A DNA stretch of 64,000 nt from an uncultured Prevotellaceae bacterium (lineage in GTDB: Bacteria > Bacteroidota > Bacteroidia > Bacteroidales > Muribaculaceae): NCBI GenBank assembly GCA_947165675.1, contig CAMVBJ010000004.1, positions 1-64,000 of the forward strand, read 5' to 3'. Below are positions 1 to 64,000 of the stretch, piece after piece. The translations under genes were made by a program, and so were the position numbers. Positions within the stretch are counted from its first letter, which is position 1. The number at the start of each line of letters is the position of its first letter. The notes under the pieces are model-generated. The model searched no databases and had not been told where the DNA came from. It saw nothing but the letters and a program-made list of their open reading frames with translations.

Positions 1-1592
1 CCAAGTATGAGGGCATCATCCCGCGCATGTACCGCAGCATCATCAACAGCGAGGAGGGTCTGCTGCACGCTGCCGTGCTCAACCCCATGCTCAACATGGG
101 CATCTGCCCCGACTGCCACGGCACGCGGCTGAGCCCCCGTGTGCTCTCGTGCAAGATCGAGGGTATCAACATCGCCGATGCCTGCGCCATGTCCATCACC
201 CGCCTCAACCAGTGGATCAAGGCGCTCACGTCACCACTCGCCGTTGACTTGAAGCAGGCCATCAGTGCCCGCCTCACGGCGCTCGAGGAAATCGGCTTGG
301 GATACCTGAGCCTGGATCGCGCCGTGGGAACCCTCTCGGGTGGCGAGGCACAGCGCTGCAAGATTGCCAAGTACATCAACTCGTCGCTGGCCGATGTCTT
401 GTACATCCTGGACGAGCCCAGCACGGGCCTCCACGACCACGACATCGAGAAGATGAAGCACTCGGTGCACCGCCTGCGCGACGCGGGCAACACGGTGTTG
501 CTCGTCGAGCACCACCGCGAGATGATTGGCCTGGCCGACCACATCGTTGATCTGGGACCCGGACCGGGCAGCGAGGGCGGACGCATCATCTTCGAGGGCA
601 ACTACCAGCAACTGCTGCACAGCGGCACCAGCACGGGACAGATGCTGAGCCAGCATGGCGACTTCAAGGCACAGCCGCGCCAGGCCACCGAGACCTTCGC
701 CCTGCGCCACGCGTCGCTGCACAACCTCAAGGACATCTCCATCGACCTGCCCATGGGCATCTTTGCCGCCGTGGCAGGTGTGGCAGGCTCGGGCAAGAGC
801 TCGCTGATGGAATGCTTCCGCCGCGAGCATGGCGATGTGGTCTATATCAGCCAGCGTAACATCGGCGTGAGCCTGCGCTCCACGCCAGCCACCTATATGG
901 ACGTTGCACCCGACATACGCAAGCGTTTTGCCCGTGCCCACAAGATCAAGGAGCAATACTTCACCTTCAACGGCAAGGGAGGCTGCCCCGTATGTGGCGG
1001 CAAGGGCGTGGTCATCGCCGAGATGGCCTTCATGGACAACATCGAGACCACCTGCGAGGCATGTCACGGCCTGCGCTACAGCCCCGAAGCACTCAATTAT
1101 ACCATCGACGGCATGAACATTGCCCAGGTGATGGACATGTCGGTGAGACGTGCCAGCGAGTTCTTCAAGGGCACCGTCATCGAGGAGAAATTAAAACCCA
1201 TGATGGATGTCGGCCTGCACTACCTGCACCTGAACCAGGCGCTGAGCACCCTGTCGGGCGGCGAGTTGCAGCGATTGAAGATGGCCTCCTGCCTCAAGCA
1301 ATACACCATGCCCCTCGACCAGGGCGGACAGCGCGGCACCTTTGTCATCGATGAGCCCACCGACGGCCTGCACCTCAAGGACGTGCGACACCTCATCGAC
1401 CTGTTCGAGCAGATGGTGGACATGGGCAACACGGTCTATGTCATCGAGCATAACACCGACGTCATCAAGGCTGCCGACCACGTCATCGAGCTCGGCCCCG
1501 GCGCTGGCGACCTGGGCGGCACCGTCATCTACCAGGGCACCCCCCGTGGCATGCTCGACTGCCCCCGCAGCGTCACCGCCCGCTACCTCTAA
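1..1592 (+). CDS. UvrA-like excinuclease ABC subunit A, 5'-truncated by window edge
   Basis: Frame 3 is open from the first bases of the window, so the gene begins upstream and only about 530 C-terminal codons are seen. UvrA proteins are tandem ABC ATPases that recognise DNA damage in nucleotide excision repair. Visible here are the end of the first zinc finger (CPDCHG), the first ABC signature LSGGEAQ (about 333-353) with Walker B LDEPSTGLH, a second Walker A (GVAGSGKSS, about 780-806), a second CxxC...CxxC zinc finger (about 983-1068), the second signature LSGGELQ and Walker B VIDEPTDGLH. The divergent zinc-finger and linker regions suggest a class II (UvrA2/drug-resistance-type) paralog rather than housekeeping UvrA, but the missing N-terminus prevents a firm choice. 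It ends in TAA at 1590-1592. Confidence 0.88.
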   Translation, partial: KYEGIIPRMYRSIINSEEGLLHAAVLNPMLNMGICPDCHGTRLSPRVLSCKIEGINIADACAMSITRLNQWIKALTSPLAVDLKQAISARLTALEEIGLGYLSLDRAVGTLSGGEAQRCKIAKYINSSLADVLYILDEPSTGLHDHDIEKMKHSVHRLRDAGNTVLLVEHHREMIGLADHIVDLGPGPGSEGGRIIFEGNYQQLLHSGTSTGQMLSQHGDFKAQPRQATETFALRHASLHNLKDISIDLPMGIFAAVAGVAGSGKSSLMECFRREHGDVVYISQRNIGVSLRSTPATYMDVAPDIRKRFARAHKIKEQYFTFNGKGGCPVCGGKGVVIAEMAFMDNIETTCEACHGLRYSPEALNYTIDGMNIAQVMDMSVRRASEFFKGTVIEEKLKPMMDVGLHYLHLNQALSTLSGGELQRLKMASCLKQYTMPLDQGGQRGTFVIDEPTDGLHLKDVRHLIDLFEQMVDMGNTVYVIEHNTDVIKAADHVIELGPGAGDLGGTVIYQGTPRGMLDCPRSVTARYL

Positions 1593-1762
1593 TCAAACAA
1601 CAACTGAAATTTTCAGAGGGCATCCGCTTCCCTTTCTTTCAAACAACCATAACAACCTGGACGACAACAAGAACAACTTTCATTTATAGCATCCACGTTT
1701 TTTTTTTGGGGGGGTGACAACAAGAAAGACAATTGTTATTAGATGGGCTTCTTTTTAGGCAA
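1593..1762. other. Intergenic spacer with T10G7 homopolymer
   Basis: This 170-nt spacer lies between convergent uvrA-like and dpnA-like genes. It contains a run of ten T followed by seven G (1698-1714). No clear hairpin terminator, promoter or short gene was seen. The base composition changes here from GC-rich uvrA to the AT-rich restriction operon, so this may be one edge of an acquired segment. Confidence 0.5.
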
Positions 1763-2638
1763 TTAGAAGGGTAGATCTTTGGTGGCTAAATCTTCACAAA
1801 CTGTACTAAGCTGTTCTATAGCTTCGCTCAATTTGATGTCTTTTATTTTGTTGCGATAGGTAATACGGGTTGGATAATTATCCAGTTCCAAACGCCTATT
1901 CCTGCTCATTTCCACAAAATCCAACTCCCGCTCAATTCCCAAGAAACGACGATCCAGCAAGTTGGCAGCAATACCAGTAGTTGATGAACCCGCAAACGGA
2001 TCTAGAATCCAAGCCCCAGGATTGGTCGAAGCGAGGATGACACGAGCCATGATTGCCAAAGGCTTTTGTGTTGGGTGTTTTCCACAAGACTTTTCCCAAG
2101 GAGCAATCGATGGAAGACGCCAGACATCTGTCATCTGTTTTCCTCCATTCAAATGCTTCATCATTTCATAATTATAATAATGAGGCTTTTTGGACGATTT
2201 GCGAGCCCAAATGATAAATTCAGTGCTATAAGTGAAATAGCGGCAAGAAATGTTTGGCGGTGGATTTGTTTTTGCCCAAGTGATTACATTTAGGATTTTG
2301 AAACCAAGATCGGTCAAACCGTTAGCTACTGCAAAGATATTGTGATAGGTGCCACTGATCCATATTGTCCCATTATCTTTCAATTTCTCACGGCACAGTG
2401 CTATCCATTGACGGTTAAATTCCCTGATCTGCTCTGGAGAACCGCCCTTATCCCAATCACCTTTATTCACACTCACGATTTTACCAGCTTGATAACTGAT
2501 TCCATCATTAGAAAGGAAATAAGGCGGGTCAGCAAATATCATGTCAAACTTGAAATCGAATTGCGGTAGCAACTCGAAACAATCGCCATGCAGCAAAGTG
2601 AAAGCACGGTCAAGTGATTTGTAGAAAGGCTTTATCAT
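1763..2638 (-). CDS. DpnA-type (beta-class) DNA adenine methyltransferase
   Basis: 291 aa. The catalytic motif DPPY is at residues 37-40 and the SAM-binding motif DPFAGSSTTG near residue 215. DPPY before FxGxG is the beta-class order seen in M2.DpnII (DpnA). DpnII-family systems carry two GATC adenine methyltransferases; in Streptococcus DpnA also methylates single-stranded DNA and protects incoming transforming DNA. Transferring that role here is inference. The gene is last in a three-gene minus-strand operon and starts 3 nt after the stop of the endonuclease gene. Its codon use is AT-rich relative to neighbours. Confidence 0.88.
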   Translation of the reverse strand: MIKPFYKSLDRAFTLLHGDCFELLPQFDFKFDMIFADPPYFLSNDGISYQAGKIVSVNKGDWDKGGSPEQIREFNRQWIALCREKLKDNGTIWISGTYHNIFAVANGLTDLGFKILNVITWAKTNPPPNISCRYFTYSTEFIIWARKSSKKPHYYNYEMMKHLNGGKQMTDVWRLPSIAPWEKSCGKHPTQKPLAIMARVILASTNPGAWILDPFAGSSTTGIAANLLDRRFLGIERELDFVEMSRNRRLELDNYPTRITYRNKIKDIKLSEAIEQLSTVCEDLATKDLPF

Positions 2639-2641
2639 ACC

Positions 2642-3463
2642 TCACCTTTTCAGCAACTCGATAAAATCCTTGATTGTTGTAAGATTGTAGACACTGGGGA
2701 TTTCTTTATATGCTTCTTCCAGTTTATTGCGCGCAGAACGCCAACCAATGCCATCGGTAATCCACACGAATTCAAACCCATCAACAGAATTTACTCTTGG
2801 CGCCAATTCAGTATAGGCACGAGCGACTTCATTAAGTTTTGACCCGCCTCCACTATAGAAGTTCACCTCGACGAGGTACTTCTTATTGCTTGTTTCGATA
2901 TAGAAATCGAAGCGCTTTTTATCTGTCCCGAGAACTGTTAGTTCAGAAAACTCAGTAGAATAGACCTCTTGTCGAAATGTAATATTATTATCTCTAAATA
3001 TTTTAGCAACAGCGTTTTCCATAAGGTACCCGCTCCTATTTTTACGTGCATTTGTATCAAGACCTGTTTCAATACCGAAAACATAGTCCACAAGATTTTT
3101 GATTCGACGCGACGAAAAAAGTTCAGCAAGTCCTGTTCCCTCAAGGAACTCAACGACTTTTGAAGCACTTTTAAAGTAACTTTTTAATAAAACAACATTC
3201 CCTTGATTATCAACAACGGGTTTCTTTCCGTCATCTCTAACAGCAATTAAGATGCCCAGCACTTCAAATACTTTAGGGTCTCGTTGCCATATTTCTGCTA
3301 CCCCCTGCTGCAAATCATCTTTACCAATAAGGTAATTAAGTGTATTTAAACTCATCTCAACCTCTGCAACATTAGCTGAGATTTTATCAAAGTCACAAAA
3401 GAAATCCAACGTTTGGTTGGTCTTTTGAAGTTGCGACATAAACAGGTTAAAATCTTTATTCAT
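2642..3463 (-). CDS. DpnII/MboI-family type II restriction endonuclease (GATC)
   Basis: 273 aa, about the length of R.DpnII-family enzymes, which cleave unmethylated GATC. The assignment rests on overall family resemblance and on being flanked by a Dam-type and a DpnA-type methyltransferase. A plausible nuclease core is D186 (KRFDFYIE) followed by E199 in VEVNF, which would be a D...ExN variant of the PD-(D/E)xK fold; this residue assignment is tentative. Its start overlaps the end of the dam-type gene by 8 nt, so translation is probably coupled. No frameshift is seen and the toxin part of the system looks intact. Confidence 0.85.
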   Translation of the reverse strand: MNKDFNLFMSQLQKTNQTLDFFCDFDKISANVAEVEMSLNTLNYLIGKDDLQQGVAEIWQRDPKVFEVLGILIAVRDDGKKPVVDNQGNVVLLKSYFKSASKVVEFLEGTGLAELFSSRRIKNLVDYVFGIETGLDTNARKNRSGYLMENAVAKIFRDNNITFRQEVYSTEFSELTVLGTDKKRFDFYIETSNKKYLVEVNFYSGGGSKLNEVARAYTELAPRVNSVDGFEFVWITDGIGWRSARNKLEEAYKEIPSVYNLTTIKDFIELLKR

Positions 3464-4361
3464 AGTTCTTGATGAGTAATTCGGTTAGTTTTCCTCGTTT
3501 ATTTGGGTTTGCATTGATTGCACGAGAGGCATAAACACGGTTGATGGAAAAATCAGCATAGATTTTTTCAAAAAATGTGTCATCAGGATTCTTGGCCGAG
3601 CAGTCTGCGTTGCTGAGCATCCATTTCACATTGGGATTCTCATTGAGAAAAGCACAGTAGTCACGTAGTCTTATTTGTTCATCATCATTAAAATCCTCCT
3701 TTGAATAGGAGTTAAAACTTGATGTAGCATTGAGAGGGCGATAGGGCGGGTCAAAGTAAAAGAAATTATAGCCATTGCCCATGTAATTCTGGGTCATCCC
3801 AAAATCGCCATTTAAAATCACCATCTCCACACGATTTAGCACCTGGCTATCAGCTTTGATGACCTCGGCATTGCAGATTGTTGGGTGAAGGTGACGTCCA
3901 AAGGGAACATTAAACAGCCCCTTGGCATTGACTCGATAAAGCCCGTTGAAGCACGTTCTATTTAGGAATATCAGATACTTGGAACGGTCGATGCCATCCA
4001 ATTTCTCATTGTTGAATATATCCCTTACTTGAAGATAGAATTTTTTCTTCTCCACCTCTTCCACTAATGAGAAATATTGCTCCTCCAAATCGGCCAACCT
4101 TTCTATTAAATCATCAGGGGTGTTCTTGATAACTTGATAAGCGGTAATCAAGTAAGTATTAACGTCATTGATAACAGCCCGTTTGATATTGGGAAAATGC
4201 TGGAGCATGTAGAATAACAATGCTCCACCACCCACAAACGGCTCAATATAGGTGAATTCTTGCTCTTTAAGGTCAAGGGGCAAGTGGTGCTCCAGTTGTG
4301 ATATGAGTTGTCCTTTACCTCCAGCCCATTTTAAGAATGGCTTAGCCTCTGTACTCATCAT
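3456..4361 (-). CDS. dam: Dam/DpnM-type (D12, alpha-class) GATC DNA adenine methyltransferase
   Basis: About 301 aa. The N-terminal SAM motif FLKWAGGKGQ (residues 9-18) followed by DPPY at 204-207 is the alpha-class order of Dam and M1.DpnII, which methylate adenine in GATC. It is the first gene of the restriction-modification operon, so the methyltransferase is made before the endonuclease. The open frame extends to a TTG at 4391, but AAAGGAGG on the minus strand (about 4373-4380) lies 11 nt before the ATG at 4361, which makes 4361 (or 4358) the better start. A TAACTTTG box at 4637-4644 would give a leader of about 270 nt that includes the large inverted repeat. Confidence 0.9.
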   Translation of the reverse strand: MMSTEAKPFLKWAGGKGQLISQLEHHLPLDLKEQEFTYIEPFVGGGALLFYMLQHFPNIKRAVINDVNTYLITAYQVIKNTPDDLIERLADLEEQYFSLVEEVEKKKFYLQVRDIFNNEKLDGIDRSKYLIFLNRTCFNGLYRVNAKGLFNVPFGRHLHPTICNAEVIKADSQVLNRVEMVILNGDFGMTQNYMGNGYNFFYFDPPYRPLNATSSFNSYSKEDFNDDEQIRLRDYCAFLNENPNVKWMLSNADCSAKNPDDTFFEKIYADFSINRVYASRAINANPNKRGKLTELLIKNYE

Positions 4362-4423
4362 CGTTATTTTGTCCTCCTTTGCCGTGGACAAAAAGAAAGC
4401 GCACCGCCTTCACATTTCAACCC

Positions 4424-4557
4424 CTAACGAAGGCTGTCCGCCACAGATGCCTTTACACAGAGTTGAAAGGAAGGGGTACGCCTATACAGCATAGGCGTAT
4501 CCTCATTCCTCGAGACTCTGTGTAACAATTATTAGTTTGGCGGACTATTCTCGTTAG
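4424..4557. repeat. Nested imperfect inverted repeat, about 134 bp, upstream of the restriction operon
   Basis: Four arm pairs are nested in register: CTAACGA 4424-4430 with 4551-4557; GTCCGCCA 4436-4443 with 4538-4545; TTACACAGAGT 4453-4463 with 4515-4525; and TACGCCTAT 4478-4486 with ATAGGCGTA 4491-4499 around a short loop. The layout could be a cruciform, a long RNA hairpin in the operon leader, or a degenerate MITE-like element. It carries no gene. Confidence 0.8.
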
Positions 4558-4636
4558 AAGTCTCTTTGAATTTAGATACTGCTATCTAATTTTCCCACGA
4601 TGTCTATTGCGTCTTGATGAGTATCAAAGACAAGTG

Positions 4637-4644
4637 CAAAGTTA
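4637..4644 (-). promoter_or_regulatory. -7 box for the restriction-modification operon
   Basis: TAACTTTG on the minus strand matches the Bacteroidota TAnnTTTG consensus. No TTG was found at the expected -33 position. Transcription would begin near 4630 and run through the nested inverted repeat before the dam-type gene. Confidence 0.45.
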
Positions 4645-4680
4645 GCGATTAATTCTTGAAAACCTCGCAGTAGTCATTGA

Positions 4681-4851
4681 TTATTCATCTTTAACGCTGA
4701 ATTCTGTTAACACATAATCCGAAGCATCGAGCACGAGGTCACAGTTACGGTACAGTGCCTTGACGGTTTGCAAGGCTTCATCTTCGTCTTGAGCGGCAAT
4801 CTCGACAATACGGCTCAGCACCTCAGTCACCTCTATGCGGTACTTCTTCAT
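4681..4851 (-). CDS. DpnD/PcfM-like small protein
   Basis: 56 aa from the ATG at 4851; the open frame extends 20 codons further upstream, but that extension looks non-coding. The pattern MKKYRIEVTEVLSRIVEI, then a DEDEAL helix and VLDASDYVLTEF, matches my recollection of the DpnD/PcfM family, a small alpha/beta domain of unknown function first named from DpnD beside the DpnI restriction gene and PcfM on enterococcal conjugative plasmids. Here it sits just upstream of a DpnII-like operon on the same strand, separated by the inverted repeat. A link to restriction or mobile DNA is inference from context. Confidence 0.72.
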   Translation of the reverse strand: MKKYRIEVTEVLSRIVEIAAQDEDEALQTVKALYRNCDLVLDASDYVLTEFSVKDE

Positions 4852-4950
4852 ACAATGTGCAAAGTAACAGAAAACGCATGAGAAAAACCGAGAATGATCA
4901 ATCCTTAACAAAAAGGATCAAAAATGATCAATTATGGACTCTTGGACCTG

Positions 4951-5502
4951 TCAGAAGCCGCGGTTGTCTTTTCTCATGCGGGTCATTTTCTCGGCAAAGC
5001 CGCCGTTGTTGAGGAAGTCCTTTTCCAGCCGCTCGAGTTGCTTGAAGAGCAAGTAGTCGGCTTGATGAATGAGGATAATCGCCATGTTAGCAATAGTCTC
5101 AGGGGGACGAGTCTCGCACAGCCTCATAAAGTAGTCTGGCTCGTTGTGCTGACGCCCAAGTTGTCTCATTGCTGTCCATTCTGCTGAATTTTCTTCCCAC
5201 TGCCGGTGGCCACGGGTTCGCAGGTAGTCCATGTAGTCCTCGAGCAATTCCTGGAGACTTGCTTTGGCGACATTGATGAGTGTTATCTCGGTCTTGGCCG
5301 AAGTGGCCGATGCGGCACATCCCTCGACAATGTTCTGTTTGCCAGAACGGGCGGCTTGTACCATCTGGTCGATGGTGCGGTCTTTTCCGCTCAAGTATTT
5401 GTGGCAGAAATAGTAAGTCATCTCATAGATGACCTCGGCCTTCTGGTAAGAGAGCAGTTTGCGATAGTTGCCACTGTGGCGTATCAGTTTGTCGTCGGGC
5501 AT
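4951..5502 (-). CDS. Four-helix-bundle suffix-domain protein
   Basis: 183 aa, predicted mostly helical, soluble and without a signal peptide. The segment from about residue 14 to 100 (KLLSYQKAEVIYEMTYYF through ARSGKQNIVEGCAAS) resembles the four-helix-bundle family found in 23S rRNA intervening-sequence proteins and in the Bacteroidota four-helix-bundle suffix-domain proteins. In that family the core R/KQNIxEG motif is conserved. The biological role is unknown. It lies upstream of the DpnD-like gene on the same strand with a gap of about 100 nt. No -7 box was recognised before it. Confidence 0.75.
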   Translation of the reverse strand: MPDDKLIRHSGNYRKLLSYQKAEVIYEMTYYFCHKYLSGKDRTIDQMVQAARSGKQNIVEGCAASATSAKTEITLINVAKASLQELLEDYMDYLRTRGHRQWEENSAEWTAMRQLGRQHNEPDYFMRLCETRPPETIANMAIILIHQADYLLFKQLERLEKDFLNNGGFAEKMTRMRKDNRGF

Positions 5503-5537
5503 GACTTGTTTATTGTTAGAGTTGTTTAGTTAGTGGC

Positions 5538-5586
5538 CTTAAGGACTTTAAGGACCCTAAGGACTTTAAGGACCTTAAAGACCTTA
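5538..5586. repeat. 9-nt tandem repeat, about five copies
   Basis: Consecutive units CTTAAGGAC, TTTAAGGAC, CCTAAGGAC, TTTAAGGAC and CTTAAAGAC sit between the divergent four-helix-bundle gene and ruvB. A single related stretch (CCTTAAGGACTTTA) recurs near 31310 between porV and ispF. Confidence 0.8.
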
Positions 5587-5633
5587 GAAATCGCAAATTT
5601 AGGAAAAAAATAGATTCTAAGAAACTATTTTTG

Positions 5634-5641
5634 TACCTTTG
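5634..5641 (+). promoter_or_regulatory. -7 box for ruvB
   Basis: TACCTTTG matches the Bacteroidota -7 consensus. It lies only 9 nt before the ATG at 5651, so the message would be nearly leaderless. No clear TTG at -33. Confidence 0.55.
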
Positions 5642-5650
5642 CGGATTGGT

Positions 5651-6670
5651 ATGGAAGAGGAATTTGACATCAGGAGAGAGCAGCTCAAGACCGATCAGGA
5701 TTTTGAGCGGGCGTTGAGGCCAGTGAGGTTTGAGGACTTTGCGGGTCAGGACAAGATTATCGAGAACCTGCGCGTGTTTGTCGCCGCTGCCAAGCTGCGT
5801 GGCGAGTCGCTGGACCATGTGCTGTTTCACGGTCCTCCGGGCCTGGGCAAGACGACGCTCAGCAACATCATCGCCAACGAGCTGGGCGTGGGCTTCAAGG
5901 TCACGTCGGGTCCTGTGCTCGACAAGCCTGGCGACCTGGCCGGTCTGCTCACCTCGCTCGACGAGAACGACGTGCTGTTTATCGACGAGATTCATCGCCT
6001 GAGCCCCATCGTGGAGGAGTACCTCTATAGCGCGATGGAGGACTACCGCATCGACATCATGATTGACAAGGGGCCTGGTGCCCGCTCGGTACAGCTGACG
6101 CTCGCTCCATTCACACTCATCGGCGCGACCACCCGCAGTGGCCTGTTGACCTCGCCACTGAGGGCCCGCTTCGGCATCAACTGCCACCTGGAGTACTATG
6201 ACCACAAGGTGCTGGAGGGCATTATCCGCCGCAGCGCGCGCCTGCTGGCCGTGCCCATCGACGACAAGGCGGCGACCGAAATTGCCCTGCGCAGCCGTGG
6301 CACGCCCCGTATCGCCAACTCGCTGCTGCGCCGCGTGCGCGACTTTGCTCAGGTCAAAGGCAGCGGGCGCATCGACCTGTCCATCGCCCGTTATGCCCTG
6401 GAGGCATTGAACATCGACAAATATGGTCTGGACGAGATTGACAACAAGATCCTGCTGACGATCATTGACAAGTTTGGTGGCGGTCCCGTGGGTCTGAACA
6501 CCATCGCCACAGCGATGAACGAGGATCCGGGGACCATCGAGGAGGTCTATGAGCCCTACCTCATCAAGGAAGGTTTTATCAACCGCACGCCCCGTGGACG
6601 CGAGGCCACGACCCTGGCCTATAACCACTTGAAACGCGAGCGCCCCGGCGAGGTGGGAAGCATTTTTTAG
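5651..6670 (+). CDS. ruvB: Holliday junction branch migration ATPase RuvB
   Basis: 339 aa from the ATG at 5651; an in-frame TTG at 5639 overlaps the promoter box and is unlikely to be used. RuvB is the hexameric AAA+ motor that drives branch migration of Holliday junctions with RuvA, before RuvC resolution. Walker [10 protein letters not shown] is at residues 61-69 and Walker [10 protein letters not shown] at about 109-117. The sensor-1 segment GATTRSGLL and the C-terminal winged helix ([17 protein letters not shown]) are present. Length is normal for the family. ruvA and ruvC are not adjacent. Confidence 0.97.
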
Positions 6671-6679
6671 TGAACAGCG

Positions 6680-6796
6680 AACAGTTAATAGTTAATAGTT
6701 GGCATCCTCAATCTTGCTGCCAGCCACCACTTTTCAACATGGAAACTATTAACTGTTAACTGTTAACTGTTAACTGTCAACTGTTAACTATTAACT
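6680..6796. repeat. AACTGTT / AACTATT repeats with inverted arms
   Basis: AACAGTTAATAGTT (6680-6693) is inverted relative to AACTATTAACTGTT (6744-6757). The second arm continues as a 7-nt tandem series (TTAACTG-like units) to about 6796, just before the flippase start. Related short blocks occur at 21170-21195 and 22725-22782, so this is a dispersed intergenic family. Confidence 0.75.
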
Positions 6797-6802
6797 GAAA
6801 TT

Positions 6803-8290
6803 ATGGCAAATCTAAAATCACTGGCTAAAGACACCGCTATCTATGGCTTGAGCAGTATTGTGGCGCGTTTTGTCAACTACCTGCTCGTGCCGATACAGAC
6901 GTTGAAATTTGCTTCTACCGGAGGCGAATATGGCATCATCACTAACGTCTATGCCTATGTGGCTATTCTCATCATGGTGCTGACCTTCGGCATGGAGACC
7001 ACTTTCTTCAGGTTCATGAACAAGGAGGGCTTGGACCGGAAAAAGGTGTACTCCACGGTGCTGAGGATGGTGGGCACAGTGGGTGTGGTGACTACGGTTA
7101 TCGTGCTGCTCCTGAGCAGGGAGATCGCTGCATTGTTGGGATATGGCGACCACCCAGAATATGTGGCGGTGATGTATGTCACCGTTGCACTCGATGCCTT
7201 CACGGCGATTGCATTTGCTTACCTGCGCTGTGAGCACAAGCCCATCAAGTTTGCCTCCTTGAAGATAGCCAACATTGGGCTGAACATTGTGTTGAACCTG
7301 ATTTATTTCTTCGGGTTGCCCATGCTTCATCTCAACCCCTTCGGCATCTATGGCGAGACCTTCCACTACGACGTGGTGTGGGTGTTCTACATCAATCTGT
7401 TCTGCTCGATGTTCAACCTCGTTTTCCTGCACAAGGAGTTGCGTGGCATCAGCTCGGGATTTGACCGAAAGATGTGCCGCCAGATGCTGTCCTATGCCTG
7501 GCCCATCCTTGTCATGGGTATTGCCGGTCAGCTCAACCAGAGCCTGTCACAGATCATGTTTCCCAAGGTGTATCAGGGTGGCAACGCGATGGGCGAACTG
7601 GGCATTTATGGCGCCTGCATCAAGATTGCGATGATCATGATGATGATCACTCAGGCCTTCCGTTTTGCCTACGAACCATTTGTGTTCAGCAAGGTCAAGG
7701 ATAAGGACAGCAAGGAAGTCTATGCCCAGACGATGAAGTACTACATCATTTTCACCCTGCTGGCATTTCTTGTGGTGATGGCCTACATTGACCTGCTCAA
7801 GTACCTGATCGGTGAGAGCTACTGGAGTGGCCTGCGCGTGGTGCCCATTGTGATGGCAGCCGAAATCGTGTTTGGCATCTTCTTTAACCTCTCCTTCTGG
7901 TACAAACTCACCGACCGCACCATCTGGGGAGCCTATTTCTCGGGCATTGGTGCCGTGGTGCTGTTCGTGATCAATCTGCTGTTCATCCCGCGCTTCAGTT
8001 ACATGGCGTGTGCCTGGGCCGGACTTGTCGCCTATAGCGTGTCGATGCTTCTATCTTACTTTATCGGGCAAAAGTATTTCCCGATCCGCTACCCGCTGCG
8101 CGACATTGCCATCTATACCGTTGTGGCCGGCGTCCTGTTCGCCGCTATGATGCTGCCAGTGGAGAACACGTGGCTCCGGCTGGCCTTCCGCACCGTGCTG
8201 CTGTTGCTGTTCTTGGGCTTCATCTACCGCAAGGAGCACCTGGGTCAGATGCTGGCCAAGCTACCCGTGGTGGGACGCCTTTTCAAGTAG
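6803..8290 (+). CDS. Polysaccharide flippase (MOP/MATE superfamily, Wzx-like)
   Basis: 495 aa integral membrane protein with about 12-14 hydrophobic helices from end to end. The opening segment (LAKDTAIYGLSSIVARFVNY) is typical of O-antigen and polysaccharide flippases of the MOP exporter superfamily, which move undecaprenyl-linked glycans across the inner membrane. There is no signal peptide and no catalytic motif. It follows ruvB after a repeat-rich 132-nt spacer, with no polysaccharide operon around it, so the substrate cannot be told. An alternative is a MurJ-like lipid II flippase, which I consider less likely. Confidence 0.85.
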   Translation: MANLKSLAKDTAIYGLSSIVARFVNYLLVPIQTLKFASTGGEYGIITNVYAYVAILIMVLTFGMETTFFRFMNKEGLDRKKVYSTVLRMVGTVGVVTTVIVLLLSREIAALLGYGDHPEYVAVMYVTVALDAFTAIAFAYLRCEHKPIKFASLKIANIGLNIVLNLIYFFGLPMLHLNPFGIYGETFHYDVVWVFYINLFCSMFNLVFLHKELRGISSGFDRKMCRQMLSYAWPILVMGIAGQLNQSLSQIMFPKVYQGGNAMGELGIYGACIKIAMIMMMITQAFRFAYEPFVFSKVKDKDSKEVYAQTMKYYIIFTLLAFLVVMAYIDLLKYLIGESYWSGLRVVPIVMAAEIVFGIFFNLSFWYKLTDRTIWGAYFSGIGAVVLFVINLLFIPRFSYMACAWAGLVAYSVSMLLSYFIGQKYFPIRYPLRDIAIYTVVAGVLFAAMMLPVENTWLRLAFRTVLLLLFLGFIYRKEHLGQMLAKLPVVGRLFK

Positions 8291-8299
8291 CCATCGAGG

Positions 8300-8493
8300 T
8301 CAATGTGACTGGTGCGACAGATTCCTATTACGGTAATCGCTGGGGGTGAAACCCTTCATGCGCCGAAAGAAACGGGCAAAGGTCGTAGAGTCGGCAAAGT
8401 GTAGCCGTTCGGCAATTTGTGCGACACTCAATGTAGTGGTATTCAAGAGCCACATCGACTCATTGAGCAGCATGTTATCGATGTGGTGATGGG
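8300..8493 (-). pseudogene. Remnant of an AraC-family regulator (C-terminal HTH only)
   Basis: About the last 60 codons read as the second helix-turn-helix of an AraC/XylS regulator: LLNTTTLSVAQIAERLHF followed by FARFFRRMKGFTPSDYR, ending in TAG-side sequence next to the flippase stop. The open frame extends upstream to 8581, but that part is not AraC-like. The effector domain and first helix-turn-helix (normally about 200 residues or more) are absent. I read this as a decayed gene, not a functional small protein. It fills most of the spacer between the flippase and the hydrolase gene. Confidence 0.7.
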
Positions 8494-8592
8494 ATAAAAT
8501 AAGACACAACATTAACATCAACCTTGGCCAAGTCTCCTGTTGAGGCCACTCCATCATGATGACGGAGATATTCGGGAGCATCTACATTTATT

Positions 8593-9342
8593 ATGGAAAT
8601 TAAGGCAGTTAGATTGTTTGACGGAGGTTTCATGAACCAGGCGTTCGCCTTCGGTGGCGAGGAGGGAAAGGACAAATTTGACGAGCAGATCATCTACCGC
8701 AGTAGTCTGCAGAACTTCCTCATCGACACGGGCGACGAAGTGATTCTCGTGGACACGGGCTTCGAGAACGGCTACAAAGGGCCGGCCAAGAGGCTGGGTG
8801 CCCCCCTCTATATGGGTGAGAAGATCAACGACTACATGATCGCCCTTGAGGAACTGGGTTACACGCCTGACCGGGTAACCAAGATCCTGGTAACGCACAA
8901 GCACCCCGACCACTCGGGCGCTCTACAGTATTTCCCCAACGCCAAGATCTATATTTCGCCTGAGGATGCCGATGCCATGAAGCTTGATGGCGACAACATC
9001 GTGCGTGCCACCTATCAGGAAGGCCCCTACCACAACTTCCCCGAGGCCCAGAAAGTGGCTGAGGGCATCTGGTTTATCGCTGCCAAGGGTCACACCTATG
9101 GCAACAGCATCGTCATTGCCGAGAGCGAGGGCCTCTACTATATGTTCCTCGGTGACGTGACCTACTGTGACGCCGCACTCAAGGCCAACAAGCTCTCGGT
9201 CGTGTTCGACGACATCAAGGCAGCCCGCGAAACACTCAACCGCGTGCGTGAATTCGTCCAGAACAATCCCACGGTTTATCTCTCGACCCACTGCCCCGAG
9301 GGCTACGAGAACCTGGAAATGAAGCGTGTGATGAAGCTCTAA
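8593..9342 (+). CDS. Metallo-beta-lactamase-fold hydrolase (lactonase-like)
   Basis: 249 aa, cytoplasmic, no signal peptide. The metal ligands of the MBL fold are all visible: H102, H104, D106 and H107 in THKHPDHSG, H167 in KGHTYGNS, D188 in LGDVTYC and H233 in STHCPEGY. The general layout resembles N-acyl-homoserine lactonase-like and related small MBL hydrolases, with a substrate-binding N-terminal segment of about 100 residues. The actual substrate is unknown; lactonase or other ester hydrolase activity is possible. The gene stands alone, bounded upstream by the AraC remnant and downstream by a strong hairpin. Confidence 0.88.
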   Translation: MEIKAVRLFDGGFMNQAFAFGGEEGKDKFDEQIIYRSSLQNFLIDTGDEVILVDTGFENGYKGPAKRLGAPLYMGEKINDYMIALEELGYTPDRVTKILVTHKHPDHSGALQYFPNAKIYISPEDADAMKLDGDNIVRATYQEGPYHNFPEAQKVAEGIWFIAAKGHTYGNSIVIAESEGLYYMFLGDVTYCDAALKANKLSVVFDDIKAARETLNRVREFVQNNPTVYLSTHCPEGYENLEMKRVMKL

Positions 9343-9361
9343 TCAGCATCACTGTCACAAT

Positions 9362-9407
9362 AATAAAGGCAAGATGGCTTTTTTTTGAGTACCATCTTGC
9401 CTTTATT
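9362..9407. terminator. Bidirectional hairpin terminator
   Basis: A perfect 16-bp inverted repeat (9362-9377 with 9392-9407) has a 14-nt loop containing eight T. It lies between the convergent MBL hydrolase gene and the minus-strand secreted protein, so it probably serves both. Confidence 0.8.
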
Positions 9408-9431
9408 GTTGTGGCGGTCTATCTTAAATTG

Positions 9432-11972
9432 TTAATGCGAGAGGATATACTCTATGACTAAGTTGACATCGGCAATGGTTACCTCGCCGTCGTCATTGAC
9501 GTCATAGCGCCTAACGAAACATCCTTCACCAGTGCCGTGACGAACAATTTTAATGGGGAACAGTTCCATTTCATCCCTGTAAATCGTCAAGAAGCCCCAA
9601 ATGTCGTAGGTCGCATTAGGATCAATATCGTCAGGCGACCAGGACAACGCATGGCGGGTCGTGCCTCCTGCAAGGATGTAATCAATAATTGCATTGACAT
9701 CAGCAATATTCACTTCGTTATCCCAGTTCACGTCACCATAAATGTAGACAGATGGCTGTGGTGTATCGATAATATCGATATGGAATTTGTCAAACAACCG
9801 CAACCCACCTGTTTCATCCTCAATATAATAATACCCATCATCGCCAATTACGATTTTGACGTCCTCAAAGTAAATATACCAGTGAACCATGTCCTGGAAA
9901 ACCTCCTCGACAGGCATCTGTTCGGGCTGGATCTCGGGGCCATGCCCCACGAGACGCCAGCTCTCTACCGGGTATAACTGGCGAGCACCTTGATAGGTTG
10001 TCCAGCGGGCAAAACCGATAATGGAATCACCATTGACAAACGTGCCCCCCACATCTCCATAGATAAGGCCAAACTGATCACACATATCCTTGACATACAG
10101 ATACGCCCCATTCTGGTACACCACCACAAGAGGTGAACTGAATTCGCCAACCGTGCCTTGCGGAATGGTATAGAAATCCTCAAGACAATTGAAAAGCCCT
10201 GGATCAGGTTTCGGACCGAAGTCGGTAATCAACAACTCGTAGATGCAATCACGACCATAGGCAGCCACAATGCCATAGATATCGTACAGTTGCCCCAAGT
10301 CGGTCGGCAACTCGACATTAAACCTGTTGTAATACGGGATTTCATTACCCTCACTATCACGCAGCACTCTTGACTCAGGGTCAAATGCCACATGCTTGAT
10401 AACGACATAGTGTCCCCAGTGATCCTCATCCACCTCACTCAAGGTGATTTCCTCGGGGACAAGCTCGACATGTCCCTTGGCTGGTTCAAAGTCAGTGGGT
10501 TGAGCTATTTCGGGCTGACAATCATATAACTTAGCCAAACCTCCAAAGCCAGCAGGAATCACATCACCAGGCTTGTAGGTCTGGCCTGTCGGACCATAAA
10601 CCATTCCGTAGCCCGTCTCATCCTTGGCATAGAGATAATTGTTATACTGATAGAGAACTATCGCGTCATAACCCATCGTTACATCAGTGGTGGGATTCTC
10701 GGGATCATTGACCAAGAAAGACAGGTCGCCAAAACCGATAAGAGGCTCGGGAGTCGTCCTTACCAACTTGACTGGCAGCAGTTGGTAAATCACATTATCA
10801 GCGTTGCCATAGGAGCCCACAATCGCATATAGATCATAGGCAGCACTCAGGTCGGCCGGCACGGTCACACCCAGCGTGCCGAAGTATATCGGGTATTCAT
10901 TACCGTCCTCGTCAATGGCAACATATCCATTGCCTTCTTTCACTATGTGAACGTTACGGACGACCACATAGTGACCCCACATATCATGGCTTGGCAGGTT
11001 GTCCATTTCCTCGGCCTCAATCGGGACGTTGCTGGTGGCGGGAGCGAAGTTTTTAGGCTGGGTAAACTCGATTTCGCCCGAATAGAAAGACTTGGTCAGC
11101 ACAAAGCCACCGGGAATCACGTCACCATGTTTATAGGTCTGGCCTGTCGGACCATAAATCAGAGCAAACGCCGAGCTATCCTTGACAAACAGGTAATTTC
11201 TATTGCACGCAGTCACATACACTGGATTAAGGAACCGCAGCACGCTGCCGTCAGGATAATTCATAGCATCGGCGAGACAGTTCACGTCTAATGTCTGTGC
11301 GAACTCATAGCTGGCAATCGCCACTTCGCTCACCTCATTATCCAGGGCCGAGATGGCCTTGACGGTGACATTGCTGCTCACGGCAAATGGAGTAGTGTAC
11401 AAGGTCGAGCCAGTGGTGGGCTGTGAGCTATCGACAGTATAATAAATTTGCGCCTCACTATTGCGACAGGTCATGCTCACCGCAATGGGGTCATAGTAAG
11501 TGCCACTGGCAGGAGAAATGACCGGCGCTCTCAAGCCTTCACCGCAATCATAGGTAACATCAATCTGAGTGATGCGCACCTGATTGGTCACGGCTGCAAA
11601 GGTGACACACTCGGCACTGCCATGCCACTCTCCCACTTTGCCAGCATAGCTATAGCCGCCAGGTGTTACATCGAAGCAACCAGGGCCATACTGATTATCG
11701 TCATGAGCAGTACAATAGATGACGATATCGGTGATGTTACCCAATAGGGAACAGATAGTCAGGGTCTGGCCCTTATAAACGCGGTAATGAGCGTTATTGG
11801 CAAGGCCATTGCTGATAGACAATGTAATGCCCTCTTTCTCGACGATAAAGGGGGCAGCAGTGCCATCACTGGTGCCCACGTCGCCTGCCGACGGGATAAA
11901 GGTCACGTCACAAGCCAGTGCCGCCACGGCGGCCAGGATCCAGGTTGTCAATAATAAACAGGTTCTCTTCAT
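9432..11972 (-). CDS. Secreted multidomain protein with CHB_HEX_C-like domain, three repeat modules and split dockerin-like repeats
   Basis: 846 aa from the ATG at 11972, where a signal peptide begins (MKRTCLLLTTWILAAVAALA). A beta-rich N-terminal domain (about 22-150) is followed by a chitobiase/hexosaminidase C-terminal-like domain (about 155-228; PVISPASGTYY, IYYTVDSSQPTT). Three homologous modules of about 170 residues follow (about 230-400, 410-595, 600-815), each with YLYVKD...YG and YDIxGxxxxY signatures that look OB-fold- or DUF-like; I do not recognise a catalytic site. Dockerin-like repeats occur at 746-770 (GDVNWDNEVNIADVN) and at the C-terminus (DVNDDGEVTIADVN). The first lies inside module 3, unlike in its paralog at 12167. 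Function is unknown; surface attachment or glycan binding is possible. Confidence 0.8.
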   Translation of the reverse strand: MKRTCLLLTTWILAAVAALACDVTFIPSAGDVGTSDGTAAPFIVEKEGITLSISNGLANNAHYRVYKGQTLTICSLLGNITDIVIYCTAHDDNQYGPGCFDVTPGGYSYAGKVGEWHGSAECVTFAAVTNQVRITQIDVTYDCGEGLRAPVISPASGTYYDPIAVSMTCRNSEAQIYYTVDSSQPTTGSTLYTTPFAVSSNVTVKAISALDNEVSEVAIASYEFAQTLDVNCLADAMNYPDGSVLRFLNPVYVTACNRNYLFVKDSSAFALIYGPTGQTYKHGDVIPGGFVLTKSFYSGEIEFTQPKNFAPATSNVPIEAEEMDNLPSHDMWGHYVVVRNVHIVKEGNGYVAIDEDGNEYPIYFGTLGVTVPADLSAAYDLYAIVGSYGNADNVIYQLLPVKLVRTTPEPLIGFGDLSFLVNDPENPTTDVTMGYDAIVLYQYNNYLYAKDETGYGMVYGPTGQTYKPGDVIPAGFGGLAKLYDCQPEIAQPTDFEPAKGHVELVPEEITLSEVDEDHWGHYVVIKHVAFDPESRVLRDSEGNEIPYYNRFNVELPTDLGQLYDIYGIVAAYGRDCIYELLITDFGPKPDPGLFNCLEDFYTIPQGTVGEFSSPLVVVYQNGAYLYVKDMCDQFGLIYGDVGGTFVNGDSIIGFARWTTYQGARQLYPVESWRLVGHGPEIQPEQMPVEEVFQDMVHWYIYFEDVKIVIGDDGYYYIEDETGGLRLFDKFHIDIIDTPQPSVYIYGDVNWDNEVNIADVNAIIDYILAGGTTRHALSWSPDDIDPNATYDIWGFLTIYRDEMELFPIKIVRHGTGEGCFVRRYDVNDDGEVTIADVNLVIEYILSH

Positions 11973-12016
11973 TGGGACAAGTTGATAGTTGGATTGGGAA
12001 ATGTTGATATTAAAAT

Positions 12017-12047
12017 AATCGGGACCCACCCATTGTGAGCCCCGATT
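12017..12047 (-). terminator. Hairpin with short T-rich tail
   Basis: AATCGGG (minus strand from 12047) pairs with CCCGATT (to 12017) and is followed by ATTTTAAT. It could terminate transcription from the upstream paralog. Confidence 0.45.
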
Positions 12048-12074
12048 CATTATACATCCTTATAGCGCAGCCGT

Positions 12075-12147
12075 GATGAAACCGCCACTCCCCACGGGGA
12101 ATGATTCAGTCACAGCATGATACCGCTTGTGTTGAATAGGTTTCATC
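12075..12147 (-). other. Potential three-way-junction RNA or cruciform, 73 nt
   Basis: A perfect 9-bp closing stem (GATGAAACC 12075-12083 with GGTTTCATC 12139-12147) encloses two further hairpins. One is TCCC/GGGA around CACG. The other is an ATTCA/TGAAT plus CACA(A)GC/GCTGTG stem. It starts about 20 nt after the stop of the upstream minus-strand gene. It matches no riboswitch or tRNA I know. Confidence 0.5.
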
Positions 12148-12166
12148 AGCAGCATGGCCTATAGAA

Positions 12167-14674
12167 TTAGTTGTTCAGGATAATGTCAATAACTTCATTG
12201 ACATCGGCGATGTTAGCCTCACCGTCACCATTGACATCAGAGCGGCCATTAGTATTGTCCTGACCTCCCAGAATAATATCAATCAACAGGTTGACGTCGG
12301 CAAGGGTCACCTCACCGTCACCATTCACGTCACCCTTGACAAAATCACCGTGCTTAACCACCTTGATGGGATAGAGCTCAAGCTGACCCTTATAGACGGT
12401 CAAGAAGCCTTCCACATCATAGGTATCGCTGGCACTCAGCTCGGGAACCGTCACATCCTGGTTGAACTTGTTGAACACGAGCATTTCGCCAGTTTCGTCA
12501 ATCATGTTGTAGGTATTAGCAGCCTCTTCCTCGGTCAGCTGTACATTCTCAAATGCAAAATACCAGTGAATATTGTCCTGAGAAACCTCCTCGATGGGCA
12601 TCATCTCGGGCTTAACAGCGGTGCCGTGACCAGACTTTACAAAGGTTTCAGCTACGGGCTTCATCTGCTTAGCACCCTGATACTCACTCCAACTTGCATT
12701 AGCATCATTGATGAAATCACCATTAACAAATTCGTTATAGGCAGCATTGCCATAAGCCAGGCTGTAGTTGCCGTCAACGTCCTTGACATACAGGTTCAAA
12801 CCATTCTGATAGATGGTGGTCAATGGAGTGGTGAAGTGGCCAACCTGACCCTGGCTCAGATCATAAAGCTCGGGAATATTGGCAACGTCAACAGGAACAA
12901 TCGGGCCTGCATCAATAAAGGTGGGCAAAATCTGATAAACGGTGTTAGGAGCCTTGCCATAGGAAGCCACGATGCCATAAACATCATAGGCCTTACTCAA
13001 GTCGGCGGGAAGAGCGATACCGAAGCGGTCATAGTAGGGGCAAGAGTTGCCATTAGCATCGGTCAGGGTCTTCTCATTAGCATTGATGACTACCTGCGAG
13101 AGCTTAACATACTGACCCCAGATGTCATGACCCACCTCGCTGGGTTTGGTGGGACGAGCAGACTTGTTGAGAGCCTCAATACCGCCAATGTTGCCACTGG
13201 TGCTTCCAAAGCCCGTCAAGCTCTTAAGTTCGGGCTCGCCATCCCAAGTGGTCTTGGTGCCGCCATAACCAGCAGGAATGATGTCACCATAGGTATAGTT
13301 CTGACCACAATCACCATAAGCCAGGCCAAAGCCCGTGTCATCCTTCAGGTAGAGGTAGCTACCCGTCTGACCCAAAACGATGGCGTCATAATCAATAGTG
13401 ACAACCTCATTGTCGGACAGATTGCCCAGGTTACCCAGACCAACACTTTCACCAGGATTGGTGTGCTTCTTGATGCTGGTGGGGAGCAACTGATAAACGG
13501 TGTTCTCGCTGCCATAGGAACCAACGACACCGACAACATCAAACACTCCATCAAGAGATGCGGGAGCGCTCACGCCCATTGAGCCGAAGTAGATGGCACA
13601 AGTGTTGCCATGGGCGTCGGTCAGGGTGTAATTGCGGTCATCCACCTTGACGATAGTCACCTCGCTCATCGTTACATAGTGAGCAAACATGCTATGACCC
13701 ACCTGGTTGGCAGTAATAGTTTCGGGAGCAATGGGATTGTTGCTTGAAGCCTTTTCAAAGCCGTTGATGACTTGCAATTCGGGCTCACCAGCATAGGTGG
13801 TCTTGGTACCAACAAAGCCAGCGGGAATCACATCACCATTCTTGTAGGTCTGATTCGTCTTGCCGTAGAACAGAGCATAGCCCGTGTTGTCCTTCACGTA
13901 GAGGTAGCTGTTGTGCTGAGCCAGCACGTTAACAGCGTTGTTGAACTTAACCACAACATCATCGGCCGTGCCCTGGAAGGCAGCAATATTGGCCACGCCA
14001 GTAGCGGTGCTAAATACATACTCGGCGCTAACAACGTCGCTCACGTCACCGTCCTTGGCCGAGATAGCCTTCACGGTAGTATTGCTGCTCACGGTGAAGG
14101 GAGCAGTGTACTGGGTCGAGCTGGTGGTGGGGTTGCTACCGTTGGTGGTGTAATAAATCTTAGCGCCACTGGTGCCGCAAGTGATGGTCACCTGGATGGG
14201 AGCATAATAGGTGCCGGCAGCAGGATTGATGGTGGGATTGGAGAGACCACCGCCGTCAACGGTAACGACAATCTTGGTGGCACGCACCTGGTTGGTCTCG
14301 GCAGTGAAATCAACGCTGGTCGAGGAACCTTGCCAGATGCCCATATTGCCTTCATAGCTGTAACCAGTCTGGGCAGCAAAGCAGCCAGGACCATACTTTG
14401 CATCACCGCTTGCCGAGCAGGTGAACTCAATCTTGGTGATGTTGCCGATGACTGATGAAACAGTCGTTACAGAACCCTTGGCAAAACGATACTGAGCGGC
14501 CTTCAAGCCACCGCTGGTAGTGGCGATTGTAATGCCATCCTTCTGCATCGAGTCTGCACCCTGAGCTGTCTCATTGTTGCCGTAGGTCTCGCCTGGGATG
14601 AACGTCACAACGGTCTGACCCCAAACGGTAGTCGCCAACAATAACATGGTGAATAACGTAAAGATTTTCCTCAT
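12167..14674 (-). CDS. Secreted multidomain protein with CHB_HEX_C-like domain, three repeat modules and C-terminal dockerin-like pair
   Basis: 835 aa with signal peptide MRKIFTLFTMLLLATTVWGQ. Architecture parallels the next gene downstream: N-terminal beta domain (about 20-150), CHB_HEX_C-like domain (about 155-225; TINPAAGTYYAPIQVTITC), three homologous modules of about 170-185 residues (about 230-410, 418-600, 605-775), then a standard two-repeat dockerin-like end (GDVNGDGEVTLADVN and DVNGDGEANIADVN, about 780-835). The repeats carry Asp/Asn at calcium-ligand positions. No T9SS-type C-terminal domain follows, so if it is exported by T9SS the signal must be elsewhere. Function is unknown; an extracellular adhesin or glycan-binding protein is a guess. 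Its order next to a close paralog indicates tandem duplication. Confidence 0.82.
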   Translation of the reverse strand: MRKIFTLFTMLLLATTVWGQTVVTFIPGETYGNNETAQGADSMQKDGITIATTSGGLKAAQYRFAKGSVTTVSSVIGNITKIEFTCSASGDAKYGPGCFAAQTGYSYEGNMGIWQGSSTSVDFTAETNQVRATKIVVTVDGGGLSNPTINPAAGTYYAPIQVTITCGTSGAKIYYTTNGSNPTTSSTQYTAPFTVSSNTTVKAISAKDGDVSDVVSAEYVFSTATGVANIAAFQGTADDVVVKFNNAVNVLAQHNSYLYVKDNTGYALFYGKTNQTYKNGDVIPAGFVGTKTTYAGEPELQVINGFEKASSNNPIAPETITANQVGHSMFAHYVTMSEVTIVKVDDRNYTLTDAHGNTCAIYFGSMGVSAPASLDGVFDVVGVVGSYGSENTVYQLLPTSIKKHTNPGESVGLGNLGNLSDNEVVTIDYDAIVLGQTGSYLYLKDDTGFGLAYGDCGQNYTYGDIIPAGYGGTKTTWDGEPELKSLTGFGSTSGNIGGIEALNKSARPTKPSEVGHDIWGQYVKLSQVVINANEKTLTDANGNSCPYYDRFGIALPADLSKAYDVYGIVASYGKAPNTVYQILPTFIDAGPIVPVDVANIPELYDLSQGQVGHFTTPLTTIYQNGLNLYVKDVDGNYSLAYGNAAYNEFVNGDFINDANASWSEYQGAKQMKPVAETFVKSGHGTAVKPEMMPIEEVSQDNIHWYFAFENVQLTEEEAANTYNMIDETGEMLVFNKFNQDVTVPELSASDTYDVEGFLTVYKGQLELYPIKVVKHGDFVKGDVNGDGEVTLADVNLLIDIILGGQDNTNGRSDVNGDGEANIADVNEVIDIILNN

Positions 14675-14727
14675 TGCAATGAAAGTTATTAAATGGTTAA
14701 TAATGAATTGTTTCTTCTTAAATTTGA

Positions 14728-14735
14728 CAAAGGTA
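14728..14735 (-). promoter_or_regulatory. -7 box for the 835-aa secreted protein
   Basis: TACCTTTG on the minus strand, 53 nt before the ATG at 14674. No well-spaced TTG was found upstream. Confidence 0.5.
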
Positions 14736-14850
14736 CTCGTTTTTTTTCAATAATCGTCTAATTTTGAGTTTAAAAATTGATTCTGAAATAAAAAAAGCCT
14801 CATCACGGCAATCAATTGGCAATAAGACACAACAAAATACAATTTATTTG

Positions 14851-14858
14851 TACCTTTG
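14851..14858 (+). promoter_or_regulatory. -7 box for the CotH-like gene
   Basis: TACCTTTG lies 71 nt before the ATG at 14930 and is divergent from the promoter of the 835-aa protein. This supports a start at 14930, not the upstream in-frame ATG at 14816. Confidence 0.55.
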
Positions 14859-14929
14859 CAAGTTCAATAACACCCATAAAGATTGACTCAAAAACACTAT
14901 TTCAAGTGCTGCACATCAACTGTATCATT

Positions 14930-16663
14930 ATGAAGAAATTAAATAAATGTAAACTCACGCTCTCGGTGATAGCATTATTAACAGCTTGCATCTCGTGGGC
15001 GAACCCCATCTACATCCAGGGCCACAAGGCTGTCGAGGACAGGATCAACCACACATGGCTATGCAGCATCCCCCAGGAATGTTTCGGCTCAGATTGGGAA
15101 GCGCAAGTCGCCCCTGACAGCACATGGACCGACTTTAAGCTTAACGGCACCCCATTGCCCAGCGACAACACATTCAAGTTCCAGGCAATCACAGGCGGCA
15201 AGAAGTATCCCTTCACCGCCATCGATGAGCAGGGACAGCCCATCCAGGGCGATATCACATTCACGTTCCTGCCCGTGATAGAGCTTAACGGTGATTTCGG
15301 ATATGACTACGTCGAGGGCACCATGTCGATCAACGGTCCCGACACGACCAGTAAAAACGACATGCGGGCCAAGGTCAAGTGGCGCGGTCATTACTCCAAC
15401 AATGAGGACAAGCACAAGCGCAACTACAACATCAAGTTCCTCGACAAGAACGGGGAGAAGAAGAATCGCAGCTTCTACGGCATGCGCAAGGACAACCACT
15501 GGAAGCTCGATGCAGGACAAGCCGACCGACTGAGGTTGCGCAACCGCATCTGCAACGACCTGTGGCTGGACATGTCGGTCAAGCCCTGGTATCAAGAGCT
15601 GGAGCCCGAGGCCATCAACGGTTCACGTGGCAAGGTGACCGAGGTCTTCCTGAACGGAGAGTACCGTGGCATCTATGGCTTGATGGAGCCCGTCGACCGC
15701 AAACAGCTCAGGCTCGTCAAGCACGATACCATCAACAATGAGTTCCATGGCCAGATGTGGTTCTCACGCACCTGGTGCCGTACAGCCACCATGTCCTATC
15801 CCCTACCCTGGGATAACAACCAAGCGACGTGGGACGGCATCGAACTGGATTACCCCGATTTTGATGACGTATGCCCCACCGACTGGAGCACACTGGCACG
15901 GTCAATCCAGTTCATCAACACCATGGACATCAACGACAACTGGACCATGCTCAATGACTCCATCGGCAACTACTTCGACATGCCTGTCATGATGGATTAC
16001 TTCATTTTCATCGTGACGATCCAAGCCTTAGGTAACGAGTCGATCAACATCTATTACAGTTGCTATGACAAGGCCATCAACCCGCCATTGACCATAACGC
16101 CATGGGACCTGGACAACACCTTCGGCTCACAGCACTTTGCGAACTGGTCAAGCAGCACTTATTCACCTGAACGTCCCATCAACTGGATGAACAACGTCGC
16201 CCTGCTTGACATGTTCAATCACACGGATTATCATGACCTGCTCATCGACCGCTACTGGCAGTTGCGCCAGACGATACTGGATGCCGACAGTCTGATTTCA
16301 CGTTTCGAGCAAGCCATCGACCAGCTCAAGCGCAGCGGTGCGGCAGCCCGCGAAACAGCACTATGGAGTGGCGACAGCGACCTCTATGGCCGCACCATTG
16401 ACTTTGATGACGAGCTGAACTATATATCGGACTGGATCAAGCGCCGCCTTGCCTACGTTGATGCAAACATCTTTACTCGCCCTGAACCCCTGACTGGCGA
16501 TATCAATGGCGATGGAGAGGTCAACATCGGCGACGTAACCGAACTGATTGATATCTTGTTGAGCAACCATACGGATGATGCCGGTGCAGCCGACGTTGAT
16601 CATGATGGCGAAATCAGCATCGGTGACGTGACCGGACTTATTGATATCATTCTTAGAAATTAG
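14930..16663 (+). CDS. Secreted CotH-like kinase-family protein with C-terminal dockerin-like repeats
   Basis: 577 aa from the ATG at 14930, which begins a signal peptide (MKKLNKCKLTLSVIALLTAC). The central region has CotH-family features: the basic KVKWRGHYSNN...KRNYNIKF segment, LRNRICNDLW, a VFLNGEYRGIYGLME motif, and PWDLDNTFGS with W392, D393 and D395. CotH of Bacillus is an atypical protein kinase, and CotH-like domains in gut anaerobes are frequent partners of dockerins. The last 55 or so residues are two dockerin-like repeats (GDINGDGEVNIGDV and DVDHDGEISIGDV). Some positions in the CotH motifs differ from Bacillus, so kinase activity is not assured. It is transcribed divergently from the multidomain paralogs. 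Confidence 0.86.
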   Translation: MKKLNKCKLTLSVIALLTACISWANPIYIQGHKAVEDRINHTWLCSIPQECFGSDWEAQVAPDSTWTDFKLNGTPLPSDNTFKFQAITGGKKYPFTAIDEQGQPIQGDITFTFLPVIELNGDFGYDYVEGTMSINGPDTTSKNDMRAKVKWRGHYSNNEDKHKRNYNIKFLDKNGEKKNRSFYGMRKDNHWKLDAGQADRLRLRNRICNDLWLDMSVKPWYQELEPEAINGSRGKVTEVFLNGEYRGIYGLMEPVDRKQLRLVKHDTINNEFHGQMWFSRTWCRTATMSYPLPWDNNQATWDGIELDYPDFDDVCPTDWSTLARSIQFINTMDINDNWTMLNDSIGNYFDMPVMMDYFIFIVTIQALGNESINIYYSCYDKAINPPLTITPWDLDNTFGSQHFANWSSSTYSPERPINWMNNVALLDMFNHTDYHDLLIDRYWQLRQTILDADSLISRFEQAIDQLKRSGAAARETALWSGDSDLYGRTIDFDDELNYISDWIKRRLAYVDANIFTRPEPLTGDINGDGEVNIGDVTELIDILLSNHTDDAGAADVDHDGEISIGDVTGLIDIILRN

Positions 16664-16676
16664 GTCAGTCACATCG

Positions 16677-16707
16677 TTGCCAAATTGTCAAAATTGTTGT
16701 AACTTTG
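16677..16707 (+). promoter_or_regulatory. recA promoter
   Basis: TTG at 16677-16679 is followed after 20 nt by TAACTTTG at 16700-16707, the full Bacteroidota -33/-7 arrangement. It lies just after the CotH-like stop and about 50 nt before the recA ATG. Confidence 0.75.
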
Positions 16708-16760
16708 CACTTCAATCACAAGATCATTTACACAATCACAACAGAATACTTTAAAACATT

Positions 16761-17807
16761 ATGGCAGACGAAATTTTCAACCAAGAAGAAGCTACCAACC
16801 AGCCGCAGCGCAAGGAAGTTTCTCCCGAGAAACTCAAGGCCCTGCAAGTGGCAATGGATAAGATAGGCAAAACCTTCGGCAGCGGATCAATCATGAAGCT
16901 GGGCGATGACCACATCGAGGACATCGAGGTCATTCCCACGGGCTCCATCGGTCTGGACAATGCGTTGGGCGTGGGCGGTTATCCCCGTGGCCGCATCATC
17001 GAGATCTACGGTCCCGAGTCATCGGGTAAAACCACACTGGCCATCCACGCTATCGCCGAGGCCCAGAAGATGGGCGGTATCGCCGCCATCATCGACGCCG
17101 AGCACGCCTTTGACCGCTTCTATGCCGAGTCACTTGGCGTTGACGTGAACAACCTGTGGATCTCTCAGCCCGACAATGGCGAGCAGGCTCTGGAAATCGC
17201 CGACCAGCTCATCCGCAGCAGCGCTATCGACATTATCGTCATCGACAGCGTTGCCGCCTTGACCCCAAAGGCCGAAATCGAGGGCGAGATGGGCGAAAGC
17301 AAAATGGGTCTGCAGGCCCGCCTGATGAGCCAAGCTCTGAGGAAACTCACTGCCACCATCAGCCGCACCAACACGTGCTGCATCTTCATTAACCAGTTGC
17401 GTGAGAAGTTAGGCGTGATGTTCGGCAACCCCGAGACCACGACTGGTGGTAACGCCTTGAAGTTCTACAGCAGCGTTCGTCTCGACATTCGCCGCACTGG
17501 CCAGATCAAGGACGGAGACCAAGTGGTGGGTAACCTCACCCGCGTTAAGGTTGTGAAAAACAAGGTGGCTCCCCCCTTCCGCAAGACCGAGTTTGAAATC
17601 CGCTTCGGTGAGGGCATCAGCAAGGTGGGCGAAATCATCGACCTGGGCGTCGAATTCGGTATCGTCAAGAAGAGTGGCGCATGGTTCTCCTACGAGGGCA
17701 CCAAACTCGGTCAAGGCCGTGACGCCGCCAAGCAGATGGTAGCCGACAACCCCGAACTGGCCGAAGAACTCGAAACCAAGATCAAAGAGGCCATGAAGGC
17801 CAAGTGA
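16761..17807 (+). CDS. recA: Recombinase RecA
   Basis: 348 aa. RecA forms ATP-dependent filaments on single-stranded DNA, drives strand exchange and, where present, triggers LexA cleavage. Walker [10 protein letters not shown] is at residues 84-92. The MAW-like segment EIYGPESSG, the Walker B region [10 protein letters not shown], and the loop L2 region ([25 protein letters not shown]) are all present. Length and C-terminal acidic/basic tail are normal. It has its own promoter and is followed by a strong terminator shared with metK, so it is monocistronic. Confidence 0.98.
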
Positions 17808-17832
17808 TCACTAATAATTAGGTACCTCCACA

Positions 17833-17873
17833 ATAAGTAAGCGGGTCGCACATACGGCGACCCGCTTACTTAT
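17833..17873. terminator. Bidirectional terminator between recA and metK
   Basis: A perfect 17-bp inverted repeat (17833-17849 with 17857-17873) has a 7-nt loop. The convergent gene arrangement suggests that it terminates both. Confidence 0.85.
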
Positions 17874-17893
17874 CTAAAACATCTATTCCACTG

Positions 17894-19165
17894 TTACTTG
17901 AGGTTGAATTTGCTCTTCAGGGTATCGACCATGTCGAGTTTTTCCCAGGGGAAAAGTTCCACCTCTACCTCACAGGTCGCGTTGTACAGCGACTCAAACT
18001 TCTTGACCACTTTCTCGCACTTGCGACCCATGTGGCCATAGGCAGCAGCCTCGGTGTAGATGGGACGCAGCAGGTTCAAACGGTCGATGATGGCCTTGGG
18101 GCGCATGTCAAACTCATCCATGCCCTCGATAATAGCGGCAATCTCAGGGTCGCTCATCGCCACGTGACTGGTGCCGTAGGTGTTGATGTTGAAGCTGACA
18201 GGCTTGGCACGGCCAATGGCATAGGCCACCTGAACAAGTGCCTCGTCGGCTATACCAGCCGCCACGACATTCTTGGCTATGTGACGGCAAGCATAGGCAG
18301 CACTGCGATCCACCTTGCTGGGATCCTTACCGCTGAAGGCACCACCGCCGTGGGCTCCACGTCCACCGTAAGTGTCCACGATAATTTTTCGGCCTGTGAG
18401 GCCCGTGTCGCCGTGGGGACCACCAATGACAAACTTTCCCGTGGGATTGACAAACTCTTCGGTCTCACTATCGTACAGCGCCTTGATATCATCGCTGTAA
18501 TGAGCCAGCGTCCTGGGGATGAGGATGTCATGAACATCACGGGCAATGCGTTTCTGATCCACATTGTCGTCATGCTGAGTGCTGACAACGATGGTGTGGA
18601 TGTGAACAGGGCGATGTGTTTCACCGTCATACTCGACGGTCACCTGCGCCTTGCTATCGGGGCGCAGATAGGGCATTAATTCAAGGTGATTGTGGCGGAT
18701 GTCGGCAAGTTCCCGCATAAGAGCGTGGGCCAGGTCGAGGGTGAGTGGCATCAGGTCAGGTGTCTCGTTGCAAGCGTAACCGAACATCATGCCCTGATCG
18801 CCTGCCCCCTGGTCCTGATTGTTATCCTCGGCACTGTTCACACCCTGGGCGATGTCGCCACTCTGCTCATGCACACTGTTGAGAATGCCGCACGAGTTGG
18901 CGTCAAACTGGTACTCACTCTTGGTGTAACCGATTTTCTCAATCATCTCGCGGGCGGTACGCTGCAAGTCGATATAGACGTTAGTGGTCACCTCACCAGC
19001 AATAATGACCTGCCCGGTTGTCACGAGCGTCTCACATGCCACGTGTGCCTGCGGGTCAAAGGCAAGGAACTTGTCCAGGATAGCGTCGCTGATCTGGTCA
19101 GCAACTTTGTCGGGGTGTCCTTCGGACACGCTCTCCGACGTGAATAAATAATTCTTACTGTTCAT
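17894..19165 (-). CDS. metK: S-adenosylmethionine synthetase MetK
   Basis: 423 aa from the ATG at 19165 ([20 protein letters not shown]); the frame extends 17 codons upstream without MetK-like sequence. MetK joins methionine and ATP to make SAM, the methyl donor used by the two GATC methyltransferases in this window among many others. Signature [18 protein letters not shown], the [12 protein letters not shown] motif and the P-loop-like [19 protein letters not shown] are all present. Length is a little above the 380-400 typical of proteobacterial MetK, as in other Bacteroidota. Confidence 0.97.
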
Positions 19166-19381
19166 TGTTACAAAAAAATCATTTTTTGTGGAAAATTTGT
19201 GCGAAATGAGCGCCATGTGAACCTGTCTTCAATGGGCGAAATGCCGCCAAATTTATTCAAAATGAACGCTAAAAAAGAATTCGATAAAGATATTGATTAT
19301 CGCAGTTTTAGCATTTTTTCAAGTGGTTGCAAGCAGCCAAATTTTTCCACTGTTAGTATATGTTGTTCTAAAATGTGGCTG

Positions 19382-19389
19382 CAAAGGTA
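19382..19389 (-). promoter_or_regulatory. -7 box possibly driving metK with a long leader
   Basis: TACCTTTG on the minus strand would place the metK start of transcription near 19375 and leave a leader of about 210 nt. GCAGCCA and TGGCTGC near the start of the leader can form a hairpin. No closer -7 box was seen. Confidence 0.4.
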
Positions 19390-19435
19390 ATACAATTTTT
19401 GGAAACCAAGAATCTATCAAGTGAAAACTTTTTAT

Positions 19436-19443
19436 TACCTTTG
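19436..19443 (+). promoter_or_regulatory. -7 box for the lolD-like gene
   Basis: TACCTTTG lies 11 nt before the ATG at 19455, giving a near-leaderless message. No TTG at the expected spacing. Confidence 0.5.
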
Positions 19444-19454
19444 CAAATTGCAAT

Positions 19455-20129
19455 ATGATGATAGAAGCTCGAAACATAGTTAAGCGATACGGCGACTTGG
19501 AGGTGCTGAGGGGTGTTGACCTTGAAATCACCCAAGGCGAAATCGTCTCGATTGTCGGCCCCAGTGGAGCCGGCAAGACCACCTTGTTGCAAATCATCGG
19601 CACTCTGGACACGCCCCAGCAAGGCGAGGTGTGCTATGAGGGCAAGAATGTGTTGACGTTAAAGGACAAGGAGATGGCACAATTCCGTAACCGCAATATC
19701 GGCTTCGTGTTTCAGTTCCATCAGTTGTTACCCGAGTTCACAATGCTCGAGAACGTCGCCATCCCGGCACTGCTGGGGGGTGACAACCGCAATGAGGCCT
19801 ACAGCCGCGCCCGTCACCTGCTGGAACGCATGCATCTGGCCGACCGGCTTGACCATAAGCCGTCCCAACTGAGCGGTGGCGAGTGCCAGCGTGTAGCCGT
19901 AGCACGCGCCCTGATCAACAGTCCCAAAGTCATCCTTGCCGACGAGCCATCAGGTAGCCTGGATAGCCAAAACAAGCAAGAACTGCACCGACTGTTCTTC
20001 GAGCTACGTGAAGAATTAGGCCAGACTTTTATTATTGTCACCCACGACGAGGGCCTTGCCGCCCAAGCCGACCGCACCCTGCACATGAGGGATGGCATTA
20101 TTATTAACCAGACGACCCGCATCGCATGA
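19455..20129 (+). CDS. LolD-like ABC transporter ATP-binding protein
   Basis: 224 aa, single ABC ATPase domain. Walker [10 protein letters not shown] is at residues 35-43, the signature is [15 protein letters not shown] and Walker B is [12 protein letters not shown], followed by H-loop IVTHD. The sequence resembles LolD/MacB-type ATPases that power lipoprotein release from the inner membrane or related mechanotransmission transporters. A LolC/E permease is not adjacent. Its stop overlaps the start of the following lipoprotein gene by 4 nt (ATGA), so the two are translationally coupled. There is an in-frame ATG pair at the start (19455 and 19458). Confidence 0.88.
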
Positions 20130-20800
20130 TGAAGGCAGCAAGATACCTGACTATAATGATGCTGGTTGCGGCCTTAACGGCGTTTACCGCATGTGACAAG
20201 CAGGAGGACATCGACCGTTCTTTTACCGACTATCGCTACGACATCGTGACCTATTTGGGTCAGAATGAGCACGGAGCACTATTTGAATACCTGGGACACG
20301 GCGACTCGGCATCAATCAAGCTGCAATCGGCTATCGATATCAGCGAGGAAGTCAAGATCTGGCAGCGCGTGCTGCTGCGCTACGACTTTGCCAACACCCA
20401 GACAAGCAACCCACGCAGCATCAACGTGTATGGATGCAACAGCATCATCAGCGACTCGCTGCGCTATACCATGGCCAGCCCCGATAGCTTGATCCGTCAC
20501 CAAGTGAAACTGCGCAGCCTGTGGCGTACTGGTGAATTCATCAATCTGCATTGCCAGGTTGAATACACTGCCAAGTCCCGCACATTCATGCTTGTTGCAG
20601 ACGGCACCACCCTCGACAACGACACGGTACACTGCTACCTGACCCACGACCTGAGGGGCGAGACGGGCACCTTCTGGCGCGACTGTTATGCGTCATTCAA
20701 CGTGGGCATCCTGTGGAAGCGTGACACATTCAAGTGCCTGCGCCTCCATCTCAATGACGTGACTTATCCCGAAATCGTCTATTACGATTTCAACAAATAA
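20126..20800 (+). CDS. NigD-like lipoprotein
   Basis: 224 aa. The N-terminus is a lipoprotein signal with lipobox-like LTAFTAC (Cys about residue 23), followed by an acidic D/E-rich start of the mature protein. The body is beta-rich and ends in a Y-x-D-F segment reminiscent of the NigD-like family of Bacteroidota, whose first member lies in a bacteriocin (nigrescin) cluster and whose function is unknown. The family call is from general resemblance. The 4-nt overlap with the LolD-like ATPase suggests that the lipoprotein and transporter are made together, perhaps as substrate or partner. Confidence 0.65.
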
Positions 20801-20837
20801 CAATATTATCTTAATATAAACACATTATCAAATCATT

Positions 20838-21167
20838 ATGGCAAACGAAAATCAAAACCAACAGCAAATTAAGATTGAAATTCCCAAGGAAGAACTGCAA
20901 GGCCGTTACGCCAACATGGCAATGATTGCCCATGGTCCCAACGACTTCTTCATTGATATGATCCTGCGTGGTCCCAATATGCCCCAGGCACGTGTTCAGA
21001 GCCGCATCATCATGGCTCCCCAGCACGCCAAGGAACTGATGCTCGCTTTGCAGGACAACATCCATCGCTATGAGCAGAACTTCGGCGAAATCAAGATCAT
21101 GCGTCCTGCTGGCGCTCCCGCCAATGGCAACATCATGGATTTTCCCCTGCCCAAGGGACAAGCATAA
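20838..21167 (+). CDS. DUF3467 protein
   Basis: 109 aa, soluble and cytoplasmic. The segment from about residue 10 to 95 (QIKIEIPKEELQGRYANMAM, DFFIDMILRGPN, QSRIIMAPQHAKELMLALQDNI) matches the DUF3467 family, a small beta-rich domain common in Bacteroidota with no established role. It follows the lipoprotein gene by 37 nt without an obvious promoter, so it may be cotranscribed with the LolD-like unit. Confidence 0.85.
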   Translation: MANENQNQQQIKIEIPKEELQGRYANMAMIAHGPNDFFIDMILRGPNMPQARVQSRIIMAPQHAKELMLALQDNIHRYEQNFGEIKIMRPAGAPANGNIMDFPLPKGQA

Positions 21168-21232
21168 TTAGTTAATAATTAATAGTTAACAGTTTAAATC
21201 CAGCATCCGCTGAAGACTGACAACTGAAATCA

Positions 21233-22708
21233 ATGGAACATCCCTTGTTCATCTACAATACCTTGACAAGGCGCAAGGAGCACTTCGTGCCCTTGAATGA
21301 GCCGATGGTGGGCATGTACGTCTGCGGTCCGACGGTCTATGGCGACCCGCATCTGGGTCACACGCGTCCCGCAATCACGTTTGACGTGTTATTCCGCTAC
21401 CTGCAACAGCTGGGCTACAAGGTGCGCTATGTGCGCAACATCACCGATGTGGGCCATCTGGAACATGATGCCGACGAGGGCGAGGACAAGATTGCCAAGA
21501 AGGCACGCCTCGAACAGCTTGAACCCATGGAAGTGGCACAGTATTACACCAACCGCTACCATGCCGCAATGCAGGCGCTCAACGTGCTGCCTCCAAGCAT
21601 CGAGCCCCATGCTACTGGTCACATCATCGAGCAGGAAGAACTGGTCAAGCAGATTATGAAGAACGGATACGCCTATGAGAGCAACGGCAGCATCTACTTT
21701 GACATCGAAGCCTATAACCGCGACCACCGCTACGGCGTGCTATCCGGTCGCAACCTCGATGACATCCTGAATGCAAGCCGCGAGCTTGAGGGCGTGGGCG
21801 AAAAGCGCAACCAAGCCGACTTTGCCCTGTGGAAGAAAGCCCAGCCCGAGCACATCATGCGCTGGCCATCACCCTGGAGCGATGGTTTTCCTGGCTGGCA
21901 CTGCGAGTGCACAGCCATGGGACGCAAGTACTTGGGCACCCACTTTGATATCCACGGAGGCGGCATGGATCTCGTGTTCCCGCATCACGAGTGCGAGATA
22001 GCACAGGCTGTAGCCAGCCAGGGTGACGAGATGGTTCACTACTGGATGCACAACAACATGATCACCATCAATGGTCAGAAGATGGGCAAGTCACTTGGCA
22101 ACTTCATCACTCTGGAGCAATTCTTCACGGGCGACCACCCGGCCTTGACCCAGGCATACACACCGATGACGATCCGCTTCTTCATCCTTCAGGCCCACTA
22201 TCGTGGCACTGTGGACTTCAGCAACGAGGCTCTGCAAGCAGCCGAAAAAGCTCTCGAGCGCATGCTCGACGGCTGGCACCGCTTGAATGCCCTCACGCCT
22301 GCGGCTCAATCGTCGGTCAAGTTAGAGGATTACCGCCAGCGTTGTGCCGATGCGATGAACGACGACCTGAACACGCCGACGGTGATTGCCACCCTGTTTG
22401 ACGCCTGCAAGGTCATCAACCAAGCTAACGATGGACATGTAACCCTCAGTCAGGGCGACATTGATGAGCTGAAGAGCATTTTCCAGACCTACCTGTTTGA
22501 TGTCCTCGGCATCCGAGACGAGTCGGCCGGAGGTGACAGTGTGAACTTGGAACCTTACCGCAAAGCCGTTGACCTATTGTTAGAGATGCGGCGCACCGCC
22601 AAGTCCAACAAGGACTGGGCCACCAGCGACCTGATCCGCGACAAGCTCAGCGAATTTGGCTTTGAGGTCAAGGACACCAAGGACGGCTTTGAATGGAAAG
22701 TGAAGTAA
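21233..22708 (+). CDS. cysS: Cysteinyl-tRNA synthetase
   Basis: 491 aa class I aminoacyl-tRNA synthetase charging tRNA-Cys. The HIGH motif is HLGH (residues 40-43) in [11 protein letters not shown]. The zinc-site cysteine C31 in YVCGPTVYG, the [12 protein letters not shown] segment and the HHECEIAQ zinc ligands are visible. The KMSKS loop is KMGKS beginning at residue 283, a frequent variant. The C-terminal DALR-type helical domain is present. Length is normal. Confidence 0.97.
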
Positions 22709-22724
22709 TAACAAGTAATACCTA

Positions 22725-22782
22725 AAATAGTTAATAGTCAATCGCTGAATGTCCTTCAACCGTTATTGACTATTAACTATTT
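22725..22782. repeat. Perfect 18-bp inverted repeat of the AATAGTTAATAG family
   Basis: AAATAGTTAATAGTCAAT (22725-22742) is exactly inverted at 22765-22782 with a 22-nt loop. It lies between cysS and the glycosyltransferase and could act as a terminator or be a member of the dispersed repeat family also seen before the flippase and cysS genes. Confidence 0.75.
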
Positions 22783-22807
22783 ATTTTTATAAAACACGAT
22801 TTTTATA

Positions 22808-23785
22808 GTGGATCCTCTGATATCGGTTATTGTTCCTGTCTATAATGTCAAGGATTATCTGGACGAGTGCCTCAAGAGCATTGTTAACCAGAGCTATACC
22901 CAGCTCGAGATTCTGGTAGTTGACGATGGAAGCACCGATGGCAGTAGTGCCCTGTGTGATCAATGGGCCGAACAAGACCAACGCATCAAGGTCATTCATC
23001 AGGCTAATGGCGGACTGTCGGCAGCACGCAACACAGCTCTCGACGTGATGCGTGGCGAAATGGTAACGATGGTAGATAGCGATGATGTGCTACGCCCCAC
23101 GGCCATTATGGTAATGAAGGAAGCCTTGGTTAAAAGCCAAGCAAATATAGTAGTCGGTGACTACACCCCATTTAACGAGGACGAGGAACCAGCTTGGCCC
23201 AAGCAAGGTGATCAACCAGAGGCTATACGCATTCCCCAGCATCGAGCCTTGCTCAAGATCTTTTATCAACAAGGACTCACCCACTCGGCATGGGGACGCC
23301 TGTATGAAGCATCACTGTTTGATGGAATCCGTTACCCCATCGGACAGAATTATGAAGACCTCGCCATCATCTACCCGTTGATACTCAAGTGTGGACGAGT
23401 CGCCAAAATTAATTACACACTCTACGGCTACCGCCAGCGCAAGAGCAGCATCCTGGGTGCTTTTTCACCCAAGAGAGCCGATGTGCTCGACATCTGTGAA
23501 GATTTGGAACAAACCATGGAGCTACACGACCCGAAGTATCTCAACGCAGTGCGTAGCCGCTTGTTGAGTGCCTACTTCAACATCCTACTGCTGAGTAGCC
23601 AAGACAAGGAGGGTGACCACCAGCAGTTACAAGACCGGTGCTGGCGGGGCATTAAACGGCTGCGCTGGGACTGCCTGAAGGACAAAAACGTCAGACGCAA
23701 GAACAAATACGGTATCATCGCTTCTCTATTAGGATGCAACTTCTTGTGCAATATGGTGGGTCGTAACTATCGACCAAGACCTTGA
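22808..23785 (+). CDS. Family 2 glycosyltransferase
   Basis: 325 aa. The GT-A fold start (DPLISVIVPVYNVKDYLDEC), the nucleotide-binding VVDDGSTDGS and the DxD-like VDSDD motif are typical of inverting GT2 enzymes that transfer sugars from nucleotide donors to surface polysaccharides. The frame starts with GTG at 22808; no upstream ATG fits, and the residues just after it already belong to the first beta-strand, so the GTG start is likely. The C-terminal third is basic and helical. Acceptor and sugar are unknown, and no other glycan genes are adjacent. Confidence 0.9.
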   Translation: MDPLISVIVPVYNVKDYLDECLKSIVNQSYTQLEILVVDDGSTDGSSALCDQWAEQDQRIKVIHQANGGLSAARNTALDVMRGEMVTMVDSDDVLRPTAIMVMKEALVKSQANIVVGDYTPFNEDEEPAWPKQGDQPEAIRIPQHRALLKIFYQQGLTHSAWGRLYEASLFDGIRYPIGQNYEDLAIIYPLILKCGRVAKINYTLYGYRQRKSSILGAFSPKRADVLDICEDLEQTMELHDPKYLNAVRSRLLSAYFNILLLSSQDKEGDHQQLQDRCWRGIKRLRWDCLKDKNVRRKNKYGIIASLLGCNFLCNMVGRNYRPRP

Positions 23786-23908
23786 ATAATCCCAAAATGC
23801 CATGATTTAGGCTCTGAAAAAAGTATTCACAAGGCATAAAATTTTATTTTTTTCAGTTTTAGCCGAAAAAATATGGCGTTTAGTAGATTTTATTTTGCTA
23901 CTTGCTAA

Positions 23909-23968
23909 TGATTATTTTACTTTGTATTGTCAAATCAGAACATATCACAAAGTAATAATCATTTTTTT
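23909..23968 (+). terminator. Hairpin followed by T run
   Basis: TGATTATTTTACTTTGT (23909-23925) pairs with ACAAAGTAATAATCA (23947-23961), apart from a 2-nt bulge. Seven T follow at 23962-23968. It probably terminates the glycosyltransferase transcript. Confidence 0.55.
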
Positions 23969-24036
23969 GACTTAATCTAATAGCCATCGACATTTGGGTT
24001 TAGTTAAAAGTTTTAGGCTTCAGAACACTAAAAAAG

Positions 24037-24064
24037 AAAAGACAAGGTGGGAATCTTGTCTTTT
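24037..24064. terminator. Bidirectional terminator after sufS
   Basis: AAAAGACAAG (24037-24046) pairs with CTTGTCTTTT (24055-24064), flanked by A-rich and T-rich tracts. It lies just beyond the sufS stop. Confidence 0.75.
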
Positions 24065-24095
24065 TTCATTATACGTTTTCCGACTGTTGATGCCA

Positions 24096-25307
24096 TCAAC
24101 TGAGCATGGTGGCGACACGGCGGGTCGCGGCGATAAAGGCAGCAACCTCTTCAAGCGTGTTATAGACCGCAAACGAGGCGCGCACCATGCCTGTCACGCC
24201 ATAGCGCGCCATTAACGGCTGGGCGCAATGGTGGCCAGTACGAACCGCTATGCCCAACTTATCAAGCAACAAGCCCATGTCATAGCTGCTGATGTTCCCC
24301 ACCAAGAAGGATACGACACCACTCTTGCCCGGCGCAGTACCGAACAGGCGTATGCCTTCTATTGTGTTCAGTCCATCAACAGCAGCCTGTAGTAACTCAT
24401 GCTCGTGGGCAGCAATATTGTCTAAACCAAGAGACTGGATGTAATCAATAGCTGCTCCAAAGGCGGCGATATCAACAAAATCGGGCGTACCTGCCTCAAA
24501 CTTAAATGGCAGGTCGGCAAAAGTCGTACGCTCAAACGACACGTGCCCAATCATTTCTCCCCCACCTTGATAAGGTGGCATCTTCTCCAACCAGTAGCGC
24601 TTGCCATAGAGGACACCCACGCCCGCCGGTCCATACATCTTGTGACTCGAGAAGGCGTAGAAGTCGCAATCCAGGTCCTGTACATCTACCTTGACGTGGG
24701 GAGCGGCCTGGGCGCCATCGATGAGAACAGGCACATCGTGGCGGTGAGCAATGGCTATCATCTCCTTGACGGGATTGACCGTGCCCAGCACATTGGACAC
24801 GTGAGCCAAGGCGACAAAGCGGGTATTGTCACTGAACAAGTCCTCATAGGCTTCCATATCCACCTGACCACTGTCGTCGATGGGGACGACGCGCAACGTC
24901 ACACGCTTGCGCTGACCGATGAGTTGCCAAGGCACAATGTTGCTGTGATGCTCCATCACGGTGACGATAATCTCATCCCCATTCTCGAGCATCTGACCAA
25001 AGGAAGAGGCCACCAAGTTGATACCCTCGGTGGTGCCACGGGTGAATATCACTTCCTCAACACTGCCAGCATTGATGAAGGTTCGCACCTTGTCACGCGT
25101 GAGTTCCACCATGTCGGTCGCCTCCTGTGAGAGAGTATGCACACCTCGATGCACGTTTGCCTTGTAGCGATAATACATCTGTTCGATGGCCTCCACAACG
25201 GGTCGCGGAGTCTGGGATGTTGCGGCATTATCGAGATAGACCAGCGGACGTCCCTCAATCTGGCGCTGTAAGATGGGGTAATCTTCGCGTATCTTGTTAA
25301 TTTCCAT
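24096..25307 (-). CDS. sufS: Cysteine desulfurase SufS
   Basis: 403 aa PLP enzyme of the aminotransferase class V fold. It removes sulfur from cysteine as a persulfide for Fe-S cluster assembly. The PLP lysine is K223 in SSHKMYGP, and the persulfide cysteine is C361 in RTGHHCAQPL, the SufS-type group II context. It is the last gene of a sufB-sufC-sufD-sufS operon, 51 nt after sufD. A SufE or SufU sulfur-transfer partner is not encoded next to it. Confidence 0.96.
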   Translation of the reverse strand: MEINKIREDYPILQRQIEGRPLVYLDNAATSQTPRPVVEAIEQMYYRYKANVHRGVHTLSQEATDMVELTRDKVRTFINAGSVEEVIFTRGTTEGINLVASSFGQMLENGDEIIVTVMEHHSNIVPWQLIGQRKRVTLRVVPIDDSGQVDMEAYEDLFSDNTRFVALAHVSNVLGTVNPVKEMIAIAHRHDVPVLIDGAQAAPHVKVDVQDLDCDFYAFSSHKMYGPAGVGVLYGKRYWLEKMPPYQGGGEMIGHVSFERTTFADLPFKFEAGTPDFVDIAAFGAAIDYIQSLGLDNIAAHEHELLQAAVDGLNTIEGIRLFGTAPGKSGVVSFLVGNISSYDMGLLLDKLGIAVRTGHHCAQPLMARYGVTGMVRASFAVYNTLEEVAAFIAATRRVATMLS

Positions 25308-25358
25308 TTCCGGTTGCTAATTATCAATATAGATATGCTACAATCTATAGAGCAGCTA

Positions 25359-26708
25359 TTAGTTAGAGCGGCAAGCAGTCAAGCAGCCAGCACAGTTACT
25401 CAACGTGCCTGCAAAGCGTTTTTCCACCAGATAGTGCAAGCGATCCTTGAGGGCATCAAGACGCACACCGTCGATGACGTCGGCAACAAAGGCTTGCATC
25501 AATAGCCTGCGAGCCTCATCGATGCCAATGCCACGGGTACGCATATAGAACAATGCTTCTTCGTCAAGCTGTCCAACTGCCGACCCATGGGAACACATCA
25601 CATCGTCGGTGTAAATCTCAAGTTGTGGCTTGGTGTACATCTTGGCTGTCGGTGCACCACACAGGTTGCGGTTGCCCTGATAGGCCTCGACCCGCGGGCA
25701 GTTAGGCTTCACTAAAATCTTTCCTGCAAAGGCGCCCACAGCTTTATCATTGAGCACATACTTAAACATCTCGTTGCTATGGCAACGGGGAGCATTGTGA
25801 CTAATAAACGTGTGACTGTCAACGTGTTGCTCACCGCTGGCAATGGTCATGCCCAACAGTTGGGTCACGGCATGCTCACCGTTGACCTCAACATGATAGT
25901 TGTTACGGGTGAAGCCGTTGGTCAAGGTTATGCCATCGATGAGCACATTACTACCCTCATGCTGAGTGACATAGATAGACGACACACGACGAGTGAACGG
26001 TGTACTCTCCTCCATATCATAGTAATCGATGGTGCTACCCTGCATGGCCACAATCTCAACGACCTGGTTATTCAAGTAATGGTAGTCAGGGCTCTGAGTA
26101 TGGTCACAAGCAAGAAACTTGATAGAAGCATTCTTGCCCACGACAATGAGCAGGCGACGCTGCACCATCATGTCGAGGGCGGCATTGAAGATGTTAACCA
26201 ACTGGATGGGGCGCTCGGCCACGATGCCATCGGGGACATAGATCAACAGGCCATCTTGCACCAGCAGGCTATTGAGGGCAACAGTGGGGTCGCTCATGCG
26301 GGCCAACTTGCCGTAATAGGCCTCCATCAACTCGGGATAGTCCACCGCTGCCATGCTGAACGGCTCCACGACTACCTGTCCGATGTTGCGCTCGGCAGTG
26401 GCACTGCTGTGGAAAGCATCATTGCTGCTATAATACAGACAGGTGCTCATGTTAGGCACATCGCAGTGGAACGTTTCAGAAAGGTCAACATCAAAGGGTA
26501 AACGGTTCACATTCACACCATAGTCGTGCCCAAACACCTCCTCAAGATCGGTAGCCTCATAGTCCTCACTACCCTTGCGGGGCAAGCGGGCATTCTCCAG
26601 TTGTTCACGGGCGATGCGACGCAGGTTGTTCAACAGCGCGGGAGACTGCTGCTCGATTACCTCGCGACTCTCGTCATACAGATCGATATATTGCTTGAGT
26701 GCGTTCAT
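25359..26708 (-). CDS. sufD: Fe-S cluster assembly scaffold protein SufD
   Basis: 449 aa. SufD forms the SufBC2D scaffold with SufB and the ATPase SufC, on which Fe-S clusters are built. The right-handed beta-helix core (NVLIDGITLTNGFTRNNYHV) and the C-terminal segment with CSHGSAVGQLDEEALFYMRTRGI are characteristic. Its start is 9 nt downstream of the sufC stop, so the genes are tightly linked. Confidence 0.94.
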   Translation of the reverse strand: MNALKQYIDLYDESREVIEQQSPALLNNLRRIAREQLENARLPRKGSEDYEATDLEEVFGHDYGVNVNRLPFDVDLSETFHCDVPNMSTCLYYSSNDAFHSSATAERNIGQVVVEPFSMAAVDYPELMEAYYGKLARMSDPTVALNSLLVQDGLLIYVPDGIVAERPIQLVNIFNAALDMMVQRRLLIVVGKNASIKFLACDHTQSPDYHYLNNQVVEIVAMQGSTIDYYDMEESTPFTRRVSSIYVTQHEGSNVLIDGITLTNGFTRNNYHVEVNGEHAVTQLLGMTIASGEQHVDSHTFISHNAPRCHSNEMFKYVLNDKAVGAFAGKILVKPNCPRVEAYQGNRNLCGAPTAKMYTKPQLEIYTDDVMCSHGSAVGQLDEEALFYMRTRGIGIDEARRLLMQAFVADVIDGVRLDALKDRLHYLVEKRFAGTLSNCAGCLTACRSN

Positions 26709-26717
26709 CAGGTCACC

Positions 26718-27476
26718 TTATTGCTGTGAATCGACTTGTTCCTTAATCCAGTCATATCCCTTCTCCTCAAGCTCGAGTGCCAACTCGGGACCAGCACTCA
26801 TGACAATGCGGCCCTTGTAAAGCACGTGTACAAAGTCGGGCTTGATGTAGTCCAGCAATCGCTGATAGTGGGTTATAACGATGGTAGCGTTGTCCTTGCT
26901 CTTGAGGGTATTGACACCATTAGCCACGATGCGCAGGGCGTCGATGTCCAGTCCGCTATCAGTCTCGTCGAGGATGCTCAACTTGGGTTCAAGCATGGCC
27001 ATCTGGAAGATCTCATTGCGCTTCTTCTCTCCGCCCGAGAAACCCTCGTTGACGGCTCGTGAGGCGAGCTTGTTGTCGAGTTGCACGATGGTACGCTTCT
27101 CACGCATGATCTTGAGGAAGTCGGCAGCGCTCAGCGGTTCTTGACCGAAGTATTTGCGCTTCTCGTTCAAGGCGGTGCGCATGAAGTTGACCATCGACAC
27201 ACCAGGAATCTCAACGGGATACTGGAAACTCAAGAACAGGCCCTCATGGGCGCGGTCTTCGGGCGAAAGAGCCAGCAGATCCTTTCCGTAGAACTCTACG
27301 CTACCACCAGTGACAGTATAGGCTGGGTTGCCAGTGAGCACAGCGCTCAAGGTACTCTTGCCCGAACCGTTAGGTCCCATGATAGCGTGCACCTCACCAG
27401 GCTTGACGGTCAGGTTTATGCCCTTTAATATTTGCTTCTCCTCAATTGAAGCCTGTAAATCTTTAATTACTAACAT
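26718..27476 (-). CDS. sufC: Fe-S cluster assembly ATPase SufC
   Basis: 252 aa ABC-type ATPase. Walker A GPNGSGKST is at residues 34-42. The SufC-specific signature FSGGEKKRNEIFQMAMLEP and Walker B LSILDETDSGLDIDAL are both present; the DETDSGLD wording separates SufC from ordinary transporter ATPases. It energises conformational change in the SufBCD scaffold. It sits between sufB (46 nt away) and sufD (9 nt). Confidence 0.97.
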   Translation of the reverse strand: MLVIKDLQASIEEKQILKGINLTVKPGEVHAIMGPNGSGKSTLSAVLTGNPAYTVTGGSVEFYGKDLLALSPEDRAHEGLFLSFQYPVEIPGVSMVNFMRTALNEKRKYFGQEPLSAADFLKIMREKRTIVQLDNKLASRAVNEGFSGGEKKRNEIFQMAMLEPKLSILDETDSGLDIDALRIVANGVNTLKSKDNATIVITHYQRLLDYIKPDFVHVLYKGRIVMSAGPELALELEEKGYDWIKEQVDSQQ

Positions 27477-27522
27477 GGTTGTTATATGTCGTTTTTGTTT
27501 TTTTCAACTCCTAAACTAAAAG

Positions 27523-28983
27523 TTATCCCACAGCACCCTCAAGCGACACGCTCAAGAGTTTCTGAGCCTCGACGGCAAACTCCATCGGCAACTTGGCCAT
27601 CACCTCCTTGGCATAGCCGTTGACGATCAGTCCAACGGCGTCCTCGGTCGAGATGCCGCGCTGGTTGCAGTAGAAGATCTGATCCTCATTGATCTTGCTG
27701 GTCGTGGCCTCGTGCTCGACTACCGATGTGTCGTTACCCACCTCAATGACAGGGAAGGTGTGTGCACCGCTGGTGTCGCTCAGCAACAGGCTGTCACACT
27801 GGGTGAAGTTGCGGCACCCCGTGGCCTTGGGCGCTATCTTGACCATACCACGGTAGCTGTTCTGGCTGTGGCCTGCGCTGATGCCCTTGCTCACGATGGT
27901 GCTCGTGCTGTGCTTCCCCAGGTGGATCATCTTGGTGCCCGTGTCGGCCTCCTGCCAGTTGTTGGTCAGCGCCACACTGTAGAACTCACCCACCGAGTGG
28001 TCGCCCATGAGCACACAGCTCGGGTACTTCCACGTGATGGCACTACCCGTCTCGACCTGGGTCCATGACAGCTTGCTGTGATCACCACGGCACAGGCCGC
28101 GCTTGGTCACCAGGTTGTAAATTCCACCCTTGCCATCCTTGTCACCAGGATACCAGTTCTGGACGGTACTGTACTTAACCTCTGCACGGTCCTCGACTAC
28201 AATCTCGACAATCGCGGCATGAAGCTGGTTCTCGTCACGCATGGGAGCAGTGCAACCCTCCAGATAAGAAACATAGGCGTCATCATCAGCCACAATCAGG
28301 GTGCGCTCAAACTGGCCCGTCTGAGCAGCGTTGATACGGAAGTAGGTGGACAACTCCATCGGGCATCTGACACCCTTGGGAATATACACAAATGATCCGT
28401 CACTGAACACAGCCGAATTTAATGCTGCATAAAAGTTATCGGTATAGGGTACCACCTTACCCAAGTACTTGCGCACCAAGTCAGGATAGTCCTTTACAGC
28501 CTCGCTGATGGAACAGAAGATCACGCCCAGTTCGGCCAGGCGCTCGCGATAGGTCGTCTTGACACTCACGCTGTCCATCACGGCGTCAACCGCCATGCCG
28601 CTCAATCGCATCTGCTCCTCCAGGGGGATGCCCAGTTTGTCAAAAGTTTTCTTCAACTCGGGGTCAATCTCCTTGGCCTCACCCTCCTTCTTGTGGCGCG
28701 GGGCTGCATAGTAGCTGATGTCCTGGTAGTCGATTTCGGGAACATGGACGTGGCCCCATGTGGGTGCCTTGAGCGTCAGCCAGTGGCGGTAGGCCTTCAG
28801 GCGGAATTCCAGCAACCACTCGGGCTCGCCCTTCAAGGCTGAGATGCGACGCACGACATCCTCGTCAAGTCCCTTAGGAATGACTTCGGTCTCGATGTCG
28901 GTCACAAAGCCATATTTGTACTCTGCCTGCGCCGCTTCTTCTATAATCTGGTTACCTTTTTCAGGTTTTTCAATCTCTTTCAT
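27523..28983 (-). CDS. sufB: Fe-S cluster assembly protein SufB
   Basis: 486 aa from the ATG at 28983 (a TTG one codon upstream is less likely). SufB is the core scaffold subunit and nucleates Fe-S clusters. The family motifs [31 protein letters not shown] and the C-terminal [19 protein letters not shown] are present. First gene of the operon, with a TACCTTTG box 35-42 nt upstream of the start codon. Confidence 0.97.
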
Positions 28984-29017
28984 CAATTAAATATAAAACC
29001 TATTAGATTTGAGCCCA

Positions 29018-29025
29018 CAAAGGTA
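29018..29025 (-). promoter_or_regulatory. -7 box of the suf operon
   Basis: TACCTTTG on the minus strand, about 35 nt before the sufB ATG. No well-placed TTG was recognised. Confidence 0.6.
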
Positions 29026-29071
29026 CAAAAAAGACTTCAGACTTGAGGCCTTAGACCTTAGATTTTCATGG

Positions 29072-29102
29072 CATTTCGCCAAAATGATATCCGGCGAAAA
29101 TG
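29072..29102 (-). terminator. Hairpin downstream of the VOC gene
   Basis: CATTTCGCC (29072-29080) pairs with GGCGAAAATG (29093-29102), allowing one bulge. It has no T run, so a role as terminator is uncertain. Confidence 0.35.
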
Positions 29103-29111
29103 GATGAGGTA

Positions 29112-29642
29112 CTACTCGTCATGTTCTTCGAGGGGTTGCCAGAGTTCGATGCGGTTGCCCTCGCCGTCAAGAATATGGACGAACTTGCCGATGCCCTCAT
29201 AGTCCTGGATGTCATCGACAATGGTCACGCCTTCCTGTCGCAACTGCTCCACAAGGCGCTCGATGTCATCCACGCGATAGTTGATCATGACTTGCTGACC
29301 GGGGTCGCCAAAGTAGTCGGTTCCTTCAGGGAAGGGGCTCCACACGGTGCGGCCCACGAGGTCGCTGTCACGTTGTTCATACCACTTGAATGTGTATCCG
29401 TAGGGGTCCTGCGGAATTCCCAAGTGCTTCTCGTACCACTGCTTCATCGCTTGAGGGTCTTTGCACTTGAAGAAGACGCCTCCGATTCCTGTTACTCGTT
29501 TCATTGGTTCTTTATCTTGGTTCATAGTCTGTGCGGTGATGGGGATGGTCATCAATGCCATCATGATTGCCGCCACAATCAGGCGGTGACGCGCTGTATA
29601 TCTCTTTCTTGTCGTCATCAGTTGCGCTATTTTATCATTCAT
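29112..29642 (-). CDS. VOC-family (glyoxalase-fold) protein with N-terminal signal-like segment
   Basis: 176 aa. Residues from about 48 onward (VTGIGGVFFKCKDPQAMKQW, then DGEGNRIELWQP) form a single vicinal-oxygen-chelate module; the E in IELWQP is the usual metal-ligand position. Such proteins include glyoxalase I, dioxygenases and antibiotic-binding proteins; the substrate is not predictable here. The first 38 residues are odd for the family: a basic stretch then a hydrophobic segment ending AIMMALMTIPITAQ, which looks like a cleavable export signal. An internal ATG at 29618 would keep that signal. It has its own well-formed promoter. Confidence 0.82.
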   Translation of the reverse strand: MNDKIAQLMTTRKRYTARHRLIVAAIMMALMTIPITAQTMNQDKEPMKRVTGIGGVFFKCKDPQAMKQWYEKHLGIPQDPYGYTFKWYEQRDSDLVGRTVWSPFPEGTDYFGDPGQQVMINYRVDDIERLVEQLRQEGVTIVDDIQDYEGIGKFVHILDGEGNRIELWQPLEEHDE

Positions 29643-29666
29643 AGAATCTTACAATCAGTGATTATG

Positions 29667-29696
29667 CAAAGATAATCCTAACTGGAGACATAGCAA
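29667..29696 (-). promoter_or_regulatory. Promoter of the VOC gene
   Basis: On the minus strand TTG (29694-29696) is followed after 19 nt by TATCTTTG (29667-29674), about 25 nt before the start codon. Confidence 0.65.
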
Positions 29697-29734
29697 AAAA
29701 ACGAAACGGAAATATTGCAGAGGCTCGCCTAGAA

Positions 29735-30805
29735 TCACTTGCCAATAATGAACTTGTGGAAGGGGAAGCGGCGGATGAGCAGGACCAAAAGGAAGCAAAC
29801 GACAAAGGTAAAGACGCCACTCACCAGTGAGTCAACGAGCCAGTAGGCGCGGGCCAACCAGCGTGTCAAGGGCCAAATGACCTGACGCAGGACAATCATC
29901 TGGGACAGGTAGATGCCAAATGTGCACACGCTTAACGTGGGCCACCAAAAAGCAGCGGACGGGTGATCCTTCCGGTCATACTGCTTGGGAGCAAAGTGCT
30001 GCACCAAGGCAAAAAGCAAGGTCGCCATGGCGATGTTGTTCACGCTGATATCGCTTGTCACCGTATCGATGTGCTGCTGCCAGGTGATGCCGAAATTGCC
30101 CTGGGCCAAGAATTCGAACAAGGGCATGACAACGATGCCGAACAAAAGCAACAAGGCCCACTTCAAGCCATGGGCACGCGAAAAAATGGGCAAGCTGTAA
30201 TTGTGCATGTAGTAGCCCAGCAGGACATAGCCGTAGTAGTTGGCGAAAGCGCCAAACATGTTGTGGCTGTACTGTGAGGCCTCGATAAAGATGCCATGCT
30301 GATAAGGAATAAATGACGAGAGCACCCAGAGCACGAGCAAGGTCTCGACACCCCGCTTGCCGATGGCTTCGATACACTTGCTCACCAAGGGCAATGTCAC
30401 ATAGATAACCAGCAGCACATAGACATACCACAATAATCCCTCAACCGGGTTAAACAAGATGGATGTCAACAATCGAGGTGTGAAATTGTGCAGCAAAAAG
30501 GCGTGTTCAAGCAGGTAAATGATAGACCACGCAATGAGCGGGAACAAGACCACCCGTAGGCGCCGCTTGATAAAGCGCTTGCCACTCATGGCGACAGGGA
30601 GCAATAAAGCTCCAGTTATCATAAAGAAAAGGTTGCAATTCACCGCAACCAGCACGGTATAAACAGCACTGCTAAGCGATGGTGTATTGTAATAGGAAGT
30701 GTACTGTCTGATGGGCGTGTGGATGAGGATGACCAGCAGACAGGCGACGACGCGCAGGATATCCAAATAGGGGATGCGCCGTTGCAGTTGTGCCTCGGTC
30801 ATCAT
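29735..30805 (-). CDS. Acyltransferase 3 family membrane protein
   Basis: 356 aa with about ten hydrophobic helices. The N-terminal [20 protein letters not shown] with an H in the first helix (VILIHTP) is the hallmark of the acyltransferase_3 family, which O-acylates membrane-associated sugars such as O-antigen, exopolysaccharide or peptidoglycan. The target is unknown. Its ATG overlaps the ispF stop by 4 nt (ATGA), so the two are translated in sequence even though they act in different pathways. Confidence 0.86.
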
Positions 30806-31290
30806 GGCTTGGCAGGTTTGGACTCGATCAGTGCCACAGCATAGGCGGCAATGCCTTCACCGCGACCTGTATAACCCAACTTCTCGGTCGTGGTGGCCTT
30901 GATAGATACTTGATCTGGTTCACAATCCATGCAACGAGCCAATTCCTGTTGCATAGCTGGAATATGGGGGTTAATCTTAGGCTGCTCGGCACAGATAGTG
31001 ATATCGCAGTTACCCAACTTATAACCTTTATCGTCGAGCAGTCGCACCACATGGCGCAGCAGCAATCGGCTGTCAATACCCTTGTAGCGGGGGTCGGTGT
31101 CAGGGAAATGGTAACCGATATCACGTAACGCGGCAGCGCCAAGCAGCGCATCGCACAAGGCATGGATAGCAACATCGGCATCACTGTGGCCCAATAAACC
31201 TTTCTCCCAGGGGATATTTACACCCCCAAGCCACAGTTCACGACCCTCAACGAGCCGATGCACGTCAAATCCCATTCCAATGCGAAACAT
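30802..31290 (-). CDS. ispF: 2-C-methyl-D-erythritol 2,4-cyclodiphosphate synthase
   Basis: 162 aa from the ATG at 31290 (a TTG three codons upstream opens the frame). IspF forms the cyclic diphosphate in the non-mevalonate isoprenoid pathway. The metal-binding GFDVH motif near the N-terminus, [29 protein letters not shown] and the C-terminal [18 protein letters not shown] are all conserved. Length is typical. It follows porV by 30 nt and precedes the acyltransferase. Confidence 0.97.
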
Positions 31291-31320
31291 AACACTCAAC
31301 TATTAACGACCTTAAGGACT

Positions 31321-32493
31321 TTAGTTACGGCCGAACAGGTTCTTGATGCCGTCCAAGTCAAACGACAGGGTGAAACGCAGCGTCTGGTCCAGAGGACTGT
31401 TCTGGGCGGTTGCAATCATGTAGCTTGCATCGATCTTAATGACGTTGAGCGAGAAACCAGCGCCCAAACCGAAGTACTGACGGTTACCAGCGAACTTGCT
31501 CTCGTAGTAGTAACCACCACGCAGGAAGAATTGCTGATTATAGGCATACTCGGCACCCACCGAATAGGTGATGCGCTTGGCAAAGTTGTCCTTGAAACTG
31601 TCAAAGATTCCCGAGATGCTCGACTTGTCCTTCCACTCTTGCAGGGCGTCATCATAAGCCAAGGCATCTTCATAATCGGCCAGACGGGGCTTAGCGGGCA
31701 CCAGCATCTTGTTGGCATCAAGGGCGATAGTCAGGTTGTTGTAGTCGGCCAGCGGGAAAGTGAACGCTGTACCTATCTTGAGGTTGGCCGGCAAGTAAGC
31801 CGGGTCATTACCCTTGTTGTAGGACACCTTGGAACCGATATTTGATAGATTAAAACCTAATGACCACTGGCACTCGTTACGGCCAATCACGGGATAGGTC
31901 GTATAGAAGCCCGAAAGGTCGGCCGAGAATGCTGATGCACCCGAGGTCTGCTCGCCTGTGTTCATTGAGCTGTAACCCAGGTCACTGTAGATGTAACGCA
32001 GTACCACACCCATCGCAAACTTCTCACTCAACTTGCGGCTATAGCCCACGTCCACAGCCATCTCAAACGGGTTGATGGTCGCCAGGGTGGCGCCTTCGCC
32101 ATCGGTAGCCATCACCTCACCCAGCGAGAAATAGCGCAACGAGGCACTTATGGCCTGGTTATCACTGCTACCTATCTTGTAATAGCCTGCCAAATTGGCC
32201 AGATAGATGTCGTTGACAATCTTGCGCAGCCAGGGTGTATAGGACAGCGACACACCCGCTCTGCTATAGGCAAAGGCGTACTTCGACGGGTTCCAGAATT
32301 GTGAGTTGACATCAGCCTCGGTAGCGGCACCGAGGTCACCCATCGACGCACCACGCGCATCAGGGGTAATACTCAACGAAGTAACACCCGTAGTGACTGG
32401 GTTGAACTCCGTGTTCTTGATATCATCCTGAGCCAGGGCAGTTAATGCAGTTGCCATCAAGGCAATGGCAAGTATTGATTTGGTTAGTTTCAT
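31321..32493 (-). CDS. porV: Type IX secretion system outer-membrane protein PorV (LptO)
   Basis: 390 aa. A signal peptide (MKLTKSILAIALMATALTALA) precedes a FadL/PorV-like beta-barrel. Recognisable family traits are TSLSITPDARGASMGDLGAA after the signal and a barrel ending in aromatic-rich strands (LRFTLSFDLDGIKN). PorV shuttles T9SS cargo from the translocon to the attachment complex, where the sortase PorU removes the C-terminal signal. In Porphyromonas porU and porV are adjacent; here the PorU-type genes start about 10 kb away. Probably cotranscribed with ispF. Confidence 0.92.
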   Translation of the reverse strand: MKLTKSILAIALMATALTALAQDDIKNTEFNPVTTGVTSLSITPDARGASMGDLGAATEADVNSQFWNPSKYAFAYSRAGVSLSYTPWLRKIVNDIYLANLAGYYKIGSSDNQAISASLRYFSLGEVMATDGEGATLATINPFEMAVDVGYSRKLSEKFAMGVVLRYIYSDLGYSSMNTGEQTSGASAFSADLSGFYTTYPVIGRNECQWSLGFNLSNIGSKVSYNKGNDPAYLPANLKIGTAFTFPLADYNNLTIALDANKMLVPAKPRLADYEDALAYDDALQEWKDKSSISGIFDSFKDNFAKRITYSVGAEYAYNQQFFLRGGYYYESKFAGNRQYFGLGAGFSLNVIKIDASYMIATAQNSPLDQTLRFTLSFDLDGIKNLFGRN

Positions 32494-32591
32494 TTCTAAT
32501 TAGAAAAATTACAATTGTCTTTTACCTAAATAACTCTCAAATCCGCCTTTTATTGTATCCCAGCCCACTAAAGTTTATTACAATAGTCCCG

Positions 32592-34676
32592 TCAATTACC
32601 TGCCAATAGCAGGTCAATCAGAGCCGTCACATCACTGATGGCAATGTTTCCGTCACAGGTCACATCGGCTGCATCCAGGTCAACAGCAGTTGCCTCACCG
32701 CCCAGCAGATAATCTATAAGAGCGGTCACATCAGCGATCGCCACCATGCCATCACCGTTCACATCACCGATAACAACGTCAAGATAGGGCAGATACTGAG
32801 CCGTCACATCAGTGACCTGGTATTTATTGGTCTGACTGGTCACTTCATAGAAGGAGGTTTCTCTCACTCCCGTCACGTCCATCGTCTGATGGCTACTGGC
32901 AGTGCTGCCACCCTGGTTAAACACGAAGTTCACACAGTACTGGCTGCCTGTAATGGTAAAGGTCTTATAATAGAACTTCTCACCATGCACCATACGGGTG
33001 TCGGTAATCACCTCGCCAGGCCAGTTACCACACTGCTGCTGATTGTTGCTATCCCAGCAGTAATAGACCACCTGTGGCCAATTATTGGGGGCTACGGTCG
33101 GATCCTTGAGATAGACAGTGATTTCATAAGGATCATATTCCTCGTTCTGGACGGTGTAATGACGAGTGATGACGCCACTCACTGTGCCATTCTTTAACAG
33201 TCCAGCCTTGAGTGTCAAGCAACGGTTGATGAGCACCGTGGATCCGCTGGCAATCACAGTACCATGGGTCGCGGTGGGCTCAGTTCCATCAAGAGTATAG
33301 ACAATCTGAGCTCCAGTGGTAGCACTTACTGCCGTCAACGTCACGTTGAAGGGATCCACATAGTCGCCACTGGGCTTGCTGGCCCAGGCTGTTTCAGTCG
33401 ATTTGCTCAAGGCCAAGCGGTAGTTGGTGCCACTGGCCACAACAACATAACTGGACGGTATTGAATAGGCCGTGTTCCCCATTGCTGCCAGCAAGGTGCC
33501 GCGGGTACCGGTTGTAGTCTGGACGTGGTAGTTGGAAGACGAGCTACTGGCCAGCTGTGACGTCGCACTGGTGTTGATAATACCTGCCAACTGGCGGGCA
33601 TAGATCATCTGCTTGATGCTTGCCTTGTAATCCATCCAGTGCTTGAGGAACACACAGGGCGTGCCAGGCATCGAGAGCAGATAGGCATTAGCTGCCTCGA
33701 CATACTGATTGAGGGGATCCTGTGGCTCGCTTGCACTGCGATACTGCGTGTCGTGGTTCTCGACAAAGGTGACCGAGTAGCGGCGGTAATTACTCTCCAG
33801 GTTCATTCCCTTGCCACTGCCCGACAAATTAGTCCACTTGTTGTTATTGACTGCGTCACGCACCGCATAACGGAAGGGGAAATCAAACGCGGCGCTCTGC
33901 ACCACGCCATTCACCTTGGTGCCATCAACCCATGCCTTGAGGGCTGTCTGGTTGCCATCCCAGTACTCACCCACCGAATAGATGGGGGCTGCATAGGCAT
34001 TGTACATACCCGTGTACTGGGCTGCATAGCCCTTGGTCATGTCATAGCGGAAGCCCACATAGCCCAGGTCATCGAGCAGCATCTTGATGTAGGCCTTGAC
34101 ATTGTTCTGCACATTGGCACTCGTGTGATCCAAGTCGCGCATGCCGCCCCAATCCTCCCCTGTATCGTTATTGGCGCTCAACGAGTAGCCATGGCTATTG
34201 GCCCAGTTGAGAGCAGCGCCGCCATCATCGTCGCGGCAGATGTCGGTAGACTTGAGTTGATAGGTAACCCCCTTGTAGGTCTCAGCAGGGAAATCAACCC
34301 AGTTGGAAACATTCTTGCGATGGTTGATAACGACATCGGCAATGGTACCGATGCCCTTGCCCTTGAAGGTATTGATCATCGACTGCAATTGCGCTTTGGT
34401 GCCGAAGGAGCTGGTGTAGTTGGTAAACCAGTACAATGGGTCATAGCCCATCGAGTTGTAGCCACTGCAGTAGCCACTCTGCGGCACCCACACGAGTTTG
34501 AAAAACTCGGCCAACTCATCGGCCTGCGATTCCAGGTTAGTCCATCTGGTGTCGGTGTAGGAATCCCAATAAAAGCCTTGCAACATCACGCCACTATAGC
34601 CTGATGGCCATCCCTGCCCCAACATCATTGCAGGCAACATCAACAATAGTACAATATGATAAACACGTTTCATCAT
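32592..34676 (-). CDS. Secreted GH13 alpha-amylase with starch-binding-like and dockerin-like domains
   Basis: About 694 aa from the ATG at 34676 (or 34673), with signal peptide MKRVYHIVLLLMLPAMMLGQ. The GH13 barrel occupies about residues 20-420. Conserved region I is ADVVINHR. The nucleophile is D212 (GFRYDMTKGY), acid/base E237 (SVGEYWDG) and transition-state D309 (VENHDTQ), so it looks catalytically complete for cleaving alpha-1,4-glucans. Next come a CHB_HEX_C-like domain (IVYTLDGTEPTATHG) and a starch-binding module, CBM26-like in appearance (YYCWDSNNQQQCGNWPG). Two dockerin-like repeats end the protein (GDVNGDGMVAIADVTALIDYL and DVTCDGNIAISDVTALIDLLL). It is not in a sus-type locus. 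Confidence 0.9.
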   Translation of the reverse strand: MMKRVYHIVLLLMLPAMMLGQGWPSGYSGVMLQGFYWDSYTDTRWTNLESQADELAEFFKLVWVPQSGYCSGYNSMGYDPLYWFTNYTSSFGTKAQLQSMINTFKGKGIGTIADVVINHRKNVSNWVDFPAETYKGVTYQLKSTDICRDDDGGAALNWANSHGYSLSANNDTGEDWGGMRDLDHTSANVQNNVKAYIKMLLDDLGYVGFRYDMTKGYAAQYTGMYNAYAAPIYSVGEYWDGNQTALKAWVDGTKVNGVVQSAAFDFPFRYAVRDAVNNNKWTNLSGSGKGMNLESNYRRYSVTFVENHDTQYRSASEPQDPLNQYVEAANAYLLSMPGTPCVFLKHWMDYKASIKQMIYARQLAGIINTSATSQLASSSSSNYHVQTTTGTRGTLLAAMGNTAYSIPSSYVVVASGTNYRLALSKSTETAWASKPSGDYVDPFNVTLTAVSATTGAQIVYTLDGTEPTATHGTVIASGSTVLINRCLTLKAGLLKNGTVSGVITRHYTVQNEEYDPYEITVYLKDPTVAPNNWPQVVYYCWDSNNQQQCGNWPGEVITDTRMVHGEKFYYKTFTITGSQYCVNFVFNQGGSTASSHQTMDVTGVRETSFYEVTSQTNKYQVTDVTAQYLPYLDVVIGDVNGDGMVAIADVTALIDYLLGGEATAVDLDAADVTCDGNIAISDVTALIDLLLAGN

Positions 34677-34705
34677 CCTTACTGATTTTATGATTATTAA
34701 CACCA

Positions 34706-34736
34706 CAAATTTACAACTTTATCTCATTCCCACCAA
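34706..34736 (-). promoter_or_regulatory. Promoter of the amylase gene
   Basis: On the minus strand TTG (34734-34736) is followed after 20 nt by TAAATTTG (34706-34713), ideal Bacteroidota spacing, about 30 nt before the start codon. Confidence 0.65.
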
Positions 34737-34754
34737 AACTACCCAGCCAAAAAA

Positions 34755-34789
34755 CAACCCCGGCAACGTTTGGTTCGTTGTCGGGGTTG
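34755..34789 (-). terminator. Terminator after the Bax-inhibitor-1 gene
   Basis: CAACCCCGGCAACG (34755-34768) pairs with CGTTGTCGGGGTTG (34776-34789) with one mismatch. On the minus strand six T follow, making a standard intrinsic terminator. Confidence 0.8.
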
Positions 34790-34810
34790 TGATGATGACA
34801 TCCTGTGAGA

Positions 34811-35539
34811 TCAGTCGCGGCTACCGAAGAAGCGCAACAGATACAGGAACAGGTTGATGAAGTCGAGATAGAGAGTCAAGGCGCCCATCGTGGCGACTTT
34901 GCCCATCATCGAGGGATCAGCCTCGGCACTCATGCGCTTGATGGCCTGGGTGTCCCATGCAGTCAGACCCACAAAAATGAGCACGCCTGCACCGCTGATG
35001 AGCAGATCAAACATCGAGTTGTGCATGAACATGTTGATCACGACACATACGATCAATCCCAACAGAGCCATGAACAGGAAAGAGCCCAATTTGGATAGAT
35101 CCTGACGGGTAACGTAGCCAAAGATGGTCATTGCGCCAAAGGTGCCTGCTGTGATAGCAAATGTCATCGCAATGCTGGCACCCGTATAGACAAGGAAAAT
35201 CGGGGTCAACATTAAACCATTCAAGATACTATAAGCATAGAACAGCGCTGTTGCCGTCCCTGTGCTCAGTTTCTCGATGCGGGCACTCAAGTAGATCACC
35301 ATACCCAGCTCGGCAGCAAACAAGATCCACATGATGGCCATGTTGCTGAATAGCACGTTCATCAGCGCAGGGCTCGACAATACCAGAAATGACGTTATAG
35401 CAGTAGCCAACAGACCCAATGTCATCTTGCCATACACCTTGCGCATCACGCCAGCAACATAACGCTGCAACGTGGCTTCATTCTCGGCTTGAACGGCTGT
35501 CTGAAAGCCGTCAGTGTTGATGTTATTCCATTCGTTCAT
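34811..35539 (-). CDS. Bax inhibitor-1/YccA family membrane protein
   Basis: 242 aa from the ATG at 35539, preceded by AAGGA at a good distance. Seven hydrophobic helices follow a soluble N-terminus of about 40 residues. The TMBIM/BI-1 family includes E. coli YccA, an FtsH modulator, and proton-sensitive calcium leak channels. The family-typical GFVTRQD-like loop appears as FGYVTRQDLSKLG, and aspartates near the last helices (LTAWDTQAIKRM, LYLDFINLFLYLLRFFG) fit the family pattern. Physiological role here is unknown. Confidence 0.92.
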   Translation of the reverse strand: MNEWNNINTDGFQTAVQAENEATLQRYVAGVMRKVYGKMTLGLLATAITSFLVLSSPALMNVLFSNMAIMWILFAAELGMVIYLSARIEKLSTGTATALFYAYSILNGLMLTPIFLVYTGASIAMTFAITAGTFGAMTIFGYVTRQDLSKLGSFLFMALLGLIVCVVINMFMHNSMFDLLISGAGVLIFVGLTAWDTQAIKRMSAEADPSMMGKVATMGALTLYLDFINLFLYLLRFFGSRD

Positions 35540-35619
35540 ATCTTTATTCCTTAATTTTTCTATTGTCAATAACTATCAGCAAGAATCGTGCCAACTTAGG
35601 CATCCTAAAGCCTCAAGCC

Positions 35620-37404
35620 TTACATCCTCTCAGGCACTTCAATGCCCAGCAGGCCCATACCGCGGCGAATAACGTCGGCCACAGTAGCGCTCAGCAGCAG
35701 GCGGAAGGCGCGCACCTTACCGTCTTGTTCCTTGAGGATGCTGTAGTCATGATAGAACTGGTTAAATTCCTTGGCCAAGTCATAGACGTAATTAGCAATG
35801 AGAGCAGGACTGTAGTTACGGCCTGCATCATTGACGGCAGTCGTGAAGTCAGCCAGTTTCTGGATCAGCGAAGTTTCCTTATCGTTGGGAGCCACATCAC
35901 TGATATCAACAGCATTATAATCCTCCCCACTCTTGCGCAGCACCGACTGGATGCGGGCATGTGTATATTGGATAAAAGGACCTGTATTGCCGTTGAAGTC
36001 GATGGACTCACTGGGGTCGAAGAGCATGGTCTTTCTGGGATCAACCTTAAGGATAAAATACTTCAAGGCACCCAAGCCAATCATGCGGAGCACGTCGGCA
36101 CGCTCCTCGTCAGGCACACCCTGCAAACGGCCTGGCTCACCAGCCATCTCGGTAGCCGTAGCAATCATTTCGTCCATCAGCTCATCGGCATCGACGACGG
36201 TACCCTCGCGTGACTTCATCTTGCCGTTAGGCAGCTCGACCATGCCATAGGAGAAATGAACCAGGTCTTTGCCCCACTTGAAGCCCAACTTGTCGAGCAA
36301 CAACGACAGCACCTGGAAGTGGTAATTCTGCTCATTGCCCACGACATAGATCATGCGGTCGATAGGATAATCCTTGTAACGCAGCTGAGCGGTGCCGATA
36401 TCCTGAGTCATATAAACCGATGTGCCGTCGCTGCGCAGTAACAGTTTATGATCCAAGCCGTCAGGCGTAAGGTCTGCCCATACGCTCTGATCCTCCTTGC
36501 GATAGAACAGGCCCTTGTTGAGGCCTTCAAGCACCGTGTCACGCCCCACCAGATAGGTGTCGCTCTCATAATATATCTTATCGAATGAAACGCCCATGCG
36601 ACGGTAAGTCTCGTCAAAGCCAGCATAGACCCAATTGTTCATTTTCTCCCACAGGGCACGCACCTCGGGGTCACCAGCCTCCCAACAGCGCAGCATGTCG
36701 TGTGCCTCCTGGATAAGCGGGGCTTGCTTCTCGGCCTCCTCCTGGCTCATGCCGTTCTCAACCAGTTCCTTGACCTCGGCCTTGTAGTGCTTGTCAAAGG
36801 CCACATAGAAGTCGCCGATCAGGTGATCACCCTTCTTGCCAGTTGATTCGGGAGTTGCACCGTTGCCCCACTTGAGCCATGCGAGCATCGACTTGCAGAT
36901 GTGGATACCGCGGTCGTTCACAATGTTGGTCTTGACTACCTTGTAGCCATTAGCCTCCATAATACATGACAAGCTGTAACCCAGCAGGTTGTTACGCACG
37001 TGACCCAGGTGCAACGGCTTGTTGGTGTTGGGCGAGGAATACTCAATCATGACCAGTTGGCTCTCGTCGGTCACGGGAGTGAAGCCATAATTGGGAGTCG
37101 ATGCCACATGACGGAGGACACCAGTCCAGAACGACGGCTTAATCGTGATATTGAGGAAGCCCTTGATGACGTTAAATTTCTCGACGGCGTCGCAGTGAGC
37201 CAGCATGTGCTCGCCGATTTCCTGTGCAGTCACATCGGGAGCCTTGTGTGAGGCCTTGAGGAACGGGAACACGACAATCGTCTCATTGCCCTCAAATTCC
37301 TTCTTAGTTGTCTGGGGAACAATCTTTTCGGCAGGGAAATCCACGCCATACAACTCCTTTACCGCCATCGCGGTAGCCTGTGCAAGTATATTATCAATCG
37401 ACAT
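35620..37404 (-). CDS. argS: Arginyl-tRNA synthetase
   Basis: 594 aa from the ATG at 37404; the frame runs 14 codons further upstream without ArgS-like sequence. Class I synthetase that charges tRNA-Arg and, as is known for the family, needs tRNA for activation. N-terminal Add-1-like domain, HIGH motif HLGH in EYSSPNTNKPLHLGHVRNNL, the YVVGNEQNYHFQVL region, and the C-terminal DALR anticodon-binding domain are present. The KMSKS region reads NGKMKSREGTVVDADEL, a degenerate form normal for ArgS. An upstream -7 box would give a leader of about 180 nt. Confidence 0.97.
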   Translation of the reverse strand: MSIDNILAQATAMAVKELYGVDFPAEKIVPQTTKKEFEGNETIVVFPFLKASHKAPDVTAQEIGEHMLAHCDAVEKFNVIKGFLNITIKPSFWTGVLRHVASTPNYGFTPVTDESQLVMIEYSSPNTNKPLHLGHVRNNLLGYSLSCIMEANGYKVVKTNIVNDRGIHICKSMLAWLKWGNGATPESTGKKGDHLIGDFYVAFDKHYKAEVKELVENGMSQEEAEKQAPLIQEAHDMLRCWEAGDPEVRALWEKMNNWVYAGFDETYRRMGVSFDKIYYESDTYLVGRDTVLEGLNKGLFYRKEDQSVWADLTPDGLDHKLLLRSDGTSVYMTQDIGTAQLRYKDYPIDRMIYVVGNEQNYHFQVLSLLLDKLGFKWGKDLVHFSYGMVELPNGKMKSREGTVVDADELMDEMIATATEMAGEPGRLQGVPDEERADVLRMIGLGALKYFILKVDPRKTMLFDPSESIDFNGNTGPFIQYTHARIQSVLRKSGEDYNAVDISDVAPNDKETSLIQKLADFTTAVNDAGRNYSPALIANYVYDLAKEFNQFYHDYSILKEQDGKVRAFRLLLSATVADVIRRGMGLLGIEVPERM

Positions 37405-37446
37405 AGTAATATAGTAGTTTTTATTGTTATCAATGCTGCATACCAT

Positions 37447-37517
37447 AATGACAATTCACGCCCAGCGAGGCTCTGTCATCATTCAAAAGCTACAATTATA
37501 ACCGCCCCTGCGGGCGG
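37447..37517 (-). other. Two hairpins in the presumed argS leader
   Basis: CCGCCC (37502-37507) pairs with GGGCGG (37512-37517), and AATGACA (37447-37453) pairs with TGTCATCATT (37474-37483) with a bulge. They fall between the -7 box at 37593 and the argS start. The first could alternatively end addA transcription. No T-box features were seen. Confidence 0.4.
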
Positions 37518-37592
37518 AAAACTTGTGCAAACCGAACGCCATAAAGTTTACTTTAATGACTGAGTTGCAGCCAAGTTTCGGTAAATATTTGG

Positions 37593-37600
37593 CAAAGGTA
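37593..37600 (-). promoter_or_regulatory. -7 box for argS
   Basis: TACCTTTG on the minus strand, about 190 nt before the argS ATG and 50 nt past the addA stop. Confidence 0.5.
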
Positions 37601-37649
37601 CAAAAAAGTTTTCAGTTTACCGTCGATTGCCCATAGTTTCTGATGGCCC

Positions 37650-40600
37650 TCACTTTACAGGGTTGCCTTGATGGTCGATGATGAGGTCATGGGTAACGTA
37701 CCAGATGCGGCCCTGAATGGGGGCATCAGGGAAGATGAGGCGCAACTTGTCGATGTATTGCTGCAACTGACGACAATTTTTCTTATCATTGCGCTGACCA
37801 CTCTTGTAGTCGATGACGATAAGCTGGCCGTCAGGACGGCGCACAATGCGGTCGGGTCGCTGGTTCTCGATGCCATCCGTGTCCCACAAGTTGTCACTGG
37901 CCATGGTGATCGTGCGCTCACTATAGACCTTGTTAGCAGGATCAAACCATACAGCTACGGGGGTCTTGTCATCCATCATGGGGGTTAGGACGTGGGTCTG
38001 GATACTGGAGATGCCACAGGGGTCTTCCTCGTCGTTGGTAATGATGCCATGCTTGATAGCCTGGGTAATGACACGCTGGGCGCTGTCACGGTCCTGAATG
38101 CCACTCATGACGCTGTGCAACCTGATGCCCGCATCAATACGTGAACTGGAAGCATGGTCAACCCTCACACTCAAGTTCAATGTGCCATCATTGACGCGAT
38201 ATTGGGTAATGGGGACCTGAATGGCCACTTTGGGCTCCTCAGTACGCTTCTCATCCAACTCCTCGCGCGAGGAAATCACCCCTCGCTCATACCATCCTGT
38301 GGGCTCGCCCTGGGCATCAAGGATAGAAACGAATTGATCGTCGCTTGAACTTGAGGCAAAATCAAGGAGTAACGACTTCACATCATTGGCCGTTCGACCC
38401 GTGTCACAGAACAGATGGAGATCGGATTGCGGACGGGTTAAAGCCACATAGGTCTTGTTTAGATTATCGATGATGACTGCCGTGCGTTGTTCCTCGACAA
38501 AGGCACGCGCCTTAGGTCCCAAGATGCCGTTATCGTACATCTTGACAAGAGCCGACTTGTTCACATTAATGAGCGGAGGCAACAAAGCAGGGTCACAGAC
38601 GTGTGGTGCCACAAGCGTGTCCATGAAAACGTCACCTGGCATCCAGTACTCCAACTCTCGTCTGTTATCATCGAGTTCCCATGTTGCAAAGGGAATCACA
38701 ACGCATTCAAATTCAAGTCCCTTGGCCTTGTGGATAGTCATAATGTTGATGGCATCGCTGGTCGTCGGCGAGTTGACAGCCAGAGTACCCTTTTTCTCGT
38801 CCCAGAACTTGAGAAATTCCCTCAGACTGCCACCATTGCGCATCGAGGCAAACTGCATGACCGTATCTTGAAAAGCGAACAGGAAGGCCGTCTCACGGTC
38901 GATATCTCCACCTGTTTGCTGATCGGTGCGAAAATAAGCAATAATTGTCTCAACGATGCTCACCAGTGTAGTCAGTTCATTGCCTGAAGGTAACAAACGC
39001 TCTAACAACGCATCAAAACGCATCGAGGCCTGTCCATCTTCACCCCCATCGGTAGTGTCATCACTGCTATCCAGATCTTGTAAGCACTGCTGCAATATCC
39101 TGCCATTGGTGATGGCATCATGGCACTGGGCAGGATCCTGCATCTTAATGAACTCACCAAGGGCCGTATAAAGGCGCTGGTCACTGACACGCCTACGCAA
39201 CATTCCCGAGAGAACCTTATCCTTGAGCACATCCTCAGTTTCATCCTCATCCTCACCGGTCCCATACTGACTGATGTCAATGAAGCGCAACATGGCAATG
39301 ATGCGCCTGACAACAGTGGAATTGTTGAGCAGCAATGATTCACCCGAAATGATGTCAATACGCCTGTCAGGATTGTTCCTGTTGTGCTGGAGGATGCACT
39401 CCACAATCCGGTCACTCTCGGAGTTAGCATTGACCAGAATGCCCATCTTGCCCCAATCGTAACGCTCATGCAGCCATAACAGATAATCGGGCAAGATGGC
39501 AAGGACATCAGGTTTACTATCTTTTTCGCCAGCGGTGCTCTTCGCGCCAGCTCCCTTGAAGTGGTCGTAGTTGGCAGTAATCACTCGGACATAGCCGGGA
39601 ACTCGCTTGGAATCAATGTTATCGGGCAGACCTTGCCTGACGTCCCTGTAAGAGTCCTCAACGGCCTTGTTGCCAGCATAACGAAGCCTAACGAACTCAA
39701 AGAGCCTATTGTTGAACTCCACAATATTTCTCGAACTGCGGTAATTGACCGAAGTGGGGGCGCCATCCTTGACTGGTGGCATGTAGTAGTCATGGGCAAA
39801 GTCGGCATTCACCTTCTCGCGGAAAACCGTGGGATCGGCATTGCGAAAGCGGTAAATCGACTGCTTGGCATCACCGATGAGCATGTTAAAATTGCCATTG
39901 GCGAGGCTATCCTTGAGCAAACCACGGAAATTCTCATATTGCTTGGTACTTGTGTCCTGAAACTCATCGATCATGTAATGGGCAATCAATGTGCCCACGC
40001 GCTCATAGACAAAGGGGGATCCACTGTCAAGGACAGTGCCAATGAGCTGATTGGTGTCACCGATGAGGATTGAATTGGTCTCATGACGATAGCGCTCAAG
40101 GAACACATCAACCATGGCAATGAGTCCCAACAGCCCCAATTTGTTCTCCACCTTCTCGTAGAAAGTGACGCACAATTCAATATTAAAGTAGCGTGACACC
40201 AGCTCCTGCACCTTGGCCAGAAGGGTATCAGGAGGATTTACCCCCGACTTAAACTGAGTAGCAATCTTATCAAGATCGGCACCAAACAGGCTGGAACTTA
40301 TCGGGCTATAGACATCGGCCATATACCAGTTCTTCAAGGAATACCTGAGTGCGCTGGCATAAGGTTCAAGCTGGGCACGCAATTCATCAAGCACCTGGTT
40401 GGTCTCACCGTTGATGGCCTCGACTGTATCATGAATGAACTTCTTGAAAGCTCCGATGCGGCTGAAATCACTCACGTAGGCGCCATTCTCATCCTTGTGG
40501 CCCAAGTAATCGCGGATTTCGTTCATCTTGCTACGGAAGAGCTCACTATTCATCTGCTTTGCGAACTTAAAGAAGCTTCCACCATCGTCAAAGAAGCGCC

Positions 40601-41207
40601 AACTCTTGAGTTCGGCATCACTACGCATCTGATGACGCTGATACTCTTGCACCCACTCGTCAACCTGCGTGGGTTTACCCTCTTGTCCCAGCGAGAGCAA
40701 GAAATTGTGTATTGCCACACGCACCGCATATTTCTCCTCGAGCTGGATATCATAGTTGAAATCACGGTCCAGTTCACGAGCAAAGTTACGCAGAATCGTC
40801 TGGAAAAACGAGTCGATGGTACTAACATTGAAGTTACTGTAATCAAACAGCAACTCATTGAGTGCCTTGCGTGCAAGAAACCTCACCTCGACTTCGGGCA
40901 AGCCCGACTCAGCGACAAAGCCATCCAGGTAATCACTCTCGATTCCCGGTTGTGCAAGATTGTAGAGCTCATCGACAATGCGTTTTTTCATCTGGTCGGT
41001 AGCCTTGTTGGTAAAGGTGATGGCCAGCAACTGGCGATGGGCATTCACGACTCGATCATCGTTCTTGCCACGGCGTGGTACGAGGCGGTTATCCTCGGTC
41101 ATGGTGAAAAGGAGGTGCTTGATGTACTGTAGAGCCAAATTATAAGTTTTACCAGACCCAGCAGATGCCTTCATGACCAGCAGATTGCGTTGGTTGTCGT
41201 TATTCAT
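37650..41207 (-). CDS. addA: AddA/RecB-like helicase-nuclease (UvrD-type helicase domain)
   Basis: 1185 aa from the ATG at 41207 (the frame opens with TTG at 41216). AddAB/RecBCD enzymes process double-strand breaks for RecA loading. SF1 helicase motifs are in order: Walker A ASAGSGKT (residues 14-21), ITFTNKATDQMK, IDEFQDTS, GDAKQSIYRFRNADP, VNYRSS, MTIHKAKGLEFECVV and VALTRPQSDLHLF. A C-terminal RecB-type nuclease follows (GIRLHSVM, DRIVRRPDG, IVIDYKSG, QLQQYIDKL), with D, D and K as probable active-site residues. The AddB partner usually encoded next to AddA in Bacteroidota is not present in this window. Confidence 0.92.
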   Translation of the reverse strand: MNNDNQRNLLVMKASAGSGKTYNLALQYIKHLLFTMTEDNRLVPRRGKNDDRVVNAHRQLLAITFTNKATDQMKKRIVDELYNLAQPGIESDYLDGFVAESGLPEVEVRFLARKALNELLFDYSNFNVSTIDSFFQTILRNFARELDRDFNYDIQLEEKYAVRVAIHNFLLSLGQEGKPTQVDEWVQEYQRHQMRSDAELKSWRFFDDGGSFFKFAKQMNSELFRSKMNEIRDYLGHKDENGAYVSDFSRIGAFKKFIHDTVEAINGETNQVLDELRAQLEPYASALRYSLKNWYMADVYSPISSSLFGADLDKIATQFKSGVNPPDTLLAKVQELVSRYFNIELCVTFYEKVENKLGLLGLIAMVDVFLERYRHETNSILIGDTNQLIGTVLDSGSPFVYERVGTLIAHYMIDEFQDTSTKQYENFRGLLKDSLANGNFNMLIGDAKQSIYRFRNADPTVFREKVNADFAHDYYMPPVKDGAPTSVNYRSSRNIVEFNNRLFEFVRLRYAGNKAVEDSYRDVRQGLPDNIDSKRVPGYVRVITANYDHFKGAGAKSTAGEKDSKPDVLAILPDYLLWLHERYDWGKMGILVNANSESDRIVECILQHNRNNPDRRIDIISGESLLLNNSTVVRRIIAMLRFIDISQYGTGEDEDETEDVLKDKVLSGMLRRRVSDQRLYTALGEFIKMQDPAQCHDAITNGRILQQCLQDLDSSDDTTDGGEDGQASMRFDALLERLLPSGNELTTLVSIVETIIAYFRTDQQTGGDIDRETAFLFAFQDTVMQFASMRNGGSLREFLKFWDEKKGTLAVNSPTTSDAINIMTIHKAKGLEFECVVIPFATWELDDNRRELEYWMPGDVFMDTLVAPHVCDPALLPPLINVNKSALVKMYDNGILGPKARAFVEEQRTAVIIDNLNKTYVALTRPQSDLHLFCDTGRTANDVKSLLLDFASSSSDDQFVSILDAQGEPTGWYERGVISSREELDEKRTEEPKVAIQVPITQYRVNDGTLNLSVRVDHASSSRIDAGIRLHSVMSGIQDRDSAQRVITQAIKHGIITNDEEDPCGISSIQTHVLTPMMDDKTPVAVWFDPANKVYSERTITMASDNLWDTDGIENQRPDRIVRRPDGQLIVIDYKSGQRNDKKNCRQLQQYIDKLRLIFPDAPIQGRIWYVTHDLIIDHQGNPVK

Positions 41208-41216
41208 GTTTGGCAA

Positions 41217-41449
41217 TAGGTAATAAAATGCAGATATTTAAAAACACACAGGAGGGGTAATCACACATTATTATATTATTTAGGCGATGATATAGAGATT
41301 GGTCCGAACCCTGCGGGCTAATGCTAATTACACGAATAGTTTTAAACATTTTTTCGTGAAATACGTTTTTCTTAGCGAAATTAGTATTAAAAAACCCTTC
41401 AGGGTCAACCGCTATATCGTTCCCATTATCTATGTTTCACAAGTTGATA
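41217..41449. repeat. Intergenic spacer with a degenerate inverted repeat pair
   Basis: Two AT-rich copies of about 45 nt (41284-41329 and, inverted, 41379-41420) share GATATAG, ACCCTG..GGG and CTAATT blocks. The inner 6-bp pair CACGAA/TTCGTG is in between. No gene was seen. The second copy includes the SUI1-gene terminator. Confidence 0.5.
41389..41405 (-). terminator. Terminator of the SUI1-like gene
   Basis: On the minus strand ACCCT-GA-AGGGT is followed by six T, located 45 nt past the stop codon. Confidence 0.65.
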
Positions 41450-41806
41450 TCATATAATGCGAGCCTTGAAGCCCATCGCAACGAGTTGATCATGCACTCG
41501 CTGCCGGAAGTCGCCTTGAATCAAGATCTCGCCACCGCGGGCACTGCCACCCACGCCAAGCGCAGACTTGAGTTGAGAGGCCACTGCCTTGAGGGCATCA
41601 TCATCACAGTTGAAGCCTGCCACAATGGTAGCCTGCTTGCCAGCACGCCCCTTGCGTTCAAGCACGATATCAAGCATCGCCTTGCCTTGCTGTTGCAGAG
41701 CATCCCCCCTGGGAGCTTGTTGCACCTCGGGCACGTTGTTGCTGTCGTCCGGCACGGGCATGTTGAACGCCTTGCCTAACGCTTCTTTCCAATCAATAGA
41801 GTCCAT
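41450..41806 (-). CDS. SUI1/YciH-family translation initiation factor
   Basis: 118 aa. The C-terminal 75 residues (LERKGRAGKQATIVAGF, LGVGGSARGGEILIQGDFRQ) form the eIF1/SUI1 fold seen in bacterial YciH, which influences start-site fidelity in vitro. The N-terminal 40 residues are acidic and probably flexible. It has its own -7 box and a terminator, so it is likely monocistronic. Confidence 0.92.
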   Translation of the reverse strand: MDSIDWKEALGKAFNMPVPDDSNNVPEVQQAPRGDALQQQGKAMLDIVLERKGRAGKQATIVAGFNCDDDALKAVASQLKSALGVGGSARGGEILIQGDFRQRVHDQLVAMGFKARII

Positions 41807-41854
41807 AGCAATAAAAAATTACGTATCAATTAAACCATCTTGATTCTCTCACAT

Positions 41855-41862
41855 CAAAGGTA
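41855..41862 (-). promoter_or_regulatory. -7 box for the SUI1-like gene
   Basis: TACCTTTG on the minus strand, about 50 nt before the start codon. Confidence 0.55.
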
Positions 41863-41957
41863 CAAAAAATAAGTGAGAAAAAGGCATTAACAACAAAAAA
41901 ACCACTGTCATGTAAGAAAAATAATCAAAAAATGATTACTGAATCAAATAAAAGCAC

Positions 41958-41965
41958 TACCTTTG
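41958..41965 (+). promoter_or_regulatory. -7 box for the ferredoxin gene
   Basis: TACCTTTG, 55 nt before the ATG at 42021. Confidence 0.6.
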
Positions 41966-42020
41966 CTGCACTGTTTACTTTTTTACATTATTAACTATTT
42001 CACTTTAAAATCACACTAAT

Positions 42021-42191
42021 ATGGCTTATGTAATTTCTGATAGCTGCGTAGCTTGTGGCACCTGCCAGTCAGTATGCCCCGCCGACGCAATCTCTGAGGG
42101 CGACATCTACAAGATTGATCCTGACACCTGCTTGGACTGCGGTACTTGTGCTGACGCATGCCCCACTGGTGCTATCGCTCCCGGTGAATAA
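42021..42191 (+). CDS. 2[4Fe-4S] ferredoxin
   Basis: 56 aa, a complete small gene below common ORF length cut-offs. It reads MAYVISDSCVACGTCQSVCP followed by a linker and CLDCGTCADACPTGAIAPGE. The two CxxCxxCxxxCP clusters each bind a [4Fe-4S] centre, as in clostridial-type ferredoxins that carry electrons for pyruvate:ferredoxin oxidoreductase and similar enzymes. A -7 box lies upstream and a strong hairpin follows, so it is a single-gene unit. Its codon use fits strong expression. Confidence 0.96.
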   Translation: MAYVISDSCVACGTCQSVCPADAISEGDIYKIDPDTCLDCGTCADACPTGAIAPGE

Positions 42192-42219
42192 TTTCGATTA
42201 CTAACTACGAAACAAGTAT

Positions 42220-42249
42220 TGCGGCTACATCCTGTTGGATGTAGCCGCA
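42220..42249. terminator. Terminator after the ferredoxin gene
   Basis: TGCGGCTACATCC (42220-42232) pairs perfectly with GGATGTAGCCGCA (42237-42249) around a 4-nt loop, with a T-rich stretch beyond. It may also stop the convergent PorU-like operon. Confidence 0.85.
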
Positions 42250-42285
42250 TATTGTTTTATTCACCCGGTGAAGTGAAGTGAATGA

Positions 42286-45200
42286 TCAATTGGCTGTCTT
42301 GATCGGATCGAGAACGATAAGATCGTTGATGGGCGTACCACCGTAGATCTCACCATCGACGTAGGTCCCATAATAACGATACAGACCCGCCGGTACTTGT
42401 TGTCCCTGATTATCGGTAAGATTCCAGGCCACAGGGAAAGTGCTGGTATGGGTTTTCCACACGAGTTTGCCAACGGCATCGGTCACACGCACAACATATT
42501 CAGGATTACCCTTCACAGTCGACTCGACATCAAAGTTGACAGTCTCGCCTCTATAGACGGGGAGCTTATCGGCCACCAGAGTCGATCCACCCTTCTGACC
42601 TACCATAAAAGTAATCGTGCGGGAAGCCCGCTGACCCTTCAGGTCGGTGACAGTAAACGTGAGAGTATGCAGACCCTCGGCAATGTCTGATAACGGATAC
42701 TTGACACTGATTGACTTGCCGTCAGCACCAGCGGTGACATAGCAGTCGATATCACTATAGGATGTGTTGCCACCGTCAAGCATCAGGTTTAATCCATTGG
42801 TGACGGAGTTTGACTGCAAGTTAATAGCCTCGTTGTCACGAGCCGTGATGTAAACCATAGACTTTGCTCCAACGACCGCACCATCGGTAAATGTGGCCTG
42901 ATCATTGATATACATCGCATCAATGACGGGTGCCTGAGTATCGTTAACGGCTACACCCTCATAGTAAGGCTTCATGACCAGCTTATCATTAAAGCCATTG
43001 ACCATAACCGAGGTGTTGTCCTGATGAGCATAGACACGCAGGAGAACATTCTCATTGGAAGCCTTCACCTCCATGGGGACAATCATTGAGCCCTTGAAAA
43101 TGCCATTCACGACACGTCCAGTAACCTCACCCAACTTGGCACGGTTCGTCATTATATCGCGGGTCACTAAAGCCCCCATGCTCGTGTTACTGATGGAGCA
43201 GAACACCTCGTTCTTATCATATAACGTCATCGTGGCGTCTCCGTTGAAGGTCTTATCCAAGGCCCCGTTCTCGTCCACCACCTGAGCCTCGACGGGGAAG
43301 CGCTGCAGAGGGTGCAATCGAGCCGTGGCTGTCGAGTCACTCATATCGACACCCATCACTTTGGTGATTTTGAACCGGGTCACGGGATAGTTGATCTTGA
43401 TTGCAGGGTCACCCAGCAAGAAGAACTTCATCTTATTGAAATTGGTGTATCCCATCTCAAGTTTTGCCAGCCTCAAGGCCTCACCCAAGGTAAGCATCTT
43501 GCCTGAATCGTGGTAACCGAACATCTTGCGGATAAACCTGGTAGTCAAGGCATCGTTATCGCCCGAGAGAACCATACGTGAAGCTGTAATCAGGGCGATA
43601 GCTCCACCATCGCGCTTATGGAACATGAGTTCGGCGATACCATGCCTACCGTAGTCAAAGTGGGCCACATTGCAACATGAGGTGTACAGGATGGGCAAGT
43701 GCTGATAAGATGTGCTCATCACATCTCGATTGTTCCACATGTCAATACTCTTGGTAAAGCCGATAGAGCCGGCATGTCCCACATAGGTACCAAAGTACAC
43801 ACCACTCTTGAAGGTGTGGGTCAATTGATCCTTGGCCACGGTAGCGGGCATATTGCTTATACCACCAGATGCATAAGCCTCTTCACTACTACGGGGATAC
43901 AGCACACCATGTACTGCAGTGACCTGCATACCCGTGGACTGTTCGTTATCGATTTGATTCCTATAGCCCTCGCCCTGGAAGGTGAATTCACCTTTGTTAC
44001 CCCTGGAGTCATCAGTGAAGACCATAGCATTGTTGCGCCACACACCATAGTCGGGATTGGCATAATACTCAACGAGTTTGTCCACATCATTGACCGCCTC
44101 ATCCATCGTACTGCAAGTCATGCGTCCCACACCAATCGACAATTTGTCAGAAGCAATGTTGGAACCCGACTTGTCGGCCAACATACCATAGAAATCATCC
44201 GAGGTATAAGAGAAATCCTCATTGCTGCTGTTTATCGTTTGATAGGTAAGCAGGCTTCCAGCTAACGGACCTGTGATGCCACGATTGTCGAGATTGCCAT
44301 GACCAAAGAGGAGCAGGTTCTTGAACTTATCGGGATTGCGGTCATAAAGCATCTTGCACAACAGACGATAACCCATTGCATCACGCACGCCACTGGAGAA
44401 CTCATTGAACACCTTATCCTGATCGACCACAGTAACGTCGATGCCATCGACTGCACGGTGCAGGGCTGCGACACGCTCAGCCTGCTCGTGGTACATCTTA
44501 TCGGTAATGATGAGTAGTTCGGGAGTCTGAAGCGCATGCAGGTTCTGGTTCTCGACAGGCTCATAGGAGGTAATCTTCTTCAGTTTCTTAGCTGGATCAA
44601 ATGCTATGAAAAGTCCATTCATTTCATTCTTGGCCGAGAAATAATATCCTTGAACCTGATGATCGTTGTACTTGACAAGAGGTATCGAGACAGGGTTAGA
44701 GGGATTGGTAATCGACCACACAACGGTTGTTGAAGCAGCATTGGGCAACTTGAAACGTTCATTACCCAATATCCGACCATAACCCATTAGCAACTGGCTG
44801 TCATACTGTTCCCTAACCACATTGCTACGGGAATAAGTCAATATCACATAGTCCAACCGTGCAAGAGTCAGATCGGGAGAAGAACCCGTCCCAAATGTCA
44901 AGAAAGGTTCGAAATATCCTCTATCAGTGAGGCGTCTCAATTTGACCTTAGCATAAGGTGACGCAGTAAAATAATAATCATAATCACCCACTTTATTCAC
45001 ACGCGACTGGAGAGATGAATAGGGGACGGTATCGATGGCGTTACCGCAGTTAATGACAGCGCCAACATAGGTCAAACTCGACTTGTTAGCGACAGCGGCA
45101 ACCGTATTTACCATTATCGAGCTATCGGCAATATCAGGCACCGTGAAGTTAATCCGAACCTTGTTTAAGCGGATATCCTCGCCCAACATATCCCTTCCAG

Positions 45201-45753
45201 TCCTGGAAACTGCATCCAATTCATTCTCATGATAGAAGTAGCTGAGGCAGGTGAAATAGTCAACAGGATTGGTCGGAACGACAGCCTCGGCAGTTGAGAC
45301 ACTCAACTCGCTGCCGCTCTCCTCGGTCAAGAAATAGCAGCCTTCTAATGAATAGGGGTTGAATACACGGGTAAAACGCGGAGAGGTGTTGCCACCAGTC
45401 AACGAGAGCTGTGTATGACCCTTGCCATAGAAACAGATCTTGTTGTGGGTACGCAGGACGGGGACAGGCTTCAGGTCATCCACGATATCGTTTTCATCCA
45501 GTTTCTCGTTGATGAGGAAACCGCCATTTCCATATATCCTGACACGGTCGGGATTGGAGAATCCCATCGACTGCAACTCGTCGTATGTAAGCTCATAGAC
45601 TCCATTGTCCGTAATAGCAATCTTCACCCACTTTCCCGTCGCCAACTTGGATTGTGGCGTAAAGAAAGAGGCATCAAATGCTTGAGCCATGCCAGTGCAT
45701 AACAGCACTGACATGGCCACTGTAACCATTTGTAAAATAGTCAGTTTGCGCAT
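42286..45753 (-). CDS. PorU-like C25 peptidase, paralog 1 of a tandem array
   Basis: 1155 aa with a signal peptide ending near MAQA. The N-terminal domain starts with QSKLATGKWVKIAI and YGNGG motifs of the PorU family. The C25 (gingipain-like) peptidase domain lies at about residues 410-770, with catalytic H660 (YVGHAGS) and C694 (TSCCNVAHFD). Beta-sandwich domains follow, ending with PAGLYRYYGTYVDGEIYGG and DLIVLDP. PorU is the T9SS sortase that cuts C-terminal signals from cargo and joins A-LPS; whether this paralog is a sortase or an ordinary secreted protease is not known. It is the most diverged of three close paralogs and lies 14 nt downstream of paralog 2, so both are probably one operon. 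Confidence 0.87.
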   Translation of the reverse strand: MRKLTILQMVTVAMSVLLCTGMAQAFDASFFTPQSKLATGKWVKIAITDNGVYELTYDELQSMGFSNPDRVRIYGNGGFLINEKLDENDIVDDLKPVPVLRTHNKICFYGKGHTQLSLTGGNTSPRFTRVFNPYSLEGCYFLTEESGSELSVSTAEAVVPTNPVDYFTCLSYFYHENELDAVSRTGRDMLGEDIRLNKVRINFTVPDIADSSIMVNTVAAVANKSSLTYVGAVINCGNAIDTVPYSSLQSRVNKVGDYDYYFTASPYAKVKLRRLTDRGYFEPFLTFGTGSSPDLTLARLDYVILTYSRSNVVREQYDSQLLMGYGRILGNERFKLPNAASTTVVWSITNPSNPVSIPLVKYNDHQVQGYYFSAKNEMNGLFIAFDPAKKLKKITSYEPVENQNLHALQTPELLIITDKMYHEQAERVAALHRAVDGIDVTVVDQDKVFNEFSSGVRDAMGYRLLCKMLYDRNPDKFKNLLLFGHGNLDNRGITGPLAGSLLTYQTINSSNEDFSYTSDDFYGMLADKSGSNIASDKLSIGVGRMTCSTMDEAVNDVDKLVEYYANPDYGVWRNNAMVFTDDSRGNKGEFTFQGEGYRNQIDNEQSTGMQVTAVHGVLYPRSSEEAYASGGISNMPATVAKDQLTHTFKSGVYFGTYVGHAGSIGFTKSIDMWNNRDVMSTSYQHLPILYTSCCNVAHFDYGRHGIAELMFHKRDGGAIALITASRMVLSGDNDALTTRFIRKMFGYHDSGKMLTLGEALRLAKLEMGYTNFNKMKFFLLGDPAIKINYPVTRFKITKVMGVDMSDSTATARLHPLQRFPVEAQVVDENGALDKTFNGDATMTLYDKNEVFCSISNTSMGALVTRDIMTNRAKLGEVTGRVVNGIFKGSMIVPMEVKASNENVLLRVYAHQDNTSVMVNGFNDKLVMKPYYEGVAVNDTQAPVIDAMYINDQATFTDGAVVGAKSMVYITARDNEAINLQSNSVTNGLNLMLDGGNTSYSDIDCYVTAGADGKSISVKYPLSDIAEGLHTLTFTVTDLKGQRASRTITFMVGQKGGSTLVADKLPVYRGETVNFDVESTVKGNPEYVVRVTDAVGKLVWKTHTSTFPVAWNLTDNQGQQVPAGLYRYYGTYVDGEIYGGTPINDLIVLDPIKTAN

Positions 45754-45767
45754 ATTTCAATAGTACT

Positions 45768-48700
45768 TTATTTCGCAGCGATCTTGACTGGGTCAAGAAC
45801 GATAAGCTTCTTGATGGGTGTTCCACCATAGTTAGTCCCATTGCTGTAGGTACCGAAGTAGCGGTACAATCCAGCGGGCACTTTCTTGCCATTCATGTCC
45901 TTCATGTCCCAGGTCACGGGGAAGCTATCGGTGGTCGTCATCCACATGAGCTTGCCCGTCGCGTCGGTCACACGGACAGTAAACGTGCCATTTCCACCCT
46001 TACTGGACTCCATGTCAAAGTTCACCACATCGTTAACATAGGCGGGAATCTTATCAGCGACAAGATTGGCCGTGGACACTTGTCCCACGATGAAGGTGAT
46101 CGTGCGGGTGGCGCTATGACCCAACATGTCATAGACTGTGAAAGTGAGTGTGTGCTGACCCTCGGTGAGGTTGGACAGCGGGAACTCTACATTGACAGCT
46201 TTGCCACCATCGGCTGGAGAAGCAAAGCAACTTACCTCGCCATAGGACACCTTGCCACCATCAAGCAACAGCGTCATGTCCTTGTCAACTGAATTGTCTT
46301 GCAGGTTGATGCCCTCGTCATCGGTAGCGCTGATGTAGAGTATCGCATCGGGAGCGACAATGGCACCGTTGACAAAAGTCGTCTCGTCATTGATGAACAT
46401 GGAGTTGATGACGGGTGCGTTATTGTCGTTGATAGCCTCATTCTCATCATAGGGCAGCATGGTAATCTGCTTGGTGAAGCCATTGACCATGTCGGTGCTA
46501 TTGTCCTTGTGAGCATAGACACGCAACAGAACAGTCTCATTGCTTGCTTCGGGCGACTTGGGAGCAATCATCTGACCCCTGAACACACCATTGACGACAC
46601 GGCCGTCAATCTCGGCGAGCTTCTCACGGTCGGTATAGATATTGCGATCCTGATTGACATTCAATTCAGGAATGTTCTCGTTAAGTTTCACAAACAAGTC
46701 CTCTTTGTCATAGAGGGTAACGGTTGCATCACCATTGAAGCCGGTATCAAGGTTACCATTGGCATCATAGACACAGGCCTCGATATCAAACTTCATCAAG
46801 GGACTAATCTGAGCCATTGCCGAAGGGCTGGTCATGTTAGTCGTGTTCACCTTGGTAATATTGAATCGTGACACAGGATAGTTAATCTTCATGGCGGGAT
46901 CACCAAGCAGGAAGAATGACATCTTGTTGTAATTACTGGGAGAATTCTCTTCAGGGAAAGTGTGCTTGCACTGCACATAGGCCTCGCCCAAGGTCGGCAT
47001 CCTGCCCTGAGTAGCATTGCTGAACAAGGCATTGATAAAGTAACGGTTGATCATATCATTACCATCGGAATACACCATGCGTGATGTCGTCAACAAGGCA
47101 ATCGCGCCACCGTCCCTCTTGTGGAACATGTGGTCGGCAACTCCACGCAAATCGCTGTCATAGCGGGCTACATCACAGCAAGCCGTCGAGAGGATGGGGA
47201 GATGAGGCATGCTCGTGTTGAACACATCGATGGACGTCCACATGTTATTATACTTGGTAAATCCGGTAGTTCCTGCATGGCCCACATAGGTGGCAAAGAA
47301 GACACCGCTCTTGAAGAGTTCGGACAACTTGTGCTTGCCACCAGTTGCTTCCTTACGATCCATTGTCACATTGGGCTGAGTAGTGGAACGGGGATACATC
47401 GAGTTATGCACCGTGTTAACATGCATGCCTGTCAACAACTCATTGTCAATCTGGTTCTTGTAGCCCTCACCATGGAACATGTAACGGCCACTCTCGGGAG
47501 TGTCAGAGAACACCAGGGTCCTGTTGCGCCACACGCCATAGTCGGGATTGAGATAGTATTCAATAAACTTATCCACATCGCTCTTGGCCTCGTCAGCATC
47601 AACACAAGTGAAGCGTCCCACACCGATCGTCAATTTATCGGTCGACAAATTGGCACCAGAATTATCACCAAGGATGGCAAAGAAGTCATCGGAAGTGTAA
47701 GACTTATCGGCCATATTGCTGACGTCGGTCTGATAAGTTACCAAGCAACCTGGATGATCACCGAACATGCCTCGGTTATCAATAGTTCCTGTTCCAAAAA
47801 GCAACAAATACTTGAACTTGGACGGGTTGCGGTCATAAAGCATCTTGCAGAGGAGTCGATAAGCCATCGGATCCCGGGTGCCACTTGAGAACTCATTGAA
47901 GATCTCTTGCTGATCGACAACAGTCACGTCAAGGCCATCGTGGTTACGGTGAACATCGGCAAGTCGCTCGGCCTGCTCATGGAAGATGGGATCAGTGATG
48001 ATGAGCATGTGAGGAGTCTGCAAGGCATGCAGATTCTGGTTGGCTACGGGCTCAAAGTTGGTGATTTTCTTCAACGTTTTAGCCGGGTCGAATGCAACGT
48101 ACAGCGCGGAACTCGAAGCAGTTGCAAAGAACGAATAGCCCTGACCCGTCGCATCGTTATAGGAGTCGAGAGGCATATTCATGGGAGTATAAGGATCGGT
48201 GATAAGCCAAACCCTGGTGGTTGCAGTGGCATTGGGCAACATGAAGCGGTCATTAGCCTTGGGCAACGCAAATGCCATTAAGGTCTGGTTATCGTTTGAT
48301 TCCTTGATAATATTGCGACGCTTATAGGTCAGGATAAAGTAGTCCAGGCGAGCCATTAAGGTCGAGAATTTGTTATCGTTCGTGGTTATAATCGGTTCAA
48401 ACTTACCGTGTTCGCTGGGGTGTGTGAGCTTGAGGTAACCATAAGGAGAAGCCGTGGAGTACACAGCTTCCTCATACAGAGAGGTATTGTCGAGACGAGA
48501 GAGATTGGAAGCATAAACTGTAGTATCGGTAGCGCCACCACTATGGATAACAGCATTGACAAATCCATATCCATCCTTAGTATCGGCTGTAATCGTAGTG
48601 TAAACATTCAATGTGCTGTCAGCCAGGTCGGGCAATTCATAATCGATGAATAGTTTCTCGCTATTGAAGTCCTCGCCCAGCATGTCTTTACCTGTACCAG

Positions 48701-49244
48701 AATAGGACTTCAGTTCCCTCTCATGGTAAGCAAAGTTGTAGCTTATCGGCCTGTCAACATAACTACTTACAATCAAGTGTGGCTTGTTAGTGATCTGTTT
48801 CTCGGTAGAGCCCTCCTCGGTCAAGAAATAGTAGCCCTCAAGAGAATATGCATTGAAGTCACGCTTGAAGTAAGGCTTGGTCTGATAATTGGTAAAAGTA
48901 AAACGAACAGGACCATTTCCATAGAAACAAATCTTGTTCCCGATACGCATCACCGGCACTGGAGTCAAGTCATCAGGCGCTGAGCCATTAAGGATTTCGT
49001 TCATGCGTGAACCGCCGAATCCATACAGTCTAACTGTAGCAGGATTGTTAAATCCCATCTGGTGCAATTCATCATAGGTAATCTCATAGACTCCGGTCTC
49101 TGGGATGGAAATCTTCACCCACTTACCTGTAGCAAGTTTTGACTGGGTAGTAAAGTGAGACACATCAAACGCACTTGCATTACCCATGCCGAACAAGAGC
49201 ATGATTGCGGTGCAGGCCACTTGTAATATCATTAATTTGCGCAT
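45768..49244 (-). CDS. PorU-like C25 peptidase, paralog 2 of a tandem array
   Basis: 1158 aa, signal peptide MRKLMILQVACTAIMLLFGM to NASA. Same plan as its neighbours: N-terminal PorU-like domain (QSKLATGKWVKISIPETGVY), C25 peptidase domain with H656 (YVGHAGTTGF) and C690 (TACCDVARYD), KRDGGAIALLTTSRMV, then beta-sandwich domains and a C-terminus with GLYRYFGTYSNGTNYGGTPI. The last third is strongly alike to paralog 3, visibly more than the first half. A promoter with TTG-N19-TATTTTTG lies before it, and paralog 1 follows after 14 nt. Confidence 0.87.
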   Translation of the reverse strand: MRKLMILQVACTAIMLLFGMGNASAFDVSHFTTQSKLATGKWVKISIPETGVYEITYDELHQMGFNNPATVRLYGFGGSRMNEILNGSAPDDLTPVPVMRIGNKICFYGNGPVRFTFTNYQTKPYFKRDFNAYSLEGYYFLTEEGSTEKQITNKPHLIVSSYVDRPISYNFAYHERELKSYSGTGKDMLGEDFNSEKLFIDYELPDLADSTLNVYTTITADTKDGYGFVNAVIHSGGATDTTVYASNLSRLDNTSLYEEAVYSTASPYGYLKLTHPSEHGKFEPIITTNDNKFSTLMARLDYFILTYKRRNIIKESNDNQTLMAFALPKANDRFMLPNATATTRVWLITDPYTPMNMPLDSYNDATGQGYSFFATASSSALYVAFDPAKTLKKITNFEPVANQNLHALQTPHMLIITDPIFHEQAERLADVHRNHDGLDVTVVDQQEIFNEFSSGTRDPMAYRLLCKMLYDRNPSKFKYLLLFGTGTIDNRGMFGDHPGCLVTYQTDVSNMADKSYTSDDFFAILGDNSGANLSTDKLTIGVGRFTCVDADEAKSDVDKFIEYYLNPDYGVWRNRTLVFSDTPESGRYMFHGEGYKNQIDNELLTGMHVNTVHNSMYPRSTTQPNVTMDRKEATGGKHKLSELFKSGVFFATYVGHAGTTGFTKYNNMWTSIDVFNTSMPHLPILSTACCDVARYDSDLRGVADHMFHKRDGGAIALLTTSRMVYSDGNDMINRYFINALFSNATQGRMPTLGEAYVQCKHTFPEENSPSNYNKMSFFLLGDPAMKINYPVSRFNITKVNTTNMTSPSAMAQISPLMKFDIEACVYDANGNLDTGFNGDATVTLYDKEDLFVKLNENIPELNVNQDRNIYTDREKLAEIDGRVVNGVFRGQMIAPKSPEASNETVLLRVYAHKDNSTDMVNGFTKQITMLPYDENEAINDNNAPVINSMFINDETTFVNGAIVAPDAILYISATDDEGINLQDNSVDKDMTLLLDGGKVSYGEVSCFASPADGGKAVNVEFPLSNLTEGQHTLTFTVYDMLGHSATRTITFIVGQVSTANLVADKIPAYVNDVVNFDMESSKGGNGTFTVRVTDATGKLMWMTTTDSFPVTWDMKDMNGKKVPAGLYRYFGTYSNGTNYGGTPIKKLIVLDPVKIAAK

Positions 49245-49319
49245 ATCGATAATATTTTTGATGTTTCATTCGCTAACAACAACAACACTTAACGAGCGAT
49301 TGTTGTCATCTATTGCCGA

Positions 49320-49349
49320 CAAAAATAATAAAAGTTTTTGGACTGACAA
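49320..49349 (-). promoter_or_regulatory. Promoter of the paralog 2-paralog 1 operon
   Basis: On the minus strand TTG (49347-49349) is followed after 19 nt by TATTTTTG (49320-49327), about 76 nt before the start codon. Confidence 0.6.
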
Positions 49350-49410
49350 ACACCCGTATCAAAGTTTTTTGCTAACGGCATAAATCTACTGACTACAAGG
49401 ATAAAAGACA

Positions 49411-49445
49411 TCGCGCGGATAGACCCTCGATGGTCCTCCGCGCGA
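49411..49445 (-). terminator. GC-rich hairpin after paralog 3
   Basis: TCGCGCGGA (49411-49419) pairs with TCCGCGCGA (49437-49445), with a further GACC/GGTC pairing inside. It lies about 35 nt past the paralog 3 stop. Confidence 0.65.
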
Positions 49446-49480
49446 CACGTTTTCCTAATCGGCATCCAGTGCCGTGATCA

Positions 49481-52400
49481 TCACCTCGCAGCCGTCTTGA
49501 CAGGGTCAAGAACAATGAGCTTGTTGATGGGCGTGCCACCGTAGTTCGTACCGTTGCTATAAGTGCCGAAGTAGCGGTAAAGTCCAGCAGGAACGGTATT
49601 ACCTTCCATGTCCTTGAAGTCCCAAGTCACGGGGAAGCTGCTGGTATTCGTCATCCACATGAGCTTGCCAGTAGCGTCGGTCACACGAACAACATAATTG
49701 GTGTTGGAGCCGTTGTCTGAATCCAAATCGAAGTTCACGACATCGTTCACATAGGCTGGCAGCTTGTCTGCCACGAGATTAACAGACGACACTTGGCCCA
49801 CGATGAAAGTAATCGTGCGGGTGGCGCTATTGCCCAACAGGTCATAGACGGTGAACGTGAGCGTGTGCTGACCTTCAGTGAGATTGACCAGCGGGAACAC
49901 GATATTCACCGACTTGCCACCATCGGCTGGGGTTGCAAATCCGCCGATCTCTCCATAGGAGACCTTTCCGCCATCGAGCAACAGGGTCATGTCCTTATCA
50001 ATAGAGTTGGACTGCATGCTGATACCCTGGTCATCGTTGGCGCAAATATAGAGCATAGCATCAGGGGCAACATAAGCTCCGTTGACAAAGGTCGTCTCAT
50101 CATTGATGAACATGGAGTTGATAACGGGAGCGGTATCGTCGTCGATGGCATTTTCCTCATCAAACGGGAGCATCGTTATCTGCTTGGTAAATCCGTTGAC
50201 CATGATGTCGCTATTATCCTGATGGGCATAGACACGCAGCAGGACTGACTCATCACTCGCCTCGGGGACTTTAGGAGCAATCATCTGACCCCTAAACACG
50301 CCATTAACAACGCGACCATCAACCTCGGCGAGCTTCTCGCGATCGGTAAAGATATCACGGTCCACCTTGATGCCGTTCACATAGTCATCCATTGTGACAA
50401 ACAGATCCTGCTTGTCGTAGAGGGTAACCGTTGCATCGCCATTGAATCCCGCATCGAGATTTCCATTGTCATCAAGCACCTGGGCCTCAATGTCAAACTT
50501 CATCAAGGGGCTGATCTGTGCGACCGTGTTGGTGTCGGTCATGTCAGCAGAGTTTATCTTGGTGATATTGAAACGCGAAACGGGATAGTTGATCTTAATG
50601 GCCGGGTCACCAAGGATAAAGAACGAAAGTTTGTTGGTCTCAGCACTGGTAAAGGCCAACTTACTGTTCTTGTAAGCCTCGCCCAGGGTCACCATCTTGC
50701 CTTGAGTAGCATTACTGAAAAAGGCATTGATGAAGTTGGTGTTCATCTTGTCGTTGTTGTAACCAAACACCATGCGAGAAGTGGTCAACAATGCGATGGC
50801 TCCACCGTCACGCTTGTGGAACATGACCTCGGCCACACCACGCCTGTCACCATCATAATGGGCGACGTCACAGCACGATGTTGACAAGATGGGCAAGTGA
50901 TTCATCGACGTATTGAGCACATCGACAGAATTCCACATGTTGTTATACTTGGTGAAGCCGATAGAACCAGCATGACCCACATAGGTGCCAAAGTACACTC
51001 CAGACTTGAAAATATTGGAAAGTTTCTTCTTGGCCACCGAAGCCGTCTTGCGCTCGAAGACGACATTGGGCTGCTCGGTCGAGCGTGGATACATCGAGTT
51101 GTGTACCGTGTTGACATGCATACCCGTCAACAATGCATTGTCGATCTGATTCTTGTAACCTTCTCCCTCATACATGAATTCACCTTCATCGGGCGAGTCT
51201 GAGAACACCAGTGTATTATTACGCCAGACGCCATAGTCTGGATTACTGTAGTACTCGACAAGCTTATCCACATCACTCTTGGCCTCGGCAAGGTTATTGC
51301 TGGGGATGCGTCCTACGCCAATCGAGAGCCTCTCGGCCGAAATGTTGGAACCAGAATTCTCGGCCAGGAAACCAAAGAAGTCATCGGTTGTGTAGGAATA
51401 ATCATCATAATTGCTGTTATCGCTCTGGTAAGTGAGCAAGTGACCCACATGTTCACCCAGGATCTCACGATTATCAAACGAGCCAGGTCCCATGAGCAAC
51501 AAGTTCTTGAACTTCTCGGGATTGCGGTCGTAGAGCATCTTGCAGAACAAGCGGTAACCCATCACATCACGAGTGCCACTGGAGAACTCATTGAACACCT
51601 GGTCCTGGTCAACAACAAGCACATCAATGCCATCAATAGCACGGTGCAAGTCGGCTATACGCTCAGCCTGCTCATAGAAGAGCTTATCGGTCAGGATGAG
51701 CAGCTCGGGAGTCTCCATGCCATGCAGGTTCTGGTTAGGAACATCCTCAAACTTAGAAATCTTCTTCAACGTCTTGGCAGGATCAAAGGCCACATAGATG
51801 GAGTAGCTTGATGCGCTGGTAAAAAACGAATATCCGCTGCCACTGCCGTCGCTATAGGGGTCGAGGTGCATCATCAAGGGTGAATAGGGATCATTGATGA
51901 GCCATACCATGGTGCTTGACGAAGCTCCCGGAAGCATGTAACGCTCGTTACCCTTAGGCTTGGCATAGGCCATGATCATCTGGTTGCCATCTTCCTCGTT
52001 AAGGACGTTATCATGGGTGTAGGTAACGATAAAGTAGTCGAGACGAGAAAAATCGACCGTGGACTCACATGTCACCATCGGTTCAAACTGACAGTGCTCG
52101 CTGGGATGCGACAGTTTCAACTGGCCATAGGGCGATGCGTAATTGTATAGCACATGAACTGTGGGAGCATAGATGCGAGACGAGCTTGCTGTATAGGCGG
52201 TCGTGTCACTCGCGCCATCGCTGTGAACCACAGCCTTGGCATAGGCTACACTATTGGGGTAAGCAGCAATCGTCGTATGAACGACTATAGTACTGTCGGC
52301 AATGCGGGGAAGATCAAAATCAATCTTCAAGCTACCGTTGACAAAGTTCTCGCCCAACAAGTCCTTGCCCGAATTGCTTATGGATGACATTTCCTTCTCG

Positions 52401-52924
52401 TGATGGATAAAGCCCAGACTGGAAGTCTTGTCCACATAGTTGGTCACATTGACCTGGGTCTTGTAAGACACCTGTTTCTCGGTTCCACCCTCATCGGTCA
52501 AGAAATAGCAGCCCACCTGGGAATAAGGATTAAATTCCCTGGTAAAATGAGGAGTGGTCGTGTAATTGGCCAGAGAATAACGAACGGGGCCATTGCCATA
52601 GAAACAAATCTTGTCGTTGGCGCGAACCACGGCCACAGGAAGCAAATCATCGGTCGGTTTGCCCGTCATGACCTCGCTAATGCGATAACCACCGCGTCCA
52701 TAGAGTCTTACAGACGATGGGTCGTTAAATCCCATCTCACGCAACTCGTCGTAGGTGATCTCATAGATACCGCTCTCGGGGATAGAAATCTTCACCCACT
52801 TCCCCTTAGAGAGCTTGGACTGTGTCGTGTAACTGGAAACATTAAACGAACTGGCGTAGGATGTGCCGATGAACATCATCACGACAGCGCATAACAGTAA
52901 TCTGATTTTTCTAAGACTGATCAT
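49481..52924 (-). CDS. PorU-like C25 peptidase, paralog 3 of a tandem array
   Basis: 1147 aa with a signal peptide ending near SYAS. N-terminal PorU-like segment QSKLSKGKWVKISIPESGIY and YGRGGYRI; C25 peptidase domain with H651 (YVGHAGS) and C685 (TSCCDVAHYD); KRDGGAIALLTTSRMV; then C-terminal beta domains and RYFGTYSNGTNYGGTPI, NKLIVLDPVK. A classical T9SS C-terminal domain is not clearly recognised. The gene is separated from paralog 2 by 236 nt with a terminator and a new promoter, so the array is at least two transcription units. The unbroken frame and preserved His/Cys pair argue for function. Confidence 0.87.
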   Translation of the reverse strand: MISLRKIRLLLCAVVMMFIGTSYASSFNVSSYTTQSKLSKGKWVKISIPESGIYEITYDELREMGFNDPSSVRLYGRGGYRISEVMTGKPTDDLLPVAVVRANDKICFYGNGPVRYSLANYTTTPHFTREFNPYSQVGCYFLTDEGGTEKQVSYKTQVNVTNYVDKTSSLGFIHHEKEMSSISNSGKDLLGENFVNGSLKIDFDLPRIADSTIVVHTTIAAYPNSVAYAKAVVHSDGASDTTAYTASSSRIYAPTVHVLYNYASPYGQLKLSHPSEHCQFEPMVTCESTVDFSRLDYFIVTYTHDNVLNEEDGNQMIMAYAKPKGNERYMLPGASSSTMVWLINDPYSPLMMHLDPYSDGSGSGYSFFTSASSYSIYVAFDPAKTLKKISKFEDVPNQNLHGMETPELLILTDKLFYEQAERIADLHRAIDGIDVLVVDQDQVFNEFSSGTRDVMGYRLFCKMLYDRNPEKFKNLLLMGPGSFDNREILGEHVGHLLTYQSDNSNYDDYSYTTDDFFGFLAENSGSNISAERLSIGVGRIPSNNLAEAKSDVDKLVEYYSNPDYGVWRNNTLVFSDSPDEGEFMYEGEGYKNQIDNALLTGMHVNTVHNSMYPRSTEQPNVVFERKTASVAKKKLSNIFKSGVYFGTYVGHAGSIGFTKYNNMWNSVDVLNTSMNHLPILSTSCCDVAHYDGDRRGVAEVMFHKRDGGAIALLTTSRMVFGYNNDKMNTNFINAFFSNATQGKMVTLGEAYKNSKLAFTSAETNKLSFFILGDPAIKINYPVSRFNITKINSADMTDTNTVAQISPLMKFDIEAQVLDDNGNLDAGFNGDATVTLYDKQDLFVTMDDYVNGIKVDRDIFTDREKLAEVDGRVVNGVFRGQMIAPKVPEASDESVLLRVYAHQDNSDIMVNGFTKQITMLPFDEENAIDDDTAPVINSMFINDETTFVNGAYVAPDAMLYICANDDQGISMQSNSIDKDMTLLLDGGKVSYGEIGGFATPADGGKSVNIVFPLVNLTEGQHTLTFTVYDLLGNSATRTITFIVGQVSSVNLVADKLPAYVNDVVNFDLDSDNGSNTNYVVRVTDATGKLMWMTNTSSFPVTWDFKDMEGNTVPAGLYRYFGTYSNGTNYGGTPINKLIVLDPVKTAAR

Positions 52925-52971
52925 ATCTTTATAATTGTTAGTTTCTTTAATTCGTCCTTTTTCAGCTACGA

Positions 52972-53547
52972 TTATAATTTTACTTTCACATCAAGCACCT
53001 GCCTGCCGTCGATACTTGCGGTGAGGTGGTTACCAGCAGCCAACAGGTGTCCCTCGGCCACGTCGCCCGTCAATATCAAGTCGCCCATCTTGATGCTGCA
53101 ACGTGTACTGACCGCAGCCAGTAGTTCATCAACAGGTTGACTCATATCAGCCAGACAACAGCTCGACACCTCGTTGCCATCAACCATCGCTTGAACAGTG
53201 GCATGGATGGGTGCCTCAAGTGATGCTTTTTCCACCCAGTCCCCCAAGATCAGGGCGCCATCAAAGGCCCTGTCCAGCACCTTAATGCGATCATCGTTGC
53301 TCTCGATGGCTCTCACTGTAAATCCAGCTGTAAACGCATCCCAGTAGCGATAGGCAAACTTGGGAGCAATGCACTTGCCCAAGCGTCCAGTGCGCACTAC
53401 AAGGGTAGGAGTGGCCACAAAGGCTTGCGCAAAGTCTGGCAAGAAGAAAGGCCTGCCCGTGAACAAGATGGAAGAGTCCGCCATCAGATAGGCTTGGGGA
53501 ACAGTCTTTCCTCCGTCATAATTTCCAGTGAAACCTACAATCTTCAT
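52972..53547 (-). CDS. Fumarylacetoacetate hydrolase (FAH) family protein
   Basis: 191 aa, somewhat shorter than typical FAH proteins, cytoplasmic. GKCIAPKFAYRYWDAFTAGF, IKMGDLILTG near the C-terminus and the closing ASIDGRQVLDVKVKL recall the FAH fold, used by hydrolases, decarboxylases and hydratases acting on 2-oxoacid-like substrates. The classical metal-binding E-x-E pattern is not obvious, so activity is doubtful and the assignment rests on general resemblance. It lies between the PorU-like array and rex on the same strand, 42 nt after rex. Confidence 0.65.
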   Translation of the reverse strand: MKIVGFTGNYDGGKTVPQAYLMADSSILFTGRPFFLPDFAQAFVATPTLVVRTGRLGKCIAPKFAYRYWDAFTAGFTVRAIESNDDRIKVLDRAFDGALILGDWVEKASLEAPIHATVQAMVDGNEVSSCCLADMSQPVDELLAAVSTRCSIKMGDLILTGDVAEGHLLAAGNHLTASIDGRQVLDVKVKL

Positions 53548-53589
53548 TTCCTTATAGCAGAGCGTTACTCACTTTTAAACTTTTTCCGA

Positions 53590-54240
53590 TCACTTCTGAT
53601 CATTCCCATGCATGCGGTTATATATGATAGCCAGGTGGGCATAGATAGAAGTGTTAGCAATAACCACATCATCAGAGGCCTTGATGCGAATGGGCGTAAA
53701 GTTCCACAGGGCGGTCATACCACTGGCAATGGCCAGCTCGGCGGTCTGCTGCGCACGCTCGACAGGCACGGTCAGGATAGCAATGGACACATCATGGGTG
53801 CGCCGCCAACTTGCCAACTGGTTGATGTCATAGACAGGGACGCCACCGACACACTGCCCAATCACTTCGTCACGGACGTCAAAACCCGCCACGATATTCA
53901 AGCCATAGTTCTCCAGACCATGATCCTGCATCAGCGCTGTACCCAGGCTGCCGGTTCCAATGACGACAGCATTGTGGTGCCTGTTGAAGCCCAAGAAGTC
54001 CTCAAGTTCGGTCACAAGGCTCCTCACCTCATAGCCGATGCGAGTCTTACCACGGATGTTGAGAAAGGACAAATCCTTAGCAATCTGTGAAGATTGCACG
54101 TTGAGCTCCTTGGATATCTGGGTCGATGACACATACTCGATATGCAAGTTGTCAAGCATGCGCACATAGGACAAATACCATGGCAAGCGCCTAATTGTAG
54201 GCTCTGGAAGGATTGCCCGATTCTCATTATTCCTGGTCAT
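53590..54240 (-). CDS. rex: Redox-sensing transcriptional repressor Rex
   Basis: 216 aa from the ATG at 54240; the frame opens seven codons earlier. Rex senses the NADH/NAD+ ratio: an N-terminal winged helix (PEPTIRRLPWYLSYVRMLDN, SSTQISKELNVQSSQIAKDL) binds DNA when the Rossmann domain (VVIGTGSLGTAL) is NAD+-bound. Both parts are complete, as is the C-terminal domain-swap helix (NTSIYAHLAIIYNRM). It has its own -7 box. Fermentation and electron-transfer genes are usual targets in anaerobes; which ones here cannot be seen. Confidence 0.96.
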   Translation of the reverse strand: MTRNNENRAILPEPTIRRLPWYLSYVRMLDNLHIEYVSSTQISKELNVQSSQIAKDLSFLNIRGKTRIGYEVRSLVTELEDFLGFNRHHNAVVIGTGSLGTALMQDHGLENYGLNIVAGFDVRDEVIGQCVGGVPVYDINQLASWRRTHDVSIAILTVPVERAQQTAELAIASGMTALWNFTPIRIKASDDVVIANTSIYAHLAIIYNRMHGNDQK

Positions 54241-54269
54241 ACTTATCGTAAAATGATGCAATTAACTTA

Positions 54270-54297
54270 CAAAGTTAGCTTATTTTTCCATTCCCAA
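54270..54297 (-). promoter_or_regulatory. Promoter of rex
   Basis: On the minus strand TAACTTTG (54270-54277) with TTG at 54295-54297; the 17-nt spacing is a little short. It lies about 30 nt before the start codon. Confidence 0.5.
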
Positions 54298-54377
54298 GGT
54301 CATTCATCGTGATTTTTCATTGAAAACAGTGGGATTTTAACAATTCTTATCGGTTTGCGCTTCAATGACATAACGAG

Positions 54378-54412
54378 CTGCCAGCGCCAAGCATGAAGCT
54401 TGATGCTGGCAG
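54378..54412 (-). terminator. Hairpin after the canonical porU gene
   Basis: CTGCCAGC (54378-54385) pairs with GCTGGCAG (54405-54412), and CAAGC/GCTTG pairs inside. Stem is strong but no T run follows on the minus strand. Confidence 0.6.
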
Positions 54413-54433
54413 TGAATGTGATACTAATAAAAA

Positions 54434-57400
54434 TTACTCACCCGTGACGGCCAGTTTCTTGGCCTTGGTGGCTTCCTTGACTCCATCGGTCGAAATTGTG
54501 GCACGATAGACGTAGATGCCACGAGGCACACGACGGCCTCCTGCGTCGGTGAGATCCCAGGTAATGGGCGTGGAAGTGTACATGTCGCTACGACCCGATT
54601 GAGTAGCGCTCCACACGCGGCGTCCCATCAGATCATAGACCTCGATGGACACACTGACAACAGCATCGGGACGATTGTGCTTCACATAGAAGGAAGTCTC
54701 GACCGAGGCCGGATTAGCCACGCAATACACGTCGGCAATCTCGGGTGTTAATCCATTCACGACATTAAACGTAATGGTTTTTTCACTCACGTTGTTATAG
54801 ACATCCCACACGCGCAGCCTCAAGGAGTGCAGTCCGGCAGTCAAGTCGTTCAACTGATAGGTGATGCTGCCAAGGGTTCCTTCGTCGGCATATTGCGGCG
54901 TGTAGAAGCTGATCAAGTCATTGTAACTGATTGTCCCGTCGAGAGTCAGTGTCATACTGTGGCCGATACCTGCGTTAGAGAAGTTCACTCCACTCTTGTC
55001 GCTCACTGTGGCCAACAGCAAGGGAGACTCATTGACGTCCGTCCCATCGGCAAACGTCGGAGTATTCAAGCCCATCGTTATAATGTCGGGGCCAATTGTG
55101 TCGGCCACCTCATCGGCATCATAGCCGTGGATGTAGAAATTACTATTTGCCCCCTTAGCCTCAAGTGTGTCGCGGCTGTCGTAGGCATACAAATTAATCA
55201 TCGCCTGGCCATAATCATCGTCCTCAGCATTGTTGCTCACTTCACTGGGGATAATGACCTTCACTGTAAATCGACCGTCAATCACGGTGTCAACATTGAT
55301 TGCAAGTCTATTGGGACGTTCTCTATATCCAATAGGGGAACCGTCTCCATAGCCATGGGTAGTAATCGAATCGGAGGCACCAAACAAGGTAGAAACAATC
55401 GAGCCATTGAAATTAGAGGCCAGCTTGCCTGTATGATCCACGATTTCGCCAGTAAACTCGATAGTTTGACGGGCACTGAACACGGGCATTGTGTACTCGT
55501 CAACAGGTTCGCCATCGATAGTCTTGATCTGGGCTGTATAGGGGGCATAAGCCAACCTCATTGCCGGATCGCCAAAGACAAAGTAACGGCGATGGTTGTC
55601 GGAAGCTGATGAAATCGAATTTTTGGCCAGACGCAGGATGTCACCGATGCGTCGAGGACGGCCCTGCTCATCACGAGAGAAAGCATGGCGAGCCATCGCA
55701 TTGCTCAACACGCCATTAGACTGAATTAATGCCAACCTGGGGGCGCATATCACAGCAATCGCACCTCCGTTAGGATTAGTATAAACCAGTTCGCCCGATG
55801 AGGTGACAGAGTTGTCGAAGCGACAGAATTCGCAAGTGGCGGCATACAGTACCGGTAATCGCTTATAGAACAGGTTGGTCTCGACGTCAGAGCGCTTGAG
55901 CAAGCCCTCGCCTGTCCAGTTCTGTGTACTCGAGTGGCCGATGTAGTTCCACCACAGTACGCCCTCGTTGAGGAGGTTGAACATCTTGGCTCGGGCATCG
56001 GGATAGGTGCGTGCACCACCCTCGCTCACGGCATTGAAGGCATCAATGAACACATAGTTATGAATCATGTCATCAGCACCATTAGCACTGGCAATCCTGA
56101 TCATATCCTTAGACTGTACCATGTGGATGCCCTGATTCTCGTCATCGGCGACGAACATCACCTGGTTTTTCCATGAGCCATAAATCGGCTTTGTCACATA
56201 TTTTTCCAACTTGTTCACCACGGCACGAGCCTCACTCACGCTCTTGACGATCATGCGACCCACTGCAATGTTCACACTCTCTTTAAAACCTGTCGAGCTG
56301 CCATCGTCCAACATGCCAAAGAGGTCATCGGTGGTGTAAGAATTATCCTCGTCACTGCTCGCGGGACTCTGCCATGTGAGCAAGCCAGGGAAATTGAGCG
56401 CATCGGCATTGGTGCCGACCAGACGGTTATCATAGCTACCGCTACCAAAGAGCAACAGGTAACCCAACTTGTGGCCATCGTCACTCACACCTCGGTCATA
56501 GAACATCTTGCACAACCGGCGATAGGCCATTGCATCGCGTGTGCCACTGGAGAACTCGTTAAAAACTTTCTCATGGTCAAGAACCAGCACGCGGAAGTTG
56601 TCATACTTCTCGTGCATAGCCGCTACCCTATTGGCCTGTTCCATATAGGCACTGGGAGTCAGGATGATCATGTCTGGAGTGAGCTCACCATGAATATTCT
56701 GGTTGGAGACCTCGCCCAAGAAATCGGGATGGGAATAGGTGCCTGACTCATCAAACGCGATAAACTCCCTGCGGCCGCTCTTCTCGGGGCTGAAGGTCAA
56801 CTCTCCATCTCCGCCAGGGGTTGCATTGAGTTGTAACGGGGCATAGGGCGCCGTGACATCCCACACGCGAGTGTTACTACCTGCACCCGACAATCGGTAG
56901 CACCTGGTGCTGCTTGCATCCTGAAATCCGAATGCCAGACTGCCGTTCTTGAGTTTCAACTGACGACTGTAGTTAACCGTGATGTGATCCAGTCGAGCCA
57001 GATAGATTGTTCCTGTGGTCGAAAAGTTGACAGAGTAGTTCAGATCATCGGTACCATCAAGAAGAAATGACTTGATGCTATTAGATGTCTCAATATAATG
57101 CGTATGACTCAAGTCATCTGTTTTCCTGATTACGTCATTATCGGTTACTGGCAATTGGGTGCCGTTATAACTATATGAAACCGTGCTGGTAGCATTAGCG
57201 GTCTTAGCTCCGAACACCGTATAGACCGACACGGGTTGCCCCGCCACACGGTCATCGAGATGGAATTTAAAGGTCTGGTTCTTGGTCGTAGCAAAGCTTT
57301 CTCCCAGGAATTTACGGCCGGTTTCACCTGGATTGACGATTTCCTGCTCATGATAAAGTCGTCCGACAAAAGTGGTAATGGGATCCCCACCGGCTGGACT

Positions 57401-57880
57401 ATTGGTCGCTTTCTTCACATCGATGTCGCTGAAACGGCTATCGTTAGTAACAAGATAAGCCCCCGAGTTAGCATAGGGATGCTGCACCTGTAACTGCTCC
57501 AACACTTTGCCCTTCTTTCCCCATGTCGTGGGTCCCTGGGCATAGAACAGGATGCGGCTGTCGGTGCGCACCACTGGCGTCTGAGGCAGATCGTCGGCAT
57601 AGTTGTCGTCACTCATCATTTCGTCCAACGGTGCACCACCATAACCGAAGATGTGAATCTGGGACAAATCGCTACCCAAGCCCCAACTGCGGACGTCATC
57701 GGCTGTAATCTGATAGATACCGCTCTCCTTGACCGCGATTTTGACCCACTTGCCGGTAGCCAGTTTACTGCTATCGGCATAGAAGCTCTTATCCAGCGCG
57801 CTGGCAGTAAATGAAAACGTGGCAAGCAGCAACATGCACAGAGCCATCCGGGCGTAATATTTCACCATTTCTATCATCAT
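54434..57880 (-). CDS. porU: Type IX secretion system sortase PorU, canonical-looking member
   Basis: 1148 aa from the ATG at 57880 (57877 and 57868 also possible; the last begins directly with MVKYYARMALCMLLLATFSF). Signal peptide, PorU N-terminal domain (SSKLATGKWVKIAV, YGGAP), C25 peptidase domain with H649 (NYIGHSSTQNW) and C683 in AATCEFCRFD, which closely matches PorU of Porphyromonas. The protein ends in a domain resembling a T9SS C-terminal domain (VPRGIYVYRATISTDGVKEA, then KKLAVTGE). It is clearly less related to the three array paralogs than they are to one another. PorU acts at the outer-membrane attachment complex with PorV, encoded at 31321-32493. Confidence 0.9.
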   Translation of the reverse strand: MMIEMVKYYARMALCMLLLATFSFTASALDKSFYADSSKLATGKWVKIAVKESGIYQITADDVRSWGLGSDLSQIHIFGYGGAPLDEMMSDDNYADDLPQTPVVRTDSRILFYAQGPTTWGKKGKVLEQLQVQHPYANSGAYLVTNDSRFSDIDVKKATNSPAGGDPITTFVGRLYHEQEIVNPGETGRKFLGESFATTKNQTFKFHLDDRVAGQPVSVYTVFGAKTANATSTVSYSYNGTQLPVTDNDVIRKTDDLSHTHYIETSNSIKSFLLDGTDDLNYSVNFSTTGTIYLARLDHITVNYSRQLKLKNGSLAFGFQDASSTRCYRLSGAGSNTRVWDVTAPYAPLQLNATPGGDGELTFSPEKSGRREFIAFDESGTYSHPDFLGEVSNQNIHGELTPDMIILTPSAYMEQANRVAAMHEKYDNFRVLVLDHEKVFNEFSSGTRDAMAYRRLCKMFYDRGVSDDGHKLGYLLLFGSGSYDNRLVGTNADALNFPGLLTWQSPASSDEDNSYTTDDLFGMLDDGSSTGFKESVNIAVGRMIVKSVSEARAVVNKLEKYVTKPIYGSWKNQVMFVADDENQGIHMVQSKDMIRIASANGADDMIHNYVFIDAFNAVSEGGARTYPDARAKMFNLLNEGVLWWNYIGHSSTQNWTGEGLLKRSDVETNLFYKRLPVLYAATCEFCRFDNSVTSSGELVYTNPNGGAIAVICAPRLALIQSNGVLSNAMARHAFSRDEQGRPRRIGDILRLAKNSISSASDNHRRYFVFGDPAMRLAYAPYTAQIKTIDGEPVDEYTMPVFSARQTIEFTGEIVDHTGKLASNFNGSIVSTLFGASDSITTHGYGDGSPIGYRERPNRLAINVDTVIDGRFTVKVIIPSEVSNNAEDDDYGQAMINLYAYDSRDTLEAKGANSNFYIHGYDADEVADTIGPDIITMGLNTPTFADGTDVNESPLLLATVSDKSGVNFSNAGIGHSMTLTLDGTISYNDLISFYTPQYADEGTLGSITYQLNDLTAGLHSLRLRVWDVYNNVSEKTITFNVVNGLTPEIADVYCVANPASVETSFYVKHNRPDAVVSVSIEVYDLMGRRVWSATQSGRSDMYTSTPITWDLTDAGGRRVPRGIYVYRATISTDGVKEATKAKKLAVTGE

Positions 57881-57993
57881 TGCTGTATATAGTATGTTAA
57901 GTGCCTGCCATGAGCGACTCACGGGAAGCACACATTGTTGTCATGTATTCATATAACGATTATTTGCTTGATTTATTGCACTGTCACTTGCCA

Positions 57994-58659
57994 TTAGTCG
58001 TTAATGGGTTCGGCTACAGTCACGTAATATTCCTCAAGCCGGCGGGAAGTTATGCGGTAATCATGATGGCCACAGTGGGCAGTAAAGCCAATTTCAACGG
58101 CTTCACTGGCAAATGGTTCCAGCTTGATGCCGTCTGTCCAATCGATGGCACTGTTGCGCTCGGCCTTAATTACAGCTTCCTTGGCTGTCCAGGCGACAAT
58201 GTGGGCGGCAAGGTCTTCGGATGCAATGAATTGTAGCTCGCTGGCGTTGAGGAACTTACTACGCACACGCAACACCTGCCTGCGGTCACAACGCTCGGCA
58301 TCCAGGCCGATGTCGTGACGCTCATTCCAGACCAGAGCAACCAGACCTTGAGTATGGGTAATGCTGATGTTCACCTTCACGCCCTTGATCCATGGAGCCC
58401 CTTGTCCGTCATGCAACAATGTCACGGGTTTGCCAAAGGCACAATGCAGCAATAAGCGCTCAGCGAGTTGCTCTCGCTGCCGCTTCACGGGCATGTCTGA
58501 TAAATCATCCACAGGGATTCCAGCCTCGCGACACAAGTCCAAGAGCCGCGTCGTCTCCTCATCGAGTCGCCATGCCAGTCCCCTCGTGCCGGCGGGATAT
58601 ATGATTTCCTCAACATGCATTGCATGAACGTGTGATACCGATTGAAAAGGAAGAATCAC
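57994..58659 (-). CDS. 4'-phosphopantetheinyl transferase superfamily protein
   Basis: 221 aa from a GTG at 58659 that overlaps the upstream permease stop by 4 nt (GTGA); an ATG at 58620 is an alternative. Such enzymes attach the phosphopantetheine arm of CoA to carrier proteins. Magnesium-binding D120 and E122 (GLDAERCDR) and the W157/K160/E161 motif (WTAKEAVIK) are the family signature, in the longer Sfp-like form. No carrier protein or synthase gene is visible nearby, so the partner is unknown. It terminates the TolC-HlyD-permease operon, an unusual neighbour. Confidence 0.88.
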   Translation of the reverse strand: MILPFQSVSHVHAMHVEEIIYPAGTRGLAWRLDEETTRLLDLCREAGIPVDDLSDMPVKRQREQLAERLLLHCAFGKPVTLLHDGQGAPWIKGVKVNISITHTQGLVALVWNERHDIGLDAERCDRRQVLRVRSKFLNASELQFIASEDLAAHIVAWTAKEAVIKAERNSAIDWTDGIKLEPFASEAVEIGFTAHCGHHDYRITSRRLEEYYVTVAEPIND

Positions 58660-59912
58660 CCTACCCCATTCTTGGCCATATCGATGCGCGTGAGAGCCTT
58701 AGGATTATCCTCACTGGCGGCAATCCATGAGCGGTACCGCCGACGGTTGACAAAGCGCTCAACCAGATAGGCCAGAATGAACATCACGGGGACTTGAAGC
58801 CACATCATCCAGTATTGATGAGATACTTGATACAATGTTGCGCCATCGCTCTGCATGAGCACGTAGGCATTGCTCATCCACGTGGCAGGCACGCAGTCAC
58901 CCACGACATACCACAACGGCGACATCAGGTAGCGAGGCCACGAAGCACCCGCCAAGAAGACGAATACCACCGACGAGAACACGAACAGCAGGAAGACGCT
59001 CTCGCGCTCGTTGACAAAGGCCTGCAACGTCTGACCCATCAACGAGACGCCCATGATGAATGGCACGGCAAGACAGGCGACATGCAAGAAGTTGCCATAC
59101 TGCGGGAACCCGAACATCAGTGGCACATAGTACAACACATAGATGACGGGGATGACATAAATGATCTGATGGCACAGCATCTTGCCAATGATGGTGGCGC
59201 TGGCACAGGCATCAACCGCCATCGGGTCGCGGCCGCCATTGCGCCGGCGACGCTCGATGCTGCCGCCATGCAGCATGGCGATACCTAAAATCATACTCTG
59301 TTGCAGCACCAGGGGCAAAATAAACAACAGGACCGCACTGGCAATACCCATCGCCGAATTGCCCACGGGCACCTGACGACTCTCGATGATGCTGCCACTC
59401 ATGTTGATCACTGGCTCTACAACAGCGGCCAACCGCTCGCCCCCCATCGCCTGGGTGACATTGGTCAATGCGGTGAACATCGCCTTGTAACGCATCATCA
59501 CACTCATGTCACAGTACAGTGAAACATGACCCTGTTCGCCACGCTCAATGCTCTGACTGAAATCGCGGGGCACATAGAGGATGCCGTAGCACGACTTGCG
59601 GTGCATCGCATCCTGAGCCTCCTGCATGTTGGCGGCATAGCCCACAATAGCAACCTCCTGGGTAGCATCCATGCGGCGGACGAGATCACGGCTCATGGCT
59701 GTACGATTGTCATCGACTACCACAACAGCCTCGTTGCGCACCACCTCGGGATTATAAATGAGGGCATAGAGTACAGGATAGACCGCATTGAGCACCAGGA
59801 AGAAGATGACGACGCCCTCGTCGCGGAACACCAGCAACAGCTCGCGTCCGCACACTCTGAGTACCTGAACGAACCACAGGAACAGGCGACTATGTTTAAT
59901 CGTATCGGTCAT
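58656..59912 (-). CDS. ABC-2-type transporter permease (second of a pair)
   Basis: 418 aa. One N-terminal transmembrane helix (LLLVFRDEGVVIFFLVLNAV), a large extracytoplasmic domain (about 55-185) and five C-terminal helices. This is the YhhJ/DrrB-like ABC-2 permease plan found in export operons with HlyD and TolC proteins. The start is 6 nt after the stop of the first permease gene, so they are probably a heterodimer. No ATP-binding subunit is encoded in this operon. Confidence 0.86.
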   Translation of the reverse strand: MTDTIKHSRLFLWFVQVLRVCGRELLLVFRDEGVVIFFLVLNAVYPVLYALIYNPEVVRNEAVVVVDDNRTAMSRDLVRRMDATQEVAIVGYAANMQEAQDAMHRKSCYGILYVPRDFSQSIERGEQGHVSLYCDMSVMMRYKAMFTALTNVTQAMGGERLAAVVEPVINMSGSIIESRQVPVGNSAMGIASAVLLFILPLVLQQSMILGIAMLHGGSIERRRRNGGRDPMAVDACASATIIGKMLCHQIIYVIPVIYVLYYVPLMFGFPQYGNFLHVACLAVPFIMGVSLMGQTLQAFVNERESVFLLFVFSSVVFVFLAGASWPRYLMSPLWYVVGDCVPATWMSNAYVLMQSDGATLYQVSHQYWMMWLQVPVMFILAYLVERFVNRRRYRSWIAASEDNPKALTRIDMAKNGVG

Positions 59913-59918
59913 ATTTCA

Positions 59919-61085
59919 TCAGGGCACATACACCGGATTAAGACACTCTTTCTTCAAGTGCCAGGACAACAGCATGGGCAGTATGGTGAATCCGATGAGT
60001 GCTGCGTAATAATATCGTGAATAGTACAAGTCAATTCCGTTCAGAGCCTGATCGACCATGATGAGGAAGTAATACTTAATGGGCACCACAAAGCCCAGAG
60101 CCTCGACCCAGGGGTACATGGACTCCTGGGGCAAAGAGAATCCCACAAACGAGAAGGATACCATGCCCAACAGTGTACACAACATCGTGCCGTAACGGAA
60201 GTTAGGCACAAAGCAGTACATCAACACAGCAAAACTCTGGTTGGCAACCACCAACAGGAACATTGCGATAAGCATATTCCAGGGGTTGCAGTTGAGCGGG
60301 AAGTCATAACAGCGGTACATCATCCACTGGATGAACCAGCCGACGACAGTAAAGAGCACCGTCTGAGGCACCAACTTGCCCACCAGAGCAAGAAACATGC
60401 TTCCACCCGAAGCCTTGAGCCACTGGCGGCTCAGTCCCGACTTCAACTCAATGCCTAACGAGAATGCCGTCACCAGCAGGATAAACAACGACAGGAAGCA
60501 CGGCACAAAGGTCGAGTTCAAGTAGTAATTGTAGTTGGTGAACGGGTTATTCAAGGCGTGCACATGGGTTTGATAGGGCTGCAAGGCGGCAGCAATCTTC
60601 TGGTTCGGAACGCCCACAGTGCGTAATGCGGTCTGCACAATCGCACCGTTGGCGAGCAGCGACATGGTCTTGAAACCCTTGTACTGCATCGACGCCGGCG
60701 CATAGTAAGCATAGTTCACATAGTAACTCACCACTGGCTGTCGGCCACCCAGGGCCTCCTCTTCCAGATATTCAGGAATCAGGAAGAAGCCCAGGACCTC
60801 GCCACGCTGCACGGCATCACGAGCCTCGGCAAAGTTGCTGTAGCGCTTAATGATGTTCACTTGCTGGAAACCGTTGAGGGTGCGGGAAACCTGGCGCGAC
60901 ATGATGCTGTTGTCCAGGTCAACGATACCCACTGGCACGCGCTGCACACTGCCCCCCTTGATCAAGTCCATCAAGAACCAGCAGCTCAACAGAGGCATGA
61001 TGACGATGAGCAGAAAATACATGGGTCGCCGCACGAGCTGGATACACCCGCGCTTGAACGAACGTCCTATGTATTTCATTATCAT
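59919..61085 (-). CDS. ABC-2-type transporter permease (first of a pair)
   Basis: 388 aa with the same arrangement as the following permease: N-terminal helix (RRPMYFLLIVIMPLLSCWFL), extracytoplasmic domain of about 150 residues and a C-terminal cluster of helices. The start may be the ATG at 61079 (MKYIGRSFKRG). Together with the HlyD and TolC proteins it would make a trans-envelope exporter. The substrate is unknown. Confidence 0.86.
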   Translation of the reverse strand: MIMKYIGRSFKRGCIQLVRRPMYFLLIVIMPLLSCWFLMDLIKGGSVQRVPVGIVDLDNSIMSRQVSRTLNGFQQVNIIKRYSNFAEARDAVQRGEVLGFFLIPEYLEEEALGGRQPVVSYYVNYAYYAPASMQYKGFKTMSLLANGAIVQTALRTVGVPNQKIAAALQPYQTHVHALNNPFTNYNYYLNSTFVPCFLSLFILLVTAFSLGIELKSGLSRQWLKASGGSMFLALVGKLVPQTVLFTVVGWFIQWMMYRCYDFPLNCNPWNMLIAMFLLVVANQSFAVLMYCFVPNFRYGTMLCTLLGMVSFSFVGFSLPQESMYPWVEALGFVVPIKYYFLIMVDQALNGIDLYYSRYYYAALIGFTILPMLLSWHLKKECLNPVYVP

Positions 61086-61107
61086 TGTATGTTTTATTAA
61101 TTAGTCT

Positions 61108-62121
61108 TTATTTATTATCGAGGAGAACAGACATGCCGGGACGCAGGTTGGGCACCTTGCTGGTGGGACGCATCTTGACCTCAAAGGTCTTGCTGTCATA
61201 CTGTCCCTGGGCCTTAGCGGCTTGCCAGGTGGCATAGCTACCCATGTCGTGGATGTAATAGACCGACATCTTGGTCTGCAAGTTGTTCAATGCAGGGATG
61301 CGCACGTTGACTTCTTTGCCCATGGGCAGATCGTTCAACATCTCCTCGCGCACACTGAAGCTCACCCAGATGTCATCAAGCTTGGCAATCGACATGATGG
61401 GCGTACCCATGGCCACGAGTTCACCCTCCTGGGGATAAATCTCGCTCACCTCGCCATCACACGGTGCCACGAGCACCTGATCCTCGAGCAGGCTCTCGAC
61501 CTCCATCACCGAGCCACGAGCGGCATTTGCCATGCTACGGGAGGCATTCTTGTCCTCCTGCTGAGCACCCTTCACGGCCATGTCATACTGGGCCTTGGCG
61601 GCCTTGACCTGGGCTGAGGCAGCCTCATAGGCGGCCTTGGCCTCATCACGCTTCTGCTGGGTGGCTACACCCTGCTTGTACAGGTTCTCGACACGCTGGT
61701 AGGTCTTCTCGGCAATCGTCTGTGCAGCGATGGCCTGTTGCCACATGTTGTATGCACCCTGTTTCAGTTCCTCGCGGGTACCTTTCTCGGCCTTCTGATT
61801 TTGGGAAGCCGCAGCTTGTTGCATCTGCTTGGCTTGATAATACTTGGCATCGACCGTGCTGGAGTAGATGCTGACTAACTTATCACCCTTGTGCACGGTG
61901 TCGCCCTCGTGGACATAGAAATGCACGATGCGTCCAGGCAACTTGCCGCTCACGCGCACGGCGTCACAATCGGCCTGTCCCTGAGTTATCGTGTCGGCAG
62001 GATGAATGAGCAGGATGCCCACAATGGCGATACTTGCCATCACCAGAGCGAACACTGCCAGGGCTGCCAGCAGCGCTTTGTCCTTCTTGCGGACCACGGT
62101 TCTCTGTTCGTCTTTTTCCAT
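61108..62121 (-). CDS. HlyD-family periplasmic adaptor (membrane fusion protein)
   Basis: 337 aa. A single N-terminal membrane anchor (about 17-37) precedes a biotinyl-lipoyl-like segment (VRVSGKLPGRIVHFYVHEGD). A long alpha-helical hairpin follows, rich in Ala, Gln and Lys (about 75-205), as do the second half-lipoyl motif (LVAPCDGEVSEIYPQEGELV) and a beta-barrel domain. It bridges the two permeases and the TolC-like channel. The gene lies 22 nt upstream of the first permease. Confidence 0.92.
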   Translation of the reverse strand: MEKDEQRTVVRKKDKALLAALAVFALVMASIAIVGILLIHPADTITQGQADCDAVRVSGKLPGRIVHFYVHEGDTVHKGDKLVSIYSSTVDAKYYQAKQMQQAAASQNQKAEKGTREELKQGAYNMWQQAIAAQTIAEKTYQRVENLYKQGVATQQKRDEAKAAYEAASAQVKAAKAQYDMAVKGAQQEDKNASRSMANAARGSVMEVESLLEDQVLVAPCDGEVSEIYPQEGELVAMGTPIMSIAKLDDIWVSFSVREEMLNDLPMGKEVNVRIPALNNLQTKMSVYYIHDMGSYATWQAAKAQGQYDSKTFEVKMRPTSKVPNLRPGMSVLLDNK

Positions 62122-62170
62122 TATTGCTTGATTTTAGTTGTTCTCTTGTACTTCTATCTATAGGATTTCT

Positions 62171-63598
62171 CTAATAGTTCATGTTACCCATTACCTTGTC
62201 GAGGTATTCTCGGGTCATCTGGACATTGATTTCAGCATCAATTTTCTCGCTATTGGCCTTGAGCCAGGCAGTCTGTGCAGCGATGACCTCGTCAAGAGTG
62301 CCCATGCCCTCCTTGAAGGCGACATTGGCGATGCGCAGGTTCTCATCGGCCTGGGCAAGATTGGCCTTGGTGGCGTCAAAGGTCTTAAAAGCTTCCTGGT
62401 ACCTGAAGGCCGCTTGACTGATCTGCAAAGCGATTTTCTCCTTGGCGTCATCAAGTTCCAGACGCTTGACACTGGCATCGACCTTAGCAGCCTTGACTTT
62501 ATTACTCAGGCCTCCCCAGTGCCACAAGGGGACCCTAAGCGTTGCACCTACACTGAAGGCAGCACCAAAGCGGTTCTCAAAGCCGTCATAGCTGTTGGGA
62601 TTGGTGGCGTGCAGCGCGGCAACTGCTGCCAGCTTGGGCATCATCTCGCTGCGGGCGACCTTCACCTGCTGGTCATAGATCTTGGTGGCCAGTTCCAGTG
62701 AGCGCACGTCGTGGCGCTTGTCAAACACCTCATCCAGATTATAGTTTGACGGAGCCAGTTTCAGGTCCAACTCGTCACGGCCCTCGTCGGCAAGGGTCAT
62801 CATGGTATTGACGGGCAAGCCGCATAGCTGAGCGAGCAACATGCGTGACAGCGTAACACCGTTATCGACCTTGGTTAAATCGACATTAGCCTCGTTCAAC
62901 TTCACATCCACCGACAACTGGTTGGCACGGGTTGCCACACCCTCTTCCACCATAATTCTCACATCGTTGTCCAGCCTCTGCACCAGATCGACGTAGCTGC
63001 GTGCGAGCTTCTGCTTGGCACACAGCGAGACGACTTGCCAGTAGGCGGCATCGACACTATAGATGACGTCCTCGACCTTGCTCTCGCGCATCTCACGGGA
63101 AAGCTGCTGAGCCAGTTCGGTAATCTGGTTCATTGCCGTGATCTTGCCACCCATGTAGATGGGCTGTGTCACCGTCAAGGCTCCACCCATCAGGTTGTGG
63201 ATGTTATAGGTAAGACCGCTCTTGGGTAACAAGGCCACCGTGGTGGGCACGTACTGGCCATCGACCTGCACGGGATAGCCCGTTGCGGGATCGATGAGCA
63301 GGTTGAAGTCGTATGCTCCCGTCTGGGGGTTGAACGACTTGGTGGGCAACATCTGATCCTCCTTGATGAGCGACACCTTGCGGGAATTATAGATGTAGCC
63401 TGCCGTGAGGTCAAACTGTGGCAGATAGGCCGCAGCAGCCTCCTTGCGCTGGTAGCCGGCCTTCTCGATACCCAATGTGGCCTGTTGTATCTCCTTGTTG
63501 TTGCGCAGAGCCATATTACGGCACGAGTCAAGCGTCACCACCTGGGCCGACGCCAACACAGAAATTGCGCAAAACGCGATGACGAAAATGTTTCGCAT
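62171..63598 (-). CDS. TolC-family outer-membrane efflux protein
   Basis: 475 aa from the ATG at 63598, where signal peptide MRNIFVIAFCAISVLASAQ begins; a GTG two codons upstream opens the frame. Two repeats of a long coiled-coil pair and beta-barrel strands follow the OEP family pattern (LDSCRNMALRNNKEIQQA near the start; a second coil from about 300). It would form the exit duct of the exporter. First gene of a five-gene operon including HlyD, two permeases and the phosphopantetheinyl transferase. Confidence 0.94.
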   Translation of the reverse strand: MRNIFVIAFCAISVLASAQVVTLDSCRNMALRNNKEIQQATLGIEKAGYQRKEAAAAYLPQFDLTAGYIYNSRKVSLIKEDQMLPTKSFNPQTGAYDFNLLIDPATGYPVQVDGQYVPTTVALLPKSGLTYNIHNLMGGALTVTQPIYMGGKITAMNQITELAQQLSREMRESKVEDVIYSVDAAYWQVVSLCAKQKLARSYVDLVQRLDNDVRIMVEEGVATRANQLSVDVKLNEANVDLTKVDNGVTLSRMLLAQLCGLPVNTMMTLADEGRDELDLKLAPSNYNLDEVFDKRHDVRSLELATKIYDQQVKVARSEMMPKLAAVAALHATNPNSYDGFENRFGAAFSVGATLRVPLWHWGGLSNKVKAAKVDASVKRLELDDAKEKIALQISQAAFRYQEAFKTFDATKANLAQADENLRIANVAFKEGMGTLDEVIAAQTAWLKANSEKIDAEINVQMTREYLDKVMGNMNY

Positions 63599-63634
63599 AC
63601 TCACTCTTCTCTAATTCAATCTGATTTATCGGTG

Positions 63635-63642
63635 CAAAAGTA
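63635..63642 (-). promoter_or_regulatory. -7 box of the TolC operon
   Basis: TACTTTTG on the minus strand, about 37 nt before the tolC-like start; matches TAnnTTTG. No TTG at the expected spacing. Confidence 0.5.
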
Positions 63643-63748
63643 CAAAAATTATCACATTATAATGAAAACTATCCCATATTGTCATACTAATGATGCAATT
63701 TGGGACAGTTCATATTATCGTAACGACTCCATCATGAACCCTGGCTAC

Positions 63749-64000
63749 TCATTTCTTGTAATAGCATTTCACCTCACCGACAGGGAGTTTCCCGACCAGC
63801 AGGAGGGGAATGCGGTCGGCATCGGTTGACATCCAGGCGCTGAGGTCATCGCTGGACTTCTTGCCACCCTTCTGAGTGAATTTGAACGTAATGTGGTGGG
63901 CCTTGCGCTTGCTGCCGTCACGCATCTTGATGGTCTCCACACCCTTGTAGTTGATGGTGAGGTACTCCTTCTCCTTACCCGAGAAGATGACGGTCGTGTA
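63749..64000 (-). CDS. DUF3108 protein, C-terminal 83 residues only
   Basis: The frame is open to the right edge of the window, so the start lies outside. The visible sequence (beta-rich; VETIKMRDGSKRKAHHITFK, then WMSTDADRIPLLLVGKLPVG and EVKCYY) matches the C-terminal part of DUF3108 proteins. These are periplasmic or secreted proteins of about 250 residues with unknown function, common in Bacteroidota. Its relation to the TolC operon downstream is only positional. Confidence 0.82.
   Translation of the reverse strand, partial: YTTVIFSGKEKEYLTINYKGVETIKMRDGSKRKAHHITFKFTQKGGKKSSDDLSAWMSTDADRIPLLLVGKLPVGEVKCYYKK

Follow-up and report, generated by a model that had tools for sequence, protein, structure and literature searches.

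Genomes of Sodaliphilus, the genus of the Muribaculaceae to which the window (the whole 64,000-nucleotide stretch analyzed here) appears to belong, carry multiple genes of the type of the T9SS sortase PorU and also multiple copies of its known partner PorZ, which in Porphyromonas gingivalis delivers LPS to PorU. This joint multiplication is the main new point of the present analysis; the literature examined presents T9SS anchoring as the work of a single PorU and a single PorZ, and no genome with several PorU or several PorZ was found described among the titles and abstract beginnings of open-licence papers. As judged from sequence, the additional sortase-type proteins, referred to as PorU', are an old paralog of PorU that has multiplied in Sodaliphilus, and we propose with moderate confidence that they are accessory sortases with cognate PorZ carriers.

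Organization of the PorU locus

Four intact PorU-type C25 proteins, three of them in tandem, had been predicted in the window, and all four reading frames are indeed open along their whole length on the minus strand. In the direction of transcription the order is canonical porU (54434–57880), rex (53590–54261), an FAH-family gene (52972–53547), and the PorU' copies A3 (49481–52924), A2 (45768–49244), and A1 (42286–45753), with successive intergenic gaps of 172, 42, 47, 236, and 14 bases. The redox-sensing repressor gene rex (profile matches) and the FAH gene (PF01557) lie where they were first placed, and synteny identifies both as conserved neighbors. Pfam found Peptidase_C25 in all four proteins, and their His/Cys dyads had been read correctly, with a spacing of 34 residues in each: H649/C683 in canonical PorU (1148 aa), H651/C685 in A3 (1147 aa), H656/C690 in A2 (1158 aa), and H660/C694 in A1 (1155 aa). 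The length of the canonical protein is counted from the ATG at 57880; a GTG at 57931 is also a possible start (ORF 54434–57931).

All four proteins score above the cut-off of 420 of the NCBIfam PorU model NF033707, with 657 (A1), 696 (A2), and 695 bits (A3) for the array and 945 bits for the fourth protein, which the original prediction had called more PorU-like and which is the canonical PorU. Array members are 54–67% identical to one another and 29–31% identical to the canonical PorU of the same genome. Porphyromonas gingivalis PorU (6za2) was the sole match at E 1e-5 or better in a PDB sequence search (E 5.6e-168 for the fourth protein, 1e-112 for A2), and the array proteins, of which A3 has an AlphaFold model with pLDDT 90.2, retain PorU's N-terminal and Ig-like regions. 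The PorU2 model (NF052324) matches weakly, with 92–99 bits for the array members and 85 bits for the fourth protein, and its cut-off of 450 is not reached. The only PorV-level match in the genome is porV at 31321–32493 on the minus strand (NF033710, 460 bits). Between a helicase gene and A1 (41450–42240, minus strand), small SUI1-like and ferredoxin-like genes can be made out by eye.

Phylogeny of PorU'

In the trees, PorU' groups with PorU-type proteins as a clade separate from canonical PorU. A FastTree analysis of 284 proteins resolved PorU' (127 proteins, support 1.0), the canonical PorU of the family (73 proteins, 0.997), and, distinct from PorU', a branch of 81 (1.0) in which tandem pairs of other Bacteroidales families fall together with the PorU of P. 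gingivalis. An IQ-TREE analysis of 78 C25 domains and outgroups, five of the 83 picked proteins being absent from the alignment, gave supports of 97 for PorU', 100 for canonical PorU, and 93 for the two together; these two plus the pair L147_7608/L095_9989 had 95, with P. gingivalis PorU outside that group. For 70 full-length proteins, IQ-TREE supported PorU' (46 proteins) and PorU' plus canonical PorU at 100 each. Incomplete ORFs were left out before tree building, and all supports are those of recomputed splits. By these trees, PorU' arose by a duplication of PorU at about the base of the Muribaculaceae. At least two old paralogs share the NCBI name PorU in this family. Within Sodaliphilus, PorU' copies duplicate and disappear lineage by lineage.

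The relationship to gingipains had been singled out for checking by C25 phylogeny, and here the array members group with PorU, all PorU-type proteins being separated from seven gingipain-like outgroups at a bootstrap of 100 in the C25-domain tree. PorU' thereby differs from the gingipains RgpB and Kgp (PDB 1cvr, 4ief, 4rbm, 6i9a). With P. gingivalis PorU (6za2; NF033707), PorU' shares the overall architecture, the His/Cys dyad, and a CTD-type end; its differences are its placement in a clade of its own, an identity of about 30% with the canonical PorU encoded alongside it in the genome, a number of one to four copies per counted genome, a less basic end, and the residue before the catalytic Cys. 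A fifth C25 protein of the window's genome (G000:C20:35713–36870) groups with the gingipain-like outgroups and is encoded near the best TIGR04183 match (C20:37743–37958).

Distribution in the genus, family, and order

Multiple PorU-type copies are a genus trait. Hand counts of the C25 listing, approximate like all PorU and PorZ counts made in this way from draft genomes, gave two to six PorU-type genes per genome and at least two in each of 37 genomes of the genus. BLAST typing covered 37 fetched genes (35 canonical, 2 PorU') and 14 further genes (9 PorU' and 5 canonical, each of the five having already been taken as canonical), other PorU-type copies being classed without one-by-one typing. 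With several PorU-type genes the norm throughout the genus, and all four proteins already carrying the name PorU in NCBIfam, the locus is no local oddity. Some genomes also have a second canonical PorU, 59–61% identical to that of the window (72% in G009, where it is a piece at the end of a contig).

The survey of named genomes yielded 258 stretches matching the patterns, 171 of which encode a relative, and the best 80 of these 171 were kept, corresponding to 65 loci. Within this set, 48 of the 53 loci holding both canonical PorU and PorU' have the order porU–rex–FAH–porU' on one strand, and the remaining five have porU–FAH–porU', rex not being found there. Runs of PorU' in the surveyed stretches are one to four genes long, some being interrupted by the end of the stretch. 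The full order was also seen in fetched examples from other Muribaculaceae genera, and some genomes keep rex–FAH–porU' together with porU elsewhere (L165–L170). A genome of another family (G057) has porU–rex–FAH plus a second PorU-type gene (L147).

The premise that T9SS genomes usually carry one porU fails here: more than one C25 match, the second of which need not be PorU-type, is present in 77 of 99 Muribaculaceae genomes (26 genera) and a single match in the other 22. It is likewise contradicted by other Bacteroidales families in which full-length PorU occurs as tandem pairs (L133–L145, L181, L183). A survey of 392 genomes of the order by NF033707 was not used for copy numbers because it scored no more than two candidates in each genome.

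Catalytic site and C-terminal domain

The His/Cys dyad is kept in all 127 PorU' and in all 157 others compared. The residue preceding the catalytic Cys is itself Cys in 102 of the 127 PorU' and Thr or Ser in every one of the 157 others. PorU' is under purifying selection, and the array proteins are very probably catalytic and surface-borne.

A different C-terminus (LIVLDP) had been noted for the array members; the end does differ from that of PorU in its last strand, but the CTD is not missing. In the predicted structures, A3 and the fourth protein alike terminate in a domain of seven strands. The Gly of the beta3–beta4 loop is present in 124 of 127 PorU', and the GxY motif has both its Gly and its Tyr in all 127. 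By the tests available, which include these models, the PorU' end is a T9SS-type CTD. A PorZ-like CTD, with PorQ-type anchoring, had been suggested by the PorZ profile matching PorU' C-termini; the idea was dropped because the CTD of PorU itself is the best hhalign match of the PorU' CTD (E 6.6e-19, vs. 2e-9 for PorZ and 7e-11 for PorZ').

The basic residue of the last strand is often lost. Lys or Arg occupies the aligned column in 61 of 127 PorU' versus 153 of 157 others, or 71 of 127 versus 155 of 157 if the preceding column is counted too, the alignment of the ends being uncertain. Mean net charge over the last 12 residues is 0.24 in Sodaliphilus PorU' (n = 106) and 2.29 in the canonical PorU of the genus (n = 51), and 73 of the 127 PorU', compared with none of the others, match an end in which Pro comes after D, E, N, or P. 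The portion consulted of a structural study (PMC11285876) describes a conserved lysine in the last CTD strand and states that extension of the C-terminus is tolerated but replacement of the last residues is not.

PorZ and other T9SS components

PorZ resembles PorU' in being multicopy in the same genus, and differs from it in being a beta-propeller carrier (PF21544) and not a peptidase. All 41 genomes of the genus have a match above the cut-off of the PorZ model (NF052228) and, by our reading, at least two PorZ, the second copy of G029 lying below the cut-off; hand reading gave two to six in the 37 counted genomes, some in pieces. The other genomes, G521–G524, belong to the PorZ survey and stand outside the C25 listing and the contrasts given below. 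The window's genome encodes PorZ at C58:4163–6463 (440 bits), PorZ-like copies at C58:1107–3398 (335 bits) and C26:1162–3483 (305 bits), and two more contig-end fragments that may be one further gene. A PorV-level match was found in 39 of the 41 genomes, as was a PorQ-level match, and never two of either above the cut-off; further typing was applied to the PorV of the window. The PorZ array adjoins lysS in both annotated loci (L197, L198) and in L198 also DUF4251 genes, and a second canonical-type porU directly adjoins it there (L198:2800–6231, 853 bits). One PorZ copy (G007:C22:45091–46824) has a single in-frame TGA, indicating a decaying gene or an assembly error.

Covariation of PorU' and PorZ copy number

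Independent contrasts on the canonical-PorU tree of 36 genomes, G031 being left out because its canonical PorU was not found, relate the number of PorU' to that of extra PorZ (r = 0.62, p = 6e-5). The relation is r = 0.62 (p = 0.001) in the 25 genomes at least 85% complete, r = 0.70 (p = 0.0009) in the 19 at least 90% complete, and r = 0.57 (p = 0.07) in the 11 at least 94% complete. Leaving out one genome at a time gave r of 0.54–0.76, leaving out the clade G000/G006/G035 gave 0.44, and one of 2000 tip shuffles reached 0.62. The relation weakens when total PorU is set against total PorZ (r = 0.42, p = 0.012; 36 genomes), and genome size showed no significant relation in the contrasts. Copy number was also considered as a reflection of cargo number and this was rejected, PorU-type counts and TIGR04183 matches being related with a Spearman coefficient of 0.21 (p = 0.22, 37 genomes) and the contrasts likewise non-significant; TIGR04183 misses divergent CTDs, making this a weak test of cargo number.

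Our reading of the list for the family puts at least two PorZ in 15 of 99 genomes, namely eight Sodaliphilus, G443, G444, G448, G449, G462, G493, and G503, the counts of G443 and G489 resting partly on fragments. These are 15 of the 77 genomes with a second C25 match versus 0 of the 22 with one (Fisher p = 0.02, uncorrected for kinship). In genus g222, both C25 and PorZ are present twice in G444 and G503 and once in G464, G479, G492, and G512. A single PorZ accompanies the second C25 in 62 of the 77 genomes, and G440, of the same PorU' subclade as Sodaliphilus, also has one PorZ.

General co-duplication of PorU and PorZ in the Bacteroidales was rejected on 45 chosen genomes elsewhere in the order, 20 with two PorU and 25 with one NF033707 match. 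A single PorZ was found in 19 of the 20 two-PorU genomes and a second full PorZ in the other (G038); among the 25 one-match genomes, one has a fused double PorZ (G254) and two have none above the cut-off (G107, G223). PorZ is in pieces in G049, G379, and G183. Given the single PorZ in 62 of 77 family genomes, in G440, and in 19 of these 20, the multiplication of PorZ is a later addition in some lineages and no requirement of PorU duplication. The fused gene of G254 (C31:63588–67628) is a single 1383-residue ORF with two PorZ units, and G038, of another family, combines two unlinked PorU with two tandem PorZ, a possible independent co-duplication.

Proposed function of PorU'

As an accessory sortase, each PorU' would be exported by the T9SS, sit on the cell surface, and cut the CTD of some cargo, the new end of which would be joined to LPS or glycan that a paralog of PorZ supplies. 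PorV and PorQ would be common to all attachment complexes, and the cell would possess several such complexes, each distinguished by its cargo, its acceptor glycan, or the condition of its use. Excerpts of a study of P. gingivalis (PMC8545088) report that PorZ binds A-LPS, that it meets PorU preferentially with A-LPS present, and that PorU and PorZ of two species do not cross-react. Sortases with PorZ partners of their own, their activity, acceptor, and cargo all being putative, most economically explain the architecture, the invariance, and the covariation. It is possible, although we put this forward tentatively, that Sodaliphilus has parallel complexes in which several PorU', each with its own PorZ', share a single PorV and a single PorQ, so that a cell could anchor different cargo to acceptors, LPS or glycan, that also differ; the window's genome would then have 1 + 3 PorU with 1 + 3 PorZ, the third PorZ' being assumed from the two contig-end fragments. 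What decides between attachment and release of cargo is called open in the part consulted of a review (PMC10202324), and a genus in which sortase and LPS-carrier genes have multiplied together, with PorV and PorQ single at the level of these matches, offers a natural system for asking whether PorU–PorZ pairs set cargo choice.

The original prediction offered specialized sortases for distinct cargo or secreted proteases derived from PorU. We still prefer the specialized sortase because of the full PorU architecture, the dyad kept in 127 of 127 proteins, the purifying selection, and the covariation with PorZ; the part that linked copies to distinct cargo fared less well, copy number not tracking the count of recognizable CTD cargo. 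Arrays standard in the family, or paralogs grouping with gingipains, had been named as fatal to the sortase idea: several PorU-type genes are standard in all 37 genomes of the genus, but the paralogs do not group with gingipains. The genomes with a single PorZ (62 of 77 and 19 of 20), the weaker r in some subsets and for total copy numbers, and the frequent loss of the basic residue in the last CTD strand count against accessory sortases. If PorU' were instead surface or secreted peptidases that digest outside substrates and have no anchoring role, the C25 fold with its intact dyad, the altered residue before the catalytic Cys, and the altered last CTD strand would all be accommodated. We consider this unlikely, as a plain peptidase has no obvious need for the N-terminal and Ig-like regions that are kept, and the counts covary with PorZ.

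It is similarly improbable that the copies simply do PorU's job, with arrays persisting by tandem duplication under weak selection on copy number. Such redundancy is consistent with the lineage-specific duplications within arrays and with second copies of canonical PorU itself in several genomes, but PorU' forms its own clade, has about 30% identity with PorU, is kept near porU or rex–FAH across genera, and differs among the copies of the window's array (54–67% identity). A regulatory role, with mixed dimers of PorU' and PorU holding or releasing PorU, seems highly unlikely. The consulted part of the review (PMC10202324) describes a latent dimer of P. gingivalis PorU, the title of 6za2 agrees, and PorU' is linked to porU; a regulator, however, would not need the invariant dyad, and PorU' stays with rex–FAH where porU lies elsewhere in some genera.
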